Source: Olsenella sp. An290
GTDB taxonomy: Bacteria > Actinomycetota > Coriobacteriia > Coriobacteriales > Atopobiaceae
Length of the DNA: 64,000 nucleotides
Assembly: GCF_002159535.1 (NCBI RefSeq)
Contig: NZ_NFIU01000010.1
Span: 1 to 64,000, forward strand
Direction of reading: 5' to 3'
Under the pieces are notes generated by a model. That model was not told where the DNA came from and ran no database searches. It was given only the letters and a program-made list of their open reading frames with translations. Shown piece by piece: positions 1 to 64,000 of the stretch. The first letter of the stretch is position 1. Each line of letters opens with the position of its first letter. The position numbers and the translations under genes are program-made.

Positions 1-27
1 AGGCCGAACGGGATGGTCGGCGTGCCC

Positions 28-96
28 GCGCTCAGACCCGAAACTTTTTCGCGCTCATTCCCGAAAAACCACCGCGCTCAAACCCGCAATACGGAG
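28..96. repeat. Three 23-bp imperfect direct repeats (iteron-like)
   Basis: Units start at 28, 51 and 74, each beginning GCGCTCA followed two or three bases later by CCCG and an A-rich stretch. The array ends within the ribosome binding site (GGAGG, 93-97) of the gene starting at 109, so it could be an operator or an iteron set. No function is known. Confidence 0.6.
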
Positions 97-108
97 GCTA
101 TCAAACAC

Positions 109-549
109 ATGCTGCTCCTGCTCCTGGCCCAGTCTCTCGCCGCGGGCGGCGCGGCGGCCCCCTCGTGGGGCGCGCTCGGCCCGGTCGGAGGCTTCCTCCT
201 GCTCTGGGACATGGCGGTCCTCTGGTACCACCTCGTCTACCTCGCCAGCTACAGACTCGGCCTCTGGGACGAGGGTAGGGAGGGAGGGCTGCGGTTCGAG
301 GTTTGGGGCGGCCCGCTGTTCGTGGCCCTGGCCACCACGGCGCGGCTGCTGTGGCTCGTCATGAAGTACGTCGCCGCCCCCATGCTCCCGTTCCTCCTCG
401 CCGCGACCTTCAGGCAGACCACGAGCATCGGGAGCGCGCCGGTCGACCTGCTGTGCATGGCGGTCCTGATCTACCCCGCCGCCGTGCTCCTCGCTTACGC
501 GGCGAAAGCCCTCGTCGCCCGCTCCAGGGGAGCTGCGCGGAAGGCATGA
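109..549 (+). CDS. Small membrane protein, element-borne, unknown function
   Basis: A 146-residue hydrophobic protein. I see an N-terminal Leu-rich segment, a second segment around the GGFLLLWDMAVLW stretch, one around residues 65-95 and a C-terminal one around 112-133, so about three to four membrane spans, with a basic C-terminal tail. The start at 109 is chosen because GGAGG lies 11 bases upstream; a longer frame back to position 13 would put the 23-bp repeats into coding sequence. Its stop overlaps the next gene's ATG, so the two are translationally coupled. I do not recognise the family; a partner that helps export or anchor the next protein is a guess from position. Confidence 0.65.
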   Translation: MLLLLLAQSLAAGGAAAPSWGALGPVGGFLLLWDMAVLWYHLVYLASYRLGLWDEGREGGLRFEVWGGPLFVALATTARLLWLVMKYVAAPMLPFLLAATFRQTTSIGSAPVDLLCMAVLIYPAAVLLAYAAKALVARSRGAARKA

Positions 550-1676
550 TGAAGGACAAGGACTATAAAAACATGGATGAGACGAGGATGGACGAGACCG
601 AGGTCCTGAACAGGCCGGAGGACGCCGGTGTCGGCGGCGGGCCTAAGCCGGGAGGCAAGACGCCCAAGGTCGTGGTGCGCCCGAGGGACAAGGCCCAGAG
701 GGACATTCTTGCCGCCGTCGCGAAGGCGCGCGAGACGGGAGCCGTCTCCCCCGAGCTGTCGGACGGGGACGTCGCGGGCATCGTGACGCCCGTCATCGAC
801 GCCCTCTACGACGCCTACGAGGAGGACGGCACCGCCCCGACCCGCGATGCGTTCGCCGAGCGCTGCGTGAGCGAGGACGTCGGCAACGTCGTGCTCACCA
901 TGGGGAGCGACCCGTTCGTGGCGAGGCGTCCGGGGCGCAGGGCCGTGGCGGCCATATGCGCGGGGTGCGCCCTCGCGCTCGCGGTGGCCTGCGGCGGCGT
1001 CGCGCTCTCCCTCTCACCTGGCGGCGACCCATCCGGCGGCGAGGCGGAGGGGGCTCCGGGCGCGGCCGTCGCGGACGGCGGCGTGGACACCGAGGCCGTC
1101 GAGGAGGCGGCCGAGGAGGCATCCCGAGCCGAGTCCGCCGCCCAGACCGGTCAGGACGGAGGCTCCGTGACCTCCACCGGAGGTGCCGCGTCCCCGTCCG
1201 GCGGCTCCACCTCGTCGTCCTCCGGCAGCAGCTCCTCCATCAGCTCGGCTGGCTCGACCGGCGGCTCCTCCTCGACCTCTAGCAGCTCAAGCGGCTCCGG
1301 GTCGTCCTCCTCTTCCTCCGCCACGCACACCCACAACTGGGTCGCGCAGACCACGACCGTGCATCACGACGCGGTGTATAAGACCGTGCACCATGACGCG
1401 ACCTACACGACGGTCCATCACGACGCGGTGACGGAGGACCGAACCATCTGCAACAACTGCGGGGCGGACATAACCGGCAACGTCGATGCCCACATGAAGG
1501 CGAACATCCTGAACGGGTGTGGGTCCTACAGCATCAAGACCGTCGTCGTCCAGGCCGCGTGGGACGAGCAGGTACTTGCTAGCGCCGCTTGGGACGAGCA
1601 GGTCCTCGTGAGCGCCGCGTGGGACGAGACCGTGACCACCGGCTACAAGTGCTCCGAGTGCGGCGCGACGAAGTAG
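546..1676 (+). CDS. Membrane-anchored surface protein with Ser-rich stalk and HHDA/AAWDE repeat domain
   Basis: A 376-residue protein. Residues 1-128 are hydrophilic and probably cytoplasmic; 129-150 form one transmembrane segment; about 155-260 are a low-complexity Glu/Ala then Ser/Gly/Thr stalk. From 261 comes a repeat domain: three 9-residue VHHDA units (272-298), a Cys pair (C302, C305), a single Cys near 325, three 10-residue AAWDE units (337-366) and a final Cys pair (C369, C372). The Cys pairs resemble a split zinc ribbon and the HHD units could bind metal; both are inference. Similar C-terminal modules occur at the end of surface proteins in Coriobacteriia and some Bacillota. ATG 546 overlaps the preceding stop; ATG 549 is an alternative. 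Confidence 0.75.
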   Translation: MMKDKDYKNMDETRMDETEVLNRPEDAGVGGGPKPGGKTPKVVVRPRDKAQRDILAAVAKARETGAVSPELSDGDVAGIVTPVIDALYDAYEEDGTAPTRDAFAERCVSEDVGNVVLTMGSDPFVARRPGRRAVAAICAGCALALAVACGGVALSLSPGGDPSGGEAEGAPGAAVADGGVDTEAVEEAAEEASRAESAAQTGQDGGSVTSTGGAASPSGGSTSSSSGSSSSISSAGSTGGSSSTSSSSSGSGSSSSSSATHTHNWVAQTTTVHHDAVYKTVHHDATYTTVHHDAVTEDRTICNNCGADITGNVDAHMKANILNGCGSYSIKTVVVQAAWDEQVLASAAWDEQVLVSAAWDETVTTGYKCSECGATK

Positions 1677-1770
1677 TGCGCCGCTCATACGAGCCGACGG
1701 TTTGGAGGCCGCGACAAGCGAGCGGTCCCAGTGAGGGCCGATTTCGTCCAAAGGGGCGCGGAGGAGACGC

Positions 1771-2076
1771 TCATACGCACGAGCGCACAACGGACCCGGC
1801 GGCCCTGTCGTACTCCCACTCCCCGGGGAGGCGCTCACCAGACGCGCCCACTTCCGCCCACCAGTCCTCCTCGGGCTCCCCGAGCAGCACCCAGCGGCGC
1901 GGACCGCCAACCTCCCGCAGCTCGGTTGCGCGCGAGGGGTTCGCCCGAGCCGGCGCCACGCGGACCTCCTCGCCCAGCGCCCCGGCGGAAGCGCCCGCAC
2001 TGTAGTCGCAAAACGCACCCATCGTGCAGTCGGCGGCGGCGACACCGGGCCGCGACGTCTCGGCGTCTGCTCGCAT
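1771..2076 (-). CDS. Small hypothetical protein downstream of mobC-like gene
   Basis: A 101-residue acidic protein without signal peptide or membrane span. It starts 18 bases after the stop of the MobC-like gene and has a strong AGGGGGGG ribosome binding site just upstream of its ATG, so it is very likely translated in the same operon. Tryptophans cluster in its C-terminal half (RRWVLL, EDWWAEVG, GEWEYD). I do not recognise the family. In mobilizable elements this position is often held by a relaxase or accessory mobilization protein, but nothing here resembles a relaxase (no HUH triad). Confidence 0.6.
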   Translation of the reverse strand: MRADAETSRPGVAAADCTMGAFCDYSAGASAGALGEEVRVAPARANPSRATELREVGGPRRWVLLGEPEEDWWAEVGASGERLPGEWEYDRAAGSVVRSCV

Positions 2077-2094
2077 AACGTCCCCCCCTCTTCT

Positions 2095-2505
2095 CTACCC
2101 CTCGTCGTCGCCTAGGTCGAGCGGCTCAACGTCTATGATGACATGATGCCGCCTCGCTTCGTCCCTGAGCGAGATGAGCGCGGACATCATCCTGAGGGTC
2201 GCGTCGCGCTGAAGCTCGAGGGCCCGGTCCAGCGCCCTTCGGTCGTAGCCTTCCGCCCCGCGAGAGTTCAGTGCGTGGGCGATCTGGTTCAGGTTGACCC
2301 CCTGCCTGTGAACCTCGAGCCACGCGCGGTGCAGGCGCTTGAAGTCGATCACGACGATATTCAAATCGTCGGAGTAGATGAGGGCGTCACGGACGAGGTC
2401 GCTGACGCGAATTCCGCATTTCCGCGCCTTCCGCCTGAGCTCCTCCCGCTCCCTCTCCGTGACGTACACCTTGATCTGCTTGTTCCGGACCCTGCTCTCG
2501 CTCAT
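2095..2505 (-). CDS. mobC: MobC-like plasmid mobilization (relaxosome) protein
   Basis: A 136-residue protein. Residues 1-45 have a basic ribbon-helix-helix pattern (IKVYVTEREREELRRKARKCG, then VSDLVRDAL). The second half has the GVNLNQIAHALN signature typical of bacterial mobilization proteins (MobC family), followed by a helical tail. Such proteins bind oriT DNA and help a relaxase nick it. The start at 2505 follows a GGGAGGT site; an upstream in-frame extension is rejected because it reads through non-conserved basic sequence. The expected relaxase gene does not follow. The inverted repeats just upstream (2684-2836) are where an oriT would be expected. Confidence 0.8.
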   Translation of the reverse strand: MSESRVRNKQIKVYVTEREREELRRKARKCGIRVSDLVRDALIYSDDLNIVVIDFKRLHRAWLEVHRQGVNLNQIAHALNSRGAEGYDRRALDRALELQRDATLRMMSALISLRDEARRHHVIIDVEPLDLGDDEG

Positions 2506-2683
2506 CTCGAACCTCCCGTTTTTCTTTTTTCGCTTTCCGTGAACGGCGACGCCGCCGGCCCGCCCCTGCGTGACTTGCGGGATGAGGGGACGCCCCCCGG
2601 CGGGGCGGCGCCCCCCAGGCCGCAAAAACCGGGCGCGCGAAGAACGGGGGGCTCCGGACGCGAGACCCCGAAACGCGCGAGTC

Positions 2684-2750
2684 GCAAGATGGAAGTGGGT
2701 ACCCAGCCGCCGCAGAGAGGCGAATTGGGTACCCGCTTCCTACATCTTGC
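2684..2750. repeat. Inverted repeat with GGGTACCC arms
   Basis: Arms 2684-2705 and 2726-2750 read GCAAGAT then GGAAGTGGGTACCC in opposite orientation, with a 3-base insertion in the right arm and about 20 bases of loop. It sits upstream of the MobC-like gene and could be a relaxosome or recombination site. Confidence 0.7.
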
Positions 2751-2780
2751 AACGTGAGCAGCGGCTCGCCCGATGCGAGA

Positions 2781-2836
2781 GGGCCTGTGTGTCCCTTTGC
2801 CCGGTGACGCCACCGGGCAAAGGGACACACAGGCCC
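2781..2836. repeat. Perfect 26-bp inverted repeat, 4-base loop
   Basis: Arms 2781-2806 and 2811-2836 are exact reverse complements around the loop ACGC. The arm contains TGTCCCTTTGCCCGGTG, reminiscent of the GGGACA/CTTTT hairpins found elsewhere in the window, so it may be a relative of that family that entered the element. There is no T-run, so it is not a classic terminator. Confidence 0.85.
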
Positions 2837-3059
2837 GGTTCCCCGCCACAAGTTAGGCCACTCGCTACAGAGGAACATGGTGATTGCGGTACACACCGTA
2901 AAGGCCGCTACAGACGAGCACGAGCCCAATCGCGAGCATGACGCCATGAACGCCCGACGCGACCGCGATGCAAGTACGTGCTTTTTTGAAAAATGCTCTG
3001 ACGGTATCCGCGAGAGACGACTTACCTCGTAAGGCTTACAGCAAGGCGTCTGCTCGTGG

Positions 3060-4319
3060 CTATGCTGACTCGTCACCATTGCTCAGCATGATTCGGTCCA
3101 TAGCTTCCATGCCTTCTCGCTTACTGTCAGCAAGGGCGTCCGCGTACACGTTGAGCGTCATGGCCGCATTGCTGTGGCCGAGAATGGAGCTCACGGTTTT
3201 CACGTCCAGGTTCCCCGATGTGGAGGAGATCGCCAAGGTCGCGAAGGTGTGCCTCAGGTCGTGGAAGCGAGGTGGGACCCCTTGCGTCCCGACGAGCCCC
3301 ACCGCCCTCGCCAGGGCATGCCACTCGTGACCAAGGACCTGCGGGCTGTACCACGTTCCGTTGATTGGTGAGCCAATCACAAACAGGGAGTCATCCCAGT
3401 CCATTCCAAACTCCTCCCTGTCCGCAATCATTGCTTGCCTGCGCTCCGTAAGAACCAGGAGGAGTCCCTCCCCAAACGGCACGTTTCTCAGGGAGCTCTC
3501 CGTCTTGGGGGAGCTGAGCACATACCTGCCCGCAGAGCGCGAAAGAGAGTGGCTGACCCGGATGCTATGCCCCTCAAGATCGACATCGCTCCACCGCAAC
3601 GCGCATATCTCCCCCTGACGCATTCCGGTCGACAGGGCGATGCGGACTCCGACCGCAAGGGGAGACGGGCCAAATCCCACGAGGGCCCGATTGAGCCTTG
3701 CTACCTCCTGGGCGCTTAGGGCGTTGACGGGCTTCGCCCTTCGCCTGGGGGCGTCAACCCTATCGAAAGGGTTGAGAATCAGGTCCCCCATTTTGCAGGC
3801 ATACGTGAAGACCTGCTTCGCGAACACGTGGATGTGAGAGAGCGTCGTGCCGCTGAGGCCATCGGCGGCCATCCCCTGCTCCCAGGCGACGATCAGCTTT
3901 GGGGTGACGTCGCGCAGCCTCGTATCGCCGATCTCGGTTCCGCGTATCTTGGAGATGTGGGAGCGGTATCCCCTTATCGTCACCGGACGGACCGCCCGAG
4001 AGAGCTCCTTGCGCATGACGTACAGCTCAGCATACTCGACGAGGGAGGTATCGCACGACGCCTCCTCCAGGCGTGAGCGCTCCTCCTCGGACGCGACCAG
4101 CTCGTCCCTCCACCGGCGAAGGGCCGTCTCGGCGCTCGCCTTGCCCCGGTTGTCGGGCGTGACCTCGCCCGTCTCCTCGTCGACCCTGTCCGGGTAGCAC
4201 CGGACGCCGGTGGTCTTAGTGAGCCGATGCTGCCTCCCGTCCTCGCCCTGCCAGTTGACCACCGCGCGCCACTTGCCGCCGTGCTTCGACACAAAGCCCT
4301 GGGTGTATGCCCTCCGCAT
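3060..4319 (-). CDS. int: Tyrosine recombinase / phage-type integrase
   Basis: 419 residues, the usual length for an integrase with an N-terminal arm-binding domain (about 1-80), a SAM-like core-binding domain (about 90-190) and a C-terminal catalytic domain (about 200-410). The catalytic set is complete: R234 in TGMRQGE, K272 in SPKTESS, H353 and R356 in HDLRH, H382 in LGHS and the nucleophile Y392 in NVYADAL. The ATG at 4319 is preceded by GGGAGG at six bases. The gene lies 172 bases inside the tRNA-Met fragment at 4492-4536, which fits an integrase catalysing site-specific recombination into tRNA-Met. No excisionase gene is evident nearby. Confidence 0.92.
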   Translation of the reverse strand: MRRAYTQGFVSKHGGKWRAVVNWQGEDGRQHRLTKTTGVRCYPDRVDEETGEVTPDNRGKASAETALRRWRDELVASEEERSRLEEASCDTSLVEYAELYVMRKELSRAVRPVTIRGYRSHISKIRGTEIGDTRLRDVTPKLIVAWEQGMAADGLSGTTLSHIHVFAKQVFTYACKMGDLILNPFDRVDAPRRRAKPVNALSAQEVARLNRALVGFGPSPLAVGVRIALSTGMRQGEICALRWSDVDLEGHSIRVSHSLSRSAGRYVLSSPKTESSLRNVPFGEGLLLVLTERRQAMIADREEFGMDWDDSLFVIGSPINGTWYSPQVLGHEWHALARAVGLVGTQGVPPRFHDLRHTFATLAISSTSGNLDVKTVSSILGHSNAAMTLNVYADALADSKREGMEAMDRIMLSNGDESA

Positions 4320-4491
4320 CGTTTGCCTCCCGCTGGTACTAGACGGGTCCTAAACCGGTACTACCAACGTTAGCGGGAGCGAGACGCCGGCCGACGGCCT
4401 TGCCCGACCCTGCCGGATTCTGCCTGCTCAGGGGGACAAACGGTGCCTGCCCTGCCAAGGCGTGCCGGAGGCGTTTGGGCTGGATGGGCCT

Positions 4492-4536
<45 letters not shown>

Positions 4537-4545
4537 TAAACTTGC

Positions 4546-4580
4546 AGCCCGGAGGCTTAACGGCCTTCGGGCTTTTTCTT
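4546..4580 (+). terminator. Rho-independent terminator of the original tRNA-Met gene
   Basis: An 11-bp stem 4546-4556/4563-4573 (AGCCCGGAGGC, one G-T wobble), six-base loop, followed by a T-run. It begins 10 bases after the CCA end of the tRNA fragment, so it was probably the native tRNA terminator before integration. Confidence 0.85.
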
Positions 4581-4755
4581 TGAGGTCAGAGGGACGTGCA
4601 CGCGTGCGCACGGGCGTCCACGGCGCTGCCAAGCTTGCCAGGGGCCGCCTGGGCAAAGACGCTCGGCAAGGTTTGACGTAACAGCGTGGCGCCATGCCCG
4701 TCCCGGCAGGCCCCCCTCCGGGGCCATCCCTGCCATTCTCCCGAGTCGTCCCTCC

Positions 4756-4954
4756 GGTTACGTACACCTCTTCCGGCTACGTACACTCCCGGCAGTTACG
4801 TACACTTCTCCCGGTTACGTACACAAGAAAAGGTCCTTCTCGAGAGGGCGTCTTGTGTTTTTGCAGGTAAGCGCCTTGTGCATGAGTGTACGTAACCGAA
4901 AAAAGTGTACGTAACCAGCAAAAGTGTACGTAACCGGAGGAGATGTACGTAACC
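4756..4954. repeat. Mirror array: four plus four 12-bp motifs (GGTTACGTACAC) at 19-bp period
   Basis: Forward units start at 4756, 4775, 4794 and 4813; reverse-complement units start at 4886, 4905, 4924 and 4943. Every step within each arm is exactly 19 bp. The motif contains the palindrome TACGTA; the 7-bp linkers vary and are C/T-rich on the left and A/G-rich on the right, so both arms read alike on opposite strands. A 61-bp centre (4825-4885) separates them. It lies on the chromosomal side of attR, upstream of the serine hydrolase. Confidence 0.9.
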
Positions 4955-5074
4955 GAAGGGCGGGCCCGTCCGTGCGGCGGGCGGCTCGGCGGGCGGCTCG
5001 GCGGGCGAGAAGAACCTCGGCACGGCCTGCCTCACGCTATGATGGGGGAGAACGATGTGAGGGGAGGTTGAGGC

Positions 5075-6154
5075 ATGGGCGCGCAACCGGCTGGTGGGCT
5101 TAGGCGTCGGTGGGTCGTCGTGGCCGTTGTGCTGTGCGCGCTTGTGGTGGTGGCCGCCGCGTTTGCCCAGCGGGTCCGTCGGGACGCGCTCTCCGGCATG
5201 TCCGGTGGGGCCGCGGCCGAGGAGCGGCCCGCCGACCCCGAGGCCGACGCCCCCGCCGTGCTTGGCGCCCCTGCCAGTCCCGACCCCGCCACCGCTCCCA
5301 CCACCCTCTCCGACCTCGACCTCTCCGCGATTCCCGCCGCAGCTGAGCCCACGTCCTTCTCGCTCGCGGACGGGGACGCGACGCCCGTTGACCCCGCGTC
5401 CTCCCTGTGCGCCGCCATCCAGGATGCGGAGCGCCTCGGCAGTCTGAGCCTGCTGCTGCTCGACTGCGGGACGGGCGCGGGCGTCGCCTACGGGACGGAC
5501 ACCACGGTCTACTCCGCGAGCACCTTCAAGGCCGTCTACGCCGCCTACGTCTGCTCGGAGCTCATCGAGTCCGGGCAGGTCACGCGGGAGACGATCTGCC
5601 CCGTTCTGGAGGGGGACGAGTACGACGGCACCTATGGGGTCCCGGGGCGCTCCTACTATCTGGGCACGCTGCTCGAGGCGCTCATCACCGAGTCGGACAA
5701 CGACGCCTTTCGCATCCTCCACGTAAACCTCGACCGGCTGGGCTATACGAGCTGGATGCTCGAGCGCTTTGGCGAGGAGGTCTTTGAGCCCGCGAGCTAC
5801 TACCAGTTCGTGAGCGCGCGCACCATGGCGCAGGCCTGGTCGTTTGTCGCGGACTATCTCGAGAGCGGGACGGAGACCGCCGCGTGGCTCGACTCGCTGC
5901 TCTCGCAGACGGGCACCTCCTTCATCCGCTCCGCGCTCGCGGACACGGGCGCCCAGGTCCGCAACAAGGCGGGCTGGTACGCGAACGACCCCACCTACAA
6001 CTCGACCTCGGACGTCGGGCTCGTGGAGCTCGACGGGTCGAGCTACCTCGTGGTGGCCCTCTCGGACATGCCCGCCTGCTCACAGAGCGAGCAGGCGCTC
6101 GAGGGCGTCATCCGTGCGCTCTTTGAGGCGCTCCCCGCATCCGACGCGAGCTAG
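5075..6154 (+). CDS. Membrane-anchored serine hydrolase, class A beta-lactamase-like
   Basis: 359 residues. Residues 10-31 form a membrane segment or signal anchor, about 35-105 are an Ala/Pro/Asp-rich linker and the rest is a beta-lactamase/transpeptidase-like fold. The three active-site elements are visible: S149-T-F-K152 (SxxK), S207-D208-N209 (SDN) and K298-A-G (KTG box). Such proteins act outside the membrane on beta-lactams or peptidoglycan peptides. The variant KAG box and the lack of an obvious omega-loop Glu signature make a cell-wall hydrolase as likely as a resistance enzyme. The ATG is preceded by GGGGAGG at seven bases. It is alone, between the 19-bp array and the exporter gene. 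Confidence 0.8.
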   Translation: MGAQPAGGLRRRWVVVAVVLCALVVVAAAFAQRVRRDALSGMSGGAAAEERPADPEADAPAVLGAPASPDPATAPTTLSDLDLSAIPAAAEPTSFSLADGDATPVDPASSLCAAIQDAERLGSLSLLLLDCGTGAGVAYGTDTTVYSASTFKAVYAAYVCSELIESGQVTRETICPVLEGDEYDGTYGVPGRSYYLGTLLEALITESDNDAFRILHVNLDRLGYTSWMLERFGEEVFEPASYYQFVSARTMAQAWSFVADYLESGTETAAWLDSLLSQTGTSFIRSALADTGAQVRNKAGWYANDPTYNSTSDVGLVELDGSSYLVVALSDMPACSQSEQALEGVIRALFEALPASDAS

Positions 6155-6298
6155 CCTTTCAGAAAAAGTCAAATCAAAATTCAGTGCCCCTTACACCATC
6201 TGGCCTTCTCGTGAGCTTCTTCCGCCGTCCGAGTTCAGGGGGAACATGGGAGGCGCCCGCAGTGCGCGGGCCCAGCATCTTACGGAGAGGACGCCAGG

Positions 6299-8059
6299 AT
6301 GGACAGCACCGGCATCGCGCGCGGCGGGCAGCGAGCGGCCAGGGGAGACGACCCGGGCATCGGGCGGCCCGCTCCGGGCTCGGCCACGGAGCAGGACGCC
6401 GCGTGCACGAAGACCGCCGCGGAGCAGGACGCCGCCCCCGGAAAGGCCCCTCTCGAGAAGGACGCCGCCCCCGAGCGCTTCCTCATCCTGCCCGTCGTGA
6501 TTCTCATCCTTGCGCAGATGGGCGTCACGGGGGACAACGGCGCCCTCTCGCTTGCCGCCGAGGAGCTCACCCGGACCCTCGGCGCCACGACGTCCGACAT
6601 TCAGCTCGCCAACATGGTCTACCCGCTCATGGGAGGCGCCTTCATGATCGCCGACGGCCTTGTCGGGACCATCGTCGGCTGGGGGCGGACCTTCCGGATC
6701 GGGGCGGCGCTGTGTGCGCTCGGCGAGGTCGCGCTTGCCTTCGCGCCCAACATGGCCGTGGTCATCTGGGTCGCGCGCGTGCTCGTGGGGCTGGGGGCGA
6801 GCTTCCTCGTGCCGTCGCTCCTGGGGATCGTTCCGCCGCTCTACCACGGGACCAACCGAGCCGTTGCGTTTGGCTGCCTCGGCGCCGCCTCGGGGCTCTC
6901 CGCGCTCCTACCGCTCGTTCTGGGCGAGGTCATGGAGCATGGCGGCCTGCGCGCGACGTTTCTCTCCCTCGCGGCGTACTTTCTCGTGGTGCTCGCGCTC
7001 TCCCTGCGCCTCCCGCGCCTCGCGCGTCCCGCCGAGCGGCTCGGGTTCGACGGTCTCGGCGTGGCGCTTTCCGCCGCCGGCCTGTCCCTGTTCCTCGCAG
7101 GCCTCTCGAGCATCTCCTCGTGGGGCCTGGTCAGGCCCCTTGCGGGCTGCCCCTTCACGGTCCTTGGAATCTCGCCCGCGCTTCCCCTGGCCGCCGCGGT
7201 GCTCGTCGTCCTGGCGGTTCTTGTCCGTGTCGAGAAGAACGTCGAGGAGCACAAGGGGATTGCCCTGCTGCCGCAGTCCCTCCTTCGGACGCCGCAGGTC
7301 CTCGCGGGCCTTGCGGCCTGCGCGCTCACGTTCTTCTTCATGGGCGCCCAGTCCATTCTCATGGCTCCCTACCTGCAGCTCGTTGCCGGATGGTCGCCGG
7401 TTCAGGTGGGCGTCATCTCCATCGTGACGGGCCTTCCCACCTTTGCGCTCGCGCTGGGCATTCCCAGGCTCGCCCCGCGCGCCAACCCGCGCCATGTCAT
7501 CCAGGTGGGGTATGTGGCCATGGCGGTGGCGCTGCTCGTCATGGCGCTCTCCGTCACCATCGAGGGGAGCAACGCGGTGGGCGTCTACGTGGGGGCGTTT
7601 CTCGCCGGCGTCGGGGCCGGCACGGTGTCGTCGCACGCGAGCAACGTCGTCGCGCTTGCCGTGAGCGACCGTGATGCGTCGCAGTCCGGTGGCATCCAGA
7701 GCACCATGCGCAACGTGGGGCAGGCGCTGGGCGTGGCGCTCCTGGGCGCCGTGCTCCTCCTGGGAATCAGCGGGGCCGTCCGCTCCGGCGCGGCGGCGGA
7801 CCGTGCGATTACCCCGCAGGTGGCCCGGCAGGTCTCCGAGCTCGCTGTCAATCTGGGCAGCGACGAGGAGTTCAGGGGGCAGCTGTCCGGCATCGAGATG
7901 ACCGATGCCGAGCGCAACGCCCTCGTGCGCATCCAGGCCCGTGCCCGCTTTGACGCGACGCGCACGGCCTACGGGGTCGGCGCTGTTGTCATCCTGCTCG
8001 GGCTGCTCACGACCCCGGCCATCCGCTGGGGTGACGAGAAGGGGGCCGCCCCCCTTTAG
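6299..8059 (+). CDS. MFS transporter, DHA2-like drug exporter
   Basis: 586 residues: a hydrophilic N-terminal extension of about 60 residues with EQDAA/EKDAAP-type repeats, then about 14 hydrophobic segments (from VVILILAQMGVTGDNG to VGAVVILLGLLTTP), the layout of DHA2-family proton-coupled multidrug exporters. The loop SLRLPRLARP and a long extracytoplasmic loop before the last helix are as expected. The ATG follows GGAGAGG at eight bases. The charged repetitive N-terminal tail is unusual and may be regulatory. The substrate cannot be told from sequence. It reads in the same direction as the Cys-rich small gene that follows. Confidence 0.85.
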   Translation: MDSTGIARGGQRAARGDDPGIGRPAPGSATEQDAACTKTAAEQDAAPGKAPLEKDAAPERFLILPVVILILAQMGVTGDNGALSLAAEELTRTLGATTSDIQLANMVYPLMGGAFMIADGLVGTIVGWGRTFRIGAALCALGEVALAFAPNMAVVIWVARVLVGLGASFLVPSLLGIVPPLYHGTNRAVAFGCLGAASGLSALLPLVLGEVMEHGGLRATFLSLAAYFLVVLALSLRLPRLARPAERLGFDGLGVALSAAGLSLFLAGLSSISSWGLVRPLAGCPFTVLGISPALPLAAAVLVVLAVLVRVEKNVEEHKGIALLPQSLLRTPQVLAGLAACALTFFFMGAQSILMAPYLQLVAGWSPVQVGVISIVTGLPTFALALGIPRLAPRANPRHVIQVGYVAMAVALLVMALSVTIEGSNAVGVYVGAFLAGVGAGTVSSHASNVVALAVSDRDASQSGGIQSTMRNVGQALGVALLGAVLLLGISGAVRSGAAADRAITPQVARQVSELAVNLGSDEEFRGQLSGIEMTDAERNALVRIQARARFDATRTAYGVGAVVILLGLLTTPAIRWGDEKGAAPL

Positions 8060-8119
8060 GCGAGATGCGTCGGGGGGACAGCCCCTTCGAATCGGGGTAG
8101 TATCTGGGGGAGGGTGGCC

Positions 8120-8392
8120 ATGGGGCCGAAGGCTGAAGGGAACGACATGGGCTTTCACTGTAGCGACTGCGTCTTTGCGAGCTTCTCGCTTCACGAGGAG
8201 TCGGGCCTCTACCAGGGGGCGTGCAGCCGCGGCTACACGCTCGCCAACCCGCACGTCCGCGTGAGCCCGGAGTGCCACTTCGCGGAGACCCCCGAGGGGC
8301 TTGTCCCCACGGTCGACCCCTTCGGCGAGGAGTACCTCCGCACGTCCAACGTCTGCGAGCAGTTCCGTCGCCCCCACGACTCCGTCCGCTAG
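8120..8392 (+). CDS. Small cysteine-rich protein, unknown function
   Basis: About 90 residues with five cysteines: a CSDC pair near the N-terminus, then single Cys in GACSRG, PECHF and NVCEQF. This spacing suggests a small metal-binding fold (zinc or iron-sulfur), but I do not recognise the family. Three starts are possible: GTG 8114, ATG 8120 (GGGAGGG directly upstream, chosen) and ATG 8147 (AAGGG upstream, giving MGFHCSDC). A TAGTAT hexamer at 8098-8103 could be a -10 box, which would favour the shorter form. It is followed by the convergent antiterminator gene. Confidence 0.6.
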   Translation: MGPKAEGNDMGFHCSDCVFASFSLHEESGLYQGACSRGYTLANPHVRVSPECHFAETPEGLVPTVDPFGEEYLRTSNVCEQFRRPHDSVR

Positions 8393-8426
8393 GCGAGCGC
8401 GGCCCGGGGGTTCTTCTCGCCGGGGT

Positions 8427-9272
8427 CTAGCGCTCGCCGGCCACGCGCGCCACGTGCATGGCCAGGTAGCCAATCTCGAGCGCGCTCACGTCCTTCCCAA
8501 GAAGAACCTCCACCTCGGCGCAGACCGCCTGGGCGGTGCGGTAGCTCTGGGGCGCCTCGCTGCGGATCATCTCGTTGACGTCGATGGAGAGCCGCTCGTC
8601 GCGCATGATGCGCGTGACCATGTACTTCACGTGGGTCATGAGGCGGTTGTAGTCCATCGAGGAGACGTCGATCGGGGCCCCGGTGAGCCGCTCGACCGCA
8701 TCGATGCACGCGCGCGTGAGCTGGGCCACCTGCATGGCCTGCTCGACGTGGCCGGAGTCGAGCGCGGAGTGGACGTGCAGGGCCACGAGCCCCGTCTCGT
8801 CGTCCCCCAGGGTCACGCCGAGCTGGCGCTCGAGCTCCGAGACGCCGCGGCGCGCGGTCTCGAACTCGCGGGGGAAGAGCGCGCGGATGTCCTCGGTGAG
8901 CGGGTTGGAGAGGGCCCCGCCGTCGCGCACGCGCGTGACGGCAAAGGCGAGGTGGTCGGCAAGGGGAAGCAGCATGTTGGGGTCGACGGCCCCAAAGGTC
9001 GCCCGCGCGTCCTCGAGGATGCCCTCGGCCACGTCGAGGACGGCCGGGTCGATGCGCTCGACGAGCTCGCGCGGGGTGCCGCGGCCGTCGACCTGCTGCG
9101 TGAGGAGGTAGAGCTGGAGGTCGCCCGCGCCGGCAAGGCCCTCGCGCCCCACGCGCTCCCCCGGCTTGCGCCCAAAGCCCACGCCCCGGCCGACGACCAG
9201 GTACTCGCGGCCGTCCTCCATGTCAAAGGCGAGCAGGGCGTTGTGGTTGAGCGGCCTCGTGACGCGAAACAT
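8427..9272 (-). CDS. licT: LicT/BglG-family transcriptional antiterminator
   Basis: 281 residues, the standard length. Residues 1-56 are the CAT RNA-binding domain (VTRPLNHNALLAF), followed by two PTS regulation domains; conserved His are seen in PLADHLAF, LVALHVHSAL, LMTHVKYM and YLAMHVARV. These proteins bind a RAT hairpin in the leader RNA and prevent termination when their PRDs are dephosphorylated by the cognate EII. The gene lies 78 bases downstream of the EIICBA PTS gene in the same operon, and a matching RAT is seen in that gene's leader (11665-11694), so it very likely controls its own operon by substrate-induced antitermination. Confidence 0.92.
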   Translation of the reverse strand: MFRVTRPLNHNALLAFDMEDGREYLVVGRGVGFGRKPGERVGREGLAGAGDLQLYLLTQQVDGRGTPRELVERIDPAVLDVAEGILEDARATFGAVDPNMLLPLADHLAFAVTRVRDGGALSNPLTEDIRALFPREFETARRGVSELERQLGVTLGDDETGLVALHVHSALDSGHVEQAMQVAQLTRACIDAVERLTGAPIDVSSMDYNRLMTHVKYMVTRIMRDERLSIDVNEMIRSEAPQSYRTAQAVCAEVEVLLGKDVSALEIGYLAMHVARVAGER

Positions 9273-9302
9273 GCGACCTCCCTCGCGCGGGTTCGTGCGG
9301 GA

Positions 9303-9336
9303 CCGCCCCCGTCGGGTCCCAGTCCGACGGGGGCGG
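9303..9336 (-). other. 13-bp perfect hairpin between ptsG-like and licT genes
   Basis: Arms 9303-9315 and 9324-9336 pair perfectly (CCGCCCCCGTCGG). There is no T-run on either strand, so it may protect an mRNA end or lower licT expression relative to the transporter. Confidence 0.6.
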
Positions 9337-9350
9337 CAAAACGTTGGGCG

Positions 9351-11498
9351 CTACGCCTCGTAGATATCGACGGCGAGCAGGTCGTCTCCCTCGTTCACCC
9401 GGCCAAAGGCCAGCTGGCGCACCCGATGCGTCTCGTCGACGCTGGTCACGAGCACGGGCGTGGAGACGCTCGGCGCGTGCTCGCGGATGAAGTCGAGGTC
9501 GAACGTCAACAGTCTATCACCGCGCTTGACCTCGTCGCCCGCGCTCACGTGGGCGGTAAAGCCCTCGCCGCCCAGCTTGACGGTGTCGATTCCCACGTGG
9601 AGCAGAAGCTCGGTGCCGTCGGGGAGGGCCAGGCCCACGGCGTGCTTGGTCTCAAAGACAAACCCGACGGTGGCGTCGCAGGGCGCGACGAGCTCGCCGC
9701 GGGCCGGGACGACGCAGGCGCCGTCGCCCATCATCTTGCCCGCGAAGACGGGGTCGGGGCAGGCGTCGAGGGAGAGCGCCTCGCCGGCGAGCGGGCTTCC
9801 CAGCACGACGGTGCGGACGGGCTCGTGCTCCGGCCCCTCGGCGGGCGCGTCCTCGTTGGAGGGGGCTTCCGCCGCGGCCTGGGCCCCCGCGTCCGCGGGG
9901 AGCGTGGCGAGGTACGCCTCGAGGTTGGTCTTGATGACGTTGACCTGCGGGCCGTAGACGACCTGCACGCCCTCGCCACGCTGGATCACGCCGGCGGCGC
10001 CGGTGGCCTTGAGCCGACCCTCGCTGACGAGCGCGCCGTCGTGCACGGTCACACGCAGGCGCGTCGCGCAGCAGTCGACGTCGCGGATGTTGGCCGCGCC
10101 GCCCAGGCCCGCCGTGATCTCGGCGGAGCGCTCGTCGCCGCCCGGCGTCGCGGACTCGGCCTCCGCGCCCTCCTTGCGGGCGTTGTAGTCGGCCTTGGTG
10201 TAGAGCTTGGTCTCGGCGTCGCCCTCCTCGCGCCCGGGCGTCTTGAAGTCAAAGCGGGCGATGAGGAAGCGGAACAGCAGGTAGTACGCGGCAAAGAACG
10301 CCAGGCCCAGCGGGATGAGCAGAAGCCAGCTCGTCTTGTCGTTGCCCTGCAGGATGCCAAACATGAAGAGGTCGAGGAACCCGCCGGAGAAGGTGAGGCC
10401 CACGGTGATGTTGAGCAGGTAGCAGAGCATGTAGGCAAGGCCCGCAAAGACGGCGGAGATGCCAAAGAGCAGGGGCGCCACAAACAGGAAGGAGAACTCG
10501 AGCGGCTCGGTGATGCCGGTGAGCATGGACGTCAGGGCCGCGGAGAGCAGGAGCCCGCCCACGACCTTCTTGCGGTCGCTCTTGGCCGCCTGGTACATGG
10601 CGAGGGCAGCTCCCGGGAACGCAAAGATGTAGAGCACGAACTCACCGGTGAAGCACCAGGTGCCGGCCGTCGAGAAGTGCGTCACGGTGGGGTCGGCGAG
10701 CTGCGCGAAGAAGATGTTCTGCGCGCCGTAGACCATCTGCCCGGCGACCTCCATGGAGCCGCCCACGGCGGTCTGCCAGAACGGGAGGTAGAAGACGTGG
10801 TGCAGGCCAAAGGGGATGAGCAGGCGCTTGATCATGCCAAAGAGGAACACGCCCACGGGACCGGCGCTGGAGACGGCGTAGCCGAGGGCGTTGATGCCCT
10901 GCTGGACCGGCTGCCACACGAAGAACATGGCGATGCCCACAAAGGTGAACACGACGGTGGAGATGATGGGCACGAAGCGCGACCCGCCAAAGAAGGAGAG
11001 CGCCTGCGGCAGCTCGATCTTGTAGAAGCGGTTGTGGAGCGCGGAGGTGCCCAGGCCCACGATGATGCCGCCGAAGGCGCCCATCTGCAGGGACGTGATG
11101 CCGAGCACGCTTGCCGTGGCGCCCTCCATGAACTGCTCGACGCCGCCCGTGACGTCGATCATGGCCGATATGGCCGAGTGCATGACAAGAAACGCCACGG
11201 CGGCCGAGAGCGCGGCAACCTCCTTCTCGGCGCGCGCCATGCCAATGGCCACGCCCACGGCGAAGATGAGCGGGAGGTTGTCAAAGATCACGCCGCCGCA
11301 GGCAGAGAGGACCGTGAAGATGTCCCAGGGGATGGTCCCGGGTCCCATGAGGCCGAGCAGGTTGTACGTGGCGAGCGTGGTCTCGTTGGTGAACGAGCTG
11401 CCCAGGCCCATGAGCAGGCCTGCCACGGGCAGCACCGCGATGGGGAGCATGAACGAGCGCCCCACGCGCTGAAGGATGCCGAAAATCTTGTCCTTCAT
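9351..11498 (-). CDS. PTS EIICBA, glucose/N-acetylglucosamine family
   Basis: 715 residues. The IIC domain covers about 1-425 (starts KIFGILQRVGRSFMLPIAVL, contains GITEPLEFSF), the IIB domain about 445-530 with phosphocysteine C477 in CCATRLR, and the IIA domain about 570-715 with active His H634 in LLLHVGIDTV. The enzyme takes up and phosphorylates a hexose in one step using PEP via HPr. The order C-B-A and IIC sequence place it with glucose, GlcNAc or maltose transporters; the LicT-type control hints at a glucoside, so substrate is open. The start at 11498 follows AAGGAGG; upstream in-frame codons fall in the leader. It is first in the operon with licT. Confidence 0.9.
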   Translation of the reverse strand: MKDKIFGILQRVGRSFMLPIAVLPVAGLLMGLGSSFTNETTLATYNLLGLMGPGTIPWDIFTVLSACGGVIFDNLPLIFAVGVAIGMARAEKEVAALSAAVAFLVMHSAISAMIDVTGGVEQFMEGATASVLGITSLQMGAFGGIIVGLGTSALHNRFYKIELPQALSFFGGSRFVPIISTVVFTFVGIAMFFVWQPVQQGINALGYAVSSAGPVGVFLFGMIKRLLIPFGLHHVFYLPFWQTAVGGSMEVAGQMVYGAQNIFFAQLADPTVTHFSTAGTWCFTGEFVLYIFAFPGAALAMYQAAKSDRKKVVGGLLLSAALTSMLTGITEPLEFSFLFVAPLLFGISAVFAGLAYMLCYLLNITVGLTFSGGFLDLFMFGILQGNDKTSWLLLIPLGLAFFAAYYLLFRFLIARFDFKTPGREEGDAETKLYTKADYNARKEGAEAESATPGGDERSAEITAGLGGAANIRDVDCCATRLRVTVHDGALVSEGRLKATGAAGVIQRGEGVQVVYGPQVNVIKTNLEAYLATLPADAGAQAAAEAPSNEDAPAEGPEHEPVRTVVLGSPLAGEALSLDACPDPVFAGKMMGDGACVVPARGELVAPCDATVGFVFETKHAVGLALPDGTELLLHVGIDTVKLGGEGFTAHVSAGDEVKRGDRLLTFDLDFIREHAPSVSTPVLVTSVDETHRVRQLAFGRVNEGDDLLAVDIYEA

Positions 11499-11602
11499 GA
11501 ACGCCTCCTTGTTCTCGCACCCTCTCGGGTGCCGTCGTCGGCCCGAAGGCCCCTGTCGCGCGGCTCGGGGAGGCGTGGTGGGGGAGTGCGTGCCCGGGCA
11601 TG

Positions 11603-11694
11603 AAAAAAGCACCGACCACCGACATGCGTCCCGCGGCGCACCCAGCGCCGCCGTACGAGCCGAAGGTTAGTGCCTGCCTACCAGTAACACGCCC
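11603..11694 (-). promoter_or_regulatory. RAT antiterminator site and overlapping leader terminator
   Basis: On the minus strand 11694-11665 reads GGGCGTGTTACTGGTAGGCA then GGCACTAACC, a close match to the LicT/BglG ribonucleic antiterminator consensus (GTTACTG...GCAGGCAAAACC). Its 3' part GCACTAACC can pair, with one mismatch and one wobble, with GGTCGGTGC at 11617-11609, followed by six T (11608-11603). The two structures are mutually exclusive, as in the bgl/lic paradigm. A stable hairpin (GCGGCGC/GCGCCGC) lies between them. Confidence 0.88.
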
Positions 11695-11789
11695 TGTCTA
11701 TGCGATTCGGCCGCTATTTTCTCGTGACGTGCCCCGCCTGTCTTGCGCGGGGCGGCAAACGGTCGGTCCAGGTCCGTGAGCGGCAGATT

Positions 11790-11816
11790 GTGGAAAGGGG
11801 ACAGTCCCTTTTCCAC
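11790..11816. repeat. GGGGACAG-type palindrome
   Basis: A 27-bp near-perfect palindrome GTGGAAAGGGGACAGTCCC followed by TTTTCCAC. It belongs to the same dispersed family as 14638-14666 and 22093-22123, and directly abuts a displaced GH32 gene fragment. Confidence 0.8.
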
Positions 11817-11817
11817 G

Positions 11818-11901
11818 CTCTTCGGCGCGGGCGACGAGGTCCGCGTGGAGGCGCCCGGGTCGACGGGCTCGCTCTGGGAGATGCGCGGGCTCACGGTCGA
11901 G
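11818..11901 (+). pseudogene. Displaced 3' remnant of a GH32 (sucrose hydrolase) gene
   Basis: These 84 bases repeat the last part of the GH32 gene at 15897-15983: the first 31 bases (encoding LFGAGDEVRV) are identical and the end (MRG.TVE) is nearly so, with divergence between them. No upstream part is present. It stops next to the stop codon of the LacI-type gene and is preceded by the same palindrome that precedes the GH32 locus, which suggests a duplication or rearrangement at the repeat. Confidence 0.75.
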
Positions 11902-11903
11902 CC

Positions 11904-12911
11904 TCAGCGCCCGGCGGCCTTTCCGGCGTCGCGGACGCTCTCGCCCTCGACGAAGGTGTAGCCGATGAGCTGCGTCTTGCTCACGGGCTCGCCGGCGCGC
12001 ATCCGGAGCACGGTGTCCGCGCACACGCAGGCGGCGGACTCCACGTCAAAGCGGACCGTGGTGAGCGGCGGCGTGACCACCTCGGAGGTGTCGTAGGCGC
12101 CAAAGCCCGTGACCGAGACGTCCTCCGGGATGCGCACGCCCAGCTCGCGCGCCGCCTTGTAGACGCCGTAGGCGATGCGGTCCGTGGCGCACAGCAGCGC
12201 CTCGGGCCGGTCCTTCTCGCCCAGGACGCGCCGCGCGACCGCGTAGGCGGTGGGGTAGGTGAAGTCGGCCGTGTAGACGCGGACGTCGTCCACGCCGCCC
12301 GCGCGCAGCCCCTCGGCTACGGCGTCGCGGCGGGTCTGGCCCACGGCCACGTCGCGCTCGTCCACCCAGAGCAGGCCCGCCGAGCGGATGCCGCGCTCCG
12401 CCACATAGGCGCCGAGCGCCCGCCCGGCGCTCTGGTTGTCGTCGAGGACGGAGACGCCGTGCTCAAAGACCTGGCCCATGAAGACCACGGGCTTGTCGAT
12501 GCTCTCCACGGCCTCGCGGTGCGCGTCGGTGATGTAGGTGGAGATGATCACGATGCCGTCCACGTTCATCGCGGCCAGGTTGGTGATGCTCGCCACCTCG
12601 AGGTCGAGGTCGCCCTCGGTGTTGATGATGAGCGGCGTGTAGCCCTTGGTGCGCAGGTACTTGTCCATGGCCGTCATGACGCGCGGCGTGACCGTGGAGT
12701 CAAAGCCGGGCAGGATGATGCCCATGATGTTGCTCTGCTTGGCGTTGAGGCGGGCGAACTGGTTGGACTCGTAGCGGTAGTGGCGGATGGCGCGCCTGAT
12801 GCTCTTGGCGGTCTCCTCGCGGACGGGGCTGCCGTTGAGGAAGCGCGAGACGGTGCTCTTTGAGACGCCCGCCATCCGTGCCACGTCGTTGATCGTCGCC
12901 CGCTTGCCCAT
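11904..12911 (-). CDS. scrR: LacI-family repressor, probable sucrose operon regulator
   Basis: 335 residues. Residues 3-50 hold the LacI helix-turn-helix (TINDVARMAGVSKSTVSRFLNG), followed by the hinge and a periplasmic-binding-protein-like effector domain (about 60-330; IIPxxDS-like start GIILPGFDSTVTP, later SVTGFGAYD). It is divergent from the sucrose-type PTS gene, and four inverted repeats of the form GAACCGGTTC lie between them, so it very likely represses both directions and is released by sucrose-6-phosphate or fructose. The gene begins at ATG 12911. Target assignment rests on the neighbours. Confidence 0.85.
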   Translation of the reverse strand: MGKRATINDVARMAGVSKSTVSRFLNGSPVREETAKSIRRAIRHYRYESNQFARLNAKQSNIMGIILPGFDSTVTPRVMTAMDKYLRTKGYTPLIINTEGDLDLEVASITNLAAMNVDGIVIISTYITDAHREAVESIDKPVVFMGQVFEHGVSVLDDNQSAGRALGAYVAERGIRSAGLLWVDERDVAVGQTRRDAVAEGLRAGGVDDVRVYTADFTYPTAYAVARRVLGEKDRPEALLCATDRIAYGVYKAARELGVRIPEDVSVTGFGAYDTSEVVTPPLTTVRFDVESAACVCADTVLRMRAGEPVSKTQLIGYTFVEGESVRDAGKAAGR

Positions 12912-12931
12912 GTCCCTCGCCGTGTTCGCTC

Positions 12932-13170
12932 GAATCGGTTCTTCGAGAGATGATTATGACAGAACGCGGGTTTGCCGCCGCATCCAGCGAGCTGATTCAC
13001 CGTTTCTATCCCATCGGGCGCCCTGCTTTCCGTATTTCTCAACTATATGCGGAACCGATTCCGTACACGTTGAGCTTTGCACCGTTCGCCGGTAAAACGC
13101 GGTTCATTCGGTGACGCGATTCTATAGTGATGCTGTAAATAGAACCGGTTCTAGTAAAACCGGTTTCAAG
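12932..13170. promoter_or_regulatory. Divergent scrR-scrA control region with four LacI-type operators
   Basis: Four palindromes share the core AACCGGTT or a one-base variant: GAATCGGTTC (12932-12941), GGAACCGATTCC (13051-13062), AGAACCGGTTCT (13141-13152) and AAACCGGTTT (about 13157-13166). The first is close to the repressor start; the last two flank the region after a possible -10 TATAGT (13123-13128). This layout fits autorepression of scrR, repression of scrA and possible looping over about 200 bp. Confidence 0.8.
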
Positions 13171-13197
13171 AAAGAGGACGAGGTAAGCGAGAAGAAC

Positions 13198-14637
13198 GTG
13201 GCAGATCAGAGCAAACAGGAGAGATACCTGGCGATCACCAAGCGGATCGTGGAGCTCGTGGGCGGCAAGGAGAACATCCAGGCCTCCATGCACTGCGCGA
13301 CGCGCCTGTGCGTGGTCCTCAAGGACTACGACGGCATCAACACGGACGACTTTGACAACGTGGACATGGCCAAGGGCGCCTTCTTTGCGGGCAACCAGCT
13401 CCAGATCATCTTTGGCGCGGGCCTCGTGAACGAGATCTACGAGGTCTTTGCGGACTACACCGGGACGGCCGGCAAGTCCATGGCCGAGGTCAAGGAGGTC
13501 GCGGCCCAGAAGATGAACCCCGTCCAGGCGGTCATCAAGTCGCTCAGTGACGTCTTCATCGAGATCATGCCCGGCATCCTCGCCGCGGCCCTGCTCTCCG
13601 GCCTCACGGGCGTCCTCTCCCAGTGGGACGTCGTCGAGAGCAACGCCACGCTCGCCGGCATCAACCGCCTCGTGAGCCTGGCCTCGAGCGGCGTCTTCTC
13701 CATCCTGCCGCTCGCCGTCACCTACTCCGCGTGCAAGCGCTATGGCGGACGTCCGATCCTGGGCCTCGTGATGGGCGCCATCATGCTCTCCAACAGCCTG
13801 GCCGACGCCTACGCCGCCGCGCAGGGCACCGTCGACGTGGAGACCATCAGCCTGTTTGGCTTCAACGTCGAGCTCGTGGGCTTCCAGGGCGGCATTATCA
13901 TCGCCCTCATGATGGGCTTCGTGGTGGCAAAGCTCGACAAGTTCTTCGAGAAGGTCATCCCCGACGTGGTGAAGCTGCTCTTCTCGCCCATGTGCACGGT
14001 GCTCATCTCCACGTTCCCGCTGTTCCTGGTCATCGGCCCCATCGGCCGCGCGCTCTCCAACGGCCTCACCTATGGCCTCCTCTGGCTTACCCAGAACGTC
14101 GGCCTGCTCGGCTACATGATCTTCGCCGGCGTCCAGCAGCTCATCGTCATCACCGGCCTGCACCACATGTTCGGCGCCGTGGAGGCCACGCTGCTCGCCG
14201 ACCCGGCCATCGGCAACGACTTCCTGAACCCGCTCATGTCCGTGGCTCTCATGGGCCAGGGCGGCGCCGTCCTCGGCTACATGGTCCTGCACATCAAGAG
14301 CGCCAAGACCAAGGAGCTCTGCATCCCGTCCTTCATCTCCACGCTCTTTGGCATCTCCGAGCCCGCCATCTTCGGCGTCAACCTCCGCTGGAAGTTCCCG
14401 CTCGTGGCCGGCTGCATCGGTGGCGCGGTGGCTGGCGCCTACGTCTTCCTCTCCGGCGTCACGGCCCTCGGCTTTGGCACCACGGCCCTGCCCGGCCTTG
14501 CGATCTGCGACCCGGTGAGCAACGGCATCTTTGGCTCCAACGGCTACGTGAACTACATCATCGCCCACGTCATCGCGCTGGGCATCGGTCTCGTGCTCAC
14601 CGTCGTCTTTGGCAAGGTGACCGAGCGCAAGGCCTAG
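13198..14637 (+). CDS. scrA: PTS sucrose-family EIIBC
   Basis: 479 residues. The IIB domain (about 1-85) has phosphocysteine C33 in MHCATRLCVV; the IIC domain follows (about 105-475) with GITGLHH-like ITGLHHMFGAVE and GISEPAIFGVNLR motifs typical of sucrose/trehalose transporters. It imports and phosphorylates the sugar; the phosphate comes from a separate EIIA, and none is fused here. The GTG at 13198 is chosen because the frame upstream runs through operator sequence and GAGGT lies upstream; the spacing is not ideal. It is divergent from the LacI-type repressor and followed by a GH32 hydrolase gene. Confidence 0.88.
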   Translation: MADQSKQERYLAITKRIVELVGGKENIQASMHCATRLCVVLKDYDGINTDDFDNVDMAKGAFFAGNQLQIIFGAGLVNEIYEVFADYTGTAGKSMAEVKEVAAQKMNPVQAVIKSLSDVFIEIMPGILAAALLSGLTGVLSQWDVVESNATLAGINRLVSLASSGVFSILPLAVTYSACKRYGGRPILGLVMGAIMLSNSLADAYAAAQGTVDVETISLFGFNVELVGFQGGIIIALMMGFVVAKLDKFFEKVIPDVVKLLFSPMCTVLISTFPLFLVIGPIGRALSNGLTYGLLWLTQNVGLLGYMIFAGVQQLIVITGLHHMFGAVEATLLADPAIGNDFLNPLMSVALMGQGGAVLGYMVLHIKSAKTKELCIPSFISTLFGISEPAIFGVNLRWKFPLVAGCIGGAVAGAYVFLSGVTALGFGTTALPGLAICDPVSNGIFGSNGYVNYIIAHVIALGIGLVLTVVFGKVTERKA

Positions 14638-14666
14638 CGTGGAAAAGTGACAGTCCCTTTTCCACG
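14638..14666. repeat. GGGGACAG-type palindrome
   Basis: A 29-bp palindrome CGTGGAAAAGTGACAGTCCC then TTTTCCACG directly after the scrA stop codon. Same family as 11790-11816 and 22093-22123. Confidence 0.8.
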
Positions 14667-14673
14667 CCGCACG

Positions 14674-14702
14674 GGCGCCCCTCCTGCCGGAGGAGGGGCG
14701 CC
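14674..14702 (+). terminator. GC-rich hairpin between scrA and GH32 gene
   Basis: Stem GGCGCCCCTCCT paired with AGGAGGGGCGCC, loop GCCGG. No T-run, so it is more likely an mRNA-stabilising or attenuating hairpin than an efficient terminator. Confidence 0.5.
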
Positions 14703-14734
14703 TCCCTGCATCAGAATGTCCCTGGGAGGAAACC

Positions 14735-15986
14735 ATGGAGAACCCCGGATACGCAGAGCGGGCCGCGGACGCCCGCGCGCGCATGGCGGCGCGCGAGGTG
14801 GCCCGCCCGACCTTTCACCTGACGCCGACCGCCGGCACGCTCGCCGACCCCAACGGCCTTGTCCAGGTGGGGGACACCTACCACGTGATGCACATCGAGA
14901 GCCCGCTCGCCTGCGAGGTCGAGGGGCGCACGCCCTGCGTGTGGGCGCACTGGACCACGCGCGACTTCGTGCGCTGGCACCGCGAGCCTGGACGCCGAGA
15001 TGACGCGCTTTGGCGAGAAGCGCCTGCTCATGACCAACGACGACTTCCCGGCCTCGATGACCCAGCACGTGCGCGACCCGCAGGTGATCGAGCGCGACGG
15101 GGCAACGTGTATGCTGCTCGGCGCGCGGACGCGCGAGGACGTGGGCTGCGTGCTGGTCTATCGCGGCGACGACCTCGCGCACTTCTCGCTCGCGAACACG
15201 CTGGAGACGGCCGAGAAGTTCGGCTACATGTGGGAGTGCCCGGACCTGGTGACGCTTGGCGGGCACGACTTCCTGCTCTGCTGCCCGCAGGGCATCCCGC
15301 ACGAGGCCCACCGCTTCCAGAACGCGCACCAGTGCGGCTACTTTGCGCTGGACGGCGACTTTGCGAGCGACGCCGCGGTGGGGGAGTTCCGGCAGTGGGA
15401 CTTTGGCTTCGACCTCTACGCGGCGCGCACGCTCAAGGGCGCGGACCGGACGCTGCTCATCGGCTGGCTGGGCATGGCGGAGACCGCCTACGGCACCACG
15501 CCGAGCCGCGCGGACGGTTGGGATCAGGTCATCGCGATGCCGCGCGAGCTCTCGTGGGAGAACGGGCGCATCTACCAGCGGCCGGTCCGTGAGATGGCGC
15601 GGCTGCGCGGGGAGGGGACGGCCTTCTCGGGCGCGGCGTCCTTCCGTGGCCGCCACGTCGAGCTGGACGTTGAGGTTGAGCCGGGGACGCCCCTCGAGCT
15701 GCGGCTGCGCGAGGACTGCGCGCTCACGTACGACCCGGACTCGGGCGAGCTCGTGCTGCGCATGGGCCCTGTCTGCGGCGCGGGGCGCGACGAGCGTCGG
15801 ATGCTGCTGGGCGAGCTCACGCGGCTGCAGGCCTTCGTGGACGACACCACGCTCGAGGTCTTTGTCAACGACGGCTGGGCCACCATGACGAGCCGCCTCT
15901 TCGGCGCGGGCGACGAGGTCCGCGTGGTGCGGCTGGACGGAACGGGAACGTTCTGGCCGATGCGCGGGTTCACGGTCGAGGGGTAG
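14735..15986 (+). pseudogene. scrB: GH32 sucrose-6-phosphate hydrolase, frameshifted and internally deleted
   Basis: Two frames together give a GH32 enzyme. The first (from 14735) carries DPNG at the nucleophile site, but the preceding residues read TLA where the family has W-[ML]-N, and runs to TTRDFVRWHREP near 14992. The second frame resumes about there and continues from MTRFGEKRLL through QHVRDPQV (RDP motif) and MWECPDL (EC motif, acid/base Glu) to a C-terminal beta-sandwich ending at 15986. Between HREP and GEKRLL the family normally has about 60-70 residues (including the SGSA strand) that are missing. So there is a deletion plus a frame change, and the product is unlikely to hydrolyse sucrose-6-phosphate. 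A sequencing or assembly error cannot be excluded. Confidence 0.8.
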
Positions 15987-16079
15987 GCCGCCCGCTCGAA
16001 ACCCCCGGCGTTCTGCGCGGCGTCCTTCTCGCCACCTTTGGCCTTGCGAGAAGGACGGCGCGCACCGCACGGCATTGAC

Positions 16080-16118
16080 GCAAAGAAGGCGCCGCCCGAC
16101 GCAATGCCGGGCGGCGCT
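16080..16118 (-). terminator. Terminator-like hairpin after mscL
   Basis: A 10-bp perfect stem (GCGCCGCCCG, 16089-16098 with 16108-16117), nine-base loop, followed on the minus strand by the weak T-rich tail CTTCTTTG. It lies between the convergent GH32 and mscL genes. Confidence 0.6.
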
Positions 16119-16159
16119 CATGAGCATCTGTCCTGTCGCCTTTGTCAGGCGCGTCGGGA

Positions 16160-16645
16160 CTAGGCCTCGATCTTCTCGCCGCAGTGCGGGCAGCGGGTGG
16201 CGCCGGCCTTGACCTCCTCGAGGCAGTACGGGCAGTGCGGCGCGGCGGCCTCCTCTGCAGCCTCCTCGGCGGCGACCTTCTTGGCCACGGCGTCCATGCG
16301 CTCGCGCATGGTGTTGAGCGCCTTGACCATGCAGAAGACCACGAAGGCAATGATCAGGAAGTTGATAATGGCGCCAATGAACGTGCCGAGGTCAATGTAC
16401 TCGGGAGCGGCCTCGGTGCCGGGGACCATCCACTTGAGGCCGGCGATGACGTTGCCGGCCTGGTCTGCCGCGCCGCCGGTGGCGGAGCTGGTGATGGCGG
16501 TGATGGCGTGGATGCCGGGGGTGATCAGGTTGGTCACGAGCGAGTTCACGATCGCGGTGAACGCGCCGCCGACGATGATGCCGACGGCCATGTCCATCAC
16601 GTTGCCGCGGGCGATGAACTCCTTGAACTCATCAACGATCTTCAT
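16160..16645 (-). CDS. mscL: Large-conductance mechanosensitive channel with C-terminal zinc ribbon
   Basis: 161 residues. Residues 1-100 match MscL: the amphipathic N-helix (FKEFIARGNVMDMAVG), the first membrane helix with its GIIVGGAFTAIV pore-lining stretch, a variable loop and the second helix (about 85-110). After the cytoplasmic helix comes a CPYC-x10-CPHC zinc ribbon (about 133-155), which the classic MscL lacks. The channel opens on hypo-osmotic shock to release solutes. The ribbon is an added cytoplasmic domain whose role (assembly or partner binding) is unknown. Start at 16645 gives the canonical MKIVDEF N-terminus. Confidence 0.93.
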   Translation of the reverse strand: MKIVDEFKEFIARGNVMDMAVGIIVGGAFTAIVNSLVTNLITPGIHAITAITSSATGGAADQAGNVIAGLKWMVPGTEAAPEYIDLGTFIGAIINFLIIAFVVFCMVKALNTMRERMDAVAKKVAAEEAAEEAAAPHCPYCLEEVKAGATRCPHCGEKIEA

Positions 16646-16708
16646 GGACGGGCCTTTCTGCCTTGCCTGCAAAACCCAGCAATCATATCAGGGCGACGTA
16701 GCGTTGCC

Positions 16709-17182
16709 TCAAACGCCAGATGAGGCCCAGCCAAGCTCGTCGGTGTCAAGCAGCACGGTGAAGGGCCCGTGGTTCACCAGGCTCACGCGCATGTGCGCGC
16801 CAAAGACCCCGCGACCCACGCGCTCGGCTCCCAGCTCGGCCTCCGCGAGCTCGCAGAACCGCACGTAGAGGCGCTCGGCGAGCTCGGGCCGCGCGGCGCC
16901 GGTGAAGGAGGGCCGGTTGCCGCGCCGGGCGTCGGCATAGAGCGTGAACTGGCTCACCACGAGCACGTCGCCGCCGGTGTCCACGAGCGAGCGGTTGGTC
17001 CTGCCCTCCTCGTCCTCGCAGATGCGCAGGGCGGAGACCTTGCGCCAGAGCCGCTCGGTCAGCGCCTCGTCGTCGGTGGGCGCCACGCCGAGCAGGATGA
17101 GGTAGCCCTCGCCGCAGCTGCCCACCACGGAGCCCTCCACCTCGACCTGCGCGCGCTCAACGCGCTGAATCAGTGCCCTCAT
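16709..17182 (-). CDS. dtd: D-aminoacyl-tRNA deacylase
   Basis: 157 residues, close to the usual 145-155. It starts MRALIQRVERAQV, has the SQFTLYAD active-site motif near 77-84 and the NHGPFTV motif near 136, which together form the Gly-cisPro-type D-chiral pocket. The enzyme frees tRNA from mischarged D-amino acids and glycine-tRNA(Ala). It stands upstream of mscL on the same strand, but the 60-base gap suggests independent function. Confidence 0.94.
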   Translation of the reverse strand: MRALIQRVERAQVEVEGSVVGSCGEGYLILLGVAPTDDEALTERLWRKVSALRICEDEEGRTNRSLVDTGGDVLVVSQFTLYADARRGNRPSFTGAARPELAERLYVRFCELAEAELGAERVGRGVFGAHMRVSLVNHGPFTVLLDTDELGWASSGV

Positions 17183-17244
17183 GCGCCCCTCCCGTCGTCT
17201 CCTCTAACCTGTCCCGTTTTCTCTGAGAGAAAAAACACGTCCCC

Positions 17245-17279
17245 AAATTACCCCCAAATTACCAAATTACACAAATTAC
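17245..17279. repeat. Four AAATTAC direct repeats
   Basis: AAATTAC occurs at 17245, 17256, 17264 and 17273, separated by C-rich linkers, the last overlapping the stop codon of the M32 gene. Just beyond is a T/A palindrome (TTTTCTCTGAGAGAAAA) that may act as the terminator of that gene. Confidence 0.6.
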
Positions 17280-18820
17280 AGGCGATAGAGGGCGGAGAAC
17301 TTCTCGGTGAGGTAGTCGGTGTAGTAGACGGGGGAGAACGGCTCGCCGCACGCGGCCTCGATGAGCTCGCCGGAGTCCTTGGCGCGACCCCAGCGCCAGA
17401 TGTGCTCGCACAGCCACGCGCGCACGGGGGCGAGCTCCCCCGCCGCGCACGCCCCGTCAACGTCCACGCCGTCGCGCACCATGGCAACCTTGAGCTGGGA
17501 GCCAAAGGCCGAGCCAAGCGCGTAGGTGGGGAAGTAGCCGAAGGAGCCGCCGGACCAGTGCACGTCTTGGAGCGCGCCGAGGGTGTGGTTGGGCACGGTG
17601 ACGCCGAGGTAGTCGCGGTACTTCTGGGCCCAGAGGCCGGGGACGTCGGCCGCGGTGGCCTCGCCCGCAAAGAGCAGCTGCTCGATCTCGTAGCGCACGA
17701 GGATGTGGAGCGGGTAGGTGAGCTCGTCGGCCTCCGTCCGCACGAGCCCGGGCTCGACGCAGTTCTCGGCGCCGTAGAGCTGGTGGGCGGTTACGCGGCC
17801 AAACTGGCCGGGGAAGTGGCGGCGCAGCTGGGCCAGGAGCGGCTCGGCAAAGGCCTCCGAGCGTCCCACGATGTTCTCGAAGAAGCGCGACTGCGCCTCG
17901 TGCATGCCCATCGAGGTGCCCCCGGCAAGCGAGGTGCCCGCGTAGGCCGCGTCGACGTTCTGCTCGTAGAGGGCGTGGCCGCCCTCGTGCAGGATGGAGA
18001 AGACGTTGGAGAGCACGTTGTCGGCGTAGGCGTGCCCGGTCACCACGACAAAGTCGCGCGAGATGCCCGAGGTGAACGGGTGCTCGGCGCGCCCGATCCA
18101 GAGCGCGCCCTCGTCGAGCCCCTCGAGCCGCGCGAGGTCCGCGGCCAGGCGCCACTGGCGCTCCTCGTCAAAGGTTCCCGCCACGCAGTCGCGGCTCGGC
18201 TTGCGCCGGCTGGCCATGCAGTCGGCCAAAAGCGGGACCACGCACTCCTTCACGTGCGAGAAGAACCGGTCGTAGAAGGCGCGGTCCGTCCCCCACTCGA
18301 ACTCGTTGAGCCAGACGTCGTAGGGGTCCTTCTCGGCGTTCTTGTACCCGGCCATGCGGCGCATGGCCTCGACGATGCGGTCCACGTAGGGCGCGAAGCT
18401 CTCCCAGTCGCCGGCGGCCTTGGCGCGGTGCCAGACGTCCTCGGCCTCGACGGTGAGGAGGCTGAAGGCGGCCTGCTCCTCGGCGGGCACGTCAAGCAGC
18501 GACGCCCGGTCGCGCCGGAGCACGCGGATCTGCGCGAGGCGCTGCTCGCCCACGAGCTCGGGCTCCTTCTCGAGCCGGTCGAGGAGGGGGCCGACGGCCG
18601 GGTCGCAGAGCGTGCGCACGGAGAGCTCCTGCAGGCAGGAGAGCGCCTTGCCGCGCTGGGCGGTGGCCTTGGGCGGGTCGATCACGGAGCCGAGCGACCC
18701 CACCTCGCCCGAGGCATAGGAGAGCGAGAAGAGCGTGCGCTCGAGCGCGTCGAGCGCCTCCATGTCCGCGCGGGGGTTGGCGAGCGCGGCGTTGAGCGTC
18801 GTTTCCGGGGTGTCTGCCAT
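17276..18820 (-). CDS. M32-family metallocarboxypeptidase
   Basis: 514 residues, the family's usual length (about 500). The zinc site H278-E-G-G-H282 (HExxH) lies in ILHEGGHALYEQN, and the downstream glutamate ligand region MHEAQSRFFENIVGRS is present, as is the C-terminal YFPTYALG signature. It removes C-terminal residues from peptides in the cytoplasm. The ATG follows AGGAGG. The gene lies between dtd and a divergent ROK kinase; no operon partner is clear. Confidence 0.93.
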   Translation of the reverse strand: MADTPETTLNAALANPRADMEALDALERTLFSLSYASGEVGSLGSVIDPPKATAQRGKALSCLQELSVRTLCDPAVGPLLDRLEKEPELVGEQRLAQIRVLRRDRASLLDVPAEEQAAFSLLTVEAEDVWHRAKAAGDWESFAPYVDRIVEAMRRMAGYKNAEKDPYDVWLNEFEWGTDRAFYDRFFSHVKECVVPLLADCMASRRKPSRDCVAGTFDEERQWRLAADLARLEGLDEGALWIGRAEHPFTSGISRDFVVVTGHAYADNVLSNVFSILHEGGHALYEQNVDAAYAGTSLAGGTSMGMHEAQSRFFENIVGRSEAFAEPLLAQLRRHFPGQFGRVTAHQLYGAENCVEPGLVRTEADELTYPLHILVRYEIEQLLFAGEATAADVPGLWAQKYRDYLGVTVPNHTLGALQDVHWSGGSFGYFPTYALGSAFGSQLKVAMVRDGVDVDGACAAGELAPVRAWLCEHIWRWGRAKDSGELIEAACGEPFSPVYYTDYLTEKFSALYRL

Positions 18821-19084
18821 GGCTCCTCCTTCGTCGGGCGCGCGGGGTTCGCGCGGCGGGTTCTCCCAAAAGTGTACCCGTCCGACCGGCTGGGGCCCCA
18901 GACCCGCATTCTGCGCCTAAAACGCCCACAGCTCGCCTGCGGAAACGTATCATCGGAGCATGACAGGTTCAGGCTCGCCCGAGGTGCGCGCCGCGCGCGG
19001 GGCGCAGGCGGCGCGTGTGCGGTACGCGCGCGGCGTACACGCGTGGTGCGCACCCAAGGCGCGAGGGCACGAAGGAGGCTTCTC

Positions 19085-20038
19085 ATGGACATGGTTCTGG
19101 GTATCGACGTTGGCGGGACGAGCATCAAGGCAGGGCTGTTCACGCCCGAGGGCGAACTCCTCGAGGAGCGCAAGATCCCCACGCCCGCGCTCGTCAGCGA
19201 GGCTGCCTACGCCACGGTGACCGGGGGCATCGCCCGGATCCTTGCGGCGCACGACGCCGTGCCGGAGGACGTCATCGCGTGCGGCCTGGACATCCCGGGC
19301 CCCGTGGCCGATGACGGCACGGTGGGCTTCCTGCCCAACATCCAGCTCGACCCCGAGGGCCTCGTGAGCGCGGTCAGCTCGGTCTTCCCGCGCGCGACGG
19401 TGGCCTTTGTCAACGACGCCAACGCGGCCGCCCTCGGCGAGATGTGGGCGGGCGTGGCCACCGAGGTCTCGAGCTACGTGCTCATCGCGCTGGGGACGGG
19501 CGTGGGCGGCGGCGTCGTCGCCAACGGCAAGCTGGTGGCGGGCGCCTTTGGCGCGGGCGGCGAGATCGGCCACATCACCGTGAACCGCGAGGAGCCGCTC
19601 ACCTGCGGCTGCGGGCGGCACGGCTGCCTCGAGCAGTACGCCTCCGCCAAGGGCATCGTGCGCCTCTACCTTGACGAGTGCGCGCGCCGCGGCGTCACCC
19701 CCGTCGAGGTCGAGCACGCCACCGACACCCTCTCCGTCTTCCGCGCGCTCGCGGGCGGCGACGAGTGCGCGCGCATCGCCGTTCAGCAGATGTGCGACTA
19801 CCTTGCCCAGGCGATGGCCCAGATCTCCTGCGTGGTCGACCCGGCCATGTACCTCATCGGCGGCGGCGTGGCCGGCGCGTTTGCGACCTTCGCGCCGGAG
19901 CTGCGCGAGCGCTTCTCCGCCTATGCGCTTCCCACCTGCAAGGACGTGAGGATCGAGGCCGCGAGCCTCGGCAACCGGGCGGCCATGTACGGCTGTGCGT
20001 ACGAGGCGCTTCGCCTGCGCGGGGAGAGCGTCGGCTAG
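19085..20038 (+). CDS. glk: ROK-family sugar kinase, probable glucokinase
   Basis: 317 residues. The ATP-binding motif GIDVGGTSIKAG is at 6-17, FVNDANAAALGE carries the sugar-binding catalytic Asp, IALGTGVGGG is the second phosphate loop, and GEIGH followed by CGCGRHGCLEQ (C174, C176, C181) is the ROK zinc site. It phosphorylates glucose or a related hexose at C6. AAGGAGG lies six bases before ATG 19085; ATG 19091 is an alternative. It reads toward the EIIA gene 100 bases downstream and may share its transcript. Confidence 0.9.
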   Translation: MDMVLGIDVGGTSIKAGLFTPEGELLEERKIPTPALVSEAAYATVTGGIARILAAHDAVPEDVIACGLDIPGPVADDGTVGFLPNIQLDPEGLVSAVSSVFPRATVAFVNDANAAALGEMWAGVATEVSSYVLIALGTGVGGGVVANGKLVAGAFGAGGEIGHITVNREEPLTCGCGRHGCLEQYASAKGIVRLYLDECARRGVTPVEVEHATDTLSVFRALAGGDECARIAVQQMCDYLAQAMAQISCVVDPAMYLIGGGVAGAFATFAPELRERFSAYALPTCKDVRIEAASLGNRAAMYGCAYEALRLRGESVG

Positions 20039-20137
20039 GGGCCGTCGGTGGTATCCTGTTCCTGAAAGTCCGACGCTCCCGCGGGGCACGGCGCCTCGCG
20101 AGGCCGCGGCGAAGAGGCCGCAGAGTAAGGAGTCATC

Positions 20138-20599
20138 ATGAGCGCGTTCGTCTCCGAGTCCAACGTCATGCTCGAGTGCCCGGCCACCACGGTCGACGAG
20201 GCCCTCGCCGCCCTTGCGGAGAAGGCCGTCTCGGCGGGGTTCGCCGACGATGCCGCCGCTCTCGTCGACGCCTTCAAGGCGCGCGAGGCCGAGGGCACCA
20301 CGGGCCTCATGGGCGGCTTCGCCATCCCGCACGCCAAGTCGGACGCCATCCGTGAGGCGGGCGTCCTCGTGGCGCGCTTCCCGGCGGGCGTGAGCTGGTC
20401 CTCCATGGACGGCAAGCCCATCACCTGCGCCATCGCGCTGCTCACTCCCGCCTCCCAGGCCGGGACCACGCACCTCCAGCTGCTCTCGCGCGTCGCGGTC
20501 ATGCTCATGGACGAGTCCGTCCGCGACCAGCTCTCCGCGGCCTCCGACGCCGCAGAGATCGCGCGGCTCCTCAACGAGGCGCTCGAGAAGAACGCCTAG
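20138..20599 (+). CDS. PTS EIIA component, fructose/mannitol type
   Basis: 153 residues, a stand-alone PTS_EIIA_2 domain. The phosphorylated histidine is H65 in GFAIPHAKS. Such proteins pass phosphate from HPr to a separate IIB of the fructose, mannitol or galactitol class. No IIB or IIC of that class is in the window, so its partner must be elsewhere, or it is regulatory. TAAGGAG lies upstream of the ATG. The nearby GatY/Fba-like aldolase and DeoR regulator would fit a ketose or galactitol pathway, but that is inference. Confidence 0.88.
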   Translation: MSAFVSESNVMLECPATTVDEALAALAEKAVSAGFADDAAALVDAFKAREAEGTTGLMGGFAIPHAKSDAIREAGVLVARFPAGVSWSSMDGKPITCAIALLTPASQAGTTHLQLLSRVAVMLMDESVRDQLSAASDAAEIARLLNEALEKNA

Positions 20600-20629
20600 C
20601 GGCCGAGCGGCCACATGCCCGCACGTCCC

Positions 20630-20659
20630 GGGGCCCGGCGCGCCGACGCGCCGGGCCCC
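20630..20659. other. 13-bp GC hairpin after EIIA gene
   Basis: Perfect arms GGGGCCCGGCGCG and CGCGCCGGGCCCC around the four-base loop CCGA. No T-run; it may end or stabilise the EIIA transcript. Confidence 0.6.
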
Positions 20660-20703
20660 TCGCGTGAGCGCGTGGGTGCGTGGCCGGCGGGCCGCGCGCT
20701 TGC

Positions 20704-20782
20704 GATTAACGCACATAATCTGCTTTCGTTTCACATATCCGCAGGTTGCCATTACGGAAAAGTCAGATTTTGTGCGTTAATC
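20704..20782. repeat. Inverted-repeat element with GATTAACGCACA ends
   Basis: Arms 20704-20722 and 20764-20782 (GATTAACGCACAtAATCTG) match in 18 of 19 positions in opposite orientation around a 41-bp centre. The segment is clearly more AT-rich than its surroundings. It looks like a small non-autonomous insertion or a foreign regulatory element. Confidence 0.75.
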
Positions 20783-20890
20783 AGGGGTCCGGCCGAGAAG
20801 AACCCCCGCCGCCAGCGGTTCCCGCCCGTGCCCCGGCGCCCCTCTCTCCCGCCGCGCCCGTCCGGCCCGCCCGGCACGCCCGCCGGCCAC

Positions 20891-20920
20891 AAAAAAGGGC
20901 CCCGCGCAGCCGCGGGGCCC
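20891..20920 (-). terminator. Rho-independent terminator of the aldolase gene
   Basis: Ten-bp perfect stem GGGCCCCGCG/CGCGGGGCCC with a four-base loop, followed on the minus strand by six T. It lies 20 bases after the aldolase stop. Confidence 0.92.
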
Positions 20921-20940
20921 ATGCACGATGCGAGCTCAGG

Positions 20941-21792
20941 CTACGCGCGGCCCACAGAACCGAGGTTCTCCATGCGGATCTTGACAATCTTGGTGATCTC
21001 GGCCATGCCCGGCTTGGCCGGCTTCTTGGGATCGAAGGCGCCGGGGTTCTCGGCCATGTAGCCCATGAAGCCGCGCATGTAGGCCTGACGCAGCTCGGTG
21101 GCGTAGTTGACCTTGCAGATGCCGTTCTTGACGGCCTCGGCGACCTGCTCGTCGGGCACGCCGGAGGTGCCGTGGAGCACGAGCGGCACGTCGACGGCGG
21201 CGCGGATGGCCTTCACGACCTCCTGCTCGATGTGCGGGGTCTCAGTGTAGACGCCGTGCGCGGTGCCCACGCCAATGGCGAGCGACGTGCAGCCGGTGCG
21301 CTCGACGAACTCGCGGGCCTCGTCGGGGTCGGTGTAGGGGTTCTCGCCCTCGACCGCCGGGCCGTCGTCCTCCTTGCCGCCGACCTTGCCGAGCTCGGCC
21401 TCGACGGGCACGCCCATGGCGCGGCCGGCGTCGGCGACGAGCTTGGTGAGGGCGATGTTGTCCTCGAAGGTCTCGTGGGAGCCGTCGATCATGACGGAGG
21501 TGTAGCCCGTGCGCAGGGCCTGCATGCAGCGGTCATAGCCGTCGCCGTGGTCGAGGTGCAGGGCCACCGGCACGCTCGCGCGCTCGGCCGCAGCCTTGAC
21601 CATGCCGTAGAAGTAGTCCAGGCCGGCAAACTTCACGGTGCCGGGCGTGGTCTGCATGATCACCGGGGACTTGGTCTCCTCGGCGGCCGCGAGCACGGCC
21701 ATGACGAACTCGAGGCTCTCGATGTTGAAGGCGCCGACCGCATAGTGGTTGGCCTGGGCGTCAAGAAGCATTTCCTTCGTGGTGACGAGCAT
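20941..21792 (-). CDS. fba: Class II aldolase (fructose- or tagatose-bisphosphate type)
   Basis: 283 residues. The zinc/catalytic motif HLDHGD (H79, D81, H82) and the later GVGTAHGVY and LHGTSGV phosphate-binding motifs identify a zinc-dependent class II aldolase that splits a ketohexose-1,6-bisphosphate into dihydroxyacetone phosphate and glyceraldehyde-3-phosphate. The length and sequence are near the GatY/KbaY-like subgroup, so tagatose-1,6-bisphosphate is possible, but glycolytic Fba in many Gram-positives looks the same. GGAAGGGAG precedes the ATG. It is divergent from a DeoR-type regulator. Confidence 0.9.
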   Translation of the reverse strand: MLVTTKEMLLDAQANHYAVGAFNIESLEFVMAVLAAAEETKSPVIMQTTPGTVKFAGLDYFYGMVKAAAERASVPVALHLDHGDGYDRCMQALRTGYTSVMIDGSHETFEDNIALTKLVADAGRAMGVPVEAELGKVGGKEDDGPAVEGENPYTDPDEAREFVERTGCTSLAIGVGTAHGVYTETPHIEQEVVKAIRAAVDVPLVLHGTSGVPDEQVAEAVKNGICKVNYATELRQAYMRGFMGYMAENPGAFDPKKPAKPGMAEITKIVKIRMENLGSVGRA

Positions 21793-22143
21793 CTGCTCTC
21801 CCTTCCACACGCCGACAGGCCCGGTGCCTCTCGGCTCAAACCGCATGTCAGGCCCTATTGTACGAGCGTTTGCGGCTCCGTGCGCGCGTGAGCGGCGGCA
21901 GGCGGCGGTCTGCCGGGCGCAGAAGGAAAGGAAGCGCAGGCCGTTTTCCCCGACGGGCCGCGCGTGAGTGCCCTCGGCGAGGGAGAGCGCCGGGCGCGAC
22001 GTTACGATTTGCCAAAACGCAAGAAAAGACGCTGTGATATTTTGTCTAAAAGGAAAGAAAAGACAACACAATTCGTGCACAACTCCTGCGGAGCGTGGAA
22101 AAGTGACAGTCCCCTTTCCACGCACAAGAAGAACGGAGGCCCG
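21793..22143. promoter_or_regulatory. Divergent promoter region between aldolase and DeoR genes
   Basis: An AT-rich patch (22000-22080) in otherwise GC-rich DNA contains a 10-bp direct repeat AAGAAAAGAC at 22021 and 22055 and an inverted TTTTGTCT between them, a candidate DeoR-type operator. A GGGGACAG palindrome (22093-22123) lies between it and the DeoR ribosome binding site. Exact promoter boxes are uncertain. Confidence 0.55.
22093..22123. repeat. GGGGACAG-type palindrome
   Basis: A 31-bp palindrome GCGTGGAAAAGTGACAGTCCC followed by CTTTCCACGC, in the leader of the DeoR gene. Third copy of the short TGGAAAA form. Confidence 0.8.
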
Positions 22144-22935
22144 ATGGACGCGACCTCACCGGAGGAACGGCGCGCCGCCATCCTTGACATGCTCGACCGG
22201 GCGACGTCCGTGCAGGTCACGCAGCTTGCCGACGCCTTTGGCGTGAGCCGCGTCACCGTGCGCGGCGACCTCGACGCCCTGGCCCGCGACGGCAAGCTCC
22301 GCCGCACCCACGGCGGCGCCGTGTCGCTCTCCAAGACGCTCACGGTGTCCGTCCAGGACCGGCGCGTCAACGTGAACGCCGAGGCCAAGCGCGCCATCGC
22401 ACGACTTGCGGCCCCGCTTGTGGAGGACGGGGACGCCGTGCTCGTGGACTCGGGCACGACGGCCCTCGAGCTCGTTCGCGCCATCTCGGGGCGGCGCGGG
22501 GTCACCGTGGTCACGGACGACTTCACGATCGCCGACTACGTGGACCGCTCGGCACCCTCGCTCGACGTCATCATGCTGGGCGGGAGCCTTCGCAAGGGGC
22601 ATCGCTACACGGCGGGCCCGCTCGCCCTGCGCACGCTCGAGCAGCTGCACCCGGACAAGGCCTTCGTCACGCCCACCTCCTACGTGCCCGGGCGCGGCCT
22701 CATGACCAACAACCAGGACATGGCCGAGCTCAAGCGTGCTTTTCTGGGGTGCGCGACAAGGGCCTACGTGCTCATGGACCGGAGCAAGGTGGGCGCGCCG
22801 GGACTCCTCTGGTTTGGCACGCTCGCGGAGGTCGAGGCGGTTATCATGGACGCGGACCCGGAGGGGCTCGTGGGCGCGGACGCGTCCGAGCTTGGGTGCC
22901 ACGTCATCTGCGGCATGGGGGAGGGGACGGCATGA
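22144..22935 (+). CDS. DeoR/GlpR-family transcriptional regulator
   Basis: 263 residues. The N-terminal DeoR helix-turn-helix (about 6-58; ILDMLDRATSVQVTQLADAFGVSRVTVR) is followed by the phosphosugar-sensing domain (about 75-245) with DSGTTALEL and later LMDRSKVG. These repressors sense a phosphorylated sugar intermediate. It is co-transcribed with the HAD phosphatase (ATGA overlap) and divergent from the class II aldolase, so it probably controls sugar-phosphate use here. GGAGG precedes ATG 22144. Confidence 0.9.
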   Translation: MDATSPEERRAAILDMLDRATSVQVTQLADAFGVSRVTVRGDLDALARDGKLRRTHGGAVSLSKTLTVSVQDRRVNVNAEAKRAIARLAAPLVEDGDAVLVDSGTTALELVRAISGRRGVTVVTDDFTIADYVDRSAPSLDVIMLGGSLRKGHRYTAGPLALRTLEQLHPDKAFVTPTSYVPGRGLMTNNQDMAELKRAFLGCATRAYVLMDRSKVGAPGLLWFGTLAEVEAVIMDADPEGLVGADASELGCHVICGMGEGTA

Positions 22936-23753
22936 GCGCGCCGGTACGGCTCATCCTCACGGACATCGACGGCACCATCCTGTCGCGCGGCCAGCGTCGG
23001 GTCTCCGAGCGCACCGTGGCGGCGTTTCACGCGGCGCTCGATGCGGGCATCTACGTGGGTCCCGCAAGCGGCCGCGGCTACCCGTGGATTCCGGAGTTCT
23101 TTGGCGGGGACGCGGCGTGCTGCGCCACGGCGCTCGCGACCAACGGCATGCAGGTCTATCTGGGTGGCGAGTGCGTGCTCGAGCGCACGCTCGATCCGGG
23201 CGCCCTCGAGCGCCTGCGCGCCATCGTGGCGGGCACGCCGGGCGCGGGCCTGGTCTGCTTTGACGACGCGACGCCGCTGCTCGTCGAGGGCTCGCTCGAC
23301 GTGCTCGCCGCGCACTTCCCGGCCTACGCCGAGCGCTGCCGCGTGACGCGCGAGCTTCCCGACTTTCCCGTGGTGAAGGCCAACGTCTTCACGGGCGCGG
23401 GGGAGGCGGCCGCGGCCGAGCTCGTTGCGCGCCTCAACGCCGAGGTGCCCGAGCTCGACGTGGACCGCGCGATGCCCACCTACTCCAACATCATGCCGCA
23501 TGCCTGGAACAAGGGCGCCGCGGTGAGGTGGGTGGCCGAGCGCCTGGGCGTGGGGCTTGACGAGGTCGTGGTCTTTGGTGATGCCGACAACGACCTGCCC
23601 ATGTTCTCAGCGGCGTGGCACGCGGTGGCAGTTGAGGGCGCCACGCCCGAGGCGGCCGCCGCCGCGCGCTGGCACGTCGGCGCCTGCGAGGACGACGCCG
23701 TCGCCGCCGCGATCGAGACCCTTGCGTCGGGCGGATGGCCGTTCGACCACTAG
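22932..23753 (+). CDS. HAD-superfamily (Cof-type) sugar phosphatase
   Basis: 273 residues. Motif I is LTDIDGTIL near the N-terminus, motif II-like PASGR follows, motif III lysine is in WNKGAA and motif IV is VFGDADNDLPMF; the cap inserted between them is the C2 type of Cof proteins. These enzymes dephosphorylate sugar phosphates or flavin/pyridoxal phosphates. The ATG overlaps the stop of the DeoR gene by four bases, so the two are translationally coupled, and a role in removing sugar-phosphate inducer or stress is plausible. Confidence 0.9.
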   Translation: MSAPVRLILTDIDGTILSRGQRRVSERTVAAFHAALDAGIYVGPASGRGYPWIPEFFGGDAACCATALATNGMQVYLGGECVLERTLDPGALERLRAIVAGTPGAGLVCFDDATPLLVEGSLDVLAAHFPAYAERCRVTRELPDFPVVKANVFTGAGEAAAAELVARLNAEVPELDVDRAMPTYSNIMPHAWNKGAAVRWVAERLGVGLDEVVVFGDADNDLPMFSAAWHAVAVEGATPEAAAAARWHVGACEDDAVAAAIETLASGGWPFDH

Positions 23754-24111
23754 CCCGCGCGTCCCGCGGCGCGGCAGGCACGCCCGCGCGGCGGAGCTGC
23801 CCGGCTTCCTCGGGCGCCATTGCCAGCGCTCGGCCCGCGGGTGCCGCGCGGGGCCGCTCTTTTGCCGCCACTATGAACTGTTGGGTACTTTTTCGGGCAC
23901 CTCTTAAGTACTGCCTGGGAGGTGTCATTTCTCTACCTGCTCAAACAGAGCCCTAAAAAAGTTGGGTACTCGCGGATGCCGCAAAAAAGTGCACAACACT
24001 CGTCCGGGTAGCCTTCGGGGGCGGTCGCGGCGCCCGATTCGGCCCCGGAGGCCCGACGGTTCGGCCGCCGGCCCGTGCGTCACCCGGCGCGGCCGGGTCT
24101 ATACTGTCCCC
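23754..24111. other. Gene-free stretch dominated by a 126-bp dispersed repeat
   Basis: Contains the repeat at 23877-24002 and the putative promoter of the response regulator (TATACT at 24100-24105). No gene. Confidence 0.7.
23877..24002 (+). repeat. MITE-like dispersed element, copy A
   Basis: About 126 bp; one end reads GTTGGGTACTTTTTCGGGC and the other GCCGCAAAAAAGTGCACAAC, imperfect terminal inverted repeats. An internal block (AAGTACTGCCT ... TCTACCTGC ... GTTGGGTACTCGC) is shared with copy B at 47591-47720, in opposite orientation. No coding capacity. Confidence 0.85.
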
Positions 24112-24112
24112 A
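24100..24112 (+). promoter_or_regulatory. -10 box placed for a leaderless transcript
   Basis: TATACT at 24100-24105 ends six bases before the ATG at 24112, so transcription would begin at or next to the start codon. No Shine-Dalgarno sequence is seen. No clear -35 box. Confidence 0.5.
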
Positions 24113-24828
24113 TGGACACGCGCGCCGACAGCCCCCGCGTCCTCGTGGTCGAGGATGACGCCGCGCTCTCCGAGGTGGTCTGCGACTTTCTCGGAGGGGA
24201 GGGCTACGCCTGCGTGCCGGCGTTCTCCGGCACCGAGGCCCTGCTGCTCGCCGAGCGCGCAGGCGAGAAGAGCCAGCCCTTTGACCTCGTGATCTTGGAC
24301 CTCATGTTGCCGGGCGTCCCCGGCGAGGAGCTCGTCGGGCGGCTGCGGGACGCGGGCATGGGCGCGCCGGTGATCGTGACCTCGGCAAAGTCTGCCGTGA
24401 CCGACCGCGTGGGCCTTCTGCGCCTGGGCGCGAGCGACTACCTGGTCAAGCCCTTCGACCTTGACGAGCTCCTGGCTCGCGTGGAGGTGCAGCTGCGCGG
24501 GCGGGGCGAGGGAGCGCCCGCGCGGGGCTCCGCAACGCTGCGCTTTGGCAGGTGGGAGCTCGACCCTGCGGCGCGAGCGTTTGCCGTTGACGGCGCGCCG
24601 CTGCGGCTCACCCGCACCGAGTTTGGCATCCTTGCCGCCATGATGTCCGAGCCCGGGCGCGTCTTTACCAAGCGGGCGCTCTTTGAGCTGGTTGCCGGCG
24701 AGGAGGCCCTTTCCGAGGAGCGCACCATCGCCACGCACGTGAGCAACCTGCGCGCCAAGCTGCGTCCCTCCGGTACCGACGCCTACCTTCAGACCGTCTG
24801 GGGCATCGGCTTCAAGCTCTCCGCGTAG
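24112..24828 (+). CDS. OmpR/PhoB-family response regulator
   Basis: 238 residues. The receiver domain (about 9-125) has the acidic pair D15-D16, phospho-acceptor D63 in LVILDLMLPG and the VKPFD lysine; a winged-helix DNA-binding domain covers about 140-236 (LTRTEFGILAAMM ... THVSNLRAKL ... GIGFKLSA). It probably regulates the ABC transporter genes that follow and works with the histidine kinase at 27553. The start lacks a Shine-Dalgarno site and has a -10 box six bases upstream, suggesting leaderless translation. Confidence 0.93.
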   Translation: MDTRADSPRVLVVEDDAALSEVVCDFLGGEGYACVPAFSGTEALLLAERAGEKSQPFDLVILDLMLPGVPGEELVGRLRDAGMGAPVIVTSAKSAVTDRVGLLRLGASDYLVKPFDLDELLARVEVQLRGRGEGAPARGSATLRFGRWELDPAARAFAVDGAPLRLTRTEFGILAAMMSEPGRVFTKRALFELVAGEEALSEERTIATHVSNLRAKLRPSGTDAYLQTVWGIGFKLSA

Positions 24829-24845
24829 CGCTGTGCAAGGGGGGC

Positions 24846-24916
24846 GGTGTGCAAGGGGGACAGTCACTTTTGCACGCTGGAAACGCGTGCAAAAGTGACT
24901 GTCCCCCTTGCACACC
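24846..24916. repeat. Perfect 32-bp inverted repeat, GGGGACAG/TTTTGCAC family
   Basis: Arms 24846-24877 and 24885-24916 are exact reverse complements around a seven-base loop. The arm contains GGGGGACAGTCACTTTTGCAC. It lies between the response regulator and the ATPase gene, which may therefore be transcribed separately or at different levels. Confidence 0.92.
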
Positions 24917-25027
24917 CCCTGCACACCCCTTGCACACCCGCGCTTCTTGTCGAAGTCTTGTAGGTCTCTGAAGGGTTTGCCCACACTTCCCGGGTACGCT
25001 GATTACAACCTGAGGAAGGGGGGCGCC

Positions 25028-26008
25028 ATGGCAGCAAGCGCAATCAAGACGTCCGGTCTTAGCAAGTCCTTTGGACGCGGGGCGGTCCGCGCCGTGCGCG
25101 ACGTGAGCCTCGAGGTGCCCGCGGGCTCGGTCTTTGGCCTCGTCGGCAAGAACGGCGCCGGCAAGTCAACCCTGCTCAAGCTCATCTCCGGCCTCATGCG
25201 CCAGGACGCCGGCACCGTGAGCGTGCTCGGGCGCCAGCTGCGCCCCTGCGAGTCCGACCCGCGGCTCGGGGTGCTCGTGGAGGCGCCCGGCGTTTACGGC
25301 CGGCTCGACGCCTTCGAGAACCTCATGAACCGCGCCTTGGTCCTGGGCCTGCCGGACCCGCACCGGGCCTGCAGGGAGGCCCTCGCCGCCGTCGGGCTCG
25401 ACGAGCGCACGGCCGGAGACGGCCGTCGCCGCCTCCTCTGGCCCCGCGGCACCTACGTGGACGACCTCTCCTCCGGACAGCGCCAGCGACTCGGCGTTGC
25501 CCTGGCGCTGCTTGGCAGCCCCGAGGTGCTGCTCCTGGACGAGCCGCTCAACGGGATCGACCCCGCCGGGGCTGCCGAGCTGCGCGACCTGTTCGCCCGC
25601 CTCAGCCGCGAGCGCGGCGTGACCGTCGTCGTGAGCTCGCACGTCCTCTCGCACCTCGAGCGCATCTGCACGCACTACGGCATCATGCGCGGCGGCGCCC
25701 TCACGCGCACCCTCACCGCCGAAGAGCTGGCCGACGCCTGCGCCACCTATCTCATGCTGCGCGTGGACGCGCCGGAGCGGGCGGTGGCCGTGCTTGCCGA
25801 GGAGCTCCCCGGCCTCACGGTGCGCGTGCTGCCCGACGACGCCCTGCGCGTGAGCGCGCCGGGCGGCGGCGAGCCGGACCGCGCCGTGCTCTCCCAGGTC
25901 CTGCTTGCCGCGGGCATCGCCGTGACGGAGCTCTCCGTCTCCCGGCCCGACCTCGAGGCCGAGCTCGTGCGCGCCATCGACGGCGCGCCGGGCGAGAAGG
26001 ACCGGTGA
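25028..26008 (+). CDS. ABC transporter ATPase, lantibiotic-immunity (LanF) or bacitracin-type
   Basis: 326 residues. Walker A GKNGAGKST (about 39-47), signature LSSGQRQRL, Walker B VLLLDEPLNGID and switch SSHVLSH are intact. The C-terminal 90 residues form an extra domain typical of LanF/BcrA-type ATPases. It would power the two permeases encoded next. With the regulator and soluble kinase it resembles modules that sense and expel lantibiotics or other cell-envelope peptides; the substrate is not known. AGGAAGGGGGG precedes ATG 25028. Confidence 0.88.
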   Translation: MAASAIKTSGLSKSFGRGAVRAVRDVSLEVPAGSVFGLVGKNGAGKSTLLKLISGLMRQDAGTVSVLGRQLRPCESDPRLGVLVEAPGVYGRLDAFENLMNRALVLGLPDPHRACREALAAVGLDERTAGDGRRRLLWPRGTYVDDLSSGQRQRLGVALALLGSPEVLLLDEPLNGIDPAGAAELRDLFARLSRERGVTVVVSSHVLSHLERICTHYGIMRGGALTRTLTAEELADACATYLMLRVDAPERAVAVLAEELPGLTVRVLPDDALRVSAPGGGEPDRAVLSQVLLAAGIAVTELSVSRPDLEAELVRAIDGAPGEKDR

Positions 26009-26769
26009 GTCCCATGACCGCTCTCGGAAACCAGCTCCGCGCCACGCTCTACCTTGCCTCGCGCGACGCCTACGTGAAGGGCGCGCTCGCGCTGCCGGCG
26101 CTCATGCTCCTGCCCACGCTCGTCATGCACGCCTGGGATGGGGGGAGGGGCTACGTCACCGTCACCTTTGAGTACACGTTCGCCGGGCTCCTCGACACGG
26201 CCGTCGTCTTTGGCACCGCGTTTGCCGTGAGCGGCCTGCTCCAGCACGGGTGGGACCATCACGGCTGGCGCGCGAGCGTCGTGGCCGAGGGCGGGCGCGC
26301 GGGCTTTGTGGCGTCCCATGTCATTCTGGCGGGCGTCCTCGCCTGTGCCCTGACTCTCTGGGCGTGCCTTTTGGGGCTTGTCGTGGCGGTCGTGCCGGGC
26401 GTCGCCTTTGACGGGACGCCGCTGCCCGAGCTTTTTGCCCTCACGTTTGTGCGCCTGCTCGTGGGCTGGGCGTTCGCTGTCGTCTGCCTGGTCTTTTCTG
26501 TCGGCGGGCGCGGCCTGGGGTGGACGATCGTCGTGACCTACCTCATCACGCGGGGCGCCCTGGGCAGCACGCTCAAGTGGGTGCTCTTCCTCGTCACCGG
26601 CTTTGCGCGCGTGGACGTCACGGAGGCGCTTCTCGACCCCCTCATGCTCCATGGCCTCGTGGAGAGCTTTGCCATCACCGACCCCGTGCGCTTCTTCGCC
26701 CTTCCCCTCGTCTATCTCGCCGCTTCGTCCGCCCTCTTCTACCTGCGCGTGATGCGCAGCGATGCGTGA
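26005..26769 (+). CDS. ABC transporter permease (LanE/LanG-like), first
   Basis: 254 residues with about six membrane segments, beginning with a cytoplasmic TALGNQLRATLYLASRDAYVKG stretch typical of LanE/LanG permeases. GTG 26005 overlaps the ATPase stop codon and has AAGGA upstream; ATG 26014 is an equally possible start. It pairs with the next permease and the upstream ATPase. The beginning NQLRATLYL resembles that of the second permease (NQIRSALYL), so the two probably arose by duplication. Confidence 0.82.
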   Translation: MSPMTALGNQLRATLYLASRDAYVKGALALPALMLLPTLVMHAWDGGRGYVTVTFEYTFAGLLDTAVVFGTAFAVSGLLQHGWDHHGWRASVVAEGGRAGFVASHVILAGVLACALTLWACLLGLVVAVVPGVAFDGTPLPELFALTFVRLLVGWAFAVVCLVFSVGGRGLGWTIVVTYLITRGALGSTLKWVLFLVTGFARVDVTEALLDPLMLHGLVESFAITDPVRFFALPLVYLAASSALFYLRVMRSDA

Positions 26770-26779
26770 GGTGATCAGC

Positions 26780-27550
26780 ATGGCAAACCAGATCAGGTCC
26801 GCCCTCTACCTGCTCCGTCGCAACGTCTATCTCCTCATAGCCCTGCTGCTCGTGCTCGCCCAGGAGGCGTGCGTCGCGTGGCTGGGCGCGCACGGCGCGA
26901 GCTTTGGCGGCCAGGACTCGCTGATCGGGCTCTTTGCGACCCCCTTCATCTGCTGCTTTGCCGCTGTGGGCGTGACGGCGGAGGACGACGCGGCCTGCGG
27001 CCTGCGGTCGGCGACCTGCGCGCAGGACGGCCGCGCGCGCTACGTGGCCGCGCGCTTTCTGGCCGTCGCCGTCTCCACGGCGCTCGTCTTTGCGGTCACG
27101 CTGCTCGCCGACCTGGCGATGGCCGCGGTGGGGCACCCGGAGCTCTCGCTCGTGGTGTCGGCGCCGGCCATGCACGCGCCCTCGCGCCTGCTCGCCCAGT
27201 ACCTCTCCGTCCTGGCATACGCGGAGCTCGTCCTTCTTGTGGGGCTGGCGGCAAGAAGGGCCGCCGTCTCGCTGCTCGTCGCGCTCCTGCTGGGGATCCC
27301 CCGCCTCTCCATGACCCTCCTGCTCGTCGTTGCGAAGTGCCTCTCCGTCTTGGACGCCCCGCACCTCGACGTCGCGGCGGTCATGGACGTGCTCAGGAAC
27401 ATCCTGCCCATGCAGGCGTTCGTGACCACGGTCACGTTCCCCGGGGGCGTCCAGCCCGTTGGGTTCATGGGCGGGTGCCTGGTCCCGCTCGTGTGGCTCG
27501 CGGCCCTCTTTGCCCTGGCCCGCGCCCTCATGGCAAGGCGGGCGGTGTGA
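26780..27550 (+). CDS. ABC transporter permease (LanE/LanG-like), second
   Basis: 256 residues with about six membrane segments. It starts MANQIRSALYLLRRNVYLL, paralogous to the first permease. ATG 26780 follows GAGGTGA at about six bases; ATG 26762 overlaps the first permease but lacks a site. With the ATPase and first permease it forms an F-E-G type exporter or protection complex in the membrane. Confidence 0.82.
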   Translation: MANQIRSALYLLRRNVYLLIALLLVLAQEACVAWLGAHGASFGGQDSLIGLFATPFICCFAAVGVTAEDDAACGLRSATCAQDGRARYVAARFLAVAVSTALVFAVTLLADLAMAAVGHPELSLVVSAPAMHAPSRLLAQYLSVLAYAELVLLVGLAARRAAVSLLVALLLGIPRLSMTLLLVVAKCLSVLDAPHLDVAAVMDVLRNILPMQAFVTTVTFPGGVQPVGFMGGCLVPLVWLAALFALARALMARRAV

Positions 27551-27552
27551 CC

Positions 27553-28470
27553 ATGCGCGACCGGCCTCTCGCGCCATCGGCGCGGCGCGACCTCGCGGCT
27601 CTCTCAGAGCTGCTCGACCGGGCGGCCGTGGCCCCGGCCGCCCGGGCGCGCCTCACGTCCGCAGACCCCGCCGTGGCCGGGCTCGCCCGCGCGATCGACC
27701 GTCACCTCGACGCGGACCTCGAGCGCGACCTCGCTCGCCGCCGCGCCGACGAGCGCTTCCGAGAGCAGCTCGCCGCGCTCTCCCACGACATCCGCACGCC
27801 GCTCGCGGGCGCCCAGGGCTACCTGCAGCTCGCTCGTCGCACGACGGACCCCGGGCGCGTCGCGCGCTACCTTGACGGCGTGGAGGAGCGCCTTGCCGCC
27901 ATGCGCGCGCTCACCGATGACCTCTTCGCCTACGCCCGCGCGGCAGACCCGTCCTGGCGGCCGGAGCTCAAGCCCTGCGACCTCGCCCTGGTCGTTGCCG
28001 ACGCGCTTGCCGCCCGCTACGAGGCCTTCGGCGAGCGCGGCTGGGAGCCGGACGTGCGCCTTGACCGGACCTCGCCTGCGCTCGCCGCACCGGACGCCCT
28101 TGCGCGCGTGATCGACAACCTGTTGGAAAACGCCCTTGCGCACGGCTCCGGCGCGCCGCTCGTGCACGTGGCGGGCACGGCGCTCACGGTGAGGAACCCC
28201 GTCGCGCCGGCGGACGCCGCCCGGCTCGACCCCGCGCGCCTCACCGAGCGCTTCTACCAGGGCGACGCCTCGCGCGCCTCCGGCGGCACCGGGCTCGGCC
28301 TCGCCGTCGCCCGCGCGCTTGCGGAGGCCATGGGCGGCTCGCTCTTGGTGGGGGTGAGCGACGGGGACGCCCCGCTCTTCTCGGCACGCCTTGAGCTGCG
28401 CCCGGCGGGCGCACCGGCACCGGCACCGGCAAGCCTCGGCGAGGCTCCGGCCGCCGCCTACAGCACGTAG
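27553..28470 (+). CDS. Soluble sensor histidine kinase
   Basis: 305 residues, no membrane segment. About 1-70 form an Ala/Arg-rich helical N-terminus, the H-box is LSHDIRTPL with H78, and the ATPase domain has the N box NLLENALAH and G box GGTGLGLAVA; an Ala/Pro tail ends the protein. A kinase without its own sensor, encoded last after an ABC permease pair, fits the LanRK/BceRS style where the transporter itself senses the peptide. The stop overlaps the 3' end of the convergent TetR gene by 13 bases. Confidence 0.88.
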   Translation: MRDRPLAPSARRDLAALSELLDRAAVAPAARARLTSADPAVAGLARAIDRHLDADLERDLARRRADERFREQLAALSHDIRTPLAGAQGYLQLARRTTDPGRVARYLDGVEERLAAMRALTDDLFAYARAADPSWRPELKPCDLALVVADALAARYEAFGERGWEPDVRLDRTSPALAAPDALARVIDNLLENALAHGSGAPLVHVAGTALTVRNPVAPADAARLDPARLTERFYQGDASRASGGTGLGLAVARALAEAMGGSLLVGVSDGDAPLFSARLELRPAGAPAPAPASLGEAPAAAYST

Positions 28471-29003
28471 CGCACGAGCAGGTTGATGAGCTGGTCGATG
28501 GGCATGGGGTCGTCCTCCGCGGTCCAGGTGCGGATGGTGGACACCACGCCGGAGAGGTAGAACTCGCGGACCACGAGCTCCGCCTGCTCGCCGAGGGGCT
28601 CCTCCGGCAGGAAGAAGCGGTCGACGAGCGGGGAGATGATCTCCTTGAGCCGCCGCGTGAAGGCGGGGTCGCCGTGCTCGCCCAGGAGCACCTTGGTGAA
28701 GCGGCGCGACTTCTGGGCGAGGCGCAGGATGAGCCCCATGTGCTGGGAGAACTCGAGGCGCTCCCCCTTGAGCAGGCGCTCGTTGACCAGGTGCTCGATC
28801 ACGCCGAGCACCCGCCCCTCGATCTCCTCGAGCAGCTCGTAGACGTCGTGGTAGTAGAGGTAGAAGGTCGCGCGGTTGTAGCCGGCCCGGTCCGTGATCT
28901 CGCGCACGGAGATCCTCTCCAGCGGCCGCTCCTCGTAGAGCTCCCAGAACGCCTGGCGAAGGTTGGCCCGCGTCTGCTCCGTGACCTGCGGCTGCTTCCT
29001 CAT
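28458..29003 (-). CDS. TetR-family transcriptional regulator
   Basis: 181 residues. The N-terminal helix-turn-helix (about 8-55) contains ISVREITDRAGYNRATFYLYY, the canonical TetR recognition pattern; the rest is a helical ligand/dimer domain. It is divergent from the ATPase-FtsX exporter genes, and a TTGT-TAG-ACAA palindrome beside a -10 box lies between them (29096-29114), so it probably represses that exporter. It overlaps the histidine kinase gene tail to tail. Confidence 0.88.
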   Translation of the reverse strand: MRKQPQVTEQTRANLRQAFWELYEERPLERISVREITDRAGYNRATFYLYYHDVYELLEEIEGRVLGVIEHLVNERLLKGERLEFSQHMGLILRLAQKSRRFTKVLLGEHGDPAFTRRLKEIISPLVDRFFLPEEPLGEQAELVVREFYLSGVVSTIRTWTAEDDPMPIDQLINLLVRYVL

Positions 29004-29095
29004 GCCTGCCCCCAAGCTCTGTGACGGTCCCAAGGAGCGCGCGACACTTGCGCGCCTCGTGTCGAGCGGATGGCTCGCCGCGCCCCCACCGTCAG

Positions 29096-29114
29096 TATAC
29101 TTCTTGTTAGACAA
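29096..29114 (+). promoter_or_regulatory. -10 box and TetR-type operator upstream of the exporter
   Basis: TATACT (29096-29101) is followed directly by the palindrome TTGTTAGACAA (29104-29114). Binding there would block transcription start. The region is AT-rich compared with its surroundings. Confidence 0.6.
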
Positions 29115-29165
29115 CACGCTGTCGAGCAATGCGCCCGGAGGGCGCCCGGCGGGAGGGGAGACGCG

Positions 29166-29867
29166 ATGCCCTACATCGAGTTCACCGATGTCGTGCGCAC
29201 CTATGGCGAGGGCGGCGCCAAGATCAACGCGCTCGACGGCGCGAGCTTTGTCGTGGAGCAGGGCGAGCTCGCCGTGATTCTGGGCGCGTCGGGCGCGGGC
29301 AAGACCACGGCCCTCAACATCCTCGGCGGCATGGACTCCGCCACGTCGGGCACCGTGGTCGTGGGCGGGCGCGACATCAGCACCGCCACCGAGTCCGAGC
29401 TCGTGCTCTATCGTCGCGCGGACGTGGGCTTTGTCTTTCAGTTCTACAACCTCGTGCCCAACCTCACGGCGCTCGAGAACGTGGAGCTGGCCACCCAGAT
29501 CTGCCCGGACTCGCTCGACCCGGCCGAGACCCTGGCCAAGGTGGGCCTCGCCGAGCGCCTGAACAACTTCCCGGCCCAACTCTCCGGCGGCGAGCAGCAG
29601 CGCGTCTCCATCGCGCGCGCGCTGGCCAAGAACCCCAAGCTGCTGCTGTGCGACGAGCCCACGGGCGCCCTCGACTACCAGACGGGCAAGCAGATCCTCC
29701 AGCTCCTCCAGGACATGTGCCGCACCGAGAAGATCACGGTGGTCATTGTGACGCACAACGCGGCGCTCGCGGACATGGCCGACCGCCTCATCCGCTTTAA
29801 GAGCGGCCGCGTGACGGACATGACGGTCAACCCCGACCCCACCCCGATCGCCCAGATCGAGTGGTAG
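29166..29867 (+). CDS. ABC transporter ATPase, MacB/LolD-like
   Basis: 233 residues, a single nucleotide-binding domain. Walker [11 protein letters not shown]-loop [12 protein letters not shown], signature LSGGEQQR, Walker [13 protein letters not shown] and the H-loop VIVTHN are intact; the PTGALD and FQFYNL details are those of ATPases that pair with FtsX-type permeases. GGGAGGGGAG precedes the ATG. The next gene begins beyond or overlapping its stop and encodes the large permease. The pair is probably an efflux or surface-protein handling machine controlled by the divergent TetR. Confidence 0.92.
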
Positions 29868-29869
29868 CC

Positions 29870-32800
29870 GTGCGCGGCCGGCGCCACATCTCATCCGCCT
29901 TTGCCAGGGGCGCCGTGCGAACGGTGCTCGGGAGCCTCAAGCGCTTCTTCGCCCTGGTGACCATCACCGCCCTTGGCGTGACCATGCTCGTGGGCCTGCG
30001 CGCCGCCTGCGCCGACCTGCGCGAGTCCGCCGACGCGTTCTTTGACGCCCAGCAGCTCTTTGACGTGCGGGTGCAGTCCACGCTCGGCCTCACGGACGAG
30101 GACGTGGCCGCGCTCGCGGCGCTGCCGGGCGTGGAGAGCGCGGAGGGAGGCTGGACGGAGACCTGCTACACCCAGGTGGGGTCCTCGGCCGAGAAGGTCG
30201 ACGTCAAGGCGCTCTCGCCCAACGGGCTGAACGAGCCCGTGGTCCTGGAGGGGCACCTCCCCACGCGCGACGACCAGGTCGCCGTCACGGAGCGCTTCCT
30301 CAAGGAGTCGGGCCTCTGCCTGGGGGACACCGTCACCTTCCGCGGTGCCGACGACGCCTCCGGGGACGGCGCGCCAGATGACGAGAAGGACCTCGACGTG
30401 TCCGGCGAGGGCGCGTCCGCGGAGGTCTTCGAGCGCAAGGAGTACACCATCATCGCGTCCGTGCTGGACCCGATGGAGATCAACGCGGGCGAGGGCACGA
30501 TGTCCTTCCGCTCCGGGGGGAGCTCGCAGTACTCGTTCTTCGTCCTGCCCGACTGCGTGACGGCGGAGGCCTACACCGTGGCCTACGTGCGCGTGGAGGG
30601 GGCGGAGGAGCCGCTGTGCTACGCGGCGGGCTACGAGGCGACCGTGGACGCGGTGAAGCAGCGCGTCGAGGACGCCCGCGCCGAGCGGGAGCGGGCGCGC
30701 GGCGAGGGGCTGCGCGCGGACGCCACGGCGCAGGTGGACGAGGCGGAGGCCGACGCCCTCTCCGAGCTCGGGGCGGCCGAGGACGAGCTGAGGGACGCGC
30801 AGGCCCAGATCGACGACGGCCGCTCCGAGCTCGACGCCGCCGAGGCCGAGCTCTCCTCCCAGGAGGCCGAGGCGCACCGCCAGCTGAGGGACGCGCAGAC
30901 CCAGATCGACAACGGCCGCTCCGAGCTCGACGCCGCCGAGGCCGAGCTCCGCGCGAGCGAGGCGCAGGTCGCGGACGGCCTCGCCCAGATCGCGGCGGGG
31001 CTCGGCTGCTCGGTCGACGGCATTCCCGCCGCGCTCTCGTCCGCGCACGACCAGCTCGTCTCCTCGCGCGCGAGCATCGAGGCGAGCGCCTCCATGCTCG
31101 CGGGCGTGGCGGCGGGCGCCTGGCCGGCGGACGCCTGGGCGCGCCTCTCCTCCGCCACGACCGCCTCCGACGCCGAGGCCGCGGCCGCCGAGGTGAGCGC
31201 CGTCATCGACCCCTTCGTCGCCGAGGCGACGTCCTCGATCGACGCGATCGTGGCCTATCTCCGCTCGCCTGAGTTCGAGGAGGCGATGGGGCGCTACGAG
31301 GACGCGTGGGAACGGCTGCCCGAGGAGGTGCGCGCGCGGATCGAGGGGCTCATCGCCGAGGCGCCCGAGGGCGTCCAGGACGCGCTGCGCCAGGTCCTCT
31401 CGGTCACGCCCGATCAGATGGCGGGTACGCTCCAGAGCGTGCGCGACATGGTCGCGCAGCTCACGCAGCTCGCTCCGGGCATGGCGCAGGTCGTGTCCGG
31501 GGAGGCCCAGCTCGCCGAGGCGCGGTCCGGCTACGACCGGCTTGCCGCGGCCCGCGACCAGATCGCCGACGGCTGGGAGCAGGTCGAGGCGGGGCGCGCC
31601 GAGCTCGACGCGGGCGCGAGCCAGCTCTCCTCCGAGCGCGCGAGCGCCCTCGCCCAGATCGCCGACGGCTGGGACCAGATCGAGGGAGGGCGCGCCGAGC
31701 TCGACGCGGGCCAGGCGGAGCTCGAAGAGGGGCGCGAGTCCCTCGAGCGGGAGCGCGAGGACGCCCTCGCCCAGATCGCCGACGCGCGCGCCGAGGTCTC
31801 CGACATCCCGGACGCCACCTGGTACGTGCAGGATTGCTCGAGCCTCTCGAGCTACGCCTCCGTCGACTCGGACGCCTCCTCCATCGAGGCCCTCGGCGCC
31901 GTGATTCCGGTGGTGTTCTTTGCCGTCGCGGTGCTCATCAGCCTCACCACCATGACGCGCATGGTCGAGGAGGAGCGCGGGCTCATCGGCGTCTACAAGG
32001 CGCTCGGCTACGGTCGCGGCAAGGTCCTGTCCAAGTACGCGCTCTATGCGCTGGCCGCCTGCGCCCTCGGCGGCGTCGTGGGCAACGCGCTCGGCTTCGT
32101 GGCCCTGCCCGCCATCCTCTTCACGTTCTTCTCGACCATGTACGCGCTGCCCGCGTTCTCCTTTGGGTTCGACCCGCTCTGGGCGCTCGCCTCCTCGGCC
32201 CTCTTTGCCGCCGGGATCGTGGGCGCGACGCTGTTCACCTGCTGGCGCGAGCTTCACGAGTCTCCCGCCGAGCTCATGCGCCCCAAGGCGCCCAAGGCCG
32301 GGTCGCGCATCTTCCTGGAGCACGTGGGGCCCGTGTGGCGGCGCCTGAGCTTCCTCAACAAGGTTACGGCGCGCAACATCTTCCGCTACAAGCGCCGCTT
32401 CCTCATGACGGTGTTTGGCATCGCCGGGTGCGTGGCGCTCCTCGTCACGGGCTTTGGCATCCGCGACACCGTGCTCTCGCTCTCCGGCCGCCAGTACGGC
32501 GACGGGGGCGTGACGCGCTACGACCTCATGGTCGTGTCCTCCGCAGACGACCTGCCCGCCGTCTCGGACGACCTCGTCGCGGACCCCGAGGTGGAAGACG
32601 TCCTCGCCGTCTACACCGACAGCCTCACGGTGAGCTTTGGGGACCGACGGGAGACCATGCAGCTCATGGTGGTGCCCGAGGGCGAGGCCAGCCGCCTCTC
32701 CGACTACGTCCGCCTGACCGACGAGGCGGGCGCCGAGCTCTCCCTGCCCGGGGACGCCGCCCTCATCACCAAGAACGCCGAGCAGGTCATGGGCTTTGCC

Positions 32801-33484
32801 GTGGGCGACGAGCTGGGCCTTCAGGACTCCACGCTCGCCGAGGGCGCCGTGGCCGTGGGCGGGGTCGTCCTTAACTACCTGAGCAACACGATCTTCATGA
32901 CGCAGGGGGCCTACGAGGAGGCCTTTGGCCGGGCGTTCGAGGCCAACGGGCTCCTCGCGCACCTCTCGGGCACCCCCGACGAGCAGATCGCGCTCTCCGA
33001 GCGCCTCACCCAGGACGGCAGGCTGCTCTCCGTCCTCTCCACGCAGAAGCTCGTGCGGGACTTCTCGAGCGCGTTCACGCTCATCAACACCGTGGTGTAC
33101 GTGGTCATCATCCTGGCGGCGGCGCTCTCGCTCACGGTGGTCTTCACGCTCTCCAACACCAACATCTCCGAGCGCGAGCGCGAGCTCGCCACGATCAAGG
33201 TCCTTGGCTTCAAGCGCCCCGAGGTGCACCGCTACATCAACAAGGAGACGCTCATCCTCACGGGGATCGGCATAGCGGCGGGCCTGCCGATGGGATACGC
33301 GCTCGCGCGCAGCCTCACGTGGATCTTGCGGATGCCGTCGCTCTACTTCGACGTGGTGGTCGAGCCGCTGACCTACGTGCTCTCGGCGTCACTGGCCTTC
33401 GTCTTCACGCTCATCGTGAACGTGGTCACCAACCGCGCGCTTGACCGCGTGGACATGGTGGGGGCGCTCAAGTCGGCGGAGTGA
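29870..33484 (+). CDS. Large FtsX-type ABC permease with extracytoplasmic coiled coils
   Basis: About 1204 residues. A first membrane helix (about 20-45) is followed by an MacB-like extracytoplasmic part, then long coiled-coil stretches built of repeats such as QIDDGRSELDAAEAEL (about 300-370) and QIADGWEQVEAGRAELDAG (about 555-650). Three helices follow (from about 680), then a second FtsX module with a helix near 855 and the terminal three helices (about 1070-1200). This YhgE/two-FtsX architecture occurs in Gram-positive exporters and envelope-stress systems. Starts GTG 29861 (overlapping the ATPase stop) and GTG 29870 are both possible; 29870 has GAGTGG upstream. Confidence 0.88.
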   Translation: MRGRRHISSAFARGAVRTVLGSLKRFFALVTITALGVTMLVGLRAACADLRESADAFFDAQQLFDVRVQSTLGLTDEDVAALAALPGVESAEGGWTETCYTQVGSSAEKVDVKALSPNGLNEPVVLEGHLPTRDDQVAVTERFLKESGLCLGDTVTFRGADDASGDGAPDDEKDLDVSGEGASAEVFERKEYTIIASVLDPMEINAGEGTMSFRSGGSSQYSFFVLPDCVTAEAYTVAYVRVEGAEEPLCYAAGYEATVDAVKQRVEDARAERERARGEGLRADATAQVDEAEADALSELGAAEDELRDAQAQIDDGRSELDAAEAELSSQEAEAHRQLRDAQTQIDNGRSELDAAEAELRASEAQVADGLAQIAAGLGCSVDGIPAALSSAHDQLVSSRASIEASASMLAGVAAGAWPADAWARLSSATTASDAEAAAAEVSAVIDPFVAEATSSIDAIVAYLRSPEFEEAMGRYEDAWERLPEEVRARIEGLIAEAPEGVQDALRQVLSVTPDQMAGTLQSVRDMVAQLTQLAPGMAQVVSGEAQLAEARSGYDRLAAARDQIADGWEQVEAGRAELDAGASQLSSERASALAQIADGWDQIEGGRAELDAGQAELEEGRESLEREREDALAQIADARAEVSDIPDATWYVQDCSSLSSYASVDSDASSIEALGAVIPVVFFAVAVLISLTTMTRMVEEERGLIGVYKALGYGRGKVLSKYALYALAACALGGVVGNALGFVALPAILFTFFSTMYALPAFSFGFDPLWALASSALFAAGIVGATLFTCWRELHESPAELMRPKAPKAGSRIFLEHVGPVWRRLSFLNKVTARNIFRYKRRFLMTVFGIAGCVALLVTGFGIRDTVLSLSGRQYGDGGVTRYDLMVVSSADDLPAVSDDLVADPEVEDVLAVYTDSLTVSFGDRRETMQLMVVPEGEASRLSDYVRLTDEAGAELSLPGDAALITKNAEQVMGFAVGDELGLQDSTLAEGAVAVGGVVLNYLSNTIFMTQGAYEEAFGRAFEANGLLAHLSGTPDEQIALSERLTQDGRLLSVLSTQKLVRDFSSAFTLINTVVYVVIILAAALSLTVVFTLSNTNISERERELATIKVLGFKRPEVHRYINKETLILTGIGIAAGLPMGYALARSLTWILRMPSLYFDVVVEPLTYVLSASLAFVFTLIVNVVTNRALDRVDMVGALKSAE

Positions 33485-33492
33485 GCGCGCAA

Positions 33493-33593
33493 GGCGTGCA
33501 GAGGCGTGCAGGGGGGCGTTCAGGGGGGACAGGCACTTTTGCACGGCAGGTCCGTGCAAAAGTGCCTGTCCCCCCTGCACGCCTCTGCACGCC
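33493..33593. repeat. Long hairpin, GGGGACAG/TTTTGCAC family, between convergent genes
   Basis: Inner arms 33521-33546 and 33552-33577 are perfect 26-bp reverse complements with a five-base loop; outer arms (GGCGTGCAGAGGCGTGCAG near 33493 and its complement ending at 33593) also pair across a small one-sided bulge. It separates the convergent FtsX permease and amino-acid ATPase genes and could end transcription from both sides. Confidence 0.9.
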
Positions 33594-33594
33594 C

Positions 33595-34356
33595 CTACGC
33601 TTCGCGCTGGCGGAGGAACGCACGGGTGCGCTCCTCGCGCGGGTGCTCCATGACCTGCTCGGCCGGCCCCTCCTCCACGATGACGCCGCCGTCCATGAAG
33701 ACCACGCGGTCGGCGACCTCGCGCGCAAAGCCCATCTCGTGCGTGACGATGACCATGGTCATCCTCTCTGCCGCGAGGCCCTTGATGACGCGCAGGACCT
33801 CGGCCGTGAGCTCGGGGTCAAGGGCGCTCGTGGGCTCGTCAAAGTAGACGATCTTGGGGTGGAGCGCCAGCGCCCGCGCGATGCTCGCGCGCTGCTGCTG
33901 GCCGCCGGAGAGCTGGCAGGGGACCTTGTCCTCGCTCCCCGCGAGCCCCATCTTGGCGAGGAGCGCCCGGGCCTCGGCCTCCGCCTCGTCGCGCGGGCGG
34001 CCCTGCACCACCACCGGCGCGTCCATGACGTTTCTCAGGACCGAAAAGTGCGGGAAGAGGTTGTAGTTCTGGAACACCAGGCCAAAGCGCTGGCGGGCCT
34101 GCGCGAGCACGTTCTTCTCGCCATAGGACCCGCCCGAGGCCACGTTGAGCCCGCCGTAGGAGAGGCTGCCGTCGTCGAGCCGCTCGAGGAGCGTGAGGCA
34201 GCGCAGCAGCGTGGACTTGCCGCCGCCCGAGGGGCCGATCACGGCCACGACCTCGCCAGGCGCCACGGAGAGCGAGATGTCGCGCAGCACCGGGGTGTCG
34301 CCGAAGCTCTTCCGCGCGTGCTCGAGGGAGACGACGCTTTCGGTGCCGCTAGTCAT
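33595..34356 (-). CDS. Polar amino acid ABC transporter ATPase
   Basis: 253 residues, typical of GlnQ/HisP-like ATPases. Walker [11 protein letters not shown]-loop [10 protein letters not shown], signature LSGGQQQR, Walker [13 protein letters not shown] and switch VTHEMGFA are intact. It energises import with the permease (whose 3' end it overlaps by eight bases) and the binding lipoprotein further upstream. Start ATG 34356 is chosen because the upstream in-frame sequence belongs to the permease gene. Confidence 0.93.
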
Positions 34357-35002
34357 GGTAGTAGCCCAGCTTTCTCTCGATGCGCCCGGCGACGAAGTCG
34401 ATGAGCAGGTTGAAGACCCAGTAGAACGCGGCCGCGATGGCAAAGGGCAGCATGGAGACCTGGCTCGCCACGAGCTGCTTGGCCACGGTGAACATCTCGA
34501 TGACGCCGATGGAGAAGGCGAGCGAGGTGTCCTTGACCAGCGTGATCACCTCGTTGGTCATGGAGGGCATGATGCGCTTGACCACCTGGGGCAGCACGAT
34601 GCGGCAGAAGGTCTGCGTGCGGGAGTACCCCAGCACCTCGGCCGCCTCGTGCTGGCCGCGCGGGATGGACTGGATGCCCGAGCGGTAGATCTCCGCGAAG
34701 TAGGCGGCGTAGTTGACGATGAACGCCACGATCGTGGCCTGCCACTTGCTGTCCGTGGTGAGGCCGATGCCAAAGACGTAGTACGGCACGAAGTAGATGG
34801 CAAACATCTGCAGCATGAGCGGGGTGCCGCGCATGAGGGAGATGTAGAGCCGGGCGAGAAGGGCGAGCGGCCTGAACGAGCTCATGCGCGCAAAGGCGAC
34901 GAGCATCCCCAGCGGAAGCGACCCCACGAGGGTGAGGAGGAAGATCTGAAGGCTCACGAGGAAGCCCTCGCCGAGCATCCCCGTCATGGTGAGCGTGTCC
35001 AC
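34349..35002 (-). CDS. Polar amino acid ABC transporter permease
   Basis: 217 residues with about five membrane segments. It shows the His/Glu/Gln-type permease signature ([13 protein letters not shown]-like [11 protein letters not shown], and the EAA loop [22 protein letters not shown]). GTG 35002 is preceded closely by AAAGGAG; ATG 34987 is an alternative but lies too far from that site. It forms the channel with the overlapping ATPase and receives substrate from the lipoprotein encoded 43 bases upstream. Confidence 0.9.
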
Positions 35003-35045
35003 ACGGCTCCTTTCGGGTCCAAGAGCGCGCGGCCCCTTGGGGTCG

Positions 35046-35900
35046 CTACTCGAGGCACCAGTTCTCGTAGGAGATGCCCTGGTCCGCGTACTTCTCGCAG
35101 AGCTCCTGGACAAAGCCGTCCTCGTCCATGGCGCGCAGGGTCTCGGTGACCTTCTGGGCGGTGGCGTCGTCGCCCTTCTTGAAGCCCACGGCGTAGTGCT
35201 CCTCGGAGAGGGGCTCGTCGATCTGGACGTAGGCGTCGGGCTTGGCCGCGAGCTGGTACGCCGCGATGGAGAGGTCGCAGGCCACGGCGTCCACGGCGCC
35301 GGACTCGAGCTGCATGAAGGCGGTGTTGTAGTCGCCGATGGTCTCGAGGCTGCCGAAGGAGGCGGCAAGCTCCGCCTGCGCGGCGTCCTCTCCGGCGAGC
35401 ACGTTGTAGGCGGCGGAGTCGACCTGCGTGATCACGGCCTTGCCGGCGAGGTCGTCGAGGCCCTTGATGTCGGAGTCGGCTCGCACGACGACAACCTGGG
35501 CGTTGAGCATGTAGGGCTCGGAGAAGGTGTAGTCGCCCTCGCGGCCCTCCATGGTGAATCCGTTCCAGATGCAGTTGATGGCGCCGCTGTCGAGCAGGGT
35601 GTCCTTGGCGTCCCAGTCCACGGGCTCGAGCTGGACCTCCCAGTCGTTGCGCGCCGCGACCTCCTGGGCGAGCTCGAGGTCAAAGCCGGTGTACTCGCCG
35701 TCGTCACCCACATAGCCGTAGGGCGGGTAGGCGGAGTCAAAGCCCACGATGAGCGTGCCGGTCTCCGCGGCGCCGGTCCCGGCCTCAGCGGCGGGCTCGG
35801 TGGCGTCGCTCGCGGCGGGGGCGCCGCCGCAGCCGGCGAGCGTGGTGGCGGCAAGTGCCGCCGCGGTGAGGGAGGAGAGGATGAAAGACCTTCTGTCCAT
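35046..35900 (-). CDS. Amino acid ABC transporter substrate-binding lipoprotein
   Basis: 284 residues. A lipoprotein signal (DRRSFILSSLTAAALAATTLAGC) with lipobox LAGC anchors it to the outer face of the membrane; an Ala/Glu linker leads to a SBP_bac_3 domain (GFDSAYPPYGYVGDDGEYTGFDLELA ... INCIWNGFTMEGREGDYTFSEPY). The pattern is that of polar amino acid or cystine binders; specificity is not evident. ATG 35900 follows AAGGA. It is the first gene of the importer operon, and an inverted repeat (35970-36001) in its leader may control it. Confidence 0.92.
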   Translation of the reverse strand: MDRRSFILSSLTAAALAATTLAGCGGAPAASDATEPAAEAGTGAAETGTLIVGFDSAYPPYGYVGDDGEYTGFDLELAQEVAARNDWEVQLEPVDWDAKDTLLDSGAINCIWNGFTMEGREGDYTFSEPYMLNAQVVVVRADSDIKGLDDLAGKAVITQVDSAAYNVLAGEDAAQAELAASFGSLETIGDYNTAFMQLESGAVDAVACDLSIAAYQLAAKPDAYVQIDEPLSEEHYAVGFKKGDDATAQKVTETLRAMDEDGFVQELCEKYADQGISYENWCLE

Positions 35901-35969
35901 GGGAGTTCCTTCCACGAGGTTCTTCTTGGCCGGCGCGGAGGTGCCGCCCGGGCGCTGGTACTTTATTGC

Positions 35970-36001
35970 GCTAAAGCGTGGTGACGAATATACGCTTTAG
36001 C
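35970..36001. promoter_or_regulatory. Perfect inverted repeat in the importer promoter
   Basis: GCTAAAGCGT (35970-35979) and its reverse complement (35992-36001) surround a 12-bp centre that contains TATATT on the minus strand, a possible -10 box. This looks like the operator of an amino-acid-responsive repressor, or a leader hairpin. Confidence 0.6.
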
Positions 36002-36077
36002 ATGATGGGGCGCAAGGAGGGGGAGGGCCGGTTTTCCGGCTCGAAACAGAGGGGCGCGGCTGTGGTATCATCCACAC

Positions 36078-36200
36078 CCACGAGGGAGTAGTGGCACGCC
36101 GAGCGGGCGTGCGGCGCGTCAACATGCTGGCCCTGGGCCTGGCGCGCCTTAATCAACGAGACTCGCGGCACGGGGAGACCCGGTCGCGGGTCTTTTTTTT
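36078..36200 (+). ncRNA. yybP-ykoY-type manganese riboswitch with terminator
   Basis: After a possible -10 TATCAT (36066-36071) the leader contains GAGGGAGTAG near its start, a GC helix, GTCAACATGCTGG and AATCAACGAGACTCGCGG, features of the yybP-ykoY element, and closes with the terminator GACCCG-GTCG-CGGGTC followed by eight T (36177-36200). It sits 31 bases before the manganese exporter gene mntP, the classic target. Manganese binding would favour the antiterminated form and export. Confidence 0.82.
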
Positions 36201-36230
36201 GCGCAGGACCGGCGCGGGAGAGGGGACGCT

Positions 36231-36803
36231 ATGGGGATCGCGGAGCTGCTGCTCATTGCCGTGGGGCTGTCGATGGACGCGTTTGCCGTCTCGATCTGTC
36301 GGGGGCTCGGCATGCGCCGGCTCAACCTGCGCACGGCCGCGGTGCTCGCGCTTTTCCTGGGGGGCTTCCAGGGGCTCATGCCGCTTGCCGGCTGGGCGCT
36401 CGGCAGCCAGTTCATGGGGGTCATCGCGCCGGTCGACCATTGGGTGGCGTTTGCCCTGCTCGCGTTCATTGGCGGGAAGATGCTCTGGGAGGCGTTCCAC
36501 GAGGAGGAGGGCTGTTGCGACTGCGAGGACACGAGCCACGTTGACCTGCGGGAGTTTCTCGTGCTGGCGGTGGCCACCTCGATCGACGCGCTGGCGGCGG
36601 GCATCTCGTTCGCGGCGCTCTCCGTGGACATCGTCCCCACGGTGACGCTCATCGGCGTCATCACGTTCTGCCTCTCGCTGGCGGGCGTGGCCGTGGGGCA
36701 CTTCTTCGGCGCGCGCTACGAGAAGCCCGCGGGTGTCGTGGGCGGCGTCGTGCTGATCTTGATCGGCCTCAAGGTCCTTCTCGAGCACCTCGGCGTCCTG
36801 TAG
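36231..36803 (+). CDS. mntP: Manganese efflux pump MntP
   Basis: 190 residues, the family length, with six membrane segments in two related halves. Conserved acidic residues are seen in LSMDAFAVSI (first helix) and ATSIDALAAGISF (fourth helix), as in E. coli MntP. The loop between helices three and four has an EEEGCCDCED cluster that may bind metal. It exports Mn(II). GAGAGGGGA precedes the ATG. Control by the yybP-ykoY riboswitch upstream is strongly suggested. Confidence 0.95.
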   Translation: MGIAELLLIAVGLSMDAFAVSICRGLGMRRLNLRTAAVLALFLGGFQGLMPLAGWALGSQFMGVIAPVDHWVAFALLAFIGGKMLWEAFHEEEGCCDCEDTSHVDLREFLVLAVATSIDALAAGISFAALSVDIVPTVTLIGVITFCLSLAGVAVGHFFGARYEKPAGVVGGVVLILIGLKVLLEHLGVL

Positions 36804-36855
36804 GCCGGGGGGCGGTCCCCGATTCACATAACCGCGAGGATGGCTGGAGATGGGT

Positions 36856-37446
36856 CTACAGGCAGGCCTCGGCGATGCGGCGGCGCAGCTCGTCGATGCC
36901 CTGGCCGGTCTCCGAGGAGGTGGTCACGACCTGCTCGCGGTCGATGCCCAGCTGGCGCGCGATGGTCGCCGCCTGCTGGGCCTGCTTGGAGCGGCCGAGC
37001 TTGTCCGCCTTGGTGAGCGCCACCACAAAGGGGAGGCCGCTCTCGCGCAGGAATCCCACCATCTCGTGGTCCAGGCGCTGCGCGTCGTGGCGGATGTCGA
37101 CAAGGGCGATCACGAGGTTGAAGCTGCGCTCCTGGGCAAAGTAGCCGGAGATGAGGTTGGCCCAGCGCTGCTTCTCCTTCTGGGAGACGCGCGCGAACCC
37201 GTATCCCGGCAGGTCCACGAAGCGGATGCCGTCCACCTCGAAGAAGTTGATGTTGGCCGTCTTGCCGGGCGTGGCGGAGACCTTGACGAGCCCCTTGCGG
37301 TTGAAGAGCTTGTTGAGCAGGGACGACTTGCCCACGTTGGAGCGGCCGGCAACCGCGACCTCGGGCGTGGTCGACTCGGGAAGCTGCGCCACGGTGCCGT
37401 ACGACGCCTCGAAGCGAGCGGTCTGGTAGTTGATGCTGCCGGCCAT
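36856..37446 (-). CDS. engB: Ribosome biogenesis GTPase EngB/YsxC
   Basis: 196 residues. G1 GRSNVGKSS (34-42), G2 Thr in SATPGKT, G3 DLPGYGFA and G4 TKADKL are all present, with the YGFARV sequence diagnostic of EngB. It is needed for assembly of the 50S subunit. ATG 37446 follows AAAGGA. It is convergent with mntP. Confidence 0.96.
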   Translation of the reverse strand: MAGSINYQTARFEASYGTVAQLPESTTPEVAVAGRSNVGKSSLLNKLFNRKGLVKVSATPGKTANINFFEVDGIRFVDLPGYGFARVSQKEKQRWANLISGYFAQERSFNLVIALVDIRHDAQRLDHEMVGFLRESGLPFVVALTKADKLGRSKQAQQAATIARQLGIDREQVVTTSSETGQGIDELRRRIAEACL

Positions 37447-37688
37447 GGGGGTCCTTTCTCGTCTGTTCCGCCCTCACATTGTACCGGCTGCGCGGCGGGG
37501 GCGGCGCGGCGCGGGCGGCGCGGGGCGGGGCGCCGGGCGCTACCATACAAAGTTGCCCGCAAAAAGCCGGTTTTTTCAGTTTCGAGCCCAAATATGTATG
37601 CTATTCCGCCGCGGATCGTCCTTCTCGCCCGTCGGGCACCGCGCCGGTGCGGCGGCAGGCTCCGGCGAGTTCCGCGACGGCTTCCCGC

Positions 37689-38885
37689 TCACCTCTGCCG
37701 CGACGCGAGGGCGCGGGAGCTCAGGACGGCCTGGGCGAGAAGGACCACCGCGGCGCACGCCCACAGCAGCGCGTAGCCGCCGGCCCCGATGGCGAGCTGC
37801 CCGAGGGTGGAGCCCACGCCGCCGCCCGCAAAGACGCCCAGCCCCACAAGTCCCGTGCAGAGGCCGGTTCGCGCGGGGTCCGCGTCCATGGAGAGCGAGA
37901 CGAGGGTGGGCTGCACGAGGATGTAGCCGAGCCCGAGGCACGCCGCCGCCACGAGCGCGGGGACCCAGGACCCGGTGAGCGTGGAGACCCCGAGCGCCGC
38001 GATGGCAAGAAGCCCGGAGGCCTCGCCCACCTGGATCACGCGCGCAAGCCCGTGTGCGGCCCCGATGCGCCCGGAGATCGTCCCGCCCGCAAGGCAGGCC
38101 AGGCCGTAGAACATCATGAGCAGCCCGGCGGGCGTGGGCGCGAGCCCGCAGCGCTCGGAGAGGAACGTGCCCATGAACCCGTAGACGCCCAGAAAGACGA
38201 TGCCCGTCGAGCAGGCCGTGAGAAAGACCGCGCGTCCGCGCCCAAAGAAGGTGCGCAGGGCCTGGGAGAGGAAGGCGCCCGCCGCGCCGAGCGGGGAGAG
38301 GCGCGCCTCGTCCGCGGCCGGGAGCTGCTCGACGACCCCGCGCAGGCGCAGCAGCCCGAGCCAGGCGAGAAGACCGAGCGCGCCGAAGGAGACAAACGCC
38401 ATGCGCCACCCCACGAGGTCCGTGATGATGCCGCCGAGGCCCGCGGAGAGGCCCTGGCCCGTGAAGGTGATGCCCATGAGCAGGCTCACGGCGCCCGCGC
38501 GGCCCTCGGGTCCCATGACGTCGCCCACGAGGGCCTGCGAGACCGAGATGATCCCCGCGGCAAAGCAGCCGGTGAGGATGCGCGCGGCCACAAGCAGCTC
38601 GAGCGTGGGCGCGAGCGCGCAGACGACGGTGCTGACGGCAAGGCCGAGCACGATGACGCGCAGCAGCCTCTGTCGGCCCACGCGGTCGCCGAGCGCGCCG
38701 CAGACCGGCTGCAGCATGCCATAGGGGACGAGGTAGGCCGTCAGCACCACGGCGGCGACGGACGGCGCCACGGCGAGCGTCTGCGCGATCGCGGGGAGCG
38801 CCGGCGAGACGAACCAGTTGTCGGCGGCCGACACGAGACCGCAGAACCCCAGCGTGACGACGACCTTTCGCTGCTCTCTGTTCAT
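37689..38885 (-). CDS. MFS transporter, DHA1-like exporter
   Basis: 398 residues with about 12 hydrophobic segments. Motif A is GALGDRVGRQRLL after helix two; AARILTGCFAAGII is the motif-C-like region. This is the layout of 12-helix DHA1 drug or metabolite exporters. ATG 38885 follows AGGAAAGG. Substrate unknown; no adjacent regulator. Confidence 0.88.
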   Translation of the reverse strand: MNREQRKVVVTLGFCGLVSAADNWFVSPALPAIAQTLAVAPSVAAVVLTAYLVPYGMLQPVCGALGDRVGRQRLLRVIVLGLAVSTVVCALAPTLELLVAARILTGCFAAGIISVSQALVGDVMGPEGRAGAVSLLMGITFTGQGLSAGLGGIITDLVGWRMAFVSFGALGLLAWLGLLRLRGVVEQLPAADEARLSPLGAAGAFLSQALRTFFGRGRAVFLTACSTGIVFLGVYGFMGTFLSERCGLAPTPAGLLMMFYGLACLAGGTISGRIGAAHGLARVIQVGEASGLLAIAALGVSTLTGSWVPALVAAACLGLGYILVQPTLVSLSMDADPARTGLCTGLVGLGVFAGGGVGSTLGQLAIGAGGYALLWACAAVVLLAQAVLSSRALASRQR

Positions 38886-39006
38886 GTGCGTGCCTTTCCT
38901 GCGGGGCCGAGCCCGGCAAGCGTGACGGGGTTGACGGGCGGACGGGGTAAGCTGCCATGGGGCTTTGGCTTCATGACAGTTTACCCCGCCATCTTTATGG
39001 GGCCTG

Positions 39007-40248
39007 TCAGGTCCTGAGGAGGGCGTCGACGAGCTCGTTGTCCTCCGGGTCCGGCGAGCCCAGCGGCAGGCCGCACGCCTCGAAGAAGTGGCTGCCGGCA
39101 AACTGGCGCGCCCGGAACGTGTCGTGCGCGCCGTCGTCGAGGTAGCGCACGCGGGAGAGGCAGTCGGTCGTGGCGCAGTAGAGCACGCCGTGCCGCTCGG
39201 CGTAGGAGAGGTAGACCGGGTCGTCCGACCACAGGGTAACGCCCGCCATGTTCTCCAGCTCGTAGGCCACGGCGTACTCGCGCCACCCAATGCCCCGGGC
39301 GCGCGCGTAGCGGTCGAGCAGCGACGCCATCCGCGTCACGCGGCCGAGGGTCGCGGGCGCGTCGATGAGCTGGGCGTCCGCGGCGGGCGGGAAGAGGGCG
39401 CGCGCGGCCAGGACGTCGATGGCGCGGGCCCGCTCGTCCCCGCCGAGCAGGACCGCGGGCACCGAGAGCTTCATCGACTCGTCAGGGAAGAGCTCGATCG
39501 CGGAGTGCGGGACCACCGTCTCGTCGCGTGCCGGGATGCGAAAGACGAGGCTGTCGTGCGCATGCTGGACGCGGCACTCGAGTCCCTGCTGGGTGAAGGC
39601 GGCGCCCATGGCGCGCGCGTGCTCGCCGTCGCGCTCGCGCGAGAAGGACTCTCCGGTCGTGCGCCCCATGCGGAAGAGGTAGAGGTTGAAGAGCGGCAGG
39701 TCCTCGCCGCCCATGGGGTAGTGGACGGTCCGCTTGCAGAACATCCGCACCTCGAGGCGGCGGCGCGTGGCCTTGTCGTAGAGGTCGACGAGCGCGGTGC
39801 CGGCGGCGGGCCCGGACGTGGAGCCCTCGCGGATCTCCACGATGCCGTCCGCCACGTAGGGCGGAAAGTCCCCCTCGAAGACCTGCACGAGGATGACGCC
39901 CTGTCCGGGCGCGGCGGGGTCCGGCACGAAGCGCGCGTCAAAGCGCGGGGCGGGGGAGACGTGGCGCCGGCAGAGCTCGCCGATCGTCTGGCTGACGTCG
40001 GCCTTGGGGCGCGGGACCGGGCAGACGTCCTTCTCGGCGTCGGACACGCCAATGACGAGCCAGCCGCCGCGCGAGTTGGCAAACGAGGCCACGATCTTGG
40101 GGACCTTGCGGCGCACGCTCGGCGAGAAGGACTGCTTGAACTCCAGGGCGAAGCCCTCCTCGTAGTCCGCGAGCTGCACGAGGTCGGCGTACTCCACGTC
40201 CGCGAGCGCCTTGGGCGCGCCCTGCCTATCGCGAAACGGGCTGAACAT
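39007..40248 (-). CDS. AlbA_2 (Schlafen-like) domain protein
   Basis: 413 residues. The N-terminal 130 residues have the AlbA_2 nucleic-acid/ATP-binding pattern (EEGFALEFKQSF ... IVASFANSRGGWLVIGVSD). The remaining part has no family I recognise and ends in a mixed alpha/beta region. AlbA_2 proteins occur as putative transcription regulators and in phage-defence contexts; which applies here is unknown. GGAGG precedes ATG 40248. It is downstream of HelD on the same strand but separated by a long perfect hairpin. Confidence 0.8.
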   Translation of the reverse strand: MFSPFRDRQGAPKALADVEYADLVQLADYEEGFALEFKQSFSPSVRRKVPKIVASFANSRGGWLVIGVSDAEKDVCPVPRPKADVSQTIGELCRRHVSPAPRFDARFVPDPAAPGQGVILVQVFEGDFPPYVADGIVEIREGSTSGPAAGTALVDLYDKATRRRLEVRMFCKRTVHYPMGGEDLPLFNLYLFRMGRTTGESFSRERDGEHARAMGAAFTQQGLECRVQHAHDSLVFRIPARDETVVPHSAIELFPDESMKLSVPAVLLGGDERARAIDVLAARALFPPAADAQLIDAPATLGRVTRMASLLDRYARARGIGWREYAVAYELENMAGVTLWSDDPVYLSYAERHGVLYCATTDCLSRVRYLDDGAHDTFRARQFAGSHFFEACGLPLGSPDPEDNELVDALLRT

Positions 40249-40323
40249 GGGGCCTCCAAGCGATGGCGGCGATCTGCCGATGAAGCCGGTCACCAGCAGC
40301 GTAGCACGTTCGAGCCGTGCAGC

Positions 40324-40408
40324 GGGGGCAGCCGTGCAATGGGGACAGTCACTTTTGCACGCTACATCGTAGCGTGCAAAAGTGACTGTCCCCATTGCAC
40401 GGCTGCCC
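40324..40408. repeat. Perfect 41-bp inverted repeat, GGGGACAG/TTTTGCAC family
   Basis: Arms 40324-40364 and 40368-40408 are exact reverse complements with a three-base loop. The arm contains GGGGACAGTCACTTTTGCAC. It lies between the HelD stop and the AlbA_2 gene. It is the longest perfect hairpin in the window. Confidence 0.93.
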
Positions 40409-40413
40409 CACGG

Positions 40414-42531
40414 CTAGTTCAGCATCGGCGTGAGCGGCCCCTGGGCGAGCACGGTCACGCGGTGCATCGCGCGCGAGAGCGCGGTGTAGAGGCGCCGGCG
40501 CGCGAGCGGGGTGTCCGGGTAGACCTCGGCCTGCGCGTCGGGGATGATGACGTGGTCAAACTCGAGCCCCTTTGCCACGCGCAGGGAGAGCAGCACCACG
40601 CCCTCGCGCGGAAGCGCCGAGCTTTTGCCGAGCACCGTCACGCTGTCGCCGAGCTGCTTGGCAAGCCAGCTCACGCGCGCGTCGCTCTCCGCGACGACGG
40701 CCGTGAGGCCCTCGCCCGGGTCCGCCACGGCCTCGCGAAGGGCCGCGAGGTACGCGTCCTTCTCGTCAAACGCGCGGATCGTGGGCTCGATGCCGGCCCG
40801 CTGCACGGAGGTGAGGCGCAGTCGCTCGTCGCGCTCGAGCAGGCCGCAGAAGAGGGCCGTGATCTCCGGCGAGGAGCGGTAGCTCGTGAGCAGGCGGCAC
40901 TCGTCCACGCTGCCGTGGCTCGCGCGGAAGATCTCGGCGATGCGGCCAAAGGAGGCCGTCCCCTCGAAGATGGCCTGGTGCTCGTCGCCCAGAAGCAGGA
41001 AGTGCGCGCGCGAGAAGAACCTCGCGAGCACCATGAGCTGCGCCTCGCTGTAGTCCTGCACCTCGTCGACCATGACGAAGCGGGCGCTCTTCTCGCCCGT
41101 GCCCGTGAAGAGCAGCCTGAGGTAGAGCCACTCCGTCGCCGAGAGGGCGTCCTGGCCGAGCAGCCGCATGCCGATGCGGTCGAAGCGCAGCCAGGCCAGC
41201 TGCTCGATGAGGTCGTGCGCGCCCGCGTAGCGCGCCTCGACGAGGCGCCGCGCGTACTCGGCGACCTCGTCCTCGCCCTCGGGGGAGATGGTCTCCCCGA
41301 AGATCTCGACCTGGCGCTCCACGTCCATGCCGAGCAGCTCCTCCTGAAGCTCGTCGCTGCGGGAGAGCTGGCCAAAGCGCCGCTCGAGGCGGTCGTGCAG
41401 CTCGTCTTTCACGAGGGCGGTGAAGCGCGGGCCGATGGGGAACTGCGCGAACTTCTGCACGGCCCCCTGGACCTGGCCGAGCTTGAGCAGGACGTCGTCG
41501 CCAAGGCGAATCTCGCGCAGGTCGTCCGGCTCGAGCTCCGTCTGCGCCACGGCCTCGCCCAGGCGGACGAGCGACGAGGGCGGCGTGGAGAGGCCCAGGT
41601 CGCGCCCGCCGGCGCCCTGCGCCTCGACGAACGCGCGCCAGGTGAAGGTCTTGGGGTTGGCCTCGCCCATGGAGGGCAGGACCGTGTCGATGTAGTGCTC
41701 GAAGACGTCGTTGGGCGTGAAGAGCCAGACCTGGTCGGGGGAGAGCGTCTTGCGCTCGCGGTAGAGCAGGTAGGCGATGCGCTGGAGCAGGACCGAGGTC
41801 TTCCCCGAGCCCGCGATGCCGTTGACAAGAAGGACGGGCACGTCCTCGTGGCGCACCACCTCGTTCTGCTCGCGCTGGATGGTGGCCGTGATGGCCTGGA
41901 GCTTCTCGGTGTGGTGGCGCTTGAGGGCGCCGAGCAAAAGCGAGTCCTCGATCGCGACCGTGGTGTCGAAGTACATGTTCAGCCGGTCGCGCACGATGTC
42001 GAACTGGCGGCGCAGCGTGAGGTTCACGGTGCGGGTCCTGCCGTCGACGTCGTAGGACGTGGGGCCCATCTGCTGGTTGTAGTAGGTCTCGGCGACGGGG
42101 GAGCGCCAGTCCACCACGAGCGGGCGGCTGCGCTCGTCGGTCATGCCCGCGGCGCCTATGTAGACGTCGCGTGGGGGGCGCCCCGGGCGCATCTCGAGCG
42201 TGACCTTGGCAAAGTAGGGCTGCCGCAGGAGCAGCAGGAGCCGGCGGAGCTTGTCCACGTTGAAGTCGTGGTACTGGTTGTAGGCGTCGATGACGGAGTT
42301 GAGCGTCTCGATGGCGGCGAGCGTCTCGATGGTCTCGTCCGCGCCGCCAAAGTCCAGGCGCACCTCCTCGCTCATGGCGATGAGGTCCTGTCTGGCGCCG
42401 GCGTGGTTGCTCTCCAGGTCCTCCGCGATGGCGTCGCGCATCTCGAGGAGCTTGGCGTAGAGCTCGGAGAGGTGGGCCTGCTCCTGCTGGAAGATGGGGT
42501 CGTCGTGCTGGGCGTTCGTCTGCTCCGGCAT
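40414..42531 (-). CDS. helD: HelD-like UvrD/Rep-type helicase
   Basis: 705 residues. A coiled N-terminal arm (about 1-90, EQAHLSELYAKLLEM...) precedes a 1A domain with Walker A NGIAGSGKT (about 238-245), an insertion, then motif II MVDEVQDYSEAQ and the C-terminal ATPase half. The DWRSPVAETYY and GGSGKT-region signatures are those of HelD, the factor that removes stalled RNA polymerase from DNA in Gram-positive bacteria. Some HelD proteins confer rifampicin tolerance. ATG 42531 starts MPEQTNAQ. Confidence 0.9.
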   Translation of the reverse strand: MPEQTNAQHDDPIFQQEQAHLSELYAKLLEMRDAIAEDLESNHAGARQDLIAMSEEVRLDFGGADETIETLAAIETLNSVIDAYNQYHDFNVDKLRRLLLLLRQPYFAKVTLEMRPGRPPRDVYIGAAGMTDERSRPLVVDWRSPVAETYYNQQMGPTSYDVDGRTRTVNLTLRRQFDIVRDRLNMYFDTTVAIEDSLLLGALKRHHTEKLQAITATIQREQNEVVRHEDVPVLLVNGIAGSGKTSVLLQRIAYLLYRERKTLSPDQVWLFTPNDVFEHYIDTVLPSMGEANPKTFTWRAFVEAQGAGGRDLGLSTPPSSLVRLGEAVAQTELEPDDLREIRLGDDVLLKLGQVQGAVQKFAQFPIGPRFTALVKDELHDRLERRFGQLSRSDELQEELLGMDVERQVEIFGETISPEGEDEVAEYARRLVEARYAGAHDLIEQLAWLRFDRIGMRLLGQDALSATEWLYLRLLFTGTGEKSARFVMVDEVQDYSEAQLMVLARFFSRAHFLLLGDEHQAIFEGTASFGRIAEIFRASHGSVDECRLLTSYRSSPEITALFCGLLERDERLRLTSVQRAGIEPTIRAFDEKDAYLAALREAVADPGEGLTAVVAESDARVSWLAKQLGDSVTVLGKSSALPREGVVLLSLRVAKGLEFDHVIIPDAQAEVYPDTPLARRRLYTALSRAMHRVTVLAQGPLTPMLN

Positions 42532-42640
42532 CGGTCTCCTCCCGCCGTTCGCGCAAGGTTACGAGCTATCCATACTACGCCATCACGGGGCCGGCGGGGC
42601 CGAAAAAGGGCCCGCCCCTGGGGGCCTGGGCCCTGGCCCG

Positions 42641-45253
42641 TCAGCCCTGCCGGTGGCCCATCCCCGGCTCGTCGTCCACAAAGCCGACGCGGTAGGACGA
42701 GAAGACCACGGCGCCCTCGTCCTGGGTGGCGTCGAGGTCGACGTCCGCCCAGATGCCAAAGTCGTGGTCGTCGTCGGAGTCGCGGAAGACCTGGTGCACG
42801 TGCCAGACGTGGGCGGACTTCTCGTCCTTCTCGTCTATCGAGAAGTACGCGGCGCTGCGGGCGTCCGCTCCCAGCCAGATCTCATCGTGCTCCTCGAAGA
42901 AGCGGTCGAGCGCGCGCTGCCAGACGGGCGCGCGCCAGCCCCACTCGGCGTCGAGCTTGCCGAGCTCGTCCACGCTCCCCGTCGCGGCCAGGCGCACGCG
43001 CAGGAAGAGCGCGTTGCGCACGAGCAGCGTGAGGCCGCGCCGGTCGCGCACGACCTCGTCCGCGGCGGGCGGCGCGGCGTCGAGCCCCTCCGAGGAGCCC
43101 TCGCCGGCGGCGGACCACTCGTCCACGAGCGAGGAGTCAACGGTGCGCACCACAAGGCCCAGCCAGGCGACGATGTCGCGCAGGCGCTCGTCTCGCTTGT
43201 CAACGGGCACGGTGCGGTCGAGGGCGCGGAACGCCTCGGAGAGGTAGCGCAGGAGCAGTCCCTCCGAGCGCGCGATGTTGTAGCGGCCCACGTACTCCTT
43301 GAAGTCGCTCGCGGTCTCCACCATGTCGCGTAGGACCGACTTGGGGGAGAGGGCAAAGTCGCTCGCCCAGGGGACCTTCTCGCAGTACTCGGCAAAGGCC
43401 GCGTCAAGCAGCTCCTCGAGGGGCTTGGGCCAGGTGACCTCCTGCAGGCGCTCCATGCGCTCGTCGTAGTCTATGCCCTCGGCCTTCATCTCGGACATCG
43501 CGCGGTCGCGCGCCACGCGCTGCTGGGCGCGCAGGATCTGCCACGGGTCCTCGAGCGTGGCCTCGGCCATGGAGATGACGTCGAGGGCGTAGGTCTCGGA
43601 CTCCGGGTCAAGGAGCTCGAGCGCCGCTAGCAGGAACGGCGAGAGCGGCTGGTCGAGCGCAAAGTCGTCCGGGAGGTCCACGGTCGTGTGCCACTCGTCG
43701 CCGCTCGGGCCCTCCTCGCGGCAGACCACGCCCGCGTCGAGCAGCGTGGCAAAGATCTCGTCCGCGCGCGTGGCGAGCGCGGCCTTCTCGGCCTCGGGCT
43801 GGGCGGACTCCTCCACGAGCGCGTGCACGCGCGCCCAGGCGTCGCCGCCCTGCTCCACCTCGGCGAGCACCATCGAGTGCGTGACCTTCATGCGCGGGCG
43901 CAGCGGCTCCGGGGTGGCGGCAATGAGCCGCTCGAAGGTCTGCTTGTTCCAGCCCACAAAGCCCTCGGGCGGCTTCTTGGTTTTGATCTTGCGGGCCTTC
44001 TTGGGGTCGCCGCCCGCCTTGGCGAGGGCGCGCGCGTTCTCGATGTCGTACTCGGTGGCCTCGGCGATGACGTGGCCCTCGGTGTCAAAGCCGGCGCGCC
44101 CCGCCCGGCCCACGATCTGGTGGAACTCACGGGCGTTCAGGTGGCGCATCCGCCGCCCGTCGAACTTGGAGAGCGCGGTGAGCACGACGGTGTGAATGGG
44201 CACGTTGATGCCCACGCCCAGCGTGTCCGTGCCGCAGATGACGGGCAGGAGGCCCTGCTGCGCGAGCTTCTCCACCAGAAGCCGGTAGCGCGGCAGCATG
44301 CCGGCGTGGTGCACGCCCACGCCGCAGCCGAGCAGGCGCTGGAGCGTCTTGCCAAAGGTGGTGGTGAAGCGCGTCCCCTTGATGGCCTCCTTGATCGCCT
44401 CGCGCTGCTCCTTGGTGGAGACGCCGTAGCTGGCCAGGCTCTGCGCGCTCGCGAGGGCCGCGTCCTGCGAGAAGTGCACCACGTAGATCGGCGCCTCGCC
44501 CGCGCGCAGGGCGAGCTCGACCGTGCCCTCGAGCGCCGTGTCCACGAACTCGTAGGAGAGCGGCACCGGGCGCGGTGCGTCGGCGATCGTGTCCACCGTG
44601 CGGCCGCCCGTGTGGCGGGAGAGCGACTCTGCGATGGCGGTGGTGTCGCCGAGCGTGGCGCTCATGAGGAGGAACTGCGCGCGCGGCAGCGCGAGCAGCG
44701 GCACCTGCCACGCCCAGCCGCGGTCGGGGTCCGCGTAGAAGTGGAACTCGTCCATGGCCACGCAGCCCACGTCGGCGCCCGCCCCCTCGCGCAGCGCCTC
44801 GTTGGCAAGGATCTCCGCCGTGCAGCAGATGATGGGGGCGCTCGCGTTGATGGAGGCGTCGCCGGTGATCATGCCCACGTTCTCGCGGCCAAAGAGCTCC
44901 ACGAGGTCAAAGAACTTCTCGCTCACCAGCGCCTTGATCGGTGCGGTGTAGTAGGCGCGCCGGTCCGTGCAGACGCTCATGAAGCACATGCCCAGGGCCA
45001 CCATCGACTTGCCCGAGCCCGTGGGCGTGCCCAGGATGAGGTGGTCGCCGGCGGCAAGGGACAGCAGCGCCTCCTCCTGGTGCGGCCAGAGCTCGATCCC
45101 GCGCGACTCCACCCAGCCGAGGAAGAGGTCGAGCGCCTCCTCGGCGGCGATGTTGGGGTAGGTCTCGTCGTCCGGCCAGGGGATGAGGCGGCCGAGCGAG
45201 CCGGGTGCGTTGGGTCCCTCGTCGACGGCGGCGGTGACGGTCTGATCGGACAT
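42641..45253 (-). CDS. Ski2-like DEAD/DEAH-box helicase with DUF3516
   Basis: 870 residues. Walker A GTPTGSGKS (75-83), motif II DEFH (168-171), motif III SATLGD and motif VI QIVGRAGRAGFD are present; the C-terminal half matches the DUF3516 type of actinobacterial helicases. These are ATP-dependent RNA (or DNA) helicases of unproved substrate, probably acting in RNA turnover. GAGGAGGG precedes ATG 45253. It lies upstream of helD on the same strand with a 109-base gap. Confidence 0.9.
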   Translation of the reverse strand: MSDQTVTAAVDEGPNAPGSLGRLIPWPDDETYPNIAAEEALDLFLGWVESRGIELWPHQEEALLSLAAGDHLILGTPTGSGKSMVALGMCFMSVCTDRRAYYTAPIKALVSEKFFDLVELFGRENVGMITGDASINASAPIICCTAEILANEALREGAGADVGCVAMDEFHFYADPDRGWAWQVPLLALPRAQFLLMSATLGDTTAIAESLSRHTGGRTVDTIADAPRPVPLSYEFVDTALEGTVELALRAGEAPIYVVHFSQDAALASAQSLASYGVSTKEQREAIKEAIKGTRFTTTFGKTLQRLLGCGVGVHHAGMLPRYRLLVEKLAQQGLLPVICGTDTLGVGINVPIHTVVLTALSKFDGRRMRHLNAREFHQIVGRAGRAGFDTEGHVIAEATEYDIENARALAKAGGDPKKARKIKTKKPPEGFVGWNKQTFERLIAATPEPLRPRMKVTHSMVLAEVEQGGDAWARVHALVEESAQPEAEKAALATRADEIFATLLDAGVVCREEGPSGDEWHTTVDLPDDFALDQPLSPFLLAALELLDPESETYALDVISMAEATLEDPWQILRAQQRVARDRAMSEMKAEGIDYDERMERLQEVTWPKPLEELLDAAFAEYCEKVPWASDFALSPKSVLRDMVETASDFKEYVGRYNIARSEGLLLRYLSEAFRALDRTVPVDKRDERLRDIVAWLGLVVRTVDSSLVDEWSAAGEGSSEGLDAAPPAADEVVRDRRGLTLLVRNALFLRVRLAATGSVDELGKLDAEWGWRAPVWQRALDRFFEEHDEIWLGADARSAAYFSIDEKDEKSAHVWHVHQVFRDSDDDHDFGIWADVDLDATQDEGAVVFSSYRVGFVDDEPGMGHRQG

Positions 45254-45593
45254 GGGCCCTCCTCGGGAAGGGGTCGCGTGCGGGCCCTCCATTCTAGCGC
45301 GGTCCGGCTGGGCGGCGCGTCCTGCAGAACGTGCCGGAAAACGTGCGGCTTGCGACAGGTTGGCCGCGGGCCTTTCCGGGGCCGTACTCTGTTGCCAGCA
45401 AGGGGCTCCTCGCGCCGCATGCCGCCCCCAACGGCCGTGCCCTCCTCCCTCCTTTCCCGGTCCCGGCCGGGCGCGAAGCCCCCTCCCCGAGGCGGCCCGG
45501 TGACCCCGGGTCGCCCCTGCCGCCTGCGGGCGCGCCGGCGCCGCCGCGTCGCGCGCCCGGTATACTCGAGCCAGGACCAGGAAGGGAGACCCT
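45254..45593. other. Gene-free divergent region
   Basis: GC-rich sequence between divergent genes. A -10-like TATACT (45561-45566) and GAAGGGAG serve the nitroreductase gene. I see no other feature. Confidence 0.6.
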
Positions 45594-46109
45594 ATGACCG
45601 ATTTCCTGCAGCTTGCGCACGACCGCTACTCCTGCCGTGCCTTCTCCGAGCGACCCGTCGAGCGTGAGAAGATCGACGCGCTCCTCGAGGCCGCCGTCGC
45701 CGCCCCCACGGCCGTGGACCGGCAGCCCTGGCACGCCTGGGTCGTGGAGACGCCCGAGGCCGTCGCGCGCCTTGCGGCCTGCACCCGGTTTCACTTTGAC
45801 GCCCGCGTGATCGTCATGCTGGGGGCCGACCCCGCGCGCTCCTGGGTGCGCAAGTACGACGGGCGCGCCTTTGCCGACGTCGACGCCTCCATCGCGGGGA
45901 CCCACCTCATGCTTGCGGCGCACGACCTTGGCCTTGGGACCACGTGGGTCGGCCACTTTGACGTCAACGCCGTTCGGGAGGCCTTCCCCGAGACCGAGGG
46001 CTACGACCTCATAGCGCTCTTCCCGCTGGGCTATCCCGCCGAGGGGGACGCCCCTTCGCCCAAGCACCTCGAGCGTCTGCCGGTCTCGGAGCTCGTGGAC
46101 TGGGTCTAG
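45594..46109 (+). CDS. Nitroreductase-family protein
   Basis: 171 residues. RYSCRAFSERPVEREKIDALLEAA is the FMN-binding N-terminus of nitroreductases, followed by APTAVDRQPWHAWVV and the SIAGTHLMLAAHDLGLGTTWVG motif. Such flavoenzymes reduce nitro compounds, quinones or flavins with NAD(P)H; the substrate is unknown. It has its own promoter (TATACT) and a good ribosome binding site, and no clear operon partner. Confidence 0.92.
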   Translation: MTDFLQLAHDRYSCRAFSERPVEREKIDALLEAAVAAPTAVDRQPWHAWVVETPEAVARLAACTRFHFDARVIVMLGADPARSWVRKYDGRAFADVDASIAGTHLMLAAHDLGLGTTWVGHFDVNAVREAFPETEGYDLIALFPLGYPAEGDAPSPKHLERLPVSELVDWV

Positions 46110-46238
46110 GCTGTTTCGAGGAGCTTTCCCGGAGGTTGAGTGACGGAGCCGTCACGGACATTGCCCGGTCCGGCTGATAGGCTTGAGGGGAGCGCCCCCG
46201 GCGCCATATCTGACCCCAGCGTCCGAACGGATGTCACC

Positions 46239-47498
46239 ATGGACAGGAACGCAACCTCCCGGCACTTTGCCACCCCGCACCCCGAGCGCCCGCGTCGCCG
46301 CGGGCGCGCCTCCACCGTCGTGGGCCTGCTCGTCGTCGCCGCGATCGTGGGCGGCGGCGTGTGGCTGTGGTTCAACCGCAGCGTCAGCGTGAGCCTCAAC
46401 GGCTCGCGCGCCGACGTGAAGATCGACTCGACCCTCACGGACATCATCGCCGCCAAGGGGCTCGGCCCCAAGCCGGGCAACCTCGTCTCGGTGGGCGGAA
46501 ACGTTCTCGAGGAGGGCGGCGGCACGGCGTTCACGGCCACCGTCAACGGCCGGGAGCTTGACGGCGCGGGCACGGAGTCCTTCCGCGCGCGCGGTGACGA
46601 GCAGATCGTCATCGGCGACGGCGAGGACGTGACCGAGCCCTCCCGCGAGGAGGAGCGCGAGGTCCAGCCCCAGCTCGAGCCGCCCGCGGGCGTGGGGTCG
46701 GTCACCTTTGTGGCGCAGTACGGCAGGGTCGGCCGCCAGGTCTTTCGCATTGGCGAGGTCTCGGGCGAGGAGGTTGCCGGCGAGGTCCTCCAGGAGGCCC
46801 AGAACGTGAGGATCGAGAGCATCAACCCCAAGCCGAGCGACGGCCGCAAGCTCATCGCCCTCACCTTTGACGACGGCCCGAGCTCGTACACCCAGCGCTA
46901 CCTTGACATCCTCAGCAAGTACGGCGTGCACGCGACGTTTTTCTGCCTCGGCTCTGCCGCGGCGGCAAACCCGGGCCTCGTCCAGGCCATCGTGGCCCAG
47001 GGCTCGCAGGTCGCCTCGCACACCCAGAACCACCAGCAGCTCACGGCCGTGGACGCGGCCACGCTCCAGACGGAGATCACAGAGGCGTTCGAGGCCATCT
47101 CAACGGCGGGCGGCGGCACCACCACGGTGATCAGGCCCCCCTACGGCTCGTTCAACACCGAGTCCTGGGCCAACTCGGCCGGCACCCTCTCCTCGTCCGT
47201 GATCTGGAACCTCGACAGCCTCGACTGGAAGCGCCCCGGCGCGGACACCATCGTGCACAACTGCACGAGCGGGGCCTTCAACGGCAGCATCATCCTCATG
47301 CACGATGGTGGCGGCAACCGTGACCAGGACCTCGAGGCCCTGCCCAAGATCATCGAGCAGCTCCAGGGCGAGGGCTACCAGTTTGTCACGGTGTCCGAGC
47401 TCATGGCGTCCGACGAGCGCATTCCGCCCGAGGTCGCCGCCGGCACCGCCACGATCCCCGAGGGCTTCGTCTGGGCGTCCACCGTCGCGGGCGCCTAG
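46239..47498 (+). CDS. Membrane-anchored polysaccharide deacetylase
   Basis: 419 residues. A membrane anchor lies at about 23-44, then an extracytoplasmic linker domain (45-200) and a NodB domain from about 207: motif 1 LTFDDGPS (D211, D212), motif 2 SHTQNH (H261, H265), motif 3 RPPYGSFN and motif 4 LMHDGG. It probably deacetylates peptidoglycan GlcNAc, lowering lysozyme sensitivity. Start 46239 is preferred because possible promoter boxes and a hairpin lie just upstream; a GTG at 46140 with GGAGG is an alternative giving 33 more residues. Confidence 0.88.
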   Translation: MDRNATSRHFATPHPERPRRRGRASTVVGLLVVAAIVGGGVWLWFNRSVSVSLNGSRADVKIDSTLTDIIAAKGLGPKPGNLVSVGGNVLEEGGGTAFTATVNGRELDGAGTESFRARGDEQIVIGDGEDVTEPSREEEREVQPQLEPPAGVGSVTFVAQYGRVGRQVFRIGEVSGEEVAGEVLQEAQNVRIESINPKPSDGRKLIALTFDDGPSSYTQRYLDILSKYGVHATFFCLGSAAAANPGLVQAIVAQGSQVASHTQNHQQLTAVDAATLQTEITEAFEAISTAGGGTTTVIRPPYGSFNTESWANSAGTLSSSVIWNLDSLDWKRPGADTIVHNCTSGAFNGSIILMHDGGGNRDQDLEALPKIIEQLQGEGYQFVTVSELMASDERIPPEVAAGTATIPEGFVWASTVAGA

Positions 47499-47816
47499 GG
47501 CCCAGCGCCCGCTGGCGCCCCCTGTCGGGGCCGCCAGCCTGCCTGCCGGCAGGCGCCCTGCGGCTCTGGGGGTGCTCGGCGACCCCCCTTGCGAGTGTTG
47601 GGTACTTTTTTGCGGCCTTAGCGAGTACCCAACATTTTTCGCTCGGAAAGCCGCAGGTAGAAAAATGGCACTGCAGAGGCAGTACTTGAGCAGGCCCGAA
47701 AAAAGTGCCCAACACTTGCGGGAGGGGGCGCCAGGGCCGCGCCCCATCAGAAAATGAGGCGCCCCGCCGGCCTGCGCGGCCGGTAGGGCGCCCTGGCGTT
47801 GGCCCTCCCGTGAGCG
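47499..47816. other. Gene-free stretch: dispersed repeat and GC hairpins between convergent genes
   Basis: Holds GC-rich palindromes (47510-47575), MITE-like copy B (47591-47720) and an imperfect inverted repeat with arms around 47719-47737 and 47785-47812 that may end the pyrE transcript. No gene. Confidence 0.65.
47591..47720 (-). repeat. MITE-like dispersed element, copy B
   Basis: About 130 bp, reverse orientation relative to copy A (23877-24002). Ends are GCGAGTGTTGGGTACTTTTTTGC and AAAAAAGTGCCCAACACTTGC, near-perfect terminal inverted repeats. The internal conserved blocks (AAGTACTGCCT, CATTTTTCTACCTGC, GTTGGGTACTCGC read on the minus strand) match copy A. Confidence 0.88.
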
Positions 47817-48479
47817 CTACCTGACGCCGTACTGCTCGTAGTAGGCGTCAATGGCGGCCTTGAGCTCGGGCGTGATGACGGTGCCGTCCAGCGCCTCGAC
47901 CACGTCGGCCATGCTGACGATGCTCGCCACGGGGAAGCCGTACCTCTCCTGGATCTCCTGCTGGGCGGTCACCTTGCCGCCCTTGCCGACCTCCATGCGG
48001 TTCAGCGAGACGATGAGGCCCTTGACCTCCACGTTGGCCGCGCCCGTCACCTTGGGGTAGGTCTCGTCGATGGACTTGCCGGAGGTGGTGACGTCCTCGA
48101 TCATGACCACGCGGTCGCCGTCGGCGAGCGCGGCGCCGAGGAAGCCGCCCTTGTCCGCGCCGTGATCTTTCTCCTCCTTGCGGTCGGAGCAGTAGCGGAC
48201 CTCCTTGCCAAAGAGCTCGTGGAGCGCCATGGCGGTCGTGACGGCCAGGGGGATGCCCTTGTAGGCCGGCCCGAAGAGCACGTCGAAGTCCAGGCCAAAG
48301 TTGTCGTTGATGGCGCGGGCGTAGTACTCGCCCAGGCGCTTGAGCTGGGGACCCGTCACGTAGGCGCCGGCGTTCATGAAGAACGGGGACTTGCGGCCGC
48401 TCTTGAGCGTGAAGTCGCCGAACTTGAGGACGTTCGACTCGACCATGAACTCGATGAACTCGCGCTTGTAGGCTTCCAT
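47817..48479 (-). CDS. pyrE: Orotate phosphoribosyltransferase
   Basis: 220 residues. The PRPP-binding motif VVMIEDVTTSGKSIDE and the orotate-contact region FGDFTLKSGRKSPFF are present. It converts orotate and PRPP into OMP in pyrimidine synthesis. CGGAAGGAG precedes ATG 48479. No other pyr gene is nearby; it is divergent from asnS. Confidence 0.95.
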   Translation of the reverse strand: MEAYKREFIEFMVESNVLKFGDFTLKSGRKSPFFMNAGAYVTGPQLKRLGEYYARAINDNFGLDFDVLFGPAYKGIPLAVTTAMALHELFGKEVRYCSDRKEEKDHGADKGGFLGAALADGDRVVMIEDVTTSGKSIDETYPKVTGAANVEVKGLIVSLNRMEVGKGGKVTAQQEIQERYGFPVASIVSMADVVEALDGTVITPELKAAIDAYYEQYGVR

Positions 48480-48635
48480 GGGGCTCCTTCCGAGGGCGAT
48501 GTGCGTCTGAGATGATTCTAGCCGACTGCGCTCGCGCGCACGCCAGAGTTCGTGCGAGGGCGCGGCCGTTGCGGTAGAGTTAGACCGGCAAAAGACCGCG
48601 AGAGGAATGCTCCCTCGCAACGCAAAGGAGAAGAC

Positions 48636-50039
<1,404 letters not shown>

Positions 50040-50079
50040 CGACCCGGCGGGACCCCCAGGCCAGATAACGGGCAAGGGG

Positions 50080-50131
50080 CGACGGGGCGGGCTGTCATGT
50101 GCCACTCTGGTTCATGGGGCCCGCCCCGTCG
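50080..50131. terminator. Hairpin between convergent asnS and JetD-like genes
   Basis: Arms 50080-50092 and 50119-50131 (CGACGGGGCGGGC and complement) pair perfectly around a 26-base loop. No T-run; a bidirectional end signal is possible. Confidence 0.45.
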
Positions 50132-50160
50132 ACCTTGTCGGTCCCGATGGGCCGTGGCGC

Positions 50161-51354
50161 TCAGAGGTCGTGGACGGTGAGGATCTCCTGGGGGATGAGG
50201 CGGGCCGCGTCAAGCACGGCGCGCAGGTAGTCCCTCTCGCGCTCCTTGAGGTGGGGCTCCAGGAGCTCAAGGCCGCGGACGGGCACGTCCCGCTGGTCGG
50301 TCATCTCGTTCTCCAGCGGGTCGGGGAAGCGCCGCATCGCACGCTTGAGCATGAGCCGATAGGCGGCCACGAACGGGGTCACCTCGAAGCGGCCCTCCGC
50401 CATGACCGAGAGCCGGTCCAGGATGGCGAGGCCCGCGCGGTCGAGGTCGCCCCAGTAGAGCACACTCGTCTCCTCGGCCCCGAGCGAGTCGATGAGGTCG
50501 GGCAGCTTGTGGGGGTCGTCCACGATGTAGCCGTTGCCAAAGACGACGCCGTGCACGCGCTCGCCGAAGAGGCGCTTGCGCCCCTCGAGGAACAGGGCCG
50601 CGCGCATGTTGACCCATGGGTCGAGGTTCTCCGAGACCACGATGCGCATGTGCCGGTGATGGCGGGGGATGTGGTGGAGGAGCTCGAGCCTGACCGGCGG
50701 GCGCGTGCTGAGCGCGTCGGAGAGCCCCATGAGGTGCAGGAGCTTGCGGCCGTCGGAGTCGGGCGAGAGGAACTTCTCGTCACCGAAGAGCTGGTAGGAG
50801 AGCTCGCGCAGGCTGAGGGTGCCGTCGCCCACGGCCGAGCCGCCCGCGAGCGCGCCGTCGAGGGCGGTGAGCTCGCGCTCGTATCGGAGGAAGGCGTCCG
50901 GGGTGCTGAGCAGCCAGCCGTTGATCCAGAGGCGCGGGTCGAGGTCGATGATCCGGCGACGGACGTCGTTCAGCTCGGGAGTCTGCTTGCGGACGGTGTC
51001 GAGCGAGGCGAGCGTGCGGGCGTCGCGCCGGGCGAGCGGCCGGGCGCTCGCCGCGGGGGTCTCCTCCTCGGGGCCCTCGGGGACGGTCGGGTTGACGCTC
51101 AGGGCGTAGCCCCCGTCGGGGACGGGCGTGAGGACCCCGAGGTCGACGAGGGCGCGACGGGTCTCGTCCCCTGCGTCGTACTTCCTGAGCACGGCGTCGA
51201 CGTCCTTCTCGCTGAGGGGGCTCTTGCGGAGGCGGACGAGCCTGCTGGCGATGCCGCCCGAGACGCTGCGCTGCGCGGCGGGCAGGCGGCGGCCGAGCAC
51301 CTTGGCGAGCGAGAGGACCGCGGCGTGCTCCTGCTCGGTGAGTTTCTGAGCCAT
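50161..51354 (-). CDS. Orphan JetD-like (DUF3322/DUF2220, TOPRIM) protein
   Basis: 397 residues. The C-terminal half matches the Wadjet JetD type: VHGVVFGNGY, DDPHKLPDL and the TOPRIM-like VLYWGDLDRAGLAILDRL, with an acidic cluster that could bind Mg. The N-terminal 150 residues are a helical arm with a Pro/Glu linker near 95-110. In Wadjet, JetD is the nuclease that cleaves circular DNA extruded by the SMC-like JetABC. No jetA, jetB or jetC lies next to it, so it is a solitary copy or works with a distant complex. ATG 51354 follows AAAGG. Confidence 0.75.
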   Translation of the reverse strand: MAQKLTEQEHAAVLSLAKVLGRRLPAAQRSVSGGIASRLVRLRKSPLSEKDVDAVLRKYDAGDETRRALVDLGVLTPVPDGGYALSVNPTVPEGPEEETPAASARPLARRDARTLASLDTVRKQTPELNDVRRRIIDLDPRLWINGWLLSTPDAFLRYERELTALDGALAGGSAVGDGTLSLRELSYQLFGDEKFLSPDSDGRKLLHLMGLSDALSTRPPVRLELLHHIPRHHRHMRIVVSENLDPWVNMRAALFLEGRKRLFGERVHGVVFGNGYIVDDPHKLPDLIDSLGAEETSVLYWGDLDRAGLAILDRLSVMAEGRFEVTPFVAAYRLMLKRAMRRFPDPLENEMTDQRDVPVRGLELLEPHLKERERDYLRAVLDAARLIPQEILTVHDL

Positions 51355-51498
51355 GGTTGCCTTTCTGTGGGGGATGTCCCTCACAGGATACCGCGCCCGG
51401 GGCTCGGGGAGGGGGTATTAGCTGGGAGCTAATGAAAGGGCCTGGGGGGAGTTGATAGGCTGCTCTCGTTGGGCTTCAAACGAGAGATTGGATGAAAA

Positions 51499-52017
51499 AT
51501 GAAGAAGTCGATCATGGTCGGGCGCCGTGCGCTTGTCGTGCTCGCCGTTGCCGCCGCGGCCCTGACGCCGATGACGCTCGTGGGGTGCGGGAGCTCGTCT
51601 GCCGACGACGCGGCTGCCGAGCAGGCGGGGCAGGCCGAGCCGGAGGCCACGCAGGCCGAGCCGGAGGCCGTGCAGTCCGAGTATGCGGTGAGCATCGACG
51701 GCACCACGCTCACGACGGACTACCAGGGCGCCCCTGCCGTGATCGTGGACTACACCTTCACCAACAACTCGGAGAAGGCGACGTCGTTTGCGGTGGCGTG
51801 CTCGCCCAAGGTGTTCCAGAACGGCGTCCAGCTTGAGACAGCCATCACCACCGACGACCTGGGCAACGGCTACATGGCCGAGATCAAGCCCGGCGCCTCC
51901 ACCACGGCGCGGCTCGCCTATAGCCTGAGCGACGAGTCCGACATCACCGTCGAGGTCGAGGAGCTCTTCTCGCTTGACGACGCGCTGCTCGCCGAGGCCA
52001 CCTTCTCCGTTGCGTAG
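51499..52017 (+). CDS. Lipoprotein, DUF5067-like
   Basis: 172 residues. A lipoprotein signal with lipobox LVGC, then an Ala/Glu linker with two AEPEA repeats, then a beta-rich domain (about 55-172) containing DYTFTNNSEKATSFAV, typical of DUF5067-type extracytoplasmic Ig-like domains. Function unknown; such lipoproteins are common in Gram-positive gut bacteria. The ribosome binding site is weak (GGATG). It precedes the XRE gene and may share its transcript. Confidence 0.8.
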   Translation: MKKSIMVGRRALVVLAVAAAALTPMTLVGCGSSSADDAAAEQAGQAEPEATQAEPEAVQSEYAVSIDGTTLTTDYQGAPAVIVDYTFTNNSEKATSFAVACSPKVFQNGVQLETAITTDDLGNGYMAEIKPGASTTARLAYSLSDESDITVEVEELFSLDDALLAEATFSVA

Positions 52018-52071
52018 CGGAGCGCCCCGAGCGGTAGGATTGAGTCGGAGCCCAGAGGGAAGGGAAGGCAC

Positions 52072-52491
52072 ATGGGCGAGCCGCTGACCGAGGAGCTGCT
52101 TGACGAGCTCCTCTCAACGTCGAGCATCGACGACTACCTGGAGGCGCATGACCCCCACAGCCCCTCGCTCGCGGAGTACCTTCGGCAGCTGCTGGCCGAG
52201 AAGGGTCTCGAGCGCTCGCGCGTGGTGAGGATGGCCAACCTCAACGACACGTTCGGCTACCAGATCTTCCAGGGCACGCGCCGCCCGAGCAGGGACAAGA
52301 TTCTCCAGATAGCGTTTGCGATGGCGCTCTCGCTGCGCGAGACCAACCGCGCGCTCACGGCGGGCGGGGCAAGCGAGCTGTACTGCAAGGACCGGCGTGA
52401 CGCGATCATCATCTTCTGCCTGGACCGCGGCTGCTCGCTCCAGAAGGTCAACGAGGAGCTCTACCGATTCGGGGAGCAGACCATCTGTTAG
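52072..52491 (+). CDS. XRE-like helix-turn-helix protein, kinase-adjacent
   Basis: 139 residues. A helix-turn-helix-like segment (about 40-95) contains LAEYLRQLLAEKGLERSRVVRMANLN, followed by QGTRRPSRDKILQIAFAMALSL, as in XRE-family regulators. Its C-terminal part (CKDRRDAIIIFCLDRG) is family-specific. It stands directly before a Ser/Thr kinase gene and could be its substrate or regulator; this pairing is known in related Gram-positives. AGAGGGAAGGG precedes the ATG. Confidence 0.8.
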   Translation: MGEPLTEELLDELLSTSSIDDYLEAHDPHSPSLAEYLRQLLAEKGLERSRVVRMANLNDTFGYQIFQGTRRPSRDKILQIAFAMALSLRETNRALTAGGASELYCKDRRDAIIIFCLDRGCSLQKVNEELYRFGEQTIC

Positions 52492-52502
52492 AAAACTGTT
52501 GT

Positions 52503-52586
52503 GAAAAGCGCCCAACACTCGCGCGTTTTTGTGTGTTTTGCCAGTTGGCGGATGCACGACATGCGAGTGTTGGGCACTTTTTTGCG
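52503..52586. repeat. Partial MITE-like element, two outward-facing ends (copy C)
   Basis: The ends AAAAGCGCCCAACACTCGC (52504-52522) and GCGAGTGTTGGGCACTTTTTT (52563-52583) form an inverted repeat around about 40 bp unrelated to the interior of copies A and B. It shares only their terminal sequence. Confidence 0.75.
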
Positions 52587-52608
52587 GGTCCGTCGAGTAG
52601 CTCTTTGC

Positions 52609-52614
52609 TAGGAT
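52609..52614 (+). promoter_or_regulatory. Extended -10 box placed for a leaderless kinase transcript
   Basis: TGCTAGGAT (TGn extended -10, TAGGAT at 52609-52614) ends six bases before ATG 52621. No Shine-Dalgarno sequence is seen, so a leaderless start is likely. Confidence 0.55.
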
Positions 52615-52620
52615 GAGCGC

Positions 52621-53874
52621 ATGGAGGATGAGCTCTCAAACTATCTGAGCGCGCTCGAGCGCGCGTCGTGCTATCGGGTGGACGCAACCCTCAAGGAGGG
52701 GCGCCTGGAGACCACCGAGCGCGTCTTCTTTGTGGGGGAGAACGGTGCCGAGCTGGGCCCCTTTGTGCGCAAGCTCATCGCGACCGAGGCCGGGATCGGC
52801 GGGGCCTACCAGGAGCTGTTCGAAGCGCAGCGCCGCGGGGTCCGCCTGCCGCACCTCCCGCGCCTGCTCGAGTGCTCCCGGCAGGGAGACCGGCTCGTCG
52901 TGGTGATGGAGCACGTCGGGGGAGAGACGCTCGAGACGGCCGTGCGGGGCCTGTGCTCGCCCGCGGCGCGCCTGGACCTGGTGCGCCGCGCGTTTCCCGA
53001 GCTCTGCGATGCCGTGTGCGAGCTCCACGAGCGCCTGTCCCCGCCCATCATCCACCGCGACCTCAAGCCGGGCAACGTGATGGTGGGGCCCTCGGGCGTC
53101 ACCCTCATTGACCTGGGCATCGCGCGGACGTACAAGGAGGGGGCCCAGCAGGACACCGCGCACTTTGGCACGCGCGCCTACGCCCCGCCCGAGCAGTTTG
53201 GGTTTGGGCAGACCGGCGTGACGAGCGACGTCTACGCCCTGGGGATGCTGCTCTTCTTCTGCCTGACGGGGCGGGAGCCGACGGCGCGCGACCGCGAGGA
53301 GGGCTTTGCGGGCACCGGCGTGCCCGAGCCGCTCCGCGCGGTCATGGCGCGCGCGACGAGGCTCGACCCCGCCGAGCGCTTCCCCTCGGTGCGGGAGCTT
53401 GGGGCGGCGCTTCTCGAGGCGCTCGCGCAGGTTCCGTGCGAGCGACCCGCCCCGCCCGTCCCGCCCGTGCTCGAGTGGCCGCGCGAGCCGCGAGCCGCCC
53501 GCGCCCGGCTGGGCGGAGTGCGGCGCGCCGTCTCCGTGCTGCTCGGCCGCGTGCCGGGGTGGGTCGGGGTGGTCTGGAACGCGGTTGTGCTGCTTGTCGG
53601 GGCGCTGCTCGTTGCCGGCTGCCTATGGGCGGTGGCCAACCCGACGCCGGAGAACGCCCGGTGGCCTACGTGGTACCTTGCCTTCTCCTACCTCGGATTT
53701 CTGGCCCCGGTGTTTCTCGTTGGCGTCTTCCTGCTGCTCGACCGAAGGCCGCTCCGTCGGCGCGTCCCCGCGCTCGCGGGGGTCACCGTGGCACGCGAGA
53801 CGGGCGTGGGGCTGCGCGTCATGCTCGGCCTGCTTGCGCTCTGGGCGTGCGTTTCTGTGGTCGCGCTGGCGTAA
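52621..53874 (+). CDS. Membrane-anchored serine/threonine protein kinase
   Basis: 417 residues. The kinase domain (about 15-275) has the catalytic loop HRDLKPGN (D147, K149), DLG in place of DFG (164-166) and the activation segment ending APPE; K51 is the likely ATP lysine, and the Gly-rich loop is degenerate. Three membrane helices follow (about 320-415), with no extracellular sensor domain. It would phosphorylate cytoplasmic targets, plausibly the XRE protein encoded upstream. The start lacks a Shine-Dalgarno site and follows an extended -10 box by six bases. Confidence 0.88.
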   Translation: MEDELSNYLSALERASCYRVDATLKEGRLETTERVFFVGENGAELGPFVRKLIATEAGIGGAYQELFEAQRRGVRLPHLPRLLECSRQGDRLVVVMEHVGGETLETAVRGLCSPAARLDLVRRAFPELCDAVCELHERLSPPIIHRDLKPGNVMVGPSGVTLIDLGIARTYKEGAQQDTAHFGTRAYAPPEQFGFGQTGVTSDVYALGMLLFFCLTGREPTARDREEGFAGTGVPEPLRAVMARATRLDPAERFPSVRELGAALLEALAQVPCERPAPPVPPVLEWPREPRAARARLGGVRRAVSVLLGRVPGWVGVVWNAVVLLVGALLVAGCLWAVANPTPENARWPTWYLAFSYLGFLAPVFLVGVFLLLDRRPLRRRVPALAGVTVARETGVGLRVMLGLLALWACVSVVALA

Positions 53875-53970
53875 GGGGCAAGGCGGGCCTTTCGCCGAGC
53901 GGCAGGGCCCTGCCCAAGGTGGCGCGTCCCCGGGGGCGGCTTGGCCCCGGGCGCCGTGGCGGCCGGCCGG

Positions 53971-54588
53971 TCAGCCCAGGGCCTCGACCTCCCTTGCGAG
54001 TGCGGCGACGTCACCGGTGAAGTGGAACGCGTGCAGCCCGGCGACCCGGGCCCCCTCGCAGTTGTCCGCGTTGTCGTCCACGAAGAGGCACTCGGCGGGC
54101 GTGAGGCCAAAGCGCTCGCAGAGCAGCCGGAAGATTGCGGGGTCGGGCTTCATGAGGCGCTCCTGGGCGGAGACCAGGTAGCCGTCCACAAACGGCAGGA
54201 CCGGCGCGTGGCCCAGTTGCTCCATGACGCGCGTGTTGGCGTTGGTGAGCACGTAGATGCCGTAGCCCTCGCGCTTGAGGCGAATGCCGAGCTCGTTGAC
54301 CTCCTCGAGGGGCCGGGAGCACTCGGGCCAGCGCGCGATGCACGCGGCGAGGTTGGGGTGCAGGCGCTCGGGCAGGTGGGCGCGGGCGTAGCGCGCCATG
54401 GTCTCGTGACCGATGGTGCCCGAGTCGAGCAGGCTCCACATGGTCGAGCCGAAGAGCGCGCGCTGGAGCAGCGCGGCGTCCTCCGACGTGTCCGTGAACT
54501 GCGCGGCAAAGGCGGGCCCGTCAAACGTCATGAGCACGTTGCCCATGTCAAAGATGACGTTTCTGACGGTGTGTGCGCTGCGGTCCAT
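53971..54588 (-). CDS. HAD-superfamily hydrolase, subfamily IA
   Basis: 205 residues. Motif I IFDMGNVLMTFD, motif II LTNAN, motif III Lys in RLMKPDPAIF and motif IV LFVDDNADNCEGA identify a C1-cap HAD phosphatase of the sEH/YihX type. It dephosphorylates a small sugar or nucleotide phosphate; the substrate is unknown. GAGGAG precedes the ATG. It is convergent with the kinase gene and divergent from the restriction enzyme. Confidence 0.9.
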   Translation of the reverse strand: MDRSAHTVRNVIFDMGNVLMTFDGPAFAAQFTDTSEDAALLQRALFGSTMWSLLDSGTIGHETMARYARAHLPERLHPNLAACIARWPECSRPLEEVNELGIRLKREGYGIYVLTNANTRVMEQLGHAPVLPFVDGYLVSAQERLMKPDPAIFRLLCERFGLTPAECLFVDDNADNCEGARVAGLHAFHFTGDVAALAREVEALG

Positions 54589-54761
54589 GAGGGCTCCTCT
54601 CGACTGAGGTGAGTATAGCCCGAAGGGGCTGCCCGCCCCCGCCCGCTCCCGCGACCGTTCGGGCCGGGGCCCTGCCCGCCCCCGTGGGCGCGCCCCCGAA
54701 ACTTCCGGACGCCCATCGGGTAAAGTCAGGGCATCGGCGTGGCGGAAGGGAGGTGGCGCGC

Positions 54762-56096
54762 ATGGACGAAAGATGGCTCGACTTTGACGCGAACGACCCC
54801 GACTCGATTCTCGAGTACGCGGGTCGGCTTACCGGGAAGACCCTCCGAGAGGCGACGGGCATGGACTCCATCGATGACCCGCACCGACGGCGCGGCGCGT
54901 TCGGCAACGCGCTCGAGGAGGCCTACTTCGGCCTCGCCGCAAACAGCCGGCCTACCGCGGACTTTGACGGCGCTGGCCTCGAGCTCAAGTCGACCCCGCT
55001 CAGGCGCACCCGCAAGGGCGAGCTGGTTGCCAAGGAGCGCCTGGTCATCTCGCAGATCAACTACATGAGCGTTGTGAACGAGAACTTCGAGCACAGCCAT
55101 CTCATGGAGAAGGCCGCAAGCATCCTGCTCGTGTCGTACCTCTACGAGCCCGACGCGAGCCCGCTCGACTACGTCGTCCAGTCCGTGGTCCGCTGGGGCT
55201 TTCCCGAGGAAGACCTCCCGCAGATCAAGCGTGACTGGGAGACGGTCGTGGGCAAGGTTCGCGCGGGCCATGCCGAGGACATCTCGGGAAGCGACACGCT
55301 CTACCTCGAGGCGTGCACCAAGGCTAGGGACTCCTCCGTGAGAACCGCCCAGCCCTTCTCCGACGTCCCGGCCAAGCCGCGGGCGTGGGCGCTCAAGGCC
55401 TCGTACATGACCGCCGTCCAGCGTCGCATCCTCGACGAGCTCGAGCGCATCCCCCGCGCGCAGGGCGAGAAGGACCTCGACCTCCTCGAGCTCCTGCGAA
55501 AGAGGTTTGCCCCCTACCTTGGCATGACCGAGGACGAGCTCGCCGCGCGCTTTGACGTCTCCCGGTCCAAGAGCCGCTGCGCCCGCATCACGAGGAAGAT
55601 CCTTGGCGTGGCCGAGGACGCCCAGATTGAGGAGTTCGTCAAGGCGGGGATCGTTCCCAAGACCCTGCGTCTCAAAAGGGGCGGGCGACCCAAGGAGGCG
55701 CTGTCCTTCCCGGCCTTCGACTACTATGGCCTTGCCGAGAGGGACTTCGAAGAGTCCGACCTTCTTGGGTACCTCACGCAGAAGTATCTCTTCGTGCTCT
55801 ACCGCGAGGATGACGAGGGCGCCTACCGCCTTGCCGACCTCTGTCTCTGGCAGATGCCCGAGCGCGATCTTTCCGAGGCCCGCCGCTGCTACGACCAGAT
55901 GCGGGAAAACGTGAGGTCGGGCCATGCGGAGCGCTCGGTGAGGTCGAGCGAGAACCGCTGCTGCCACGTGAGGCCGCACGGCCGCGACGCGCGCGACACC
56001 CGACCCCAGCCCTTCGGGCTGCCCGTCGTCAAGAAGTGCTTCTGGCTGAACCAGGGCTACCTCAAGGACGAGATCGCCCGCGCGCTCGGGCGTTGA
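54762..56096 (+). CDS. Type II restriction endonuclease, Sau3AI/MutH family
   Basis: 444 residues. The N-terminal MutH/Sau3AI nuclease domain has GAFGNALEEAYFG (E52/E53) and DFDGAGLELK (D67 or D69, E74, K76), the D-ExK active site. The C-terminal half (about 240-444) resembles the second, non-catalytic MutH-like domain of Sau3AI, so the enzyme probably loops DNA between two GATC sites. The start at 54762 has GGGAGG upstream, and a TAAAGT -10-like box lies near 54721. It overlaps no gene and is followed by its methyltransferase. Confidence 0.88.
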   Translation: MDERWLDFDANDPDSILEYAGRLTGKTLREATGMDSIDDPHRRRGAFGNALEEAYFGLAANSRPTADFDGAGLELKSTPLRRTRKGELVAKERLVISQINYMSVVNENFEHSHLMEKAASILLVSYLYEPDASPLDYVVQSVVRWGFPEEDLPQIKRDWETVVGKVRAGHAEDISGSDTLYLEACTKARDSSVRTAQPFSDVPAKPRAWALKASYMTAVQRRILDELERIPRAQGEKDLDLLELLRKRFAPYLGMTEDELAARFDVSRSKSRCARITRKILGVAEDAQIEEFVKAGIVPKTLRLKRGGRPKEALSFPAFDYYGLAERDFEESDLLGYLTQKYLFVLYREDDEGAYRLADLCLWQMPERDLSEARRCYDQMRENVRSGHAERSVRSSENRCCHVRPHGRDARDTRPQPFGLPVVKKCFWLNQGYLKDEIARALGR

Positions 56097-56158
56097 TCTT
56101 GTCCGGTCGATCGGCTATGATGATCTGGCATTGCGACACAGACAGCGAATGGAGAAAC

Positions 56159-57433
56159 GTGTCGTCAAAGAAGACCATCAGAGTGGCCGAGCTCTTTGCG
56201 GGCGTCGGCGGATTTAGGCTGGGCCTCGAGGGGTACCACGACCCTGCCCAGCCCCAGATGGAGCTCCCCGCGGCGGGCCCCTATCAGACGGTGTGGGCCA
56301 ACCAGTGGGAGCCTCCCGGAACCGAGTCAAAGCAGTTTGCCGCGCGGTGCTACCGCGCCCACTTTGGCGAGGACTCCGTGGTGAACGAGGACATTCACGT
56401 GGTTCTCGAGAAGTACCGGCGGGGAGAGACCGACATCCCTGACGTCGACATGGTCGTCGGCGGCTTTCCCTGCCAGGACTACTCGGTCGCAAAGCCGCTC
56501 TCGCAGGCGGGGGGCATCGAGGGGAAGAAGGGCGTCCTCTGGTGGGACATCTACAGCTTCCTACAGCTGAAGCGCCCGCGTTACGTGCTTCTTGAGAACG
56601 TCGACCGGCTGCTCAAGAGCCCGGCGGCACAGCGCGGGCGCGACTTCGCCATCATCTTGTCCTGCTTTGACGACCTGGGCTACTCCGTCGAGTGGCGCGT
56701 GGTGAACAGCGCCGAGTACGGCTTTCCCCAGCGGCGCAAGCGCACGTACATCCTTGCCCGCTTCACGGGGGAGGAGTGGGACCTCGCGGTGCAGCTCTCC
56801 CGCGGGCTCATGGCGCAGGCCTTCCCGATCGAGGAGCCCGACGCCTCCGAGGTCCGTCAGCTCGAGATTCCAGACGACCCTTACATCGCGACGCGCGATT
56901 TCAACAAGGGAGGCAAGGTGTCCCCGTTCATGGACGCCGGCGTCATGCAGGACGGGCGCGTTGCCACCTGCAAGGTGACGGAGCGCTACGACGGCCCGCG
57001 ACGCACGCTCGGGGACGTGCTCGTTCCCGAGGGGCAGGTGCCGGAGGAGTTCTACATCGAGCCCGAGCGGCTGCCCCAATGGGAGTACCTCAAGGGCGCC
57101 AAGCGCGAGGAGCGCGTGAACAAGAAGACGGGCTTTGCCTACACCTACTCCGAGGGCTCCATGGCCTTCCCCGACGCCCTTGACCGTCCTTCTCGCACGA
57201 TCCTCACCGGGGAGGGCGGGCGTGGCGCGTCGCGCTTCAAGCACGTGATCAAGACGGGGGACGGTCGCTACCGCCGTCTCGTCCCCGACGAGCTCGACCA
57301 GCTCCAGGGGTTCCCGCGCGGCTGGACCGACACGGGCATGACGGACGGCCACCGGGCGTTCTGCATGGGCAACGCGCTGGTCGTCGGCGTGCCCCATGCG
57401 ATCGGCAGGGTGCTCGCCGCACACGTCGAGTAG
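56159..57433 (+). CDS. DNA (cytosine-5) methyltransferase, partner of Sau3AI-type enzyme
   Basis: 424 residues. Motif I FAGVGGFRLG (about 13-20), motif IV GGFPCQDYS with catalytic C105, motif VI ENVDR (146-150), motif VIII QRRKRTYI and motif X GNALVVGVP are present; a variable target-recognition region lies between VIII and IX. By analogy with Sau3AI it should methylate the cytosine of GATC, protecting host DNA. GTG 56159 is chosen because GGAGA lies just upstream; ATG 56117 has no ribosome binding site. It follows the endonuclease after 62 bases. Confidence 0.9.
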   Translation: MSSKKTIRVAELFAGVGGFRLGLEGYHDPAQPQMELPAAGPYQTVWANQWEPPGTESKQFAARCYRAHFGEDSVVNEDIHVVLEKYRRGETDIPDVDMVVGGFPCQDYSVAKPLSQAGGIEGKKGVLWWDIYSFLQLKRPRYVLLENVDRLLKSPAAQRGRDFAIILSCFDDLGYSVEWRVVNSAEYGFPQRRKRTYILARFTGEEWDLAVQLSRGLMAQAFPIEEPDASEVRQLEIPDDPYIATRDFNKGGKVSPFMDAGVMQDGRVATCKVTERYDGPRRTLGDVLVPEGQVPEEFYIEPERLPQWEYLKGAKREERVNKKTGFAYTYSEGSMAFPDALDRPSRTILTGEGGRGASRFKHVIKTGDGRYRRLVPDELDQLQGFPRGWTDTGMTDGHRAFCMGNALVVGVPHAIGRVLAAHVE

Positions 57434-57496
57434 GGAGCCCAGCCGCGTCCGGTCCCCGTGCTACACTGACCCCACGACGCAATGAAAGGAAACACC

Positions 57497-57859
57497 ATGG
57501 CTGACGTGCTCTTTGTCGAGTATCCCAAGTGCAGCACCTGCCGGCGCGCGAAGGCGTGGCTGGACGCGCACGGCGTCTCCTACACGGACCGACACATCGT
57601 CGAGGACAACCCCACGGCAGACGAGCTCGCCTCCTGGCAGGCGCGCTCCGGGCTCCCCGTGCGCCGCTTCTTCAACACGAGCGGGCGCCTCTACCGCGAG
57701 CGCGGCATCAAGGCCCTCCTTGATGCCGGCATGCCGGACGAGGAGGCCTTTGCCCTGCTCGCCGAGGACGGCATGCTCGTCAAGCGTCCGCTCGTGGTGG
57801 GGGAGGACTTCGTGCTCGTGGGCTTTCGCGAGGCCGACTGGGAGGCCGCGCTATGCTGA
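57497..57859 (+). CDS. ArsC/Spx-family thioredoxin-fold protein
   Basis: 120 residues. FVEYPKCSTCRRAKAWL gives the CxxC redox motif (C12, C15), and the GLPVRRFFNTSGRLYRERG and KRPLVVGEDFVLVGF segments are those of the ArsC/Spx/YffB group. It may be an arsenate reductase-like or disulfide-stress protein; without an RPxL-type interaction test the choice is open. AAAGGA precedes ATG 57497. It overlaps cutC by seven bases. Confidence 0.88.
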   Translation: MADVLFVEYPKCSTCRRAKAWLDAHGVSYTDRHIVEDNPTADELASWQARSGLPVRRFFNTSGRLYRERGIKALLDAGMPDEEAFALLAEDGMLVKRPLVVGEDFVLVGFREADWEAALC

Positions 57860-58515
57860 CCCGTGAGTTCTGCGCCGAGAACATGGAGCTCGTGCCGGCG
57901 GCCGTCGCGGCGGGCGCGGCTCGCATCGAGCTCTGCGACAACCTGGCCGTTGGCGGCACCACCCCCAGCTACGGCGTCATTCGCGCCGCCGTTGCCCACG
58001 CCCGGAAGACCGCCACGGACGTGATGTGCATGGTCCGCCCGCGCGGCGGAAGCTTTGAGCACACGCCCGCCGAGGCGGCCATGATGCGGGACGACCTGGC
58101 CCTTGCCAAGCGGCTTGGCGTCACCGGCGTGGTGTTTGGCTGCCTGCGCGACGGCCGCCTCGACCGCGAGCTCACCGCGGAGCTCGTGCGCCTGGCCCAC
58201 GAGGACGCCCCGGAGGCCCCGGGCCGCGTTGCCGTGACCTTCCACATGGCCTTTGACGCCCTCGCCCCAAAGGACCAGCTCGAGGCCATCGACTGGCTCG
58301 CCGACCAGGGCGTCGAGCGCATTCTCACGCATGGCGGCCCTGCGGGCACGCCCATCGCGGACAACCTCGGGCGCCTGCGCGCCTTTGTGAGCCGCGCGGC
58401 CGGGCGCCTCATCATTCTCCCCGGCGGCGGCATCACCTGGGAGAACGCCGAGGCCGTCGCCGCCGCGCTCGGGGTCTCTGAGGTGCACGGCACCAAGATC
58501 GTGCAGGTGGCGTAG
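57853..58515 (+). CDS. cutC: CutC-family protein
   Basis: 220 residues with a TIM-barrel pattern starting MLTREFCAENMELVPAAV and containing RIELCDNLAVGGTTPSYGV, MVRPRGGSF and LTHGGPAGTP, all CutC signatures. The family was named for copper homeostasis, but its enzymatic role is unproved. The gene overlaps the ArsC/Spx-like gene by seven bases and abuts the next GTG. Confidence 0.92.
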   Translation: MLTREFCAENMELVPAAVAAGAARIELCDNLAVGGTTPSYGVIRAAVAHARKTATDVMCMVRPRGGSFEHTPAEAAMMRDDLALAKRLGVTGVVFGCLRDGRLDRELTAELVRLAHEDAPEAPGRVAVTFHMAFDALAPKDQLEAIDWLADQGVERILTHGGPAGTPIADNLGRLRAFVSRAAGRLIILPGGGITWENAEAVAAALGVSEVHGTKIVQVA

Positions 58516-59196
58516 GTGCCGCTGCCGCGACGGACAAAGGGGTTCGCCCAGGTCACGCCAAACCTGGGGGCGCATGTCCCCCGCGAGGTCCTTCTCGCCC
58601 TGCTCGAGGAGGGGGAGGCGCGCGTCACAGGGACGTCGTTTTCCGGGCTCGAGCTCAGCGACGTCTCAACCGGTGGCGCCGCCTTCGAGAACGTGGCCTT
58701 TCACGGGTGCGCCTTCGAGCGGGTGGACTTCTCCCGCGGGACCCTCACCGACGTGCTCTTCTCGGGCTGTCGCTTCGTGGGCTGCTCCTTTGCGCGCTCG
58801 TGGCTCAATCGCGTGGACTTTCGCTCGTGCTCCGCGCCGGGCCTGAGCTTCTCCAAGAGCCGCCTGACGGGCGTCCTTGTGGAGGATGGCCAGTTTGGCT
58901 ACGCCGACCTCGCCGAGGCCACGGCAAACCGCCTGCGCGTCGTGTCGACGGGCCTTGCGGAGGCCAACGTCTTCTCCGCCCGGCTCTCCCACGTCGAGCT
59001 CGACCGCTGCGACCTCTCGCGGGCCACGGTCGCGCGCACGAGCCTCTCGGGCATCGATCTTTCAACCTGCGACATCTCGGGCATCCGGGTGTCGAGTGAC
59101 GTGCGCGAGCTGCGTGGCGCCCTCGTGAGCGCGAGTCAGGCGGCCGGGCTCGCAAGGCTCTTGGGAATCGTGGTGAAGGAGGACGAATGGCTCTGA
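58516..59196 (+). CDS. Pentapeptide-repeat protein
   Basis: 226 residues. From about 40 to 200 it is a right-handed helix of A(D/N)LxX-type five-residue repeats (for example FENVAFHGCAFERVDFSRG). Such proteins are often DNA mimics that shield gyrase, or have unknown scaffold roles. GTG 58516 directly follows the cutC stop codon, so it is translationally coupled. It overlaps the thioesterase gene by ten bases. Confidence 0.88.
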   Translation: MPLPRRTKGFAQVTPNLGAHVPREVLLALLEEGEARVTGTSFSGLELSDVSTGGAAFENVAFHGCAFERVDFSRGTLTDVLFSGCRFVGCSFARSWLNRVDFRSCSAPGLSFSKSRLTGVLVEDGQFGYADLAEATANRLRVVSTGLAEANVFSARLSHVELDRCDLSRATVARTSLSGIDLSTCDISGIRVSSDVRELRGALVSASQAAGLARLLGIVVKEDEWL

Positions 59197-59600
59197 TCGC
59201 AGAGGACGCTTCGCTCGAGGAGGTCAGGGAGGTCTTCTCCCATGACCGGTTTGCAACGAGGTCGGGCTGCCGCGTGATGGAGGCCGCGCGCGGGCACGCG
59301 GTCTGCGAGCTCGACATCACGGACGACCACCGCAACGAGAAGGGCGGCGTCATGGGCGGCGCCATCTTCACGCTGGCCGACCTCGCCTTTGCCGTGGCCT
59401 CCAACGTGGGCGAGTCCGTGACCGTCTCGGTCTCGAGCTCCATCGAGTTCATGAGCGGGGCCCGCGGGAGCCGTCTCATCGCCACCGCGGACGCCGAGAA
59501 GAACGGCCGCACGCTCGGCTTCTACACCTGCCTGGTGACCGACGAGCTCGGGACGCCCGTCGCCCGGGTCACGCAGACCTGCATGCACCTGAACCGCTAG
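59187..59600 (+). CDS. PaaI-like hotdog thioesterase
   Basis: 137 residues, hotdog fold. The HRNEKGGVMGGAIFTLADLAFA stretch contains the conserved GGAIF...D active-site helix of PaaI/YbgC-type acyl-CoA thioesterases. The substrate is unknown. The gene overlaps the pentapeptide-repeat gene and ends the four-gene run. Confidence 0.9.
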   Translation: MALIAEDASLEEVREVFSHDRFATRSGCRVMEAARGHAVCELDITDDHRNEKGGVMGGAIFTLADLAFAVASNVGESVTVSVSSSIEFMSGARGSRLIATADAEKNGRTLGFYTCLVTDELGTPVARVTQTCMHLNR

Positions 59601-59732
59601 GCGCCACCCCCTCCCGCCATTCTTTCAGGCAGTGGTCACTGGTGCTTACTACCAGCGGTTTATTCACCGTCGCTGGCGGAGGCAAAGCGACCGTCGGGCC
59701 TTTTCAGAAACTCTCAAGCACCCCCTTCACGA

Positions 59733-59738
59733 TATAGT
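59733..59738 (+). promoter_or_regulatory. Possible -10 box of the GH101 gene
   Basis: TATAGT at 59733-59738 lies about 98 bases before the ATG in an AT-rich patch. Upstream is CAGTG-GT-CACTG (59630-59641), a short inverted repeat that could bind a regulator. No clear -35 box. Confidence 0.4.
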
Positions 59739-59835
59739 CAATAGGTTAGTCGTCATCGTAGGGGAGGTCTGCCCCTTCGGCGGCATGCCGTACGCGGACC
59801 AGATGACGAGAGACACGTGTGAAGAAGGGAGTTCT

Positions 59836-62800
59836 ATGAAGAAGAGACCGGGAGGGGGCTGGCTGAGGTCGCTTGCGATCGTGGCCGTCACCCTCGTCGC
59901 CGCTCTGGGCATTGCCCTGGGCTCGGCGTCGCCGGCGCTCGCTGCCGGTGACACCATGGCGCACCTTGTGTCTGGTGCCAACAACGGCAACGGGCACTTT
60001 GGTGGCGCCAAGCCCGAGGCCTTTGTCCTCAGCGGCGACACGGTGGGGGATGAGACCGTGGGAGCGGACTTCATCCTCGACTCCGAGGCGACCACGAGCC
60101 GCCTCCGCTTTGTCATCAAGTACGTCGATGACAACAACTGGGCTTACATCGGCTACGACGTGAGCAACAACTGGTTCCTCGAGTACAAGGTGGGCGGCTC
60201 CGGCGGCTATCCGTCGCTTTCCGGCCTTCCGAGCATCCCCAAGGGCGAGAAGGCCACCATCACGGTGTCCCACGACGGTGACAACATCACCGTCAACGTG
60301 AACGGCACCACGGCGACCGTCAGCAACGCCGCCGTCGCGGGCCTCATGGCCCAGGACGGCAAGGTCGGCTTTGGCGGCGCGACCTACTCGACCCAGTACA
60401 CCGACGTCTACTTCACCAACGTGAAGATGGGCGACACCACGGTGACCGACTTCTCCGACTGGGCCCTCTACAAAGACATCGAGGGTCAGGTCTGGGAGCC
60501 TGCCGCCGAGTACGTGAAGGAGGTCCCGGAGGGTCGCAAGTGGATCCAGATCACGGGCGGCTCCAACAACGCCGGCGGTCACGCCTATGGCAACGCCGGC
60601 ACCAAGGCCCCGCTGGTCCTCGTTGACAACAGCCGCAAGGCCAACAACGGCGAGACCCTCTCCATGACGATCGTCCCGGAGACGTCGTCGGTCAACTTTG
60701 GCATCTTCTACACCTACGTTGACGACAACAACTGGATGTACATCGGCTTTGACGGGTCGAGCGGCTGGTACTGCCAGTTCAACAAGGACGGCTCCGGCTC
60801 CTATCCCGCCTTTGGCGGCGACCTGCCCACGCCCGAGCAGGGCGTGCCGATGGAGATCTCCATCAGCGTCAACAACGAGAAGGTCTCGCTCACCGTCAAC
60901 GGCAAGACCCAGAGCATGAGCAACCAGAACGCGGGCAACTGCACCGCGGCGCTCAGCGGCAAGGGCGTCTACGGCGTCAAGGTGAACCTCCAGACCTCGC
61001 TGCGCTTTGCCGACGCGGCCGTCAACGACGAGCCCATCATGGAAGAGGACTGGGGCCTGCTCGTCACCCGCGGTGGCGAGACGGTCACCTCCTGGTACGT
61101 GAACCTCGCGAGCGTCTCCGGCACGGTTACGGACGAGAGCGGCGACCCCCTCGAGGGCGCCACGGTCCGCATTGGTGCGCTCAACACCAAGACGGCCGCC
61201 GACGGCACCTGGTCCATCGCCGACGTCGAGGTCGGCGAGCACGAGATCGTGGCGAGCGCCCCGGGCTACCAGGCCAAGACCATCTCCTACGACGTCAAGA
61301 GCGAGTCCGAGGGCACCAACGAGAACGTCGACCTCCAGCTTGACCCCAAGCCCGAGCTCGACCTCTCCAAGTACCAGACCATCTCCTCCGACGAGATGAC
61401 GGTCTACGTCTCCGACAAGTTCCCGCAGGTCGCGCGCTACGCCATGGCCGGCGAGGACGCCACCGAGAAGTACGTCCGCGGCCAGGAGTCCGACGTCACG
61501 ACGCTCATCATCAACGGCGTTGAGGTTGCCCCCGAGGTCACCTCCGAGATCTCCGGCGACACCGCGACCTATACCATGGTCGTCAAGGATGACGAGAACC
61601 ACCTTGACTTCACCATGACCGTCGAGGTCAAGGTCGAGGGCACCCAGCTCTCCTGGAAGGTCACGAAGATCCAGAAGAACGAGGGCTGCGCCCCCATCAA
61701 GACCATCGAGATCACCAACAACAACCTGGTGACCGTCGATCAGGCCGACGCGAACGCGAACTTCGCCGGTGCGGTCATGTCCACCAACACGACGGCCACG
61801 GGCGACCGCTTCTTCACCTTCGATGACGGCTTCGAGGCCAACAAGACCGACAGCTTCATGTACGGCTTCCTGAGCACGGACACCTACTCTGCCGGCATCT
61901 TCTCCAACTCCGAGGCCGAGGGCGACAAGCGCGTCACCCTCAACAACGGCTCCGACACCATGGGCATCACGAGCTCGGTGTGGTACTACGAGCAGGGCGA
62001 CAAGGCCGCTCAGACCTACCTCGCGAGCCACAGCGACGTCTCGTACCCCACGAGCGAGCTGCCCTGGGTGAAGGTCGCCATCGCCGGTGACGTCAACGAG
62101 GACGGCGCCATCGACTGGAACGACGGTGCCGTGGTCACCCGCGACATCCTCAACGTCCCGTATGGCTCCGAGGACATGAAGGACCTCGTGGCCTACCGCA
62201 TCGTCATGAACTTCGGCTCTGAGGTGACCAACCCCTACGCCCTCACCGCCGACAACCTCAAGAAGGTCTCCCTCATCACCGACGGTCTGCCGCAGGCGCT
62301 CCTGCTCAAGGGCTACGGCAACGAGGGTCACGACTCCGCCAACTCCGAGTACGCCGACATCGCCGTCAAGGAGGGTGGCGCCGAGGGCTTCCGCGAGCTC
62401 ATCAAGATCGCCCACGAGTACAACACCGAGGTGGGCATCCACGTGAACGCGCAGGAGTCCTACCCCGAGTCCAAGTCCTTCAACGACCGCATGGTCCAGG
62501 GCATGGGCAACGGCTGGGGCTGGCTTGACCAGTCTCAGGTCATCGACAAGCTCTGGGACCTCGGCTCCGGCGCCCGCTGGGCCCGCTTCGTCCAGCTCTA
62601 CGACCGCATCAACGGCACGAGCTTCGTGAACCGCAACTGGGACGAGGGCGAGTACGTCGGCAACCCGGCCGAGACCGGTGCCGTCGCCGCCTCCGAGGCC
62701 GAGGTTGCCGCCGACGCTGCCACGCGCGACGACAACATGGACTTCATCTACCTGGACGTCTGGTACCAGGACGCCTGGGAGACCCGCAACATCGCCCGTC

Positions 62801-64000
62801 AGATCAACTCCCTGGGCTGGCGCTTCTCGACCGAGTTCCCCAACGAGGGCGAGTACGACTCCACCTGGAGCCACTGGGCCACCGAGATCGCCTACGGCGG
62901 CAGCGCCACCAAGGGCATCAACAGCGACATAGTCCGCTTCCTGCGCAACAGCCAGCGCGACATCTCGCCCAACAACGGTCCGAGCACGGGCGGCGTGATG
63001 GACAACCCGCTCCTTGGCGGCTCCACCACCGAGGGCTTCGAGGGCTGGGGCAACGAGCAGGACTTCAACCTCTACATCGAGACCCTGTTCCTCGAGAACT
63101 TCCCGACGCGCTTCCTCATGCACTACGACGTGTATGACTGGGAGACTTACGCCGAGGGCGAGTCCCCCGTGGGCAACCACGAGAAGCAGATCACCCTCAA
63201 GAACGAGGCCGGCGACACCGTCGTGGTGACGCGCCACGAGGCGCAGCGCTCCGACAGCGTCATCGAGCGCGAGATCACGCTCAACGGCAAGAAGGTCCTC
63301 GACGACGACTCCTACCTGCTCCCCTGGACCACCGACGAGGGCGAGGAGAAGCTCTACCTCTACAGCCTCGACGGCGGCGAGGTCACGCTCGACGTGGCTC
63401 CCGGCTGGTCCGGCAGGAACGTCACGCTCTACAAGCTCACCGACCAGGGTCGCGTCGACGGCCAGGACATGACGCTCGGCGACTCCCTCACCTACAACTG
63501 CGAGGCGGGCGTCCCGTACGTCATCGTGGCCAACGGCTCCACCGCCCCCACGGCCGACACCGTGGACTTTGGTGAGGGCACCGGCGTCGTCGACCCGGGC
63601 TTCAACACCTACACCAACGGCGAGAAGCTCCACGCTGACGTCTGGGGCGGCGACATCGACAGCGATGCCGTCCAGGTCGAGGTTGCCGGCACCGGCGACC
63701 AGCGCCTGGCCATCAACTCCCCGTCCGAGTTCGTCTCCGTGAACACTCAGCTCACGGGCCTGACCCCGGGCGAGACCTACGTGGCCGAGCTCTTCATCGA
63801 CAACCGCAGCGACGCCCCCGCGACGGTCTCCGTGGCCTCCGGCGAGAGCGTGAGCACCCGCACCGTGGGCAAGTCCGTGGTCAAGAACTACACGGCGAGC
63901 GACCAGCGTCACACGAGCGCCCTTCAGACCTCGTACCTGACGCGCGTCTATGTCAAGTTCACGGCCGAGTCCGAGACCGCGACCCTCGTGATCTCCCGCG
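59836..64000 (+). CDS. Secreted GH101 endo-alpha-N-acetylgalactosaminidase (5' part, cut by window end)
   Basis: 1388 residues are visible. A signal peptide (about 1-36, cut near SPALA-A) is followed by two related LamG/DUF1080-like beta domains (YVDDNNW near 95, and again near 292), a carboxypeptidase-regulatory-like Ig domain (about 425-480) and the GH101 catalytic domain. In the latter, FIYLDVWYQ carries the probable nucleophile D974 and STEFPNEGEYD the acid/base E1000; a dockerin-like GDVNEDGAIDW loop also fits the family. The enzyme releases core-1 O-glycans from mucins. AGAAGGGAG precedes ATG 59836. The C-terminus and any cell-wall anchor lie beyond the window. Confidence 0.93.
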   Translation, partial: MKKRPGGGWLRSLAIVAVTLVAALGIALGSASPALAAGDTMAHLVSGANNGNGHFGGAKPEAFVLSGDTVGDETVGADFILDSEATTSRLRFVIKYVDDNNWAYIGYDVSNNWFLEYKVGGSGGYPSLSGLPSIPKGEKATITVSHDGDNITVNVNGTTATVSNAAVAGLMAQDGKVGFGGATYSTQYTDVYFTNVKMGDTTVTDFSDWALYKDIEGQVWEPAAEYVKEVPEGRKWIQITGGSNNAGGHAYGNAGTKAPLVLVDNSRKANNGETLSMTIVPETSSVNFGIFYTYVDDNNWMYIGFDGSSGWYCQFNKDGSGSYPAFGGDLPTPEQGVPMEISISVNNEKVSLTVNGKTQSMSNQNAGNCTAALSGKGVYGVKVNLQTSLRFADAAVNDEPIMEEDWGLLVTRGGETVTSWYVNLASVSGTVTDESGDPLEGATVRIGALNTKTAADGTWSIADVEVGEHEIVASAPGYQAKTISYDVKSESEGTNENVDLQLDPKPELDLSKYQTISSDEMTVYVSDKFPQVARYAMAGEDATEKYVRGQESDVTTLIINGVEVAPEVTSEISGDTATYTMVVKDDENHLDFTMTVEVKVEGTQLSWKVTKIQKNEGCAPIKTIEITNNNLVTVDQADANANFAGAVMSTNTTATGDRFFTFDDGFEANKTDSFMYGFLSTDTYSAGIFSNSEAEGDKRVTLNNGSDTMGITSSVWYYEQGDKAAQTYLASHSDVSYPTSELPWVKVAIAGDVNEDGAIDWNDGAVVTRDILNVPYGSEDMKDLVAYRIVMNFGSEVTNPYALTADNLKKVSLITDGLPQALLLKGYGNEGHDSANSEYADIAVKEGGAEGFRELIKIAHEYNTEVGIHVNAQESYPESKSFNDRMVQGMGNGWGWLDQSQVIDKLWDLGSGARWARFVQLYDRINGTSFVNRNWDEGEYVGNPAETGAVAASEAEVAADAATRDDNMDFIYLDVWYQDAWETRNIARQINSLGWRFSTEFPNEGEYDSTWSHWATEIAYGGSATKGINSDIVRFLRNSQRDISPNNGPSTGGVMDNPLLGGSTTEGFEGWGNEQDFNLYIETLFLENFPTRFLMHYDVYDWETYAEGESPVGNHEKQITLKNEAGDTVVVTRHEAQRSDSVIEREITLNGKKVLDDDSYLLPWTTDEGEEKLYLYSLDGGEVTLDVAPGWSGRNVTLYKLTDQGRVDGQDMTLGDSLTYNCEAGVPYVIVANGSTAPTADTVDFGEGTGVVDPGFNTYTNGEKLHADVWGGDIDSDAVQVEVAGTGDQRLAINSPSEFVSVNTQLTGLTPGETYVAELFIDNRSDAPATVSVASGESVSTRTVGKSVVKNYTASDQRHTSALQTSYLTRVYVKFTAESETATLVISR

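Follow-up and report, generated by a model that had tools for sequence, protein, structure and literature searches.

Elongated surface proteins of Gram-positive bacteria that are built from repeats, and whose length follows from repeat number, are known from the periscope proteins and from the E-G5 rods of SasG and Aap, which consist of tandem domains that each fold by themselves (PMC9704523). The protein described here would resemble them in all three respects, its surface location and its length being predictions in this case. Unlike in the SasG and Aap rods, a single hairpin would span the whole rod, with units of 9–10 residues that pair with distant complementary units, and neither G5 nor E was matched in Pfam at E ≤ 1 by the protein or by the domain. 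Designed tryptophan-zipper hairpins are short peptides with cross-strand aromatic pairs and no protein core. The present domain shares with these the cross-strand pairs in a core-less hairpin, and differs from them in that its pairs are natural His-aromatic and His-Asp pairs, spread over many units of four module types. We consider it very likely that this C-terminal domain is a long antiparallel two-stranded β-ribbon of paired modules, the two arms of which are reverse-complementary to one another.

The gene lies at positions 546..1676 on the forward strand of the window (the whole stretch of 64,000 nucleotides of Olsenella sp. An290 DNA that was analyzed) and encodes a predicted surface protein of 376 or 375 amino acids, depending on whether the ATG at 546 or that at 549 is used. 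It is present as a single copy in its own genome, and is kept in Olsenella sp. An270 (L037) and in IMG/VR 2788500460. Re-reading of the open reading frame confirmed the repeats and cysteines listed in the first-pass annotation: three VHHDA units (at residues 272, 281 and 290, with a period of 9), three AAWDE units (at residues 337, 347 and 357, with a period of 10) and the pairs C302/C305 and C369/C372, all numbered from the ATG at 546. Cysteines are at residues 302, 305, 325, 369 and 372; C325 and an HTH tripeptide at residues 261–263 were both absent from that annotation, and both matter. Two different 5-mers occurring three times each were found in 0 of 100,000 shuffles of the domain. In periscope proteins the repeats are near-identical as DNA and expand and contract within a population; units within the window gene share only 48–74% (H units, the VHHDA type) and 63–83% (W units, the AAWDE type) DNA identity.

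Hydropathy analysis found one hydrophobic span at approximately residues 134–156 (945..1013, forward strand), with an Arg-rich sequence (RRPGRR) ahead of it. Among segments of 19 residues, the one that begins at residue 134 is the most hydrophobic, with a mean Kyte-Doolittle value of 2.29, and by the positive-inside rule the span would be oriented N-in/C-out. Downstream is a Ser/Gly/Thr-rich linker at residues 205–259 (56% Ser; 1158..1322, forward strand). The earlier proposal is supported in so far as it predicts a C-terminal domain displayed outside a single membrane span on a Ser-rich linker and carried on a mobile element, with the topology a prediction. Comparison with the An270 homologue gave a dN/dS of 0.29 for the domain, indicating purifying selection. 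Separately, the N-terminal part gave a dN/dS of 1.18 against the same An270 homologue (L134), making the ribbon domain, which is predicted to be exposed, the more constrained half of the protein.

In the window and in An270 alike, the gene lies within an integrated island, alongside genes for a tyrosine integrase and a NikA/MobC-like protein. The window starts inside the island and covers only its right part, in which the NikA/MobC-like mobilization accessory protein is encoded at 2095..2505 on the reverse strand (Pfam PF21983, E = 1.5e-13) and the integrase at 3060..4319, also on the reverse strand (PF00589, E = 2e-20). The right end is marked at 4492..4556 (forward strand) by a copy of the 3′ end of tRNA-Met, an att repeat with 95% identity to the An270 tRNA-Met 3′ end. 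In An270 the island runs for approximately 19.6 kb from the tRNA-Met 3′ end (L133 2766–2842) to a repeat of that end (L134 ~4310–4365), and its cargo also includes an MmeI-type restriction-modification protein, a DUF3644 protein and a transposase. Beside the NikA-like gene of the window, positions 2781–2836 form a perfect inverted repeat of 26 nt around a loop of 4 nt, a possible origin of transfer or terminator; a second inverted repeat, of 15 nt, is at 2691–2740. Next to the island, window positions 6486–8023 match L133 901–2438 in an orientation inverted relative to the att repeat, so that either the flanks have been rearranged or the island sits differently. A protein of the Beta-lactamase2 fold is encoded just outside the island at 5075–6154 (PF13354, E = 5e-17).

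No model in Pfam, NCBIfam or PHROG covers the domain, and a sequence search of the PDB gave no match up to E = 1. Homologues were found in 30 of 396 sampled genomes of the class and at 37 named loci, in Olsenella, Collinsella, Gordonibacter, Eggerthellaceae, Clostridium, Lachnospiraceae, relatives of Erysipelotrichales and others; more came from further orders and from IMG/VR contigs. Protein searches of plasmids gave no match, and among phages the window domain had none and the L051 domain one weak match (40%). The set of 59 related domains used below was drawn from Coriobacteriia, Clostridia, Erysipelotrichales and phage-like contigs. In 54 of 61 carrier proteins a hydrophobic segment lies N-terminal to the domain, which is nearly always at the extreme C-terminus; one carrier (L007) has CW_binding_2 repeats. 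The number of units differs between species.

AlphaFold2 predicted the window domain (the C-terminal 116 residues) as a long antiparallel two-stranded β-ribbon, with a pLDDT of 95.6 for the best model. This model is one hairpin, each arm of which has four strand segments, with the three VHHDA units on one strand and the three AAWDE units on the other. In domain numbering, the ascending arm 1 (1338..1451, forward strand; H units at 1359, 1386 and 1413) comprises strands 5–14, 17–23, 26–32 and 35–42, and the descending arm 2 (1527..1652, forward strand; W units at 1554, 1584 and 1614, pairing in reverse order with the H units) comprises strands 68–76, 79–86, 89–96 and 99–109. Between them lies the tip (1449..1520, forward strand), a finger-like loop with one helix (53–63). 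Arm 1 breaks at the Asp-Ala of its VHHDA units and arm 2 at the Ala-Ala of its AAWDE units; the antiparallel hairpin brings these breaks opposite each other. Two of the five models of the window domain exceeded a pLDDT of 93 and the other three reached 71–74, so the register was not reached by every model; for a homologue with mixed arms (L047, HHHKW/HGWWW) all five models had a pLDDT of 94–96, with five segments per arm. The pTM was approximately 0.5 for both, as expected of a long thin object. Residue pairs and distances given here were deduced from strand boundaries, register and covariation rather than from model coordinates.

Foldseek searches of the PDB with the window and L047 models, and of BFVD with the L047 model, returned nothing below E = 0.03, and VIA-align gave a Z of at most 3.0 (rmsd 9.6 over 77 residues); lack of a structural match does not prove a new fold. 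The nearest shapes in Foldseek were the stems of pore-forming toxins (aerolysin, lysenin, protective antigen), which are long two-stranded hairpins (best E 0.096, not significant). Unlike the ribbon domain, those stems line up in barrels, and neither repeats of this kind nor a finger at the tip are known to us from them; we take the resemblance as one of shape only.

Four module types were recognized in the homologues, H (xHHDA and variants), W (AWDE and variants), G (GHYE) and K (KWVVD). Reading from base to tip and back, the module order of arm 2 is the reverse complement of that of arm 1, with H matched to W and G to K. Under a fixed pattern grammar, exact reverse complementarity was found in 44 of 59 domains, against a mean of 6.1 and a maximum of 16 in 20,000 shuffles of arms between domains; swapping only arms of equal length raised the shuffled mean to 14.8 and the maximum to 26. 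The excess persisted when distinct pair types were counted (14 of 27 comply, versus 1.3 shuffled, maximum 9) and when one domain was taken per 45%-identity cluster (15 of 22, versus 1.8, maximum 6). Arm spans were also correlated among the cluster representatives (rho 0.84). A parallel pairing of the arms was rejected, as 0 of 18 mixed pair types were complementary in parallel order.

The rule holds over diverse arms, including HHHHH/WWWWW (L042), HHW/HWW (L051), HWW/HHW (L065), HGW/HKW (L048), HKW/HGW (L061), KWWW/HHHG (L097) and the mixed arms of L047 given above. Homologues with swapped arms, in which the W arm comes first, were also found (L007, L008, L031 and L004, the last with WWW/HHH). 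A looser first version of the module grammar had miscalled tip residues, and the grammar was then tuned one time; for L065, it is the final parse that puts a false H in the tip and the first-pass parse that does not. Of the 15 misses, many can be seen by eye to be failures of the pattern, and some are real degenerate units. The one clear real mismatch is HH/WWW in Olsenella An270 (L003/L037), with the same protein in L002, an IMG/VR contig, and this apparently reflects the loss of one 9-residue unit. L028 (which looks broken) and L075 (of the same type as L127, and split wrongly by the parser) were kept outside the statistics, and L073 looks truncated. The short frame of L028 (1429–1656) has GWWW then HH and no tip, and is probably a broken copy. 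In L053, two adjacent genes have opposite arm order, HHxHH/WWxWW (by eye) and GWWWWW/HHHHHK.

Seven domains found after the grammar was set all comply, with arms and tip assigned by hand and one module pattern widened by two letters. The best example, HWWHHG/KWWHHW, is from one of these, on a 394-kb IMG/VR contig (L129), where steps of 13, 10, 16, 9 and 5 residues face steps of 12, 9, 16, 10 and 6; throughout these later domains, paired steps are equal or one residue apart. Spacing is coupled in the complementary domains as well. H-H steps of 9 lie opposite W-W steps of 10 in 35 of the 37 step pairs, one of the other two being 11 facing 12, and insertions or deletions between modules are usually matched in the other arm (11:12, 7:8, 8:9, 17:17). 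Since a step of 9 faces one of 10, the W strand has one extra residue per unit, which is probably a bulge.

In the register read from the breaks in the arms, H13 faces D100 and H14 faces W99 (domain numbering), so that in an H:W pair the first His would be opposite Asp and the second His opposite Trp or Tyr. The first His of the H modules and the Asp of the W modules showed the strongest covariation of all column pairs. His-Asp was counted in 76 pairs, Asn-Thr in 8, and other non-His residues with Thr, Asn or Ser in approximately 10; Asn-Asp pairs in L127 and L130 are exceptions to this residue rule. Concordance was seen in 95 of 101 pairs, compared to a mean of 77.4 and a maximum of 91 in within-protein permutations (20,000; none reached 95). 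When covariation was ranked over all protein pairs, three predicted cross-strand pairs were in the top five; under the stricter within-protein permutation, His-Asp alone stands out clearly. This covarying pair is the one given by the modeled register, and it is the best evidence for the physical reality of the modeled pairing. The second His of the H units is invariant (101/101).

Arms that are reverse-complementary could in principle also pair in trans, by strand exchange between molecules on one cell or on neighboring cells, giving sequence-specific adhesion or recognition; the adjacent L053 genes of opposite arm order would suit such an arrangement. We regard it as unlikely, since all well-parsed domains have both arms in one chain around the tip loop, no clear one-arm protein was seen among the homologues collected, and the high-confidence structure predictions are of a hairpin within one chain. 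We are equally doubtful of a natural antiparallel pairing code, H with W and G with K, in which a module string specifies its partner string and which also acts between molecules or cells.

Pairing within one chain also bears on the histidines. The repeated HHD had been read as metal-binding, and the repeats are indeed dense in His (6 His in three HHD motifs), with CxxC pairs, typical metal ligands, nearby. It appears quite improbable that metal is chelated by these motifs all along the strand and that the domain serves to capture or sense a metal, be it zinc or another. Where the first His is replaced by Asn, Tyr, Trp, Glu or Gln, the facing Asp is replaced together with it by Thr, Asn or Ser, which fits cross-strand pairing. 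The invariant second His would face an aromatic residue, and relatives free of CxxC, with neither ligand set (L016, L091, L098), retain their arms. Strand pairing thus accounts for the HHD repeats better than metal does. Metal sites as such, also expected in the first-pass annotation, are probable: ligand patterns in the sequences point to probably two, one at the base (HxH with C369/C372) and one at the tip (C302/C305 with H316/C325).

At the base, the HTH (H261 and H263; 1326..1334, forward strand) and C369-x2-C372 (1650..1661, forward strand) would each supply half of the site. An HxH before arm 1 and a C(x1-2)C after arm 2 were both present in 45 domains and both absent in 9, with 3 off (Fisher’s exact test p = 6e-8); the three off cases resemble failures of the pattern or of the ORF end. 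In L004 and L005 the base is closed instead by two CxxCGG motifs, and in L128 one Cys lies close to either end, the two perhaps forming a disulfide. The tip, C302-x2-C305-x10-H316-x8-C325, matches the C2H2-type order of CxxC, helix with His and final His or Cys, and in the model the helix lies over H316. It is like a classical C2H2-type zinc finger in this order, and unlike one in being a loop that ends a long ribbon of a membrane-anchored protein and in having lost its ligands in some relatives. Against Pfam, the zinc-ribbon models PF13248, PF13240 and PF01096 matched the tip below cut-offs, with no C2H2 finger model among the matches.

Tip and base behave as separate sets. The tip CxxC and His, which are kept or lost together, are present without the base set in L031–L033 and L097, and the base set is present without the tip set in L066. 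Because the two sets are kept or lost separately, two independent sites at opposite ends are indicated. The two CxxC pairs do bracket the W repeats, and the first-pass annotation had them meet as a zinc clasp closing the domain; this is highly improbable, since in the model the pairs sit at opposite ends of the long ribbon and in homologues each set occurs without the other. The structure prediction that had been proposed as a check was confident and placed the cysteines far apart, as judged from the topology, and the clasp fails on it.

We give practically no weight to a low-complexity expansion without structural meaning, in which the two repeat types duplicate independently: tandem repeats can grow by slippage, and one unit was lost without compensation in the An270 homologue, but the coupling of arm composition, order, spacing and residues far beyond shuffles refutes it in the main, and the domain is under purifying selection.

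In the β-ribbon reading that we prefer, each VHHDA-type module would face one AWDE-type module and each GHYE-type module one KWVVD-type module. The base site, HxH with the terminal CxxC, probably closes the open end and would fix the ends of the hairpin beside the membrane linker, and at the far end a separate finger-like site (CxxC-H-C) would be formed on a variable loop with a helix; the metal is presumably zinc. The ribbon would then be a thin rod of approximately 10 nm, estimated from ~37 residues per arm. How many module pairs it has would determine its length, and the variable tip, whether or not it carries metal ligands, may be presented at a distance from the cell, where it could bind or make contact.

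The open-access literature gave no description of the motifs or of such a ribbon, the few text matches to AAWDE or VHHEA being in unrelated papers. The β-hairpin, the finger-like loop and the surface rod are known parts; as far as we found, the reverse-complementary module grammar is apparently undescribed. To our knowledge, no other protein family has one repeat order that reverse-complements another with matched spacing and residues. The analysis gives a name to a C-terminal domain that is widespread in gut bacteria and phage-like contigs and had no annotation. If the reading is right, it would provide a rule for reading, and perhaps for building, stable two-stranded protein rods from sequence, and would reveal a simple bacterial means to tune the reach of a surface protein. 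It would also raise the question of whether complementary arms recognize each other in trans.
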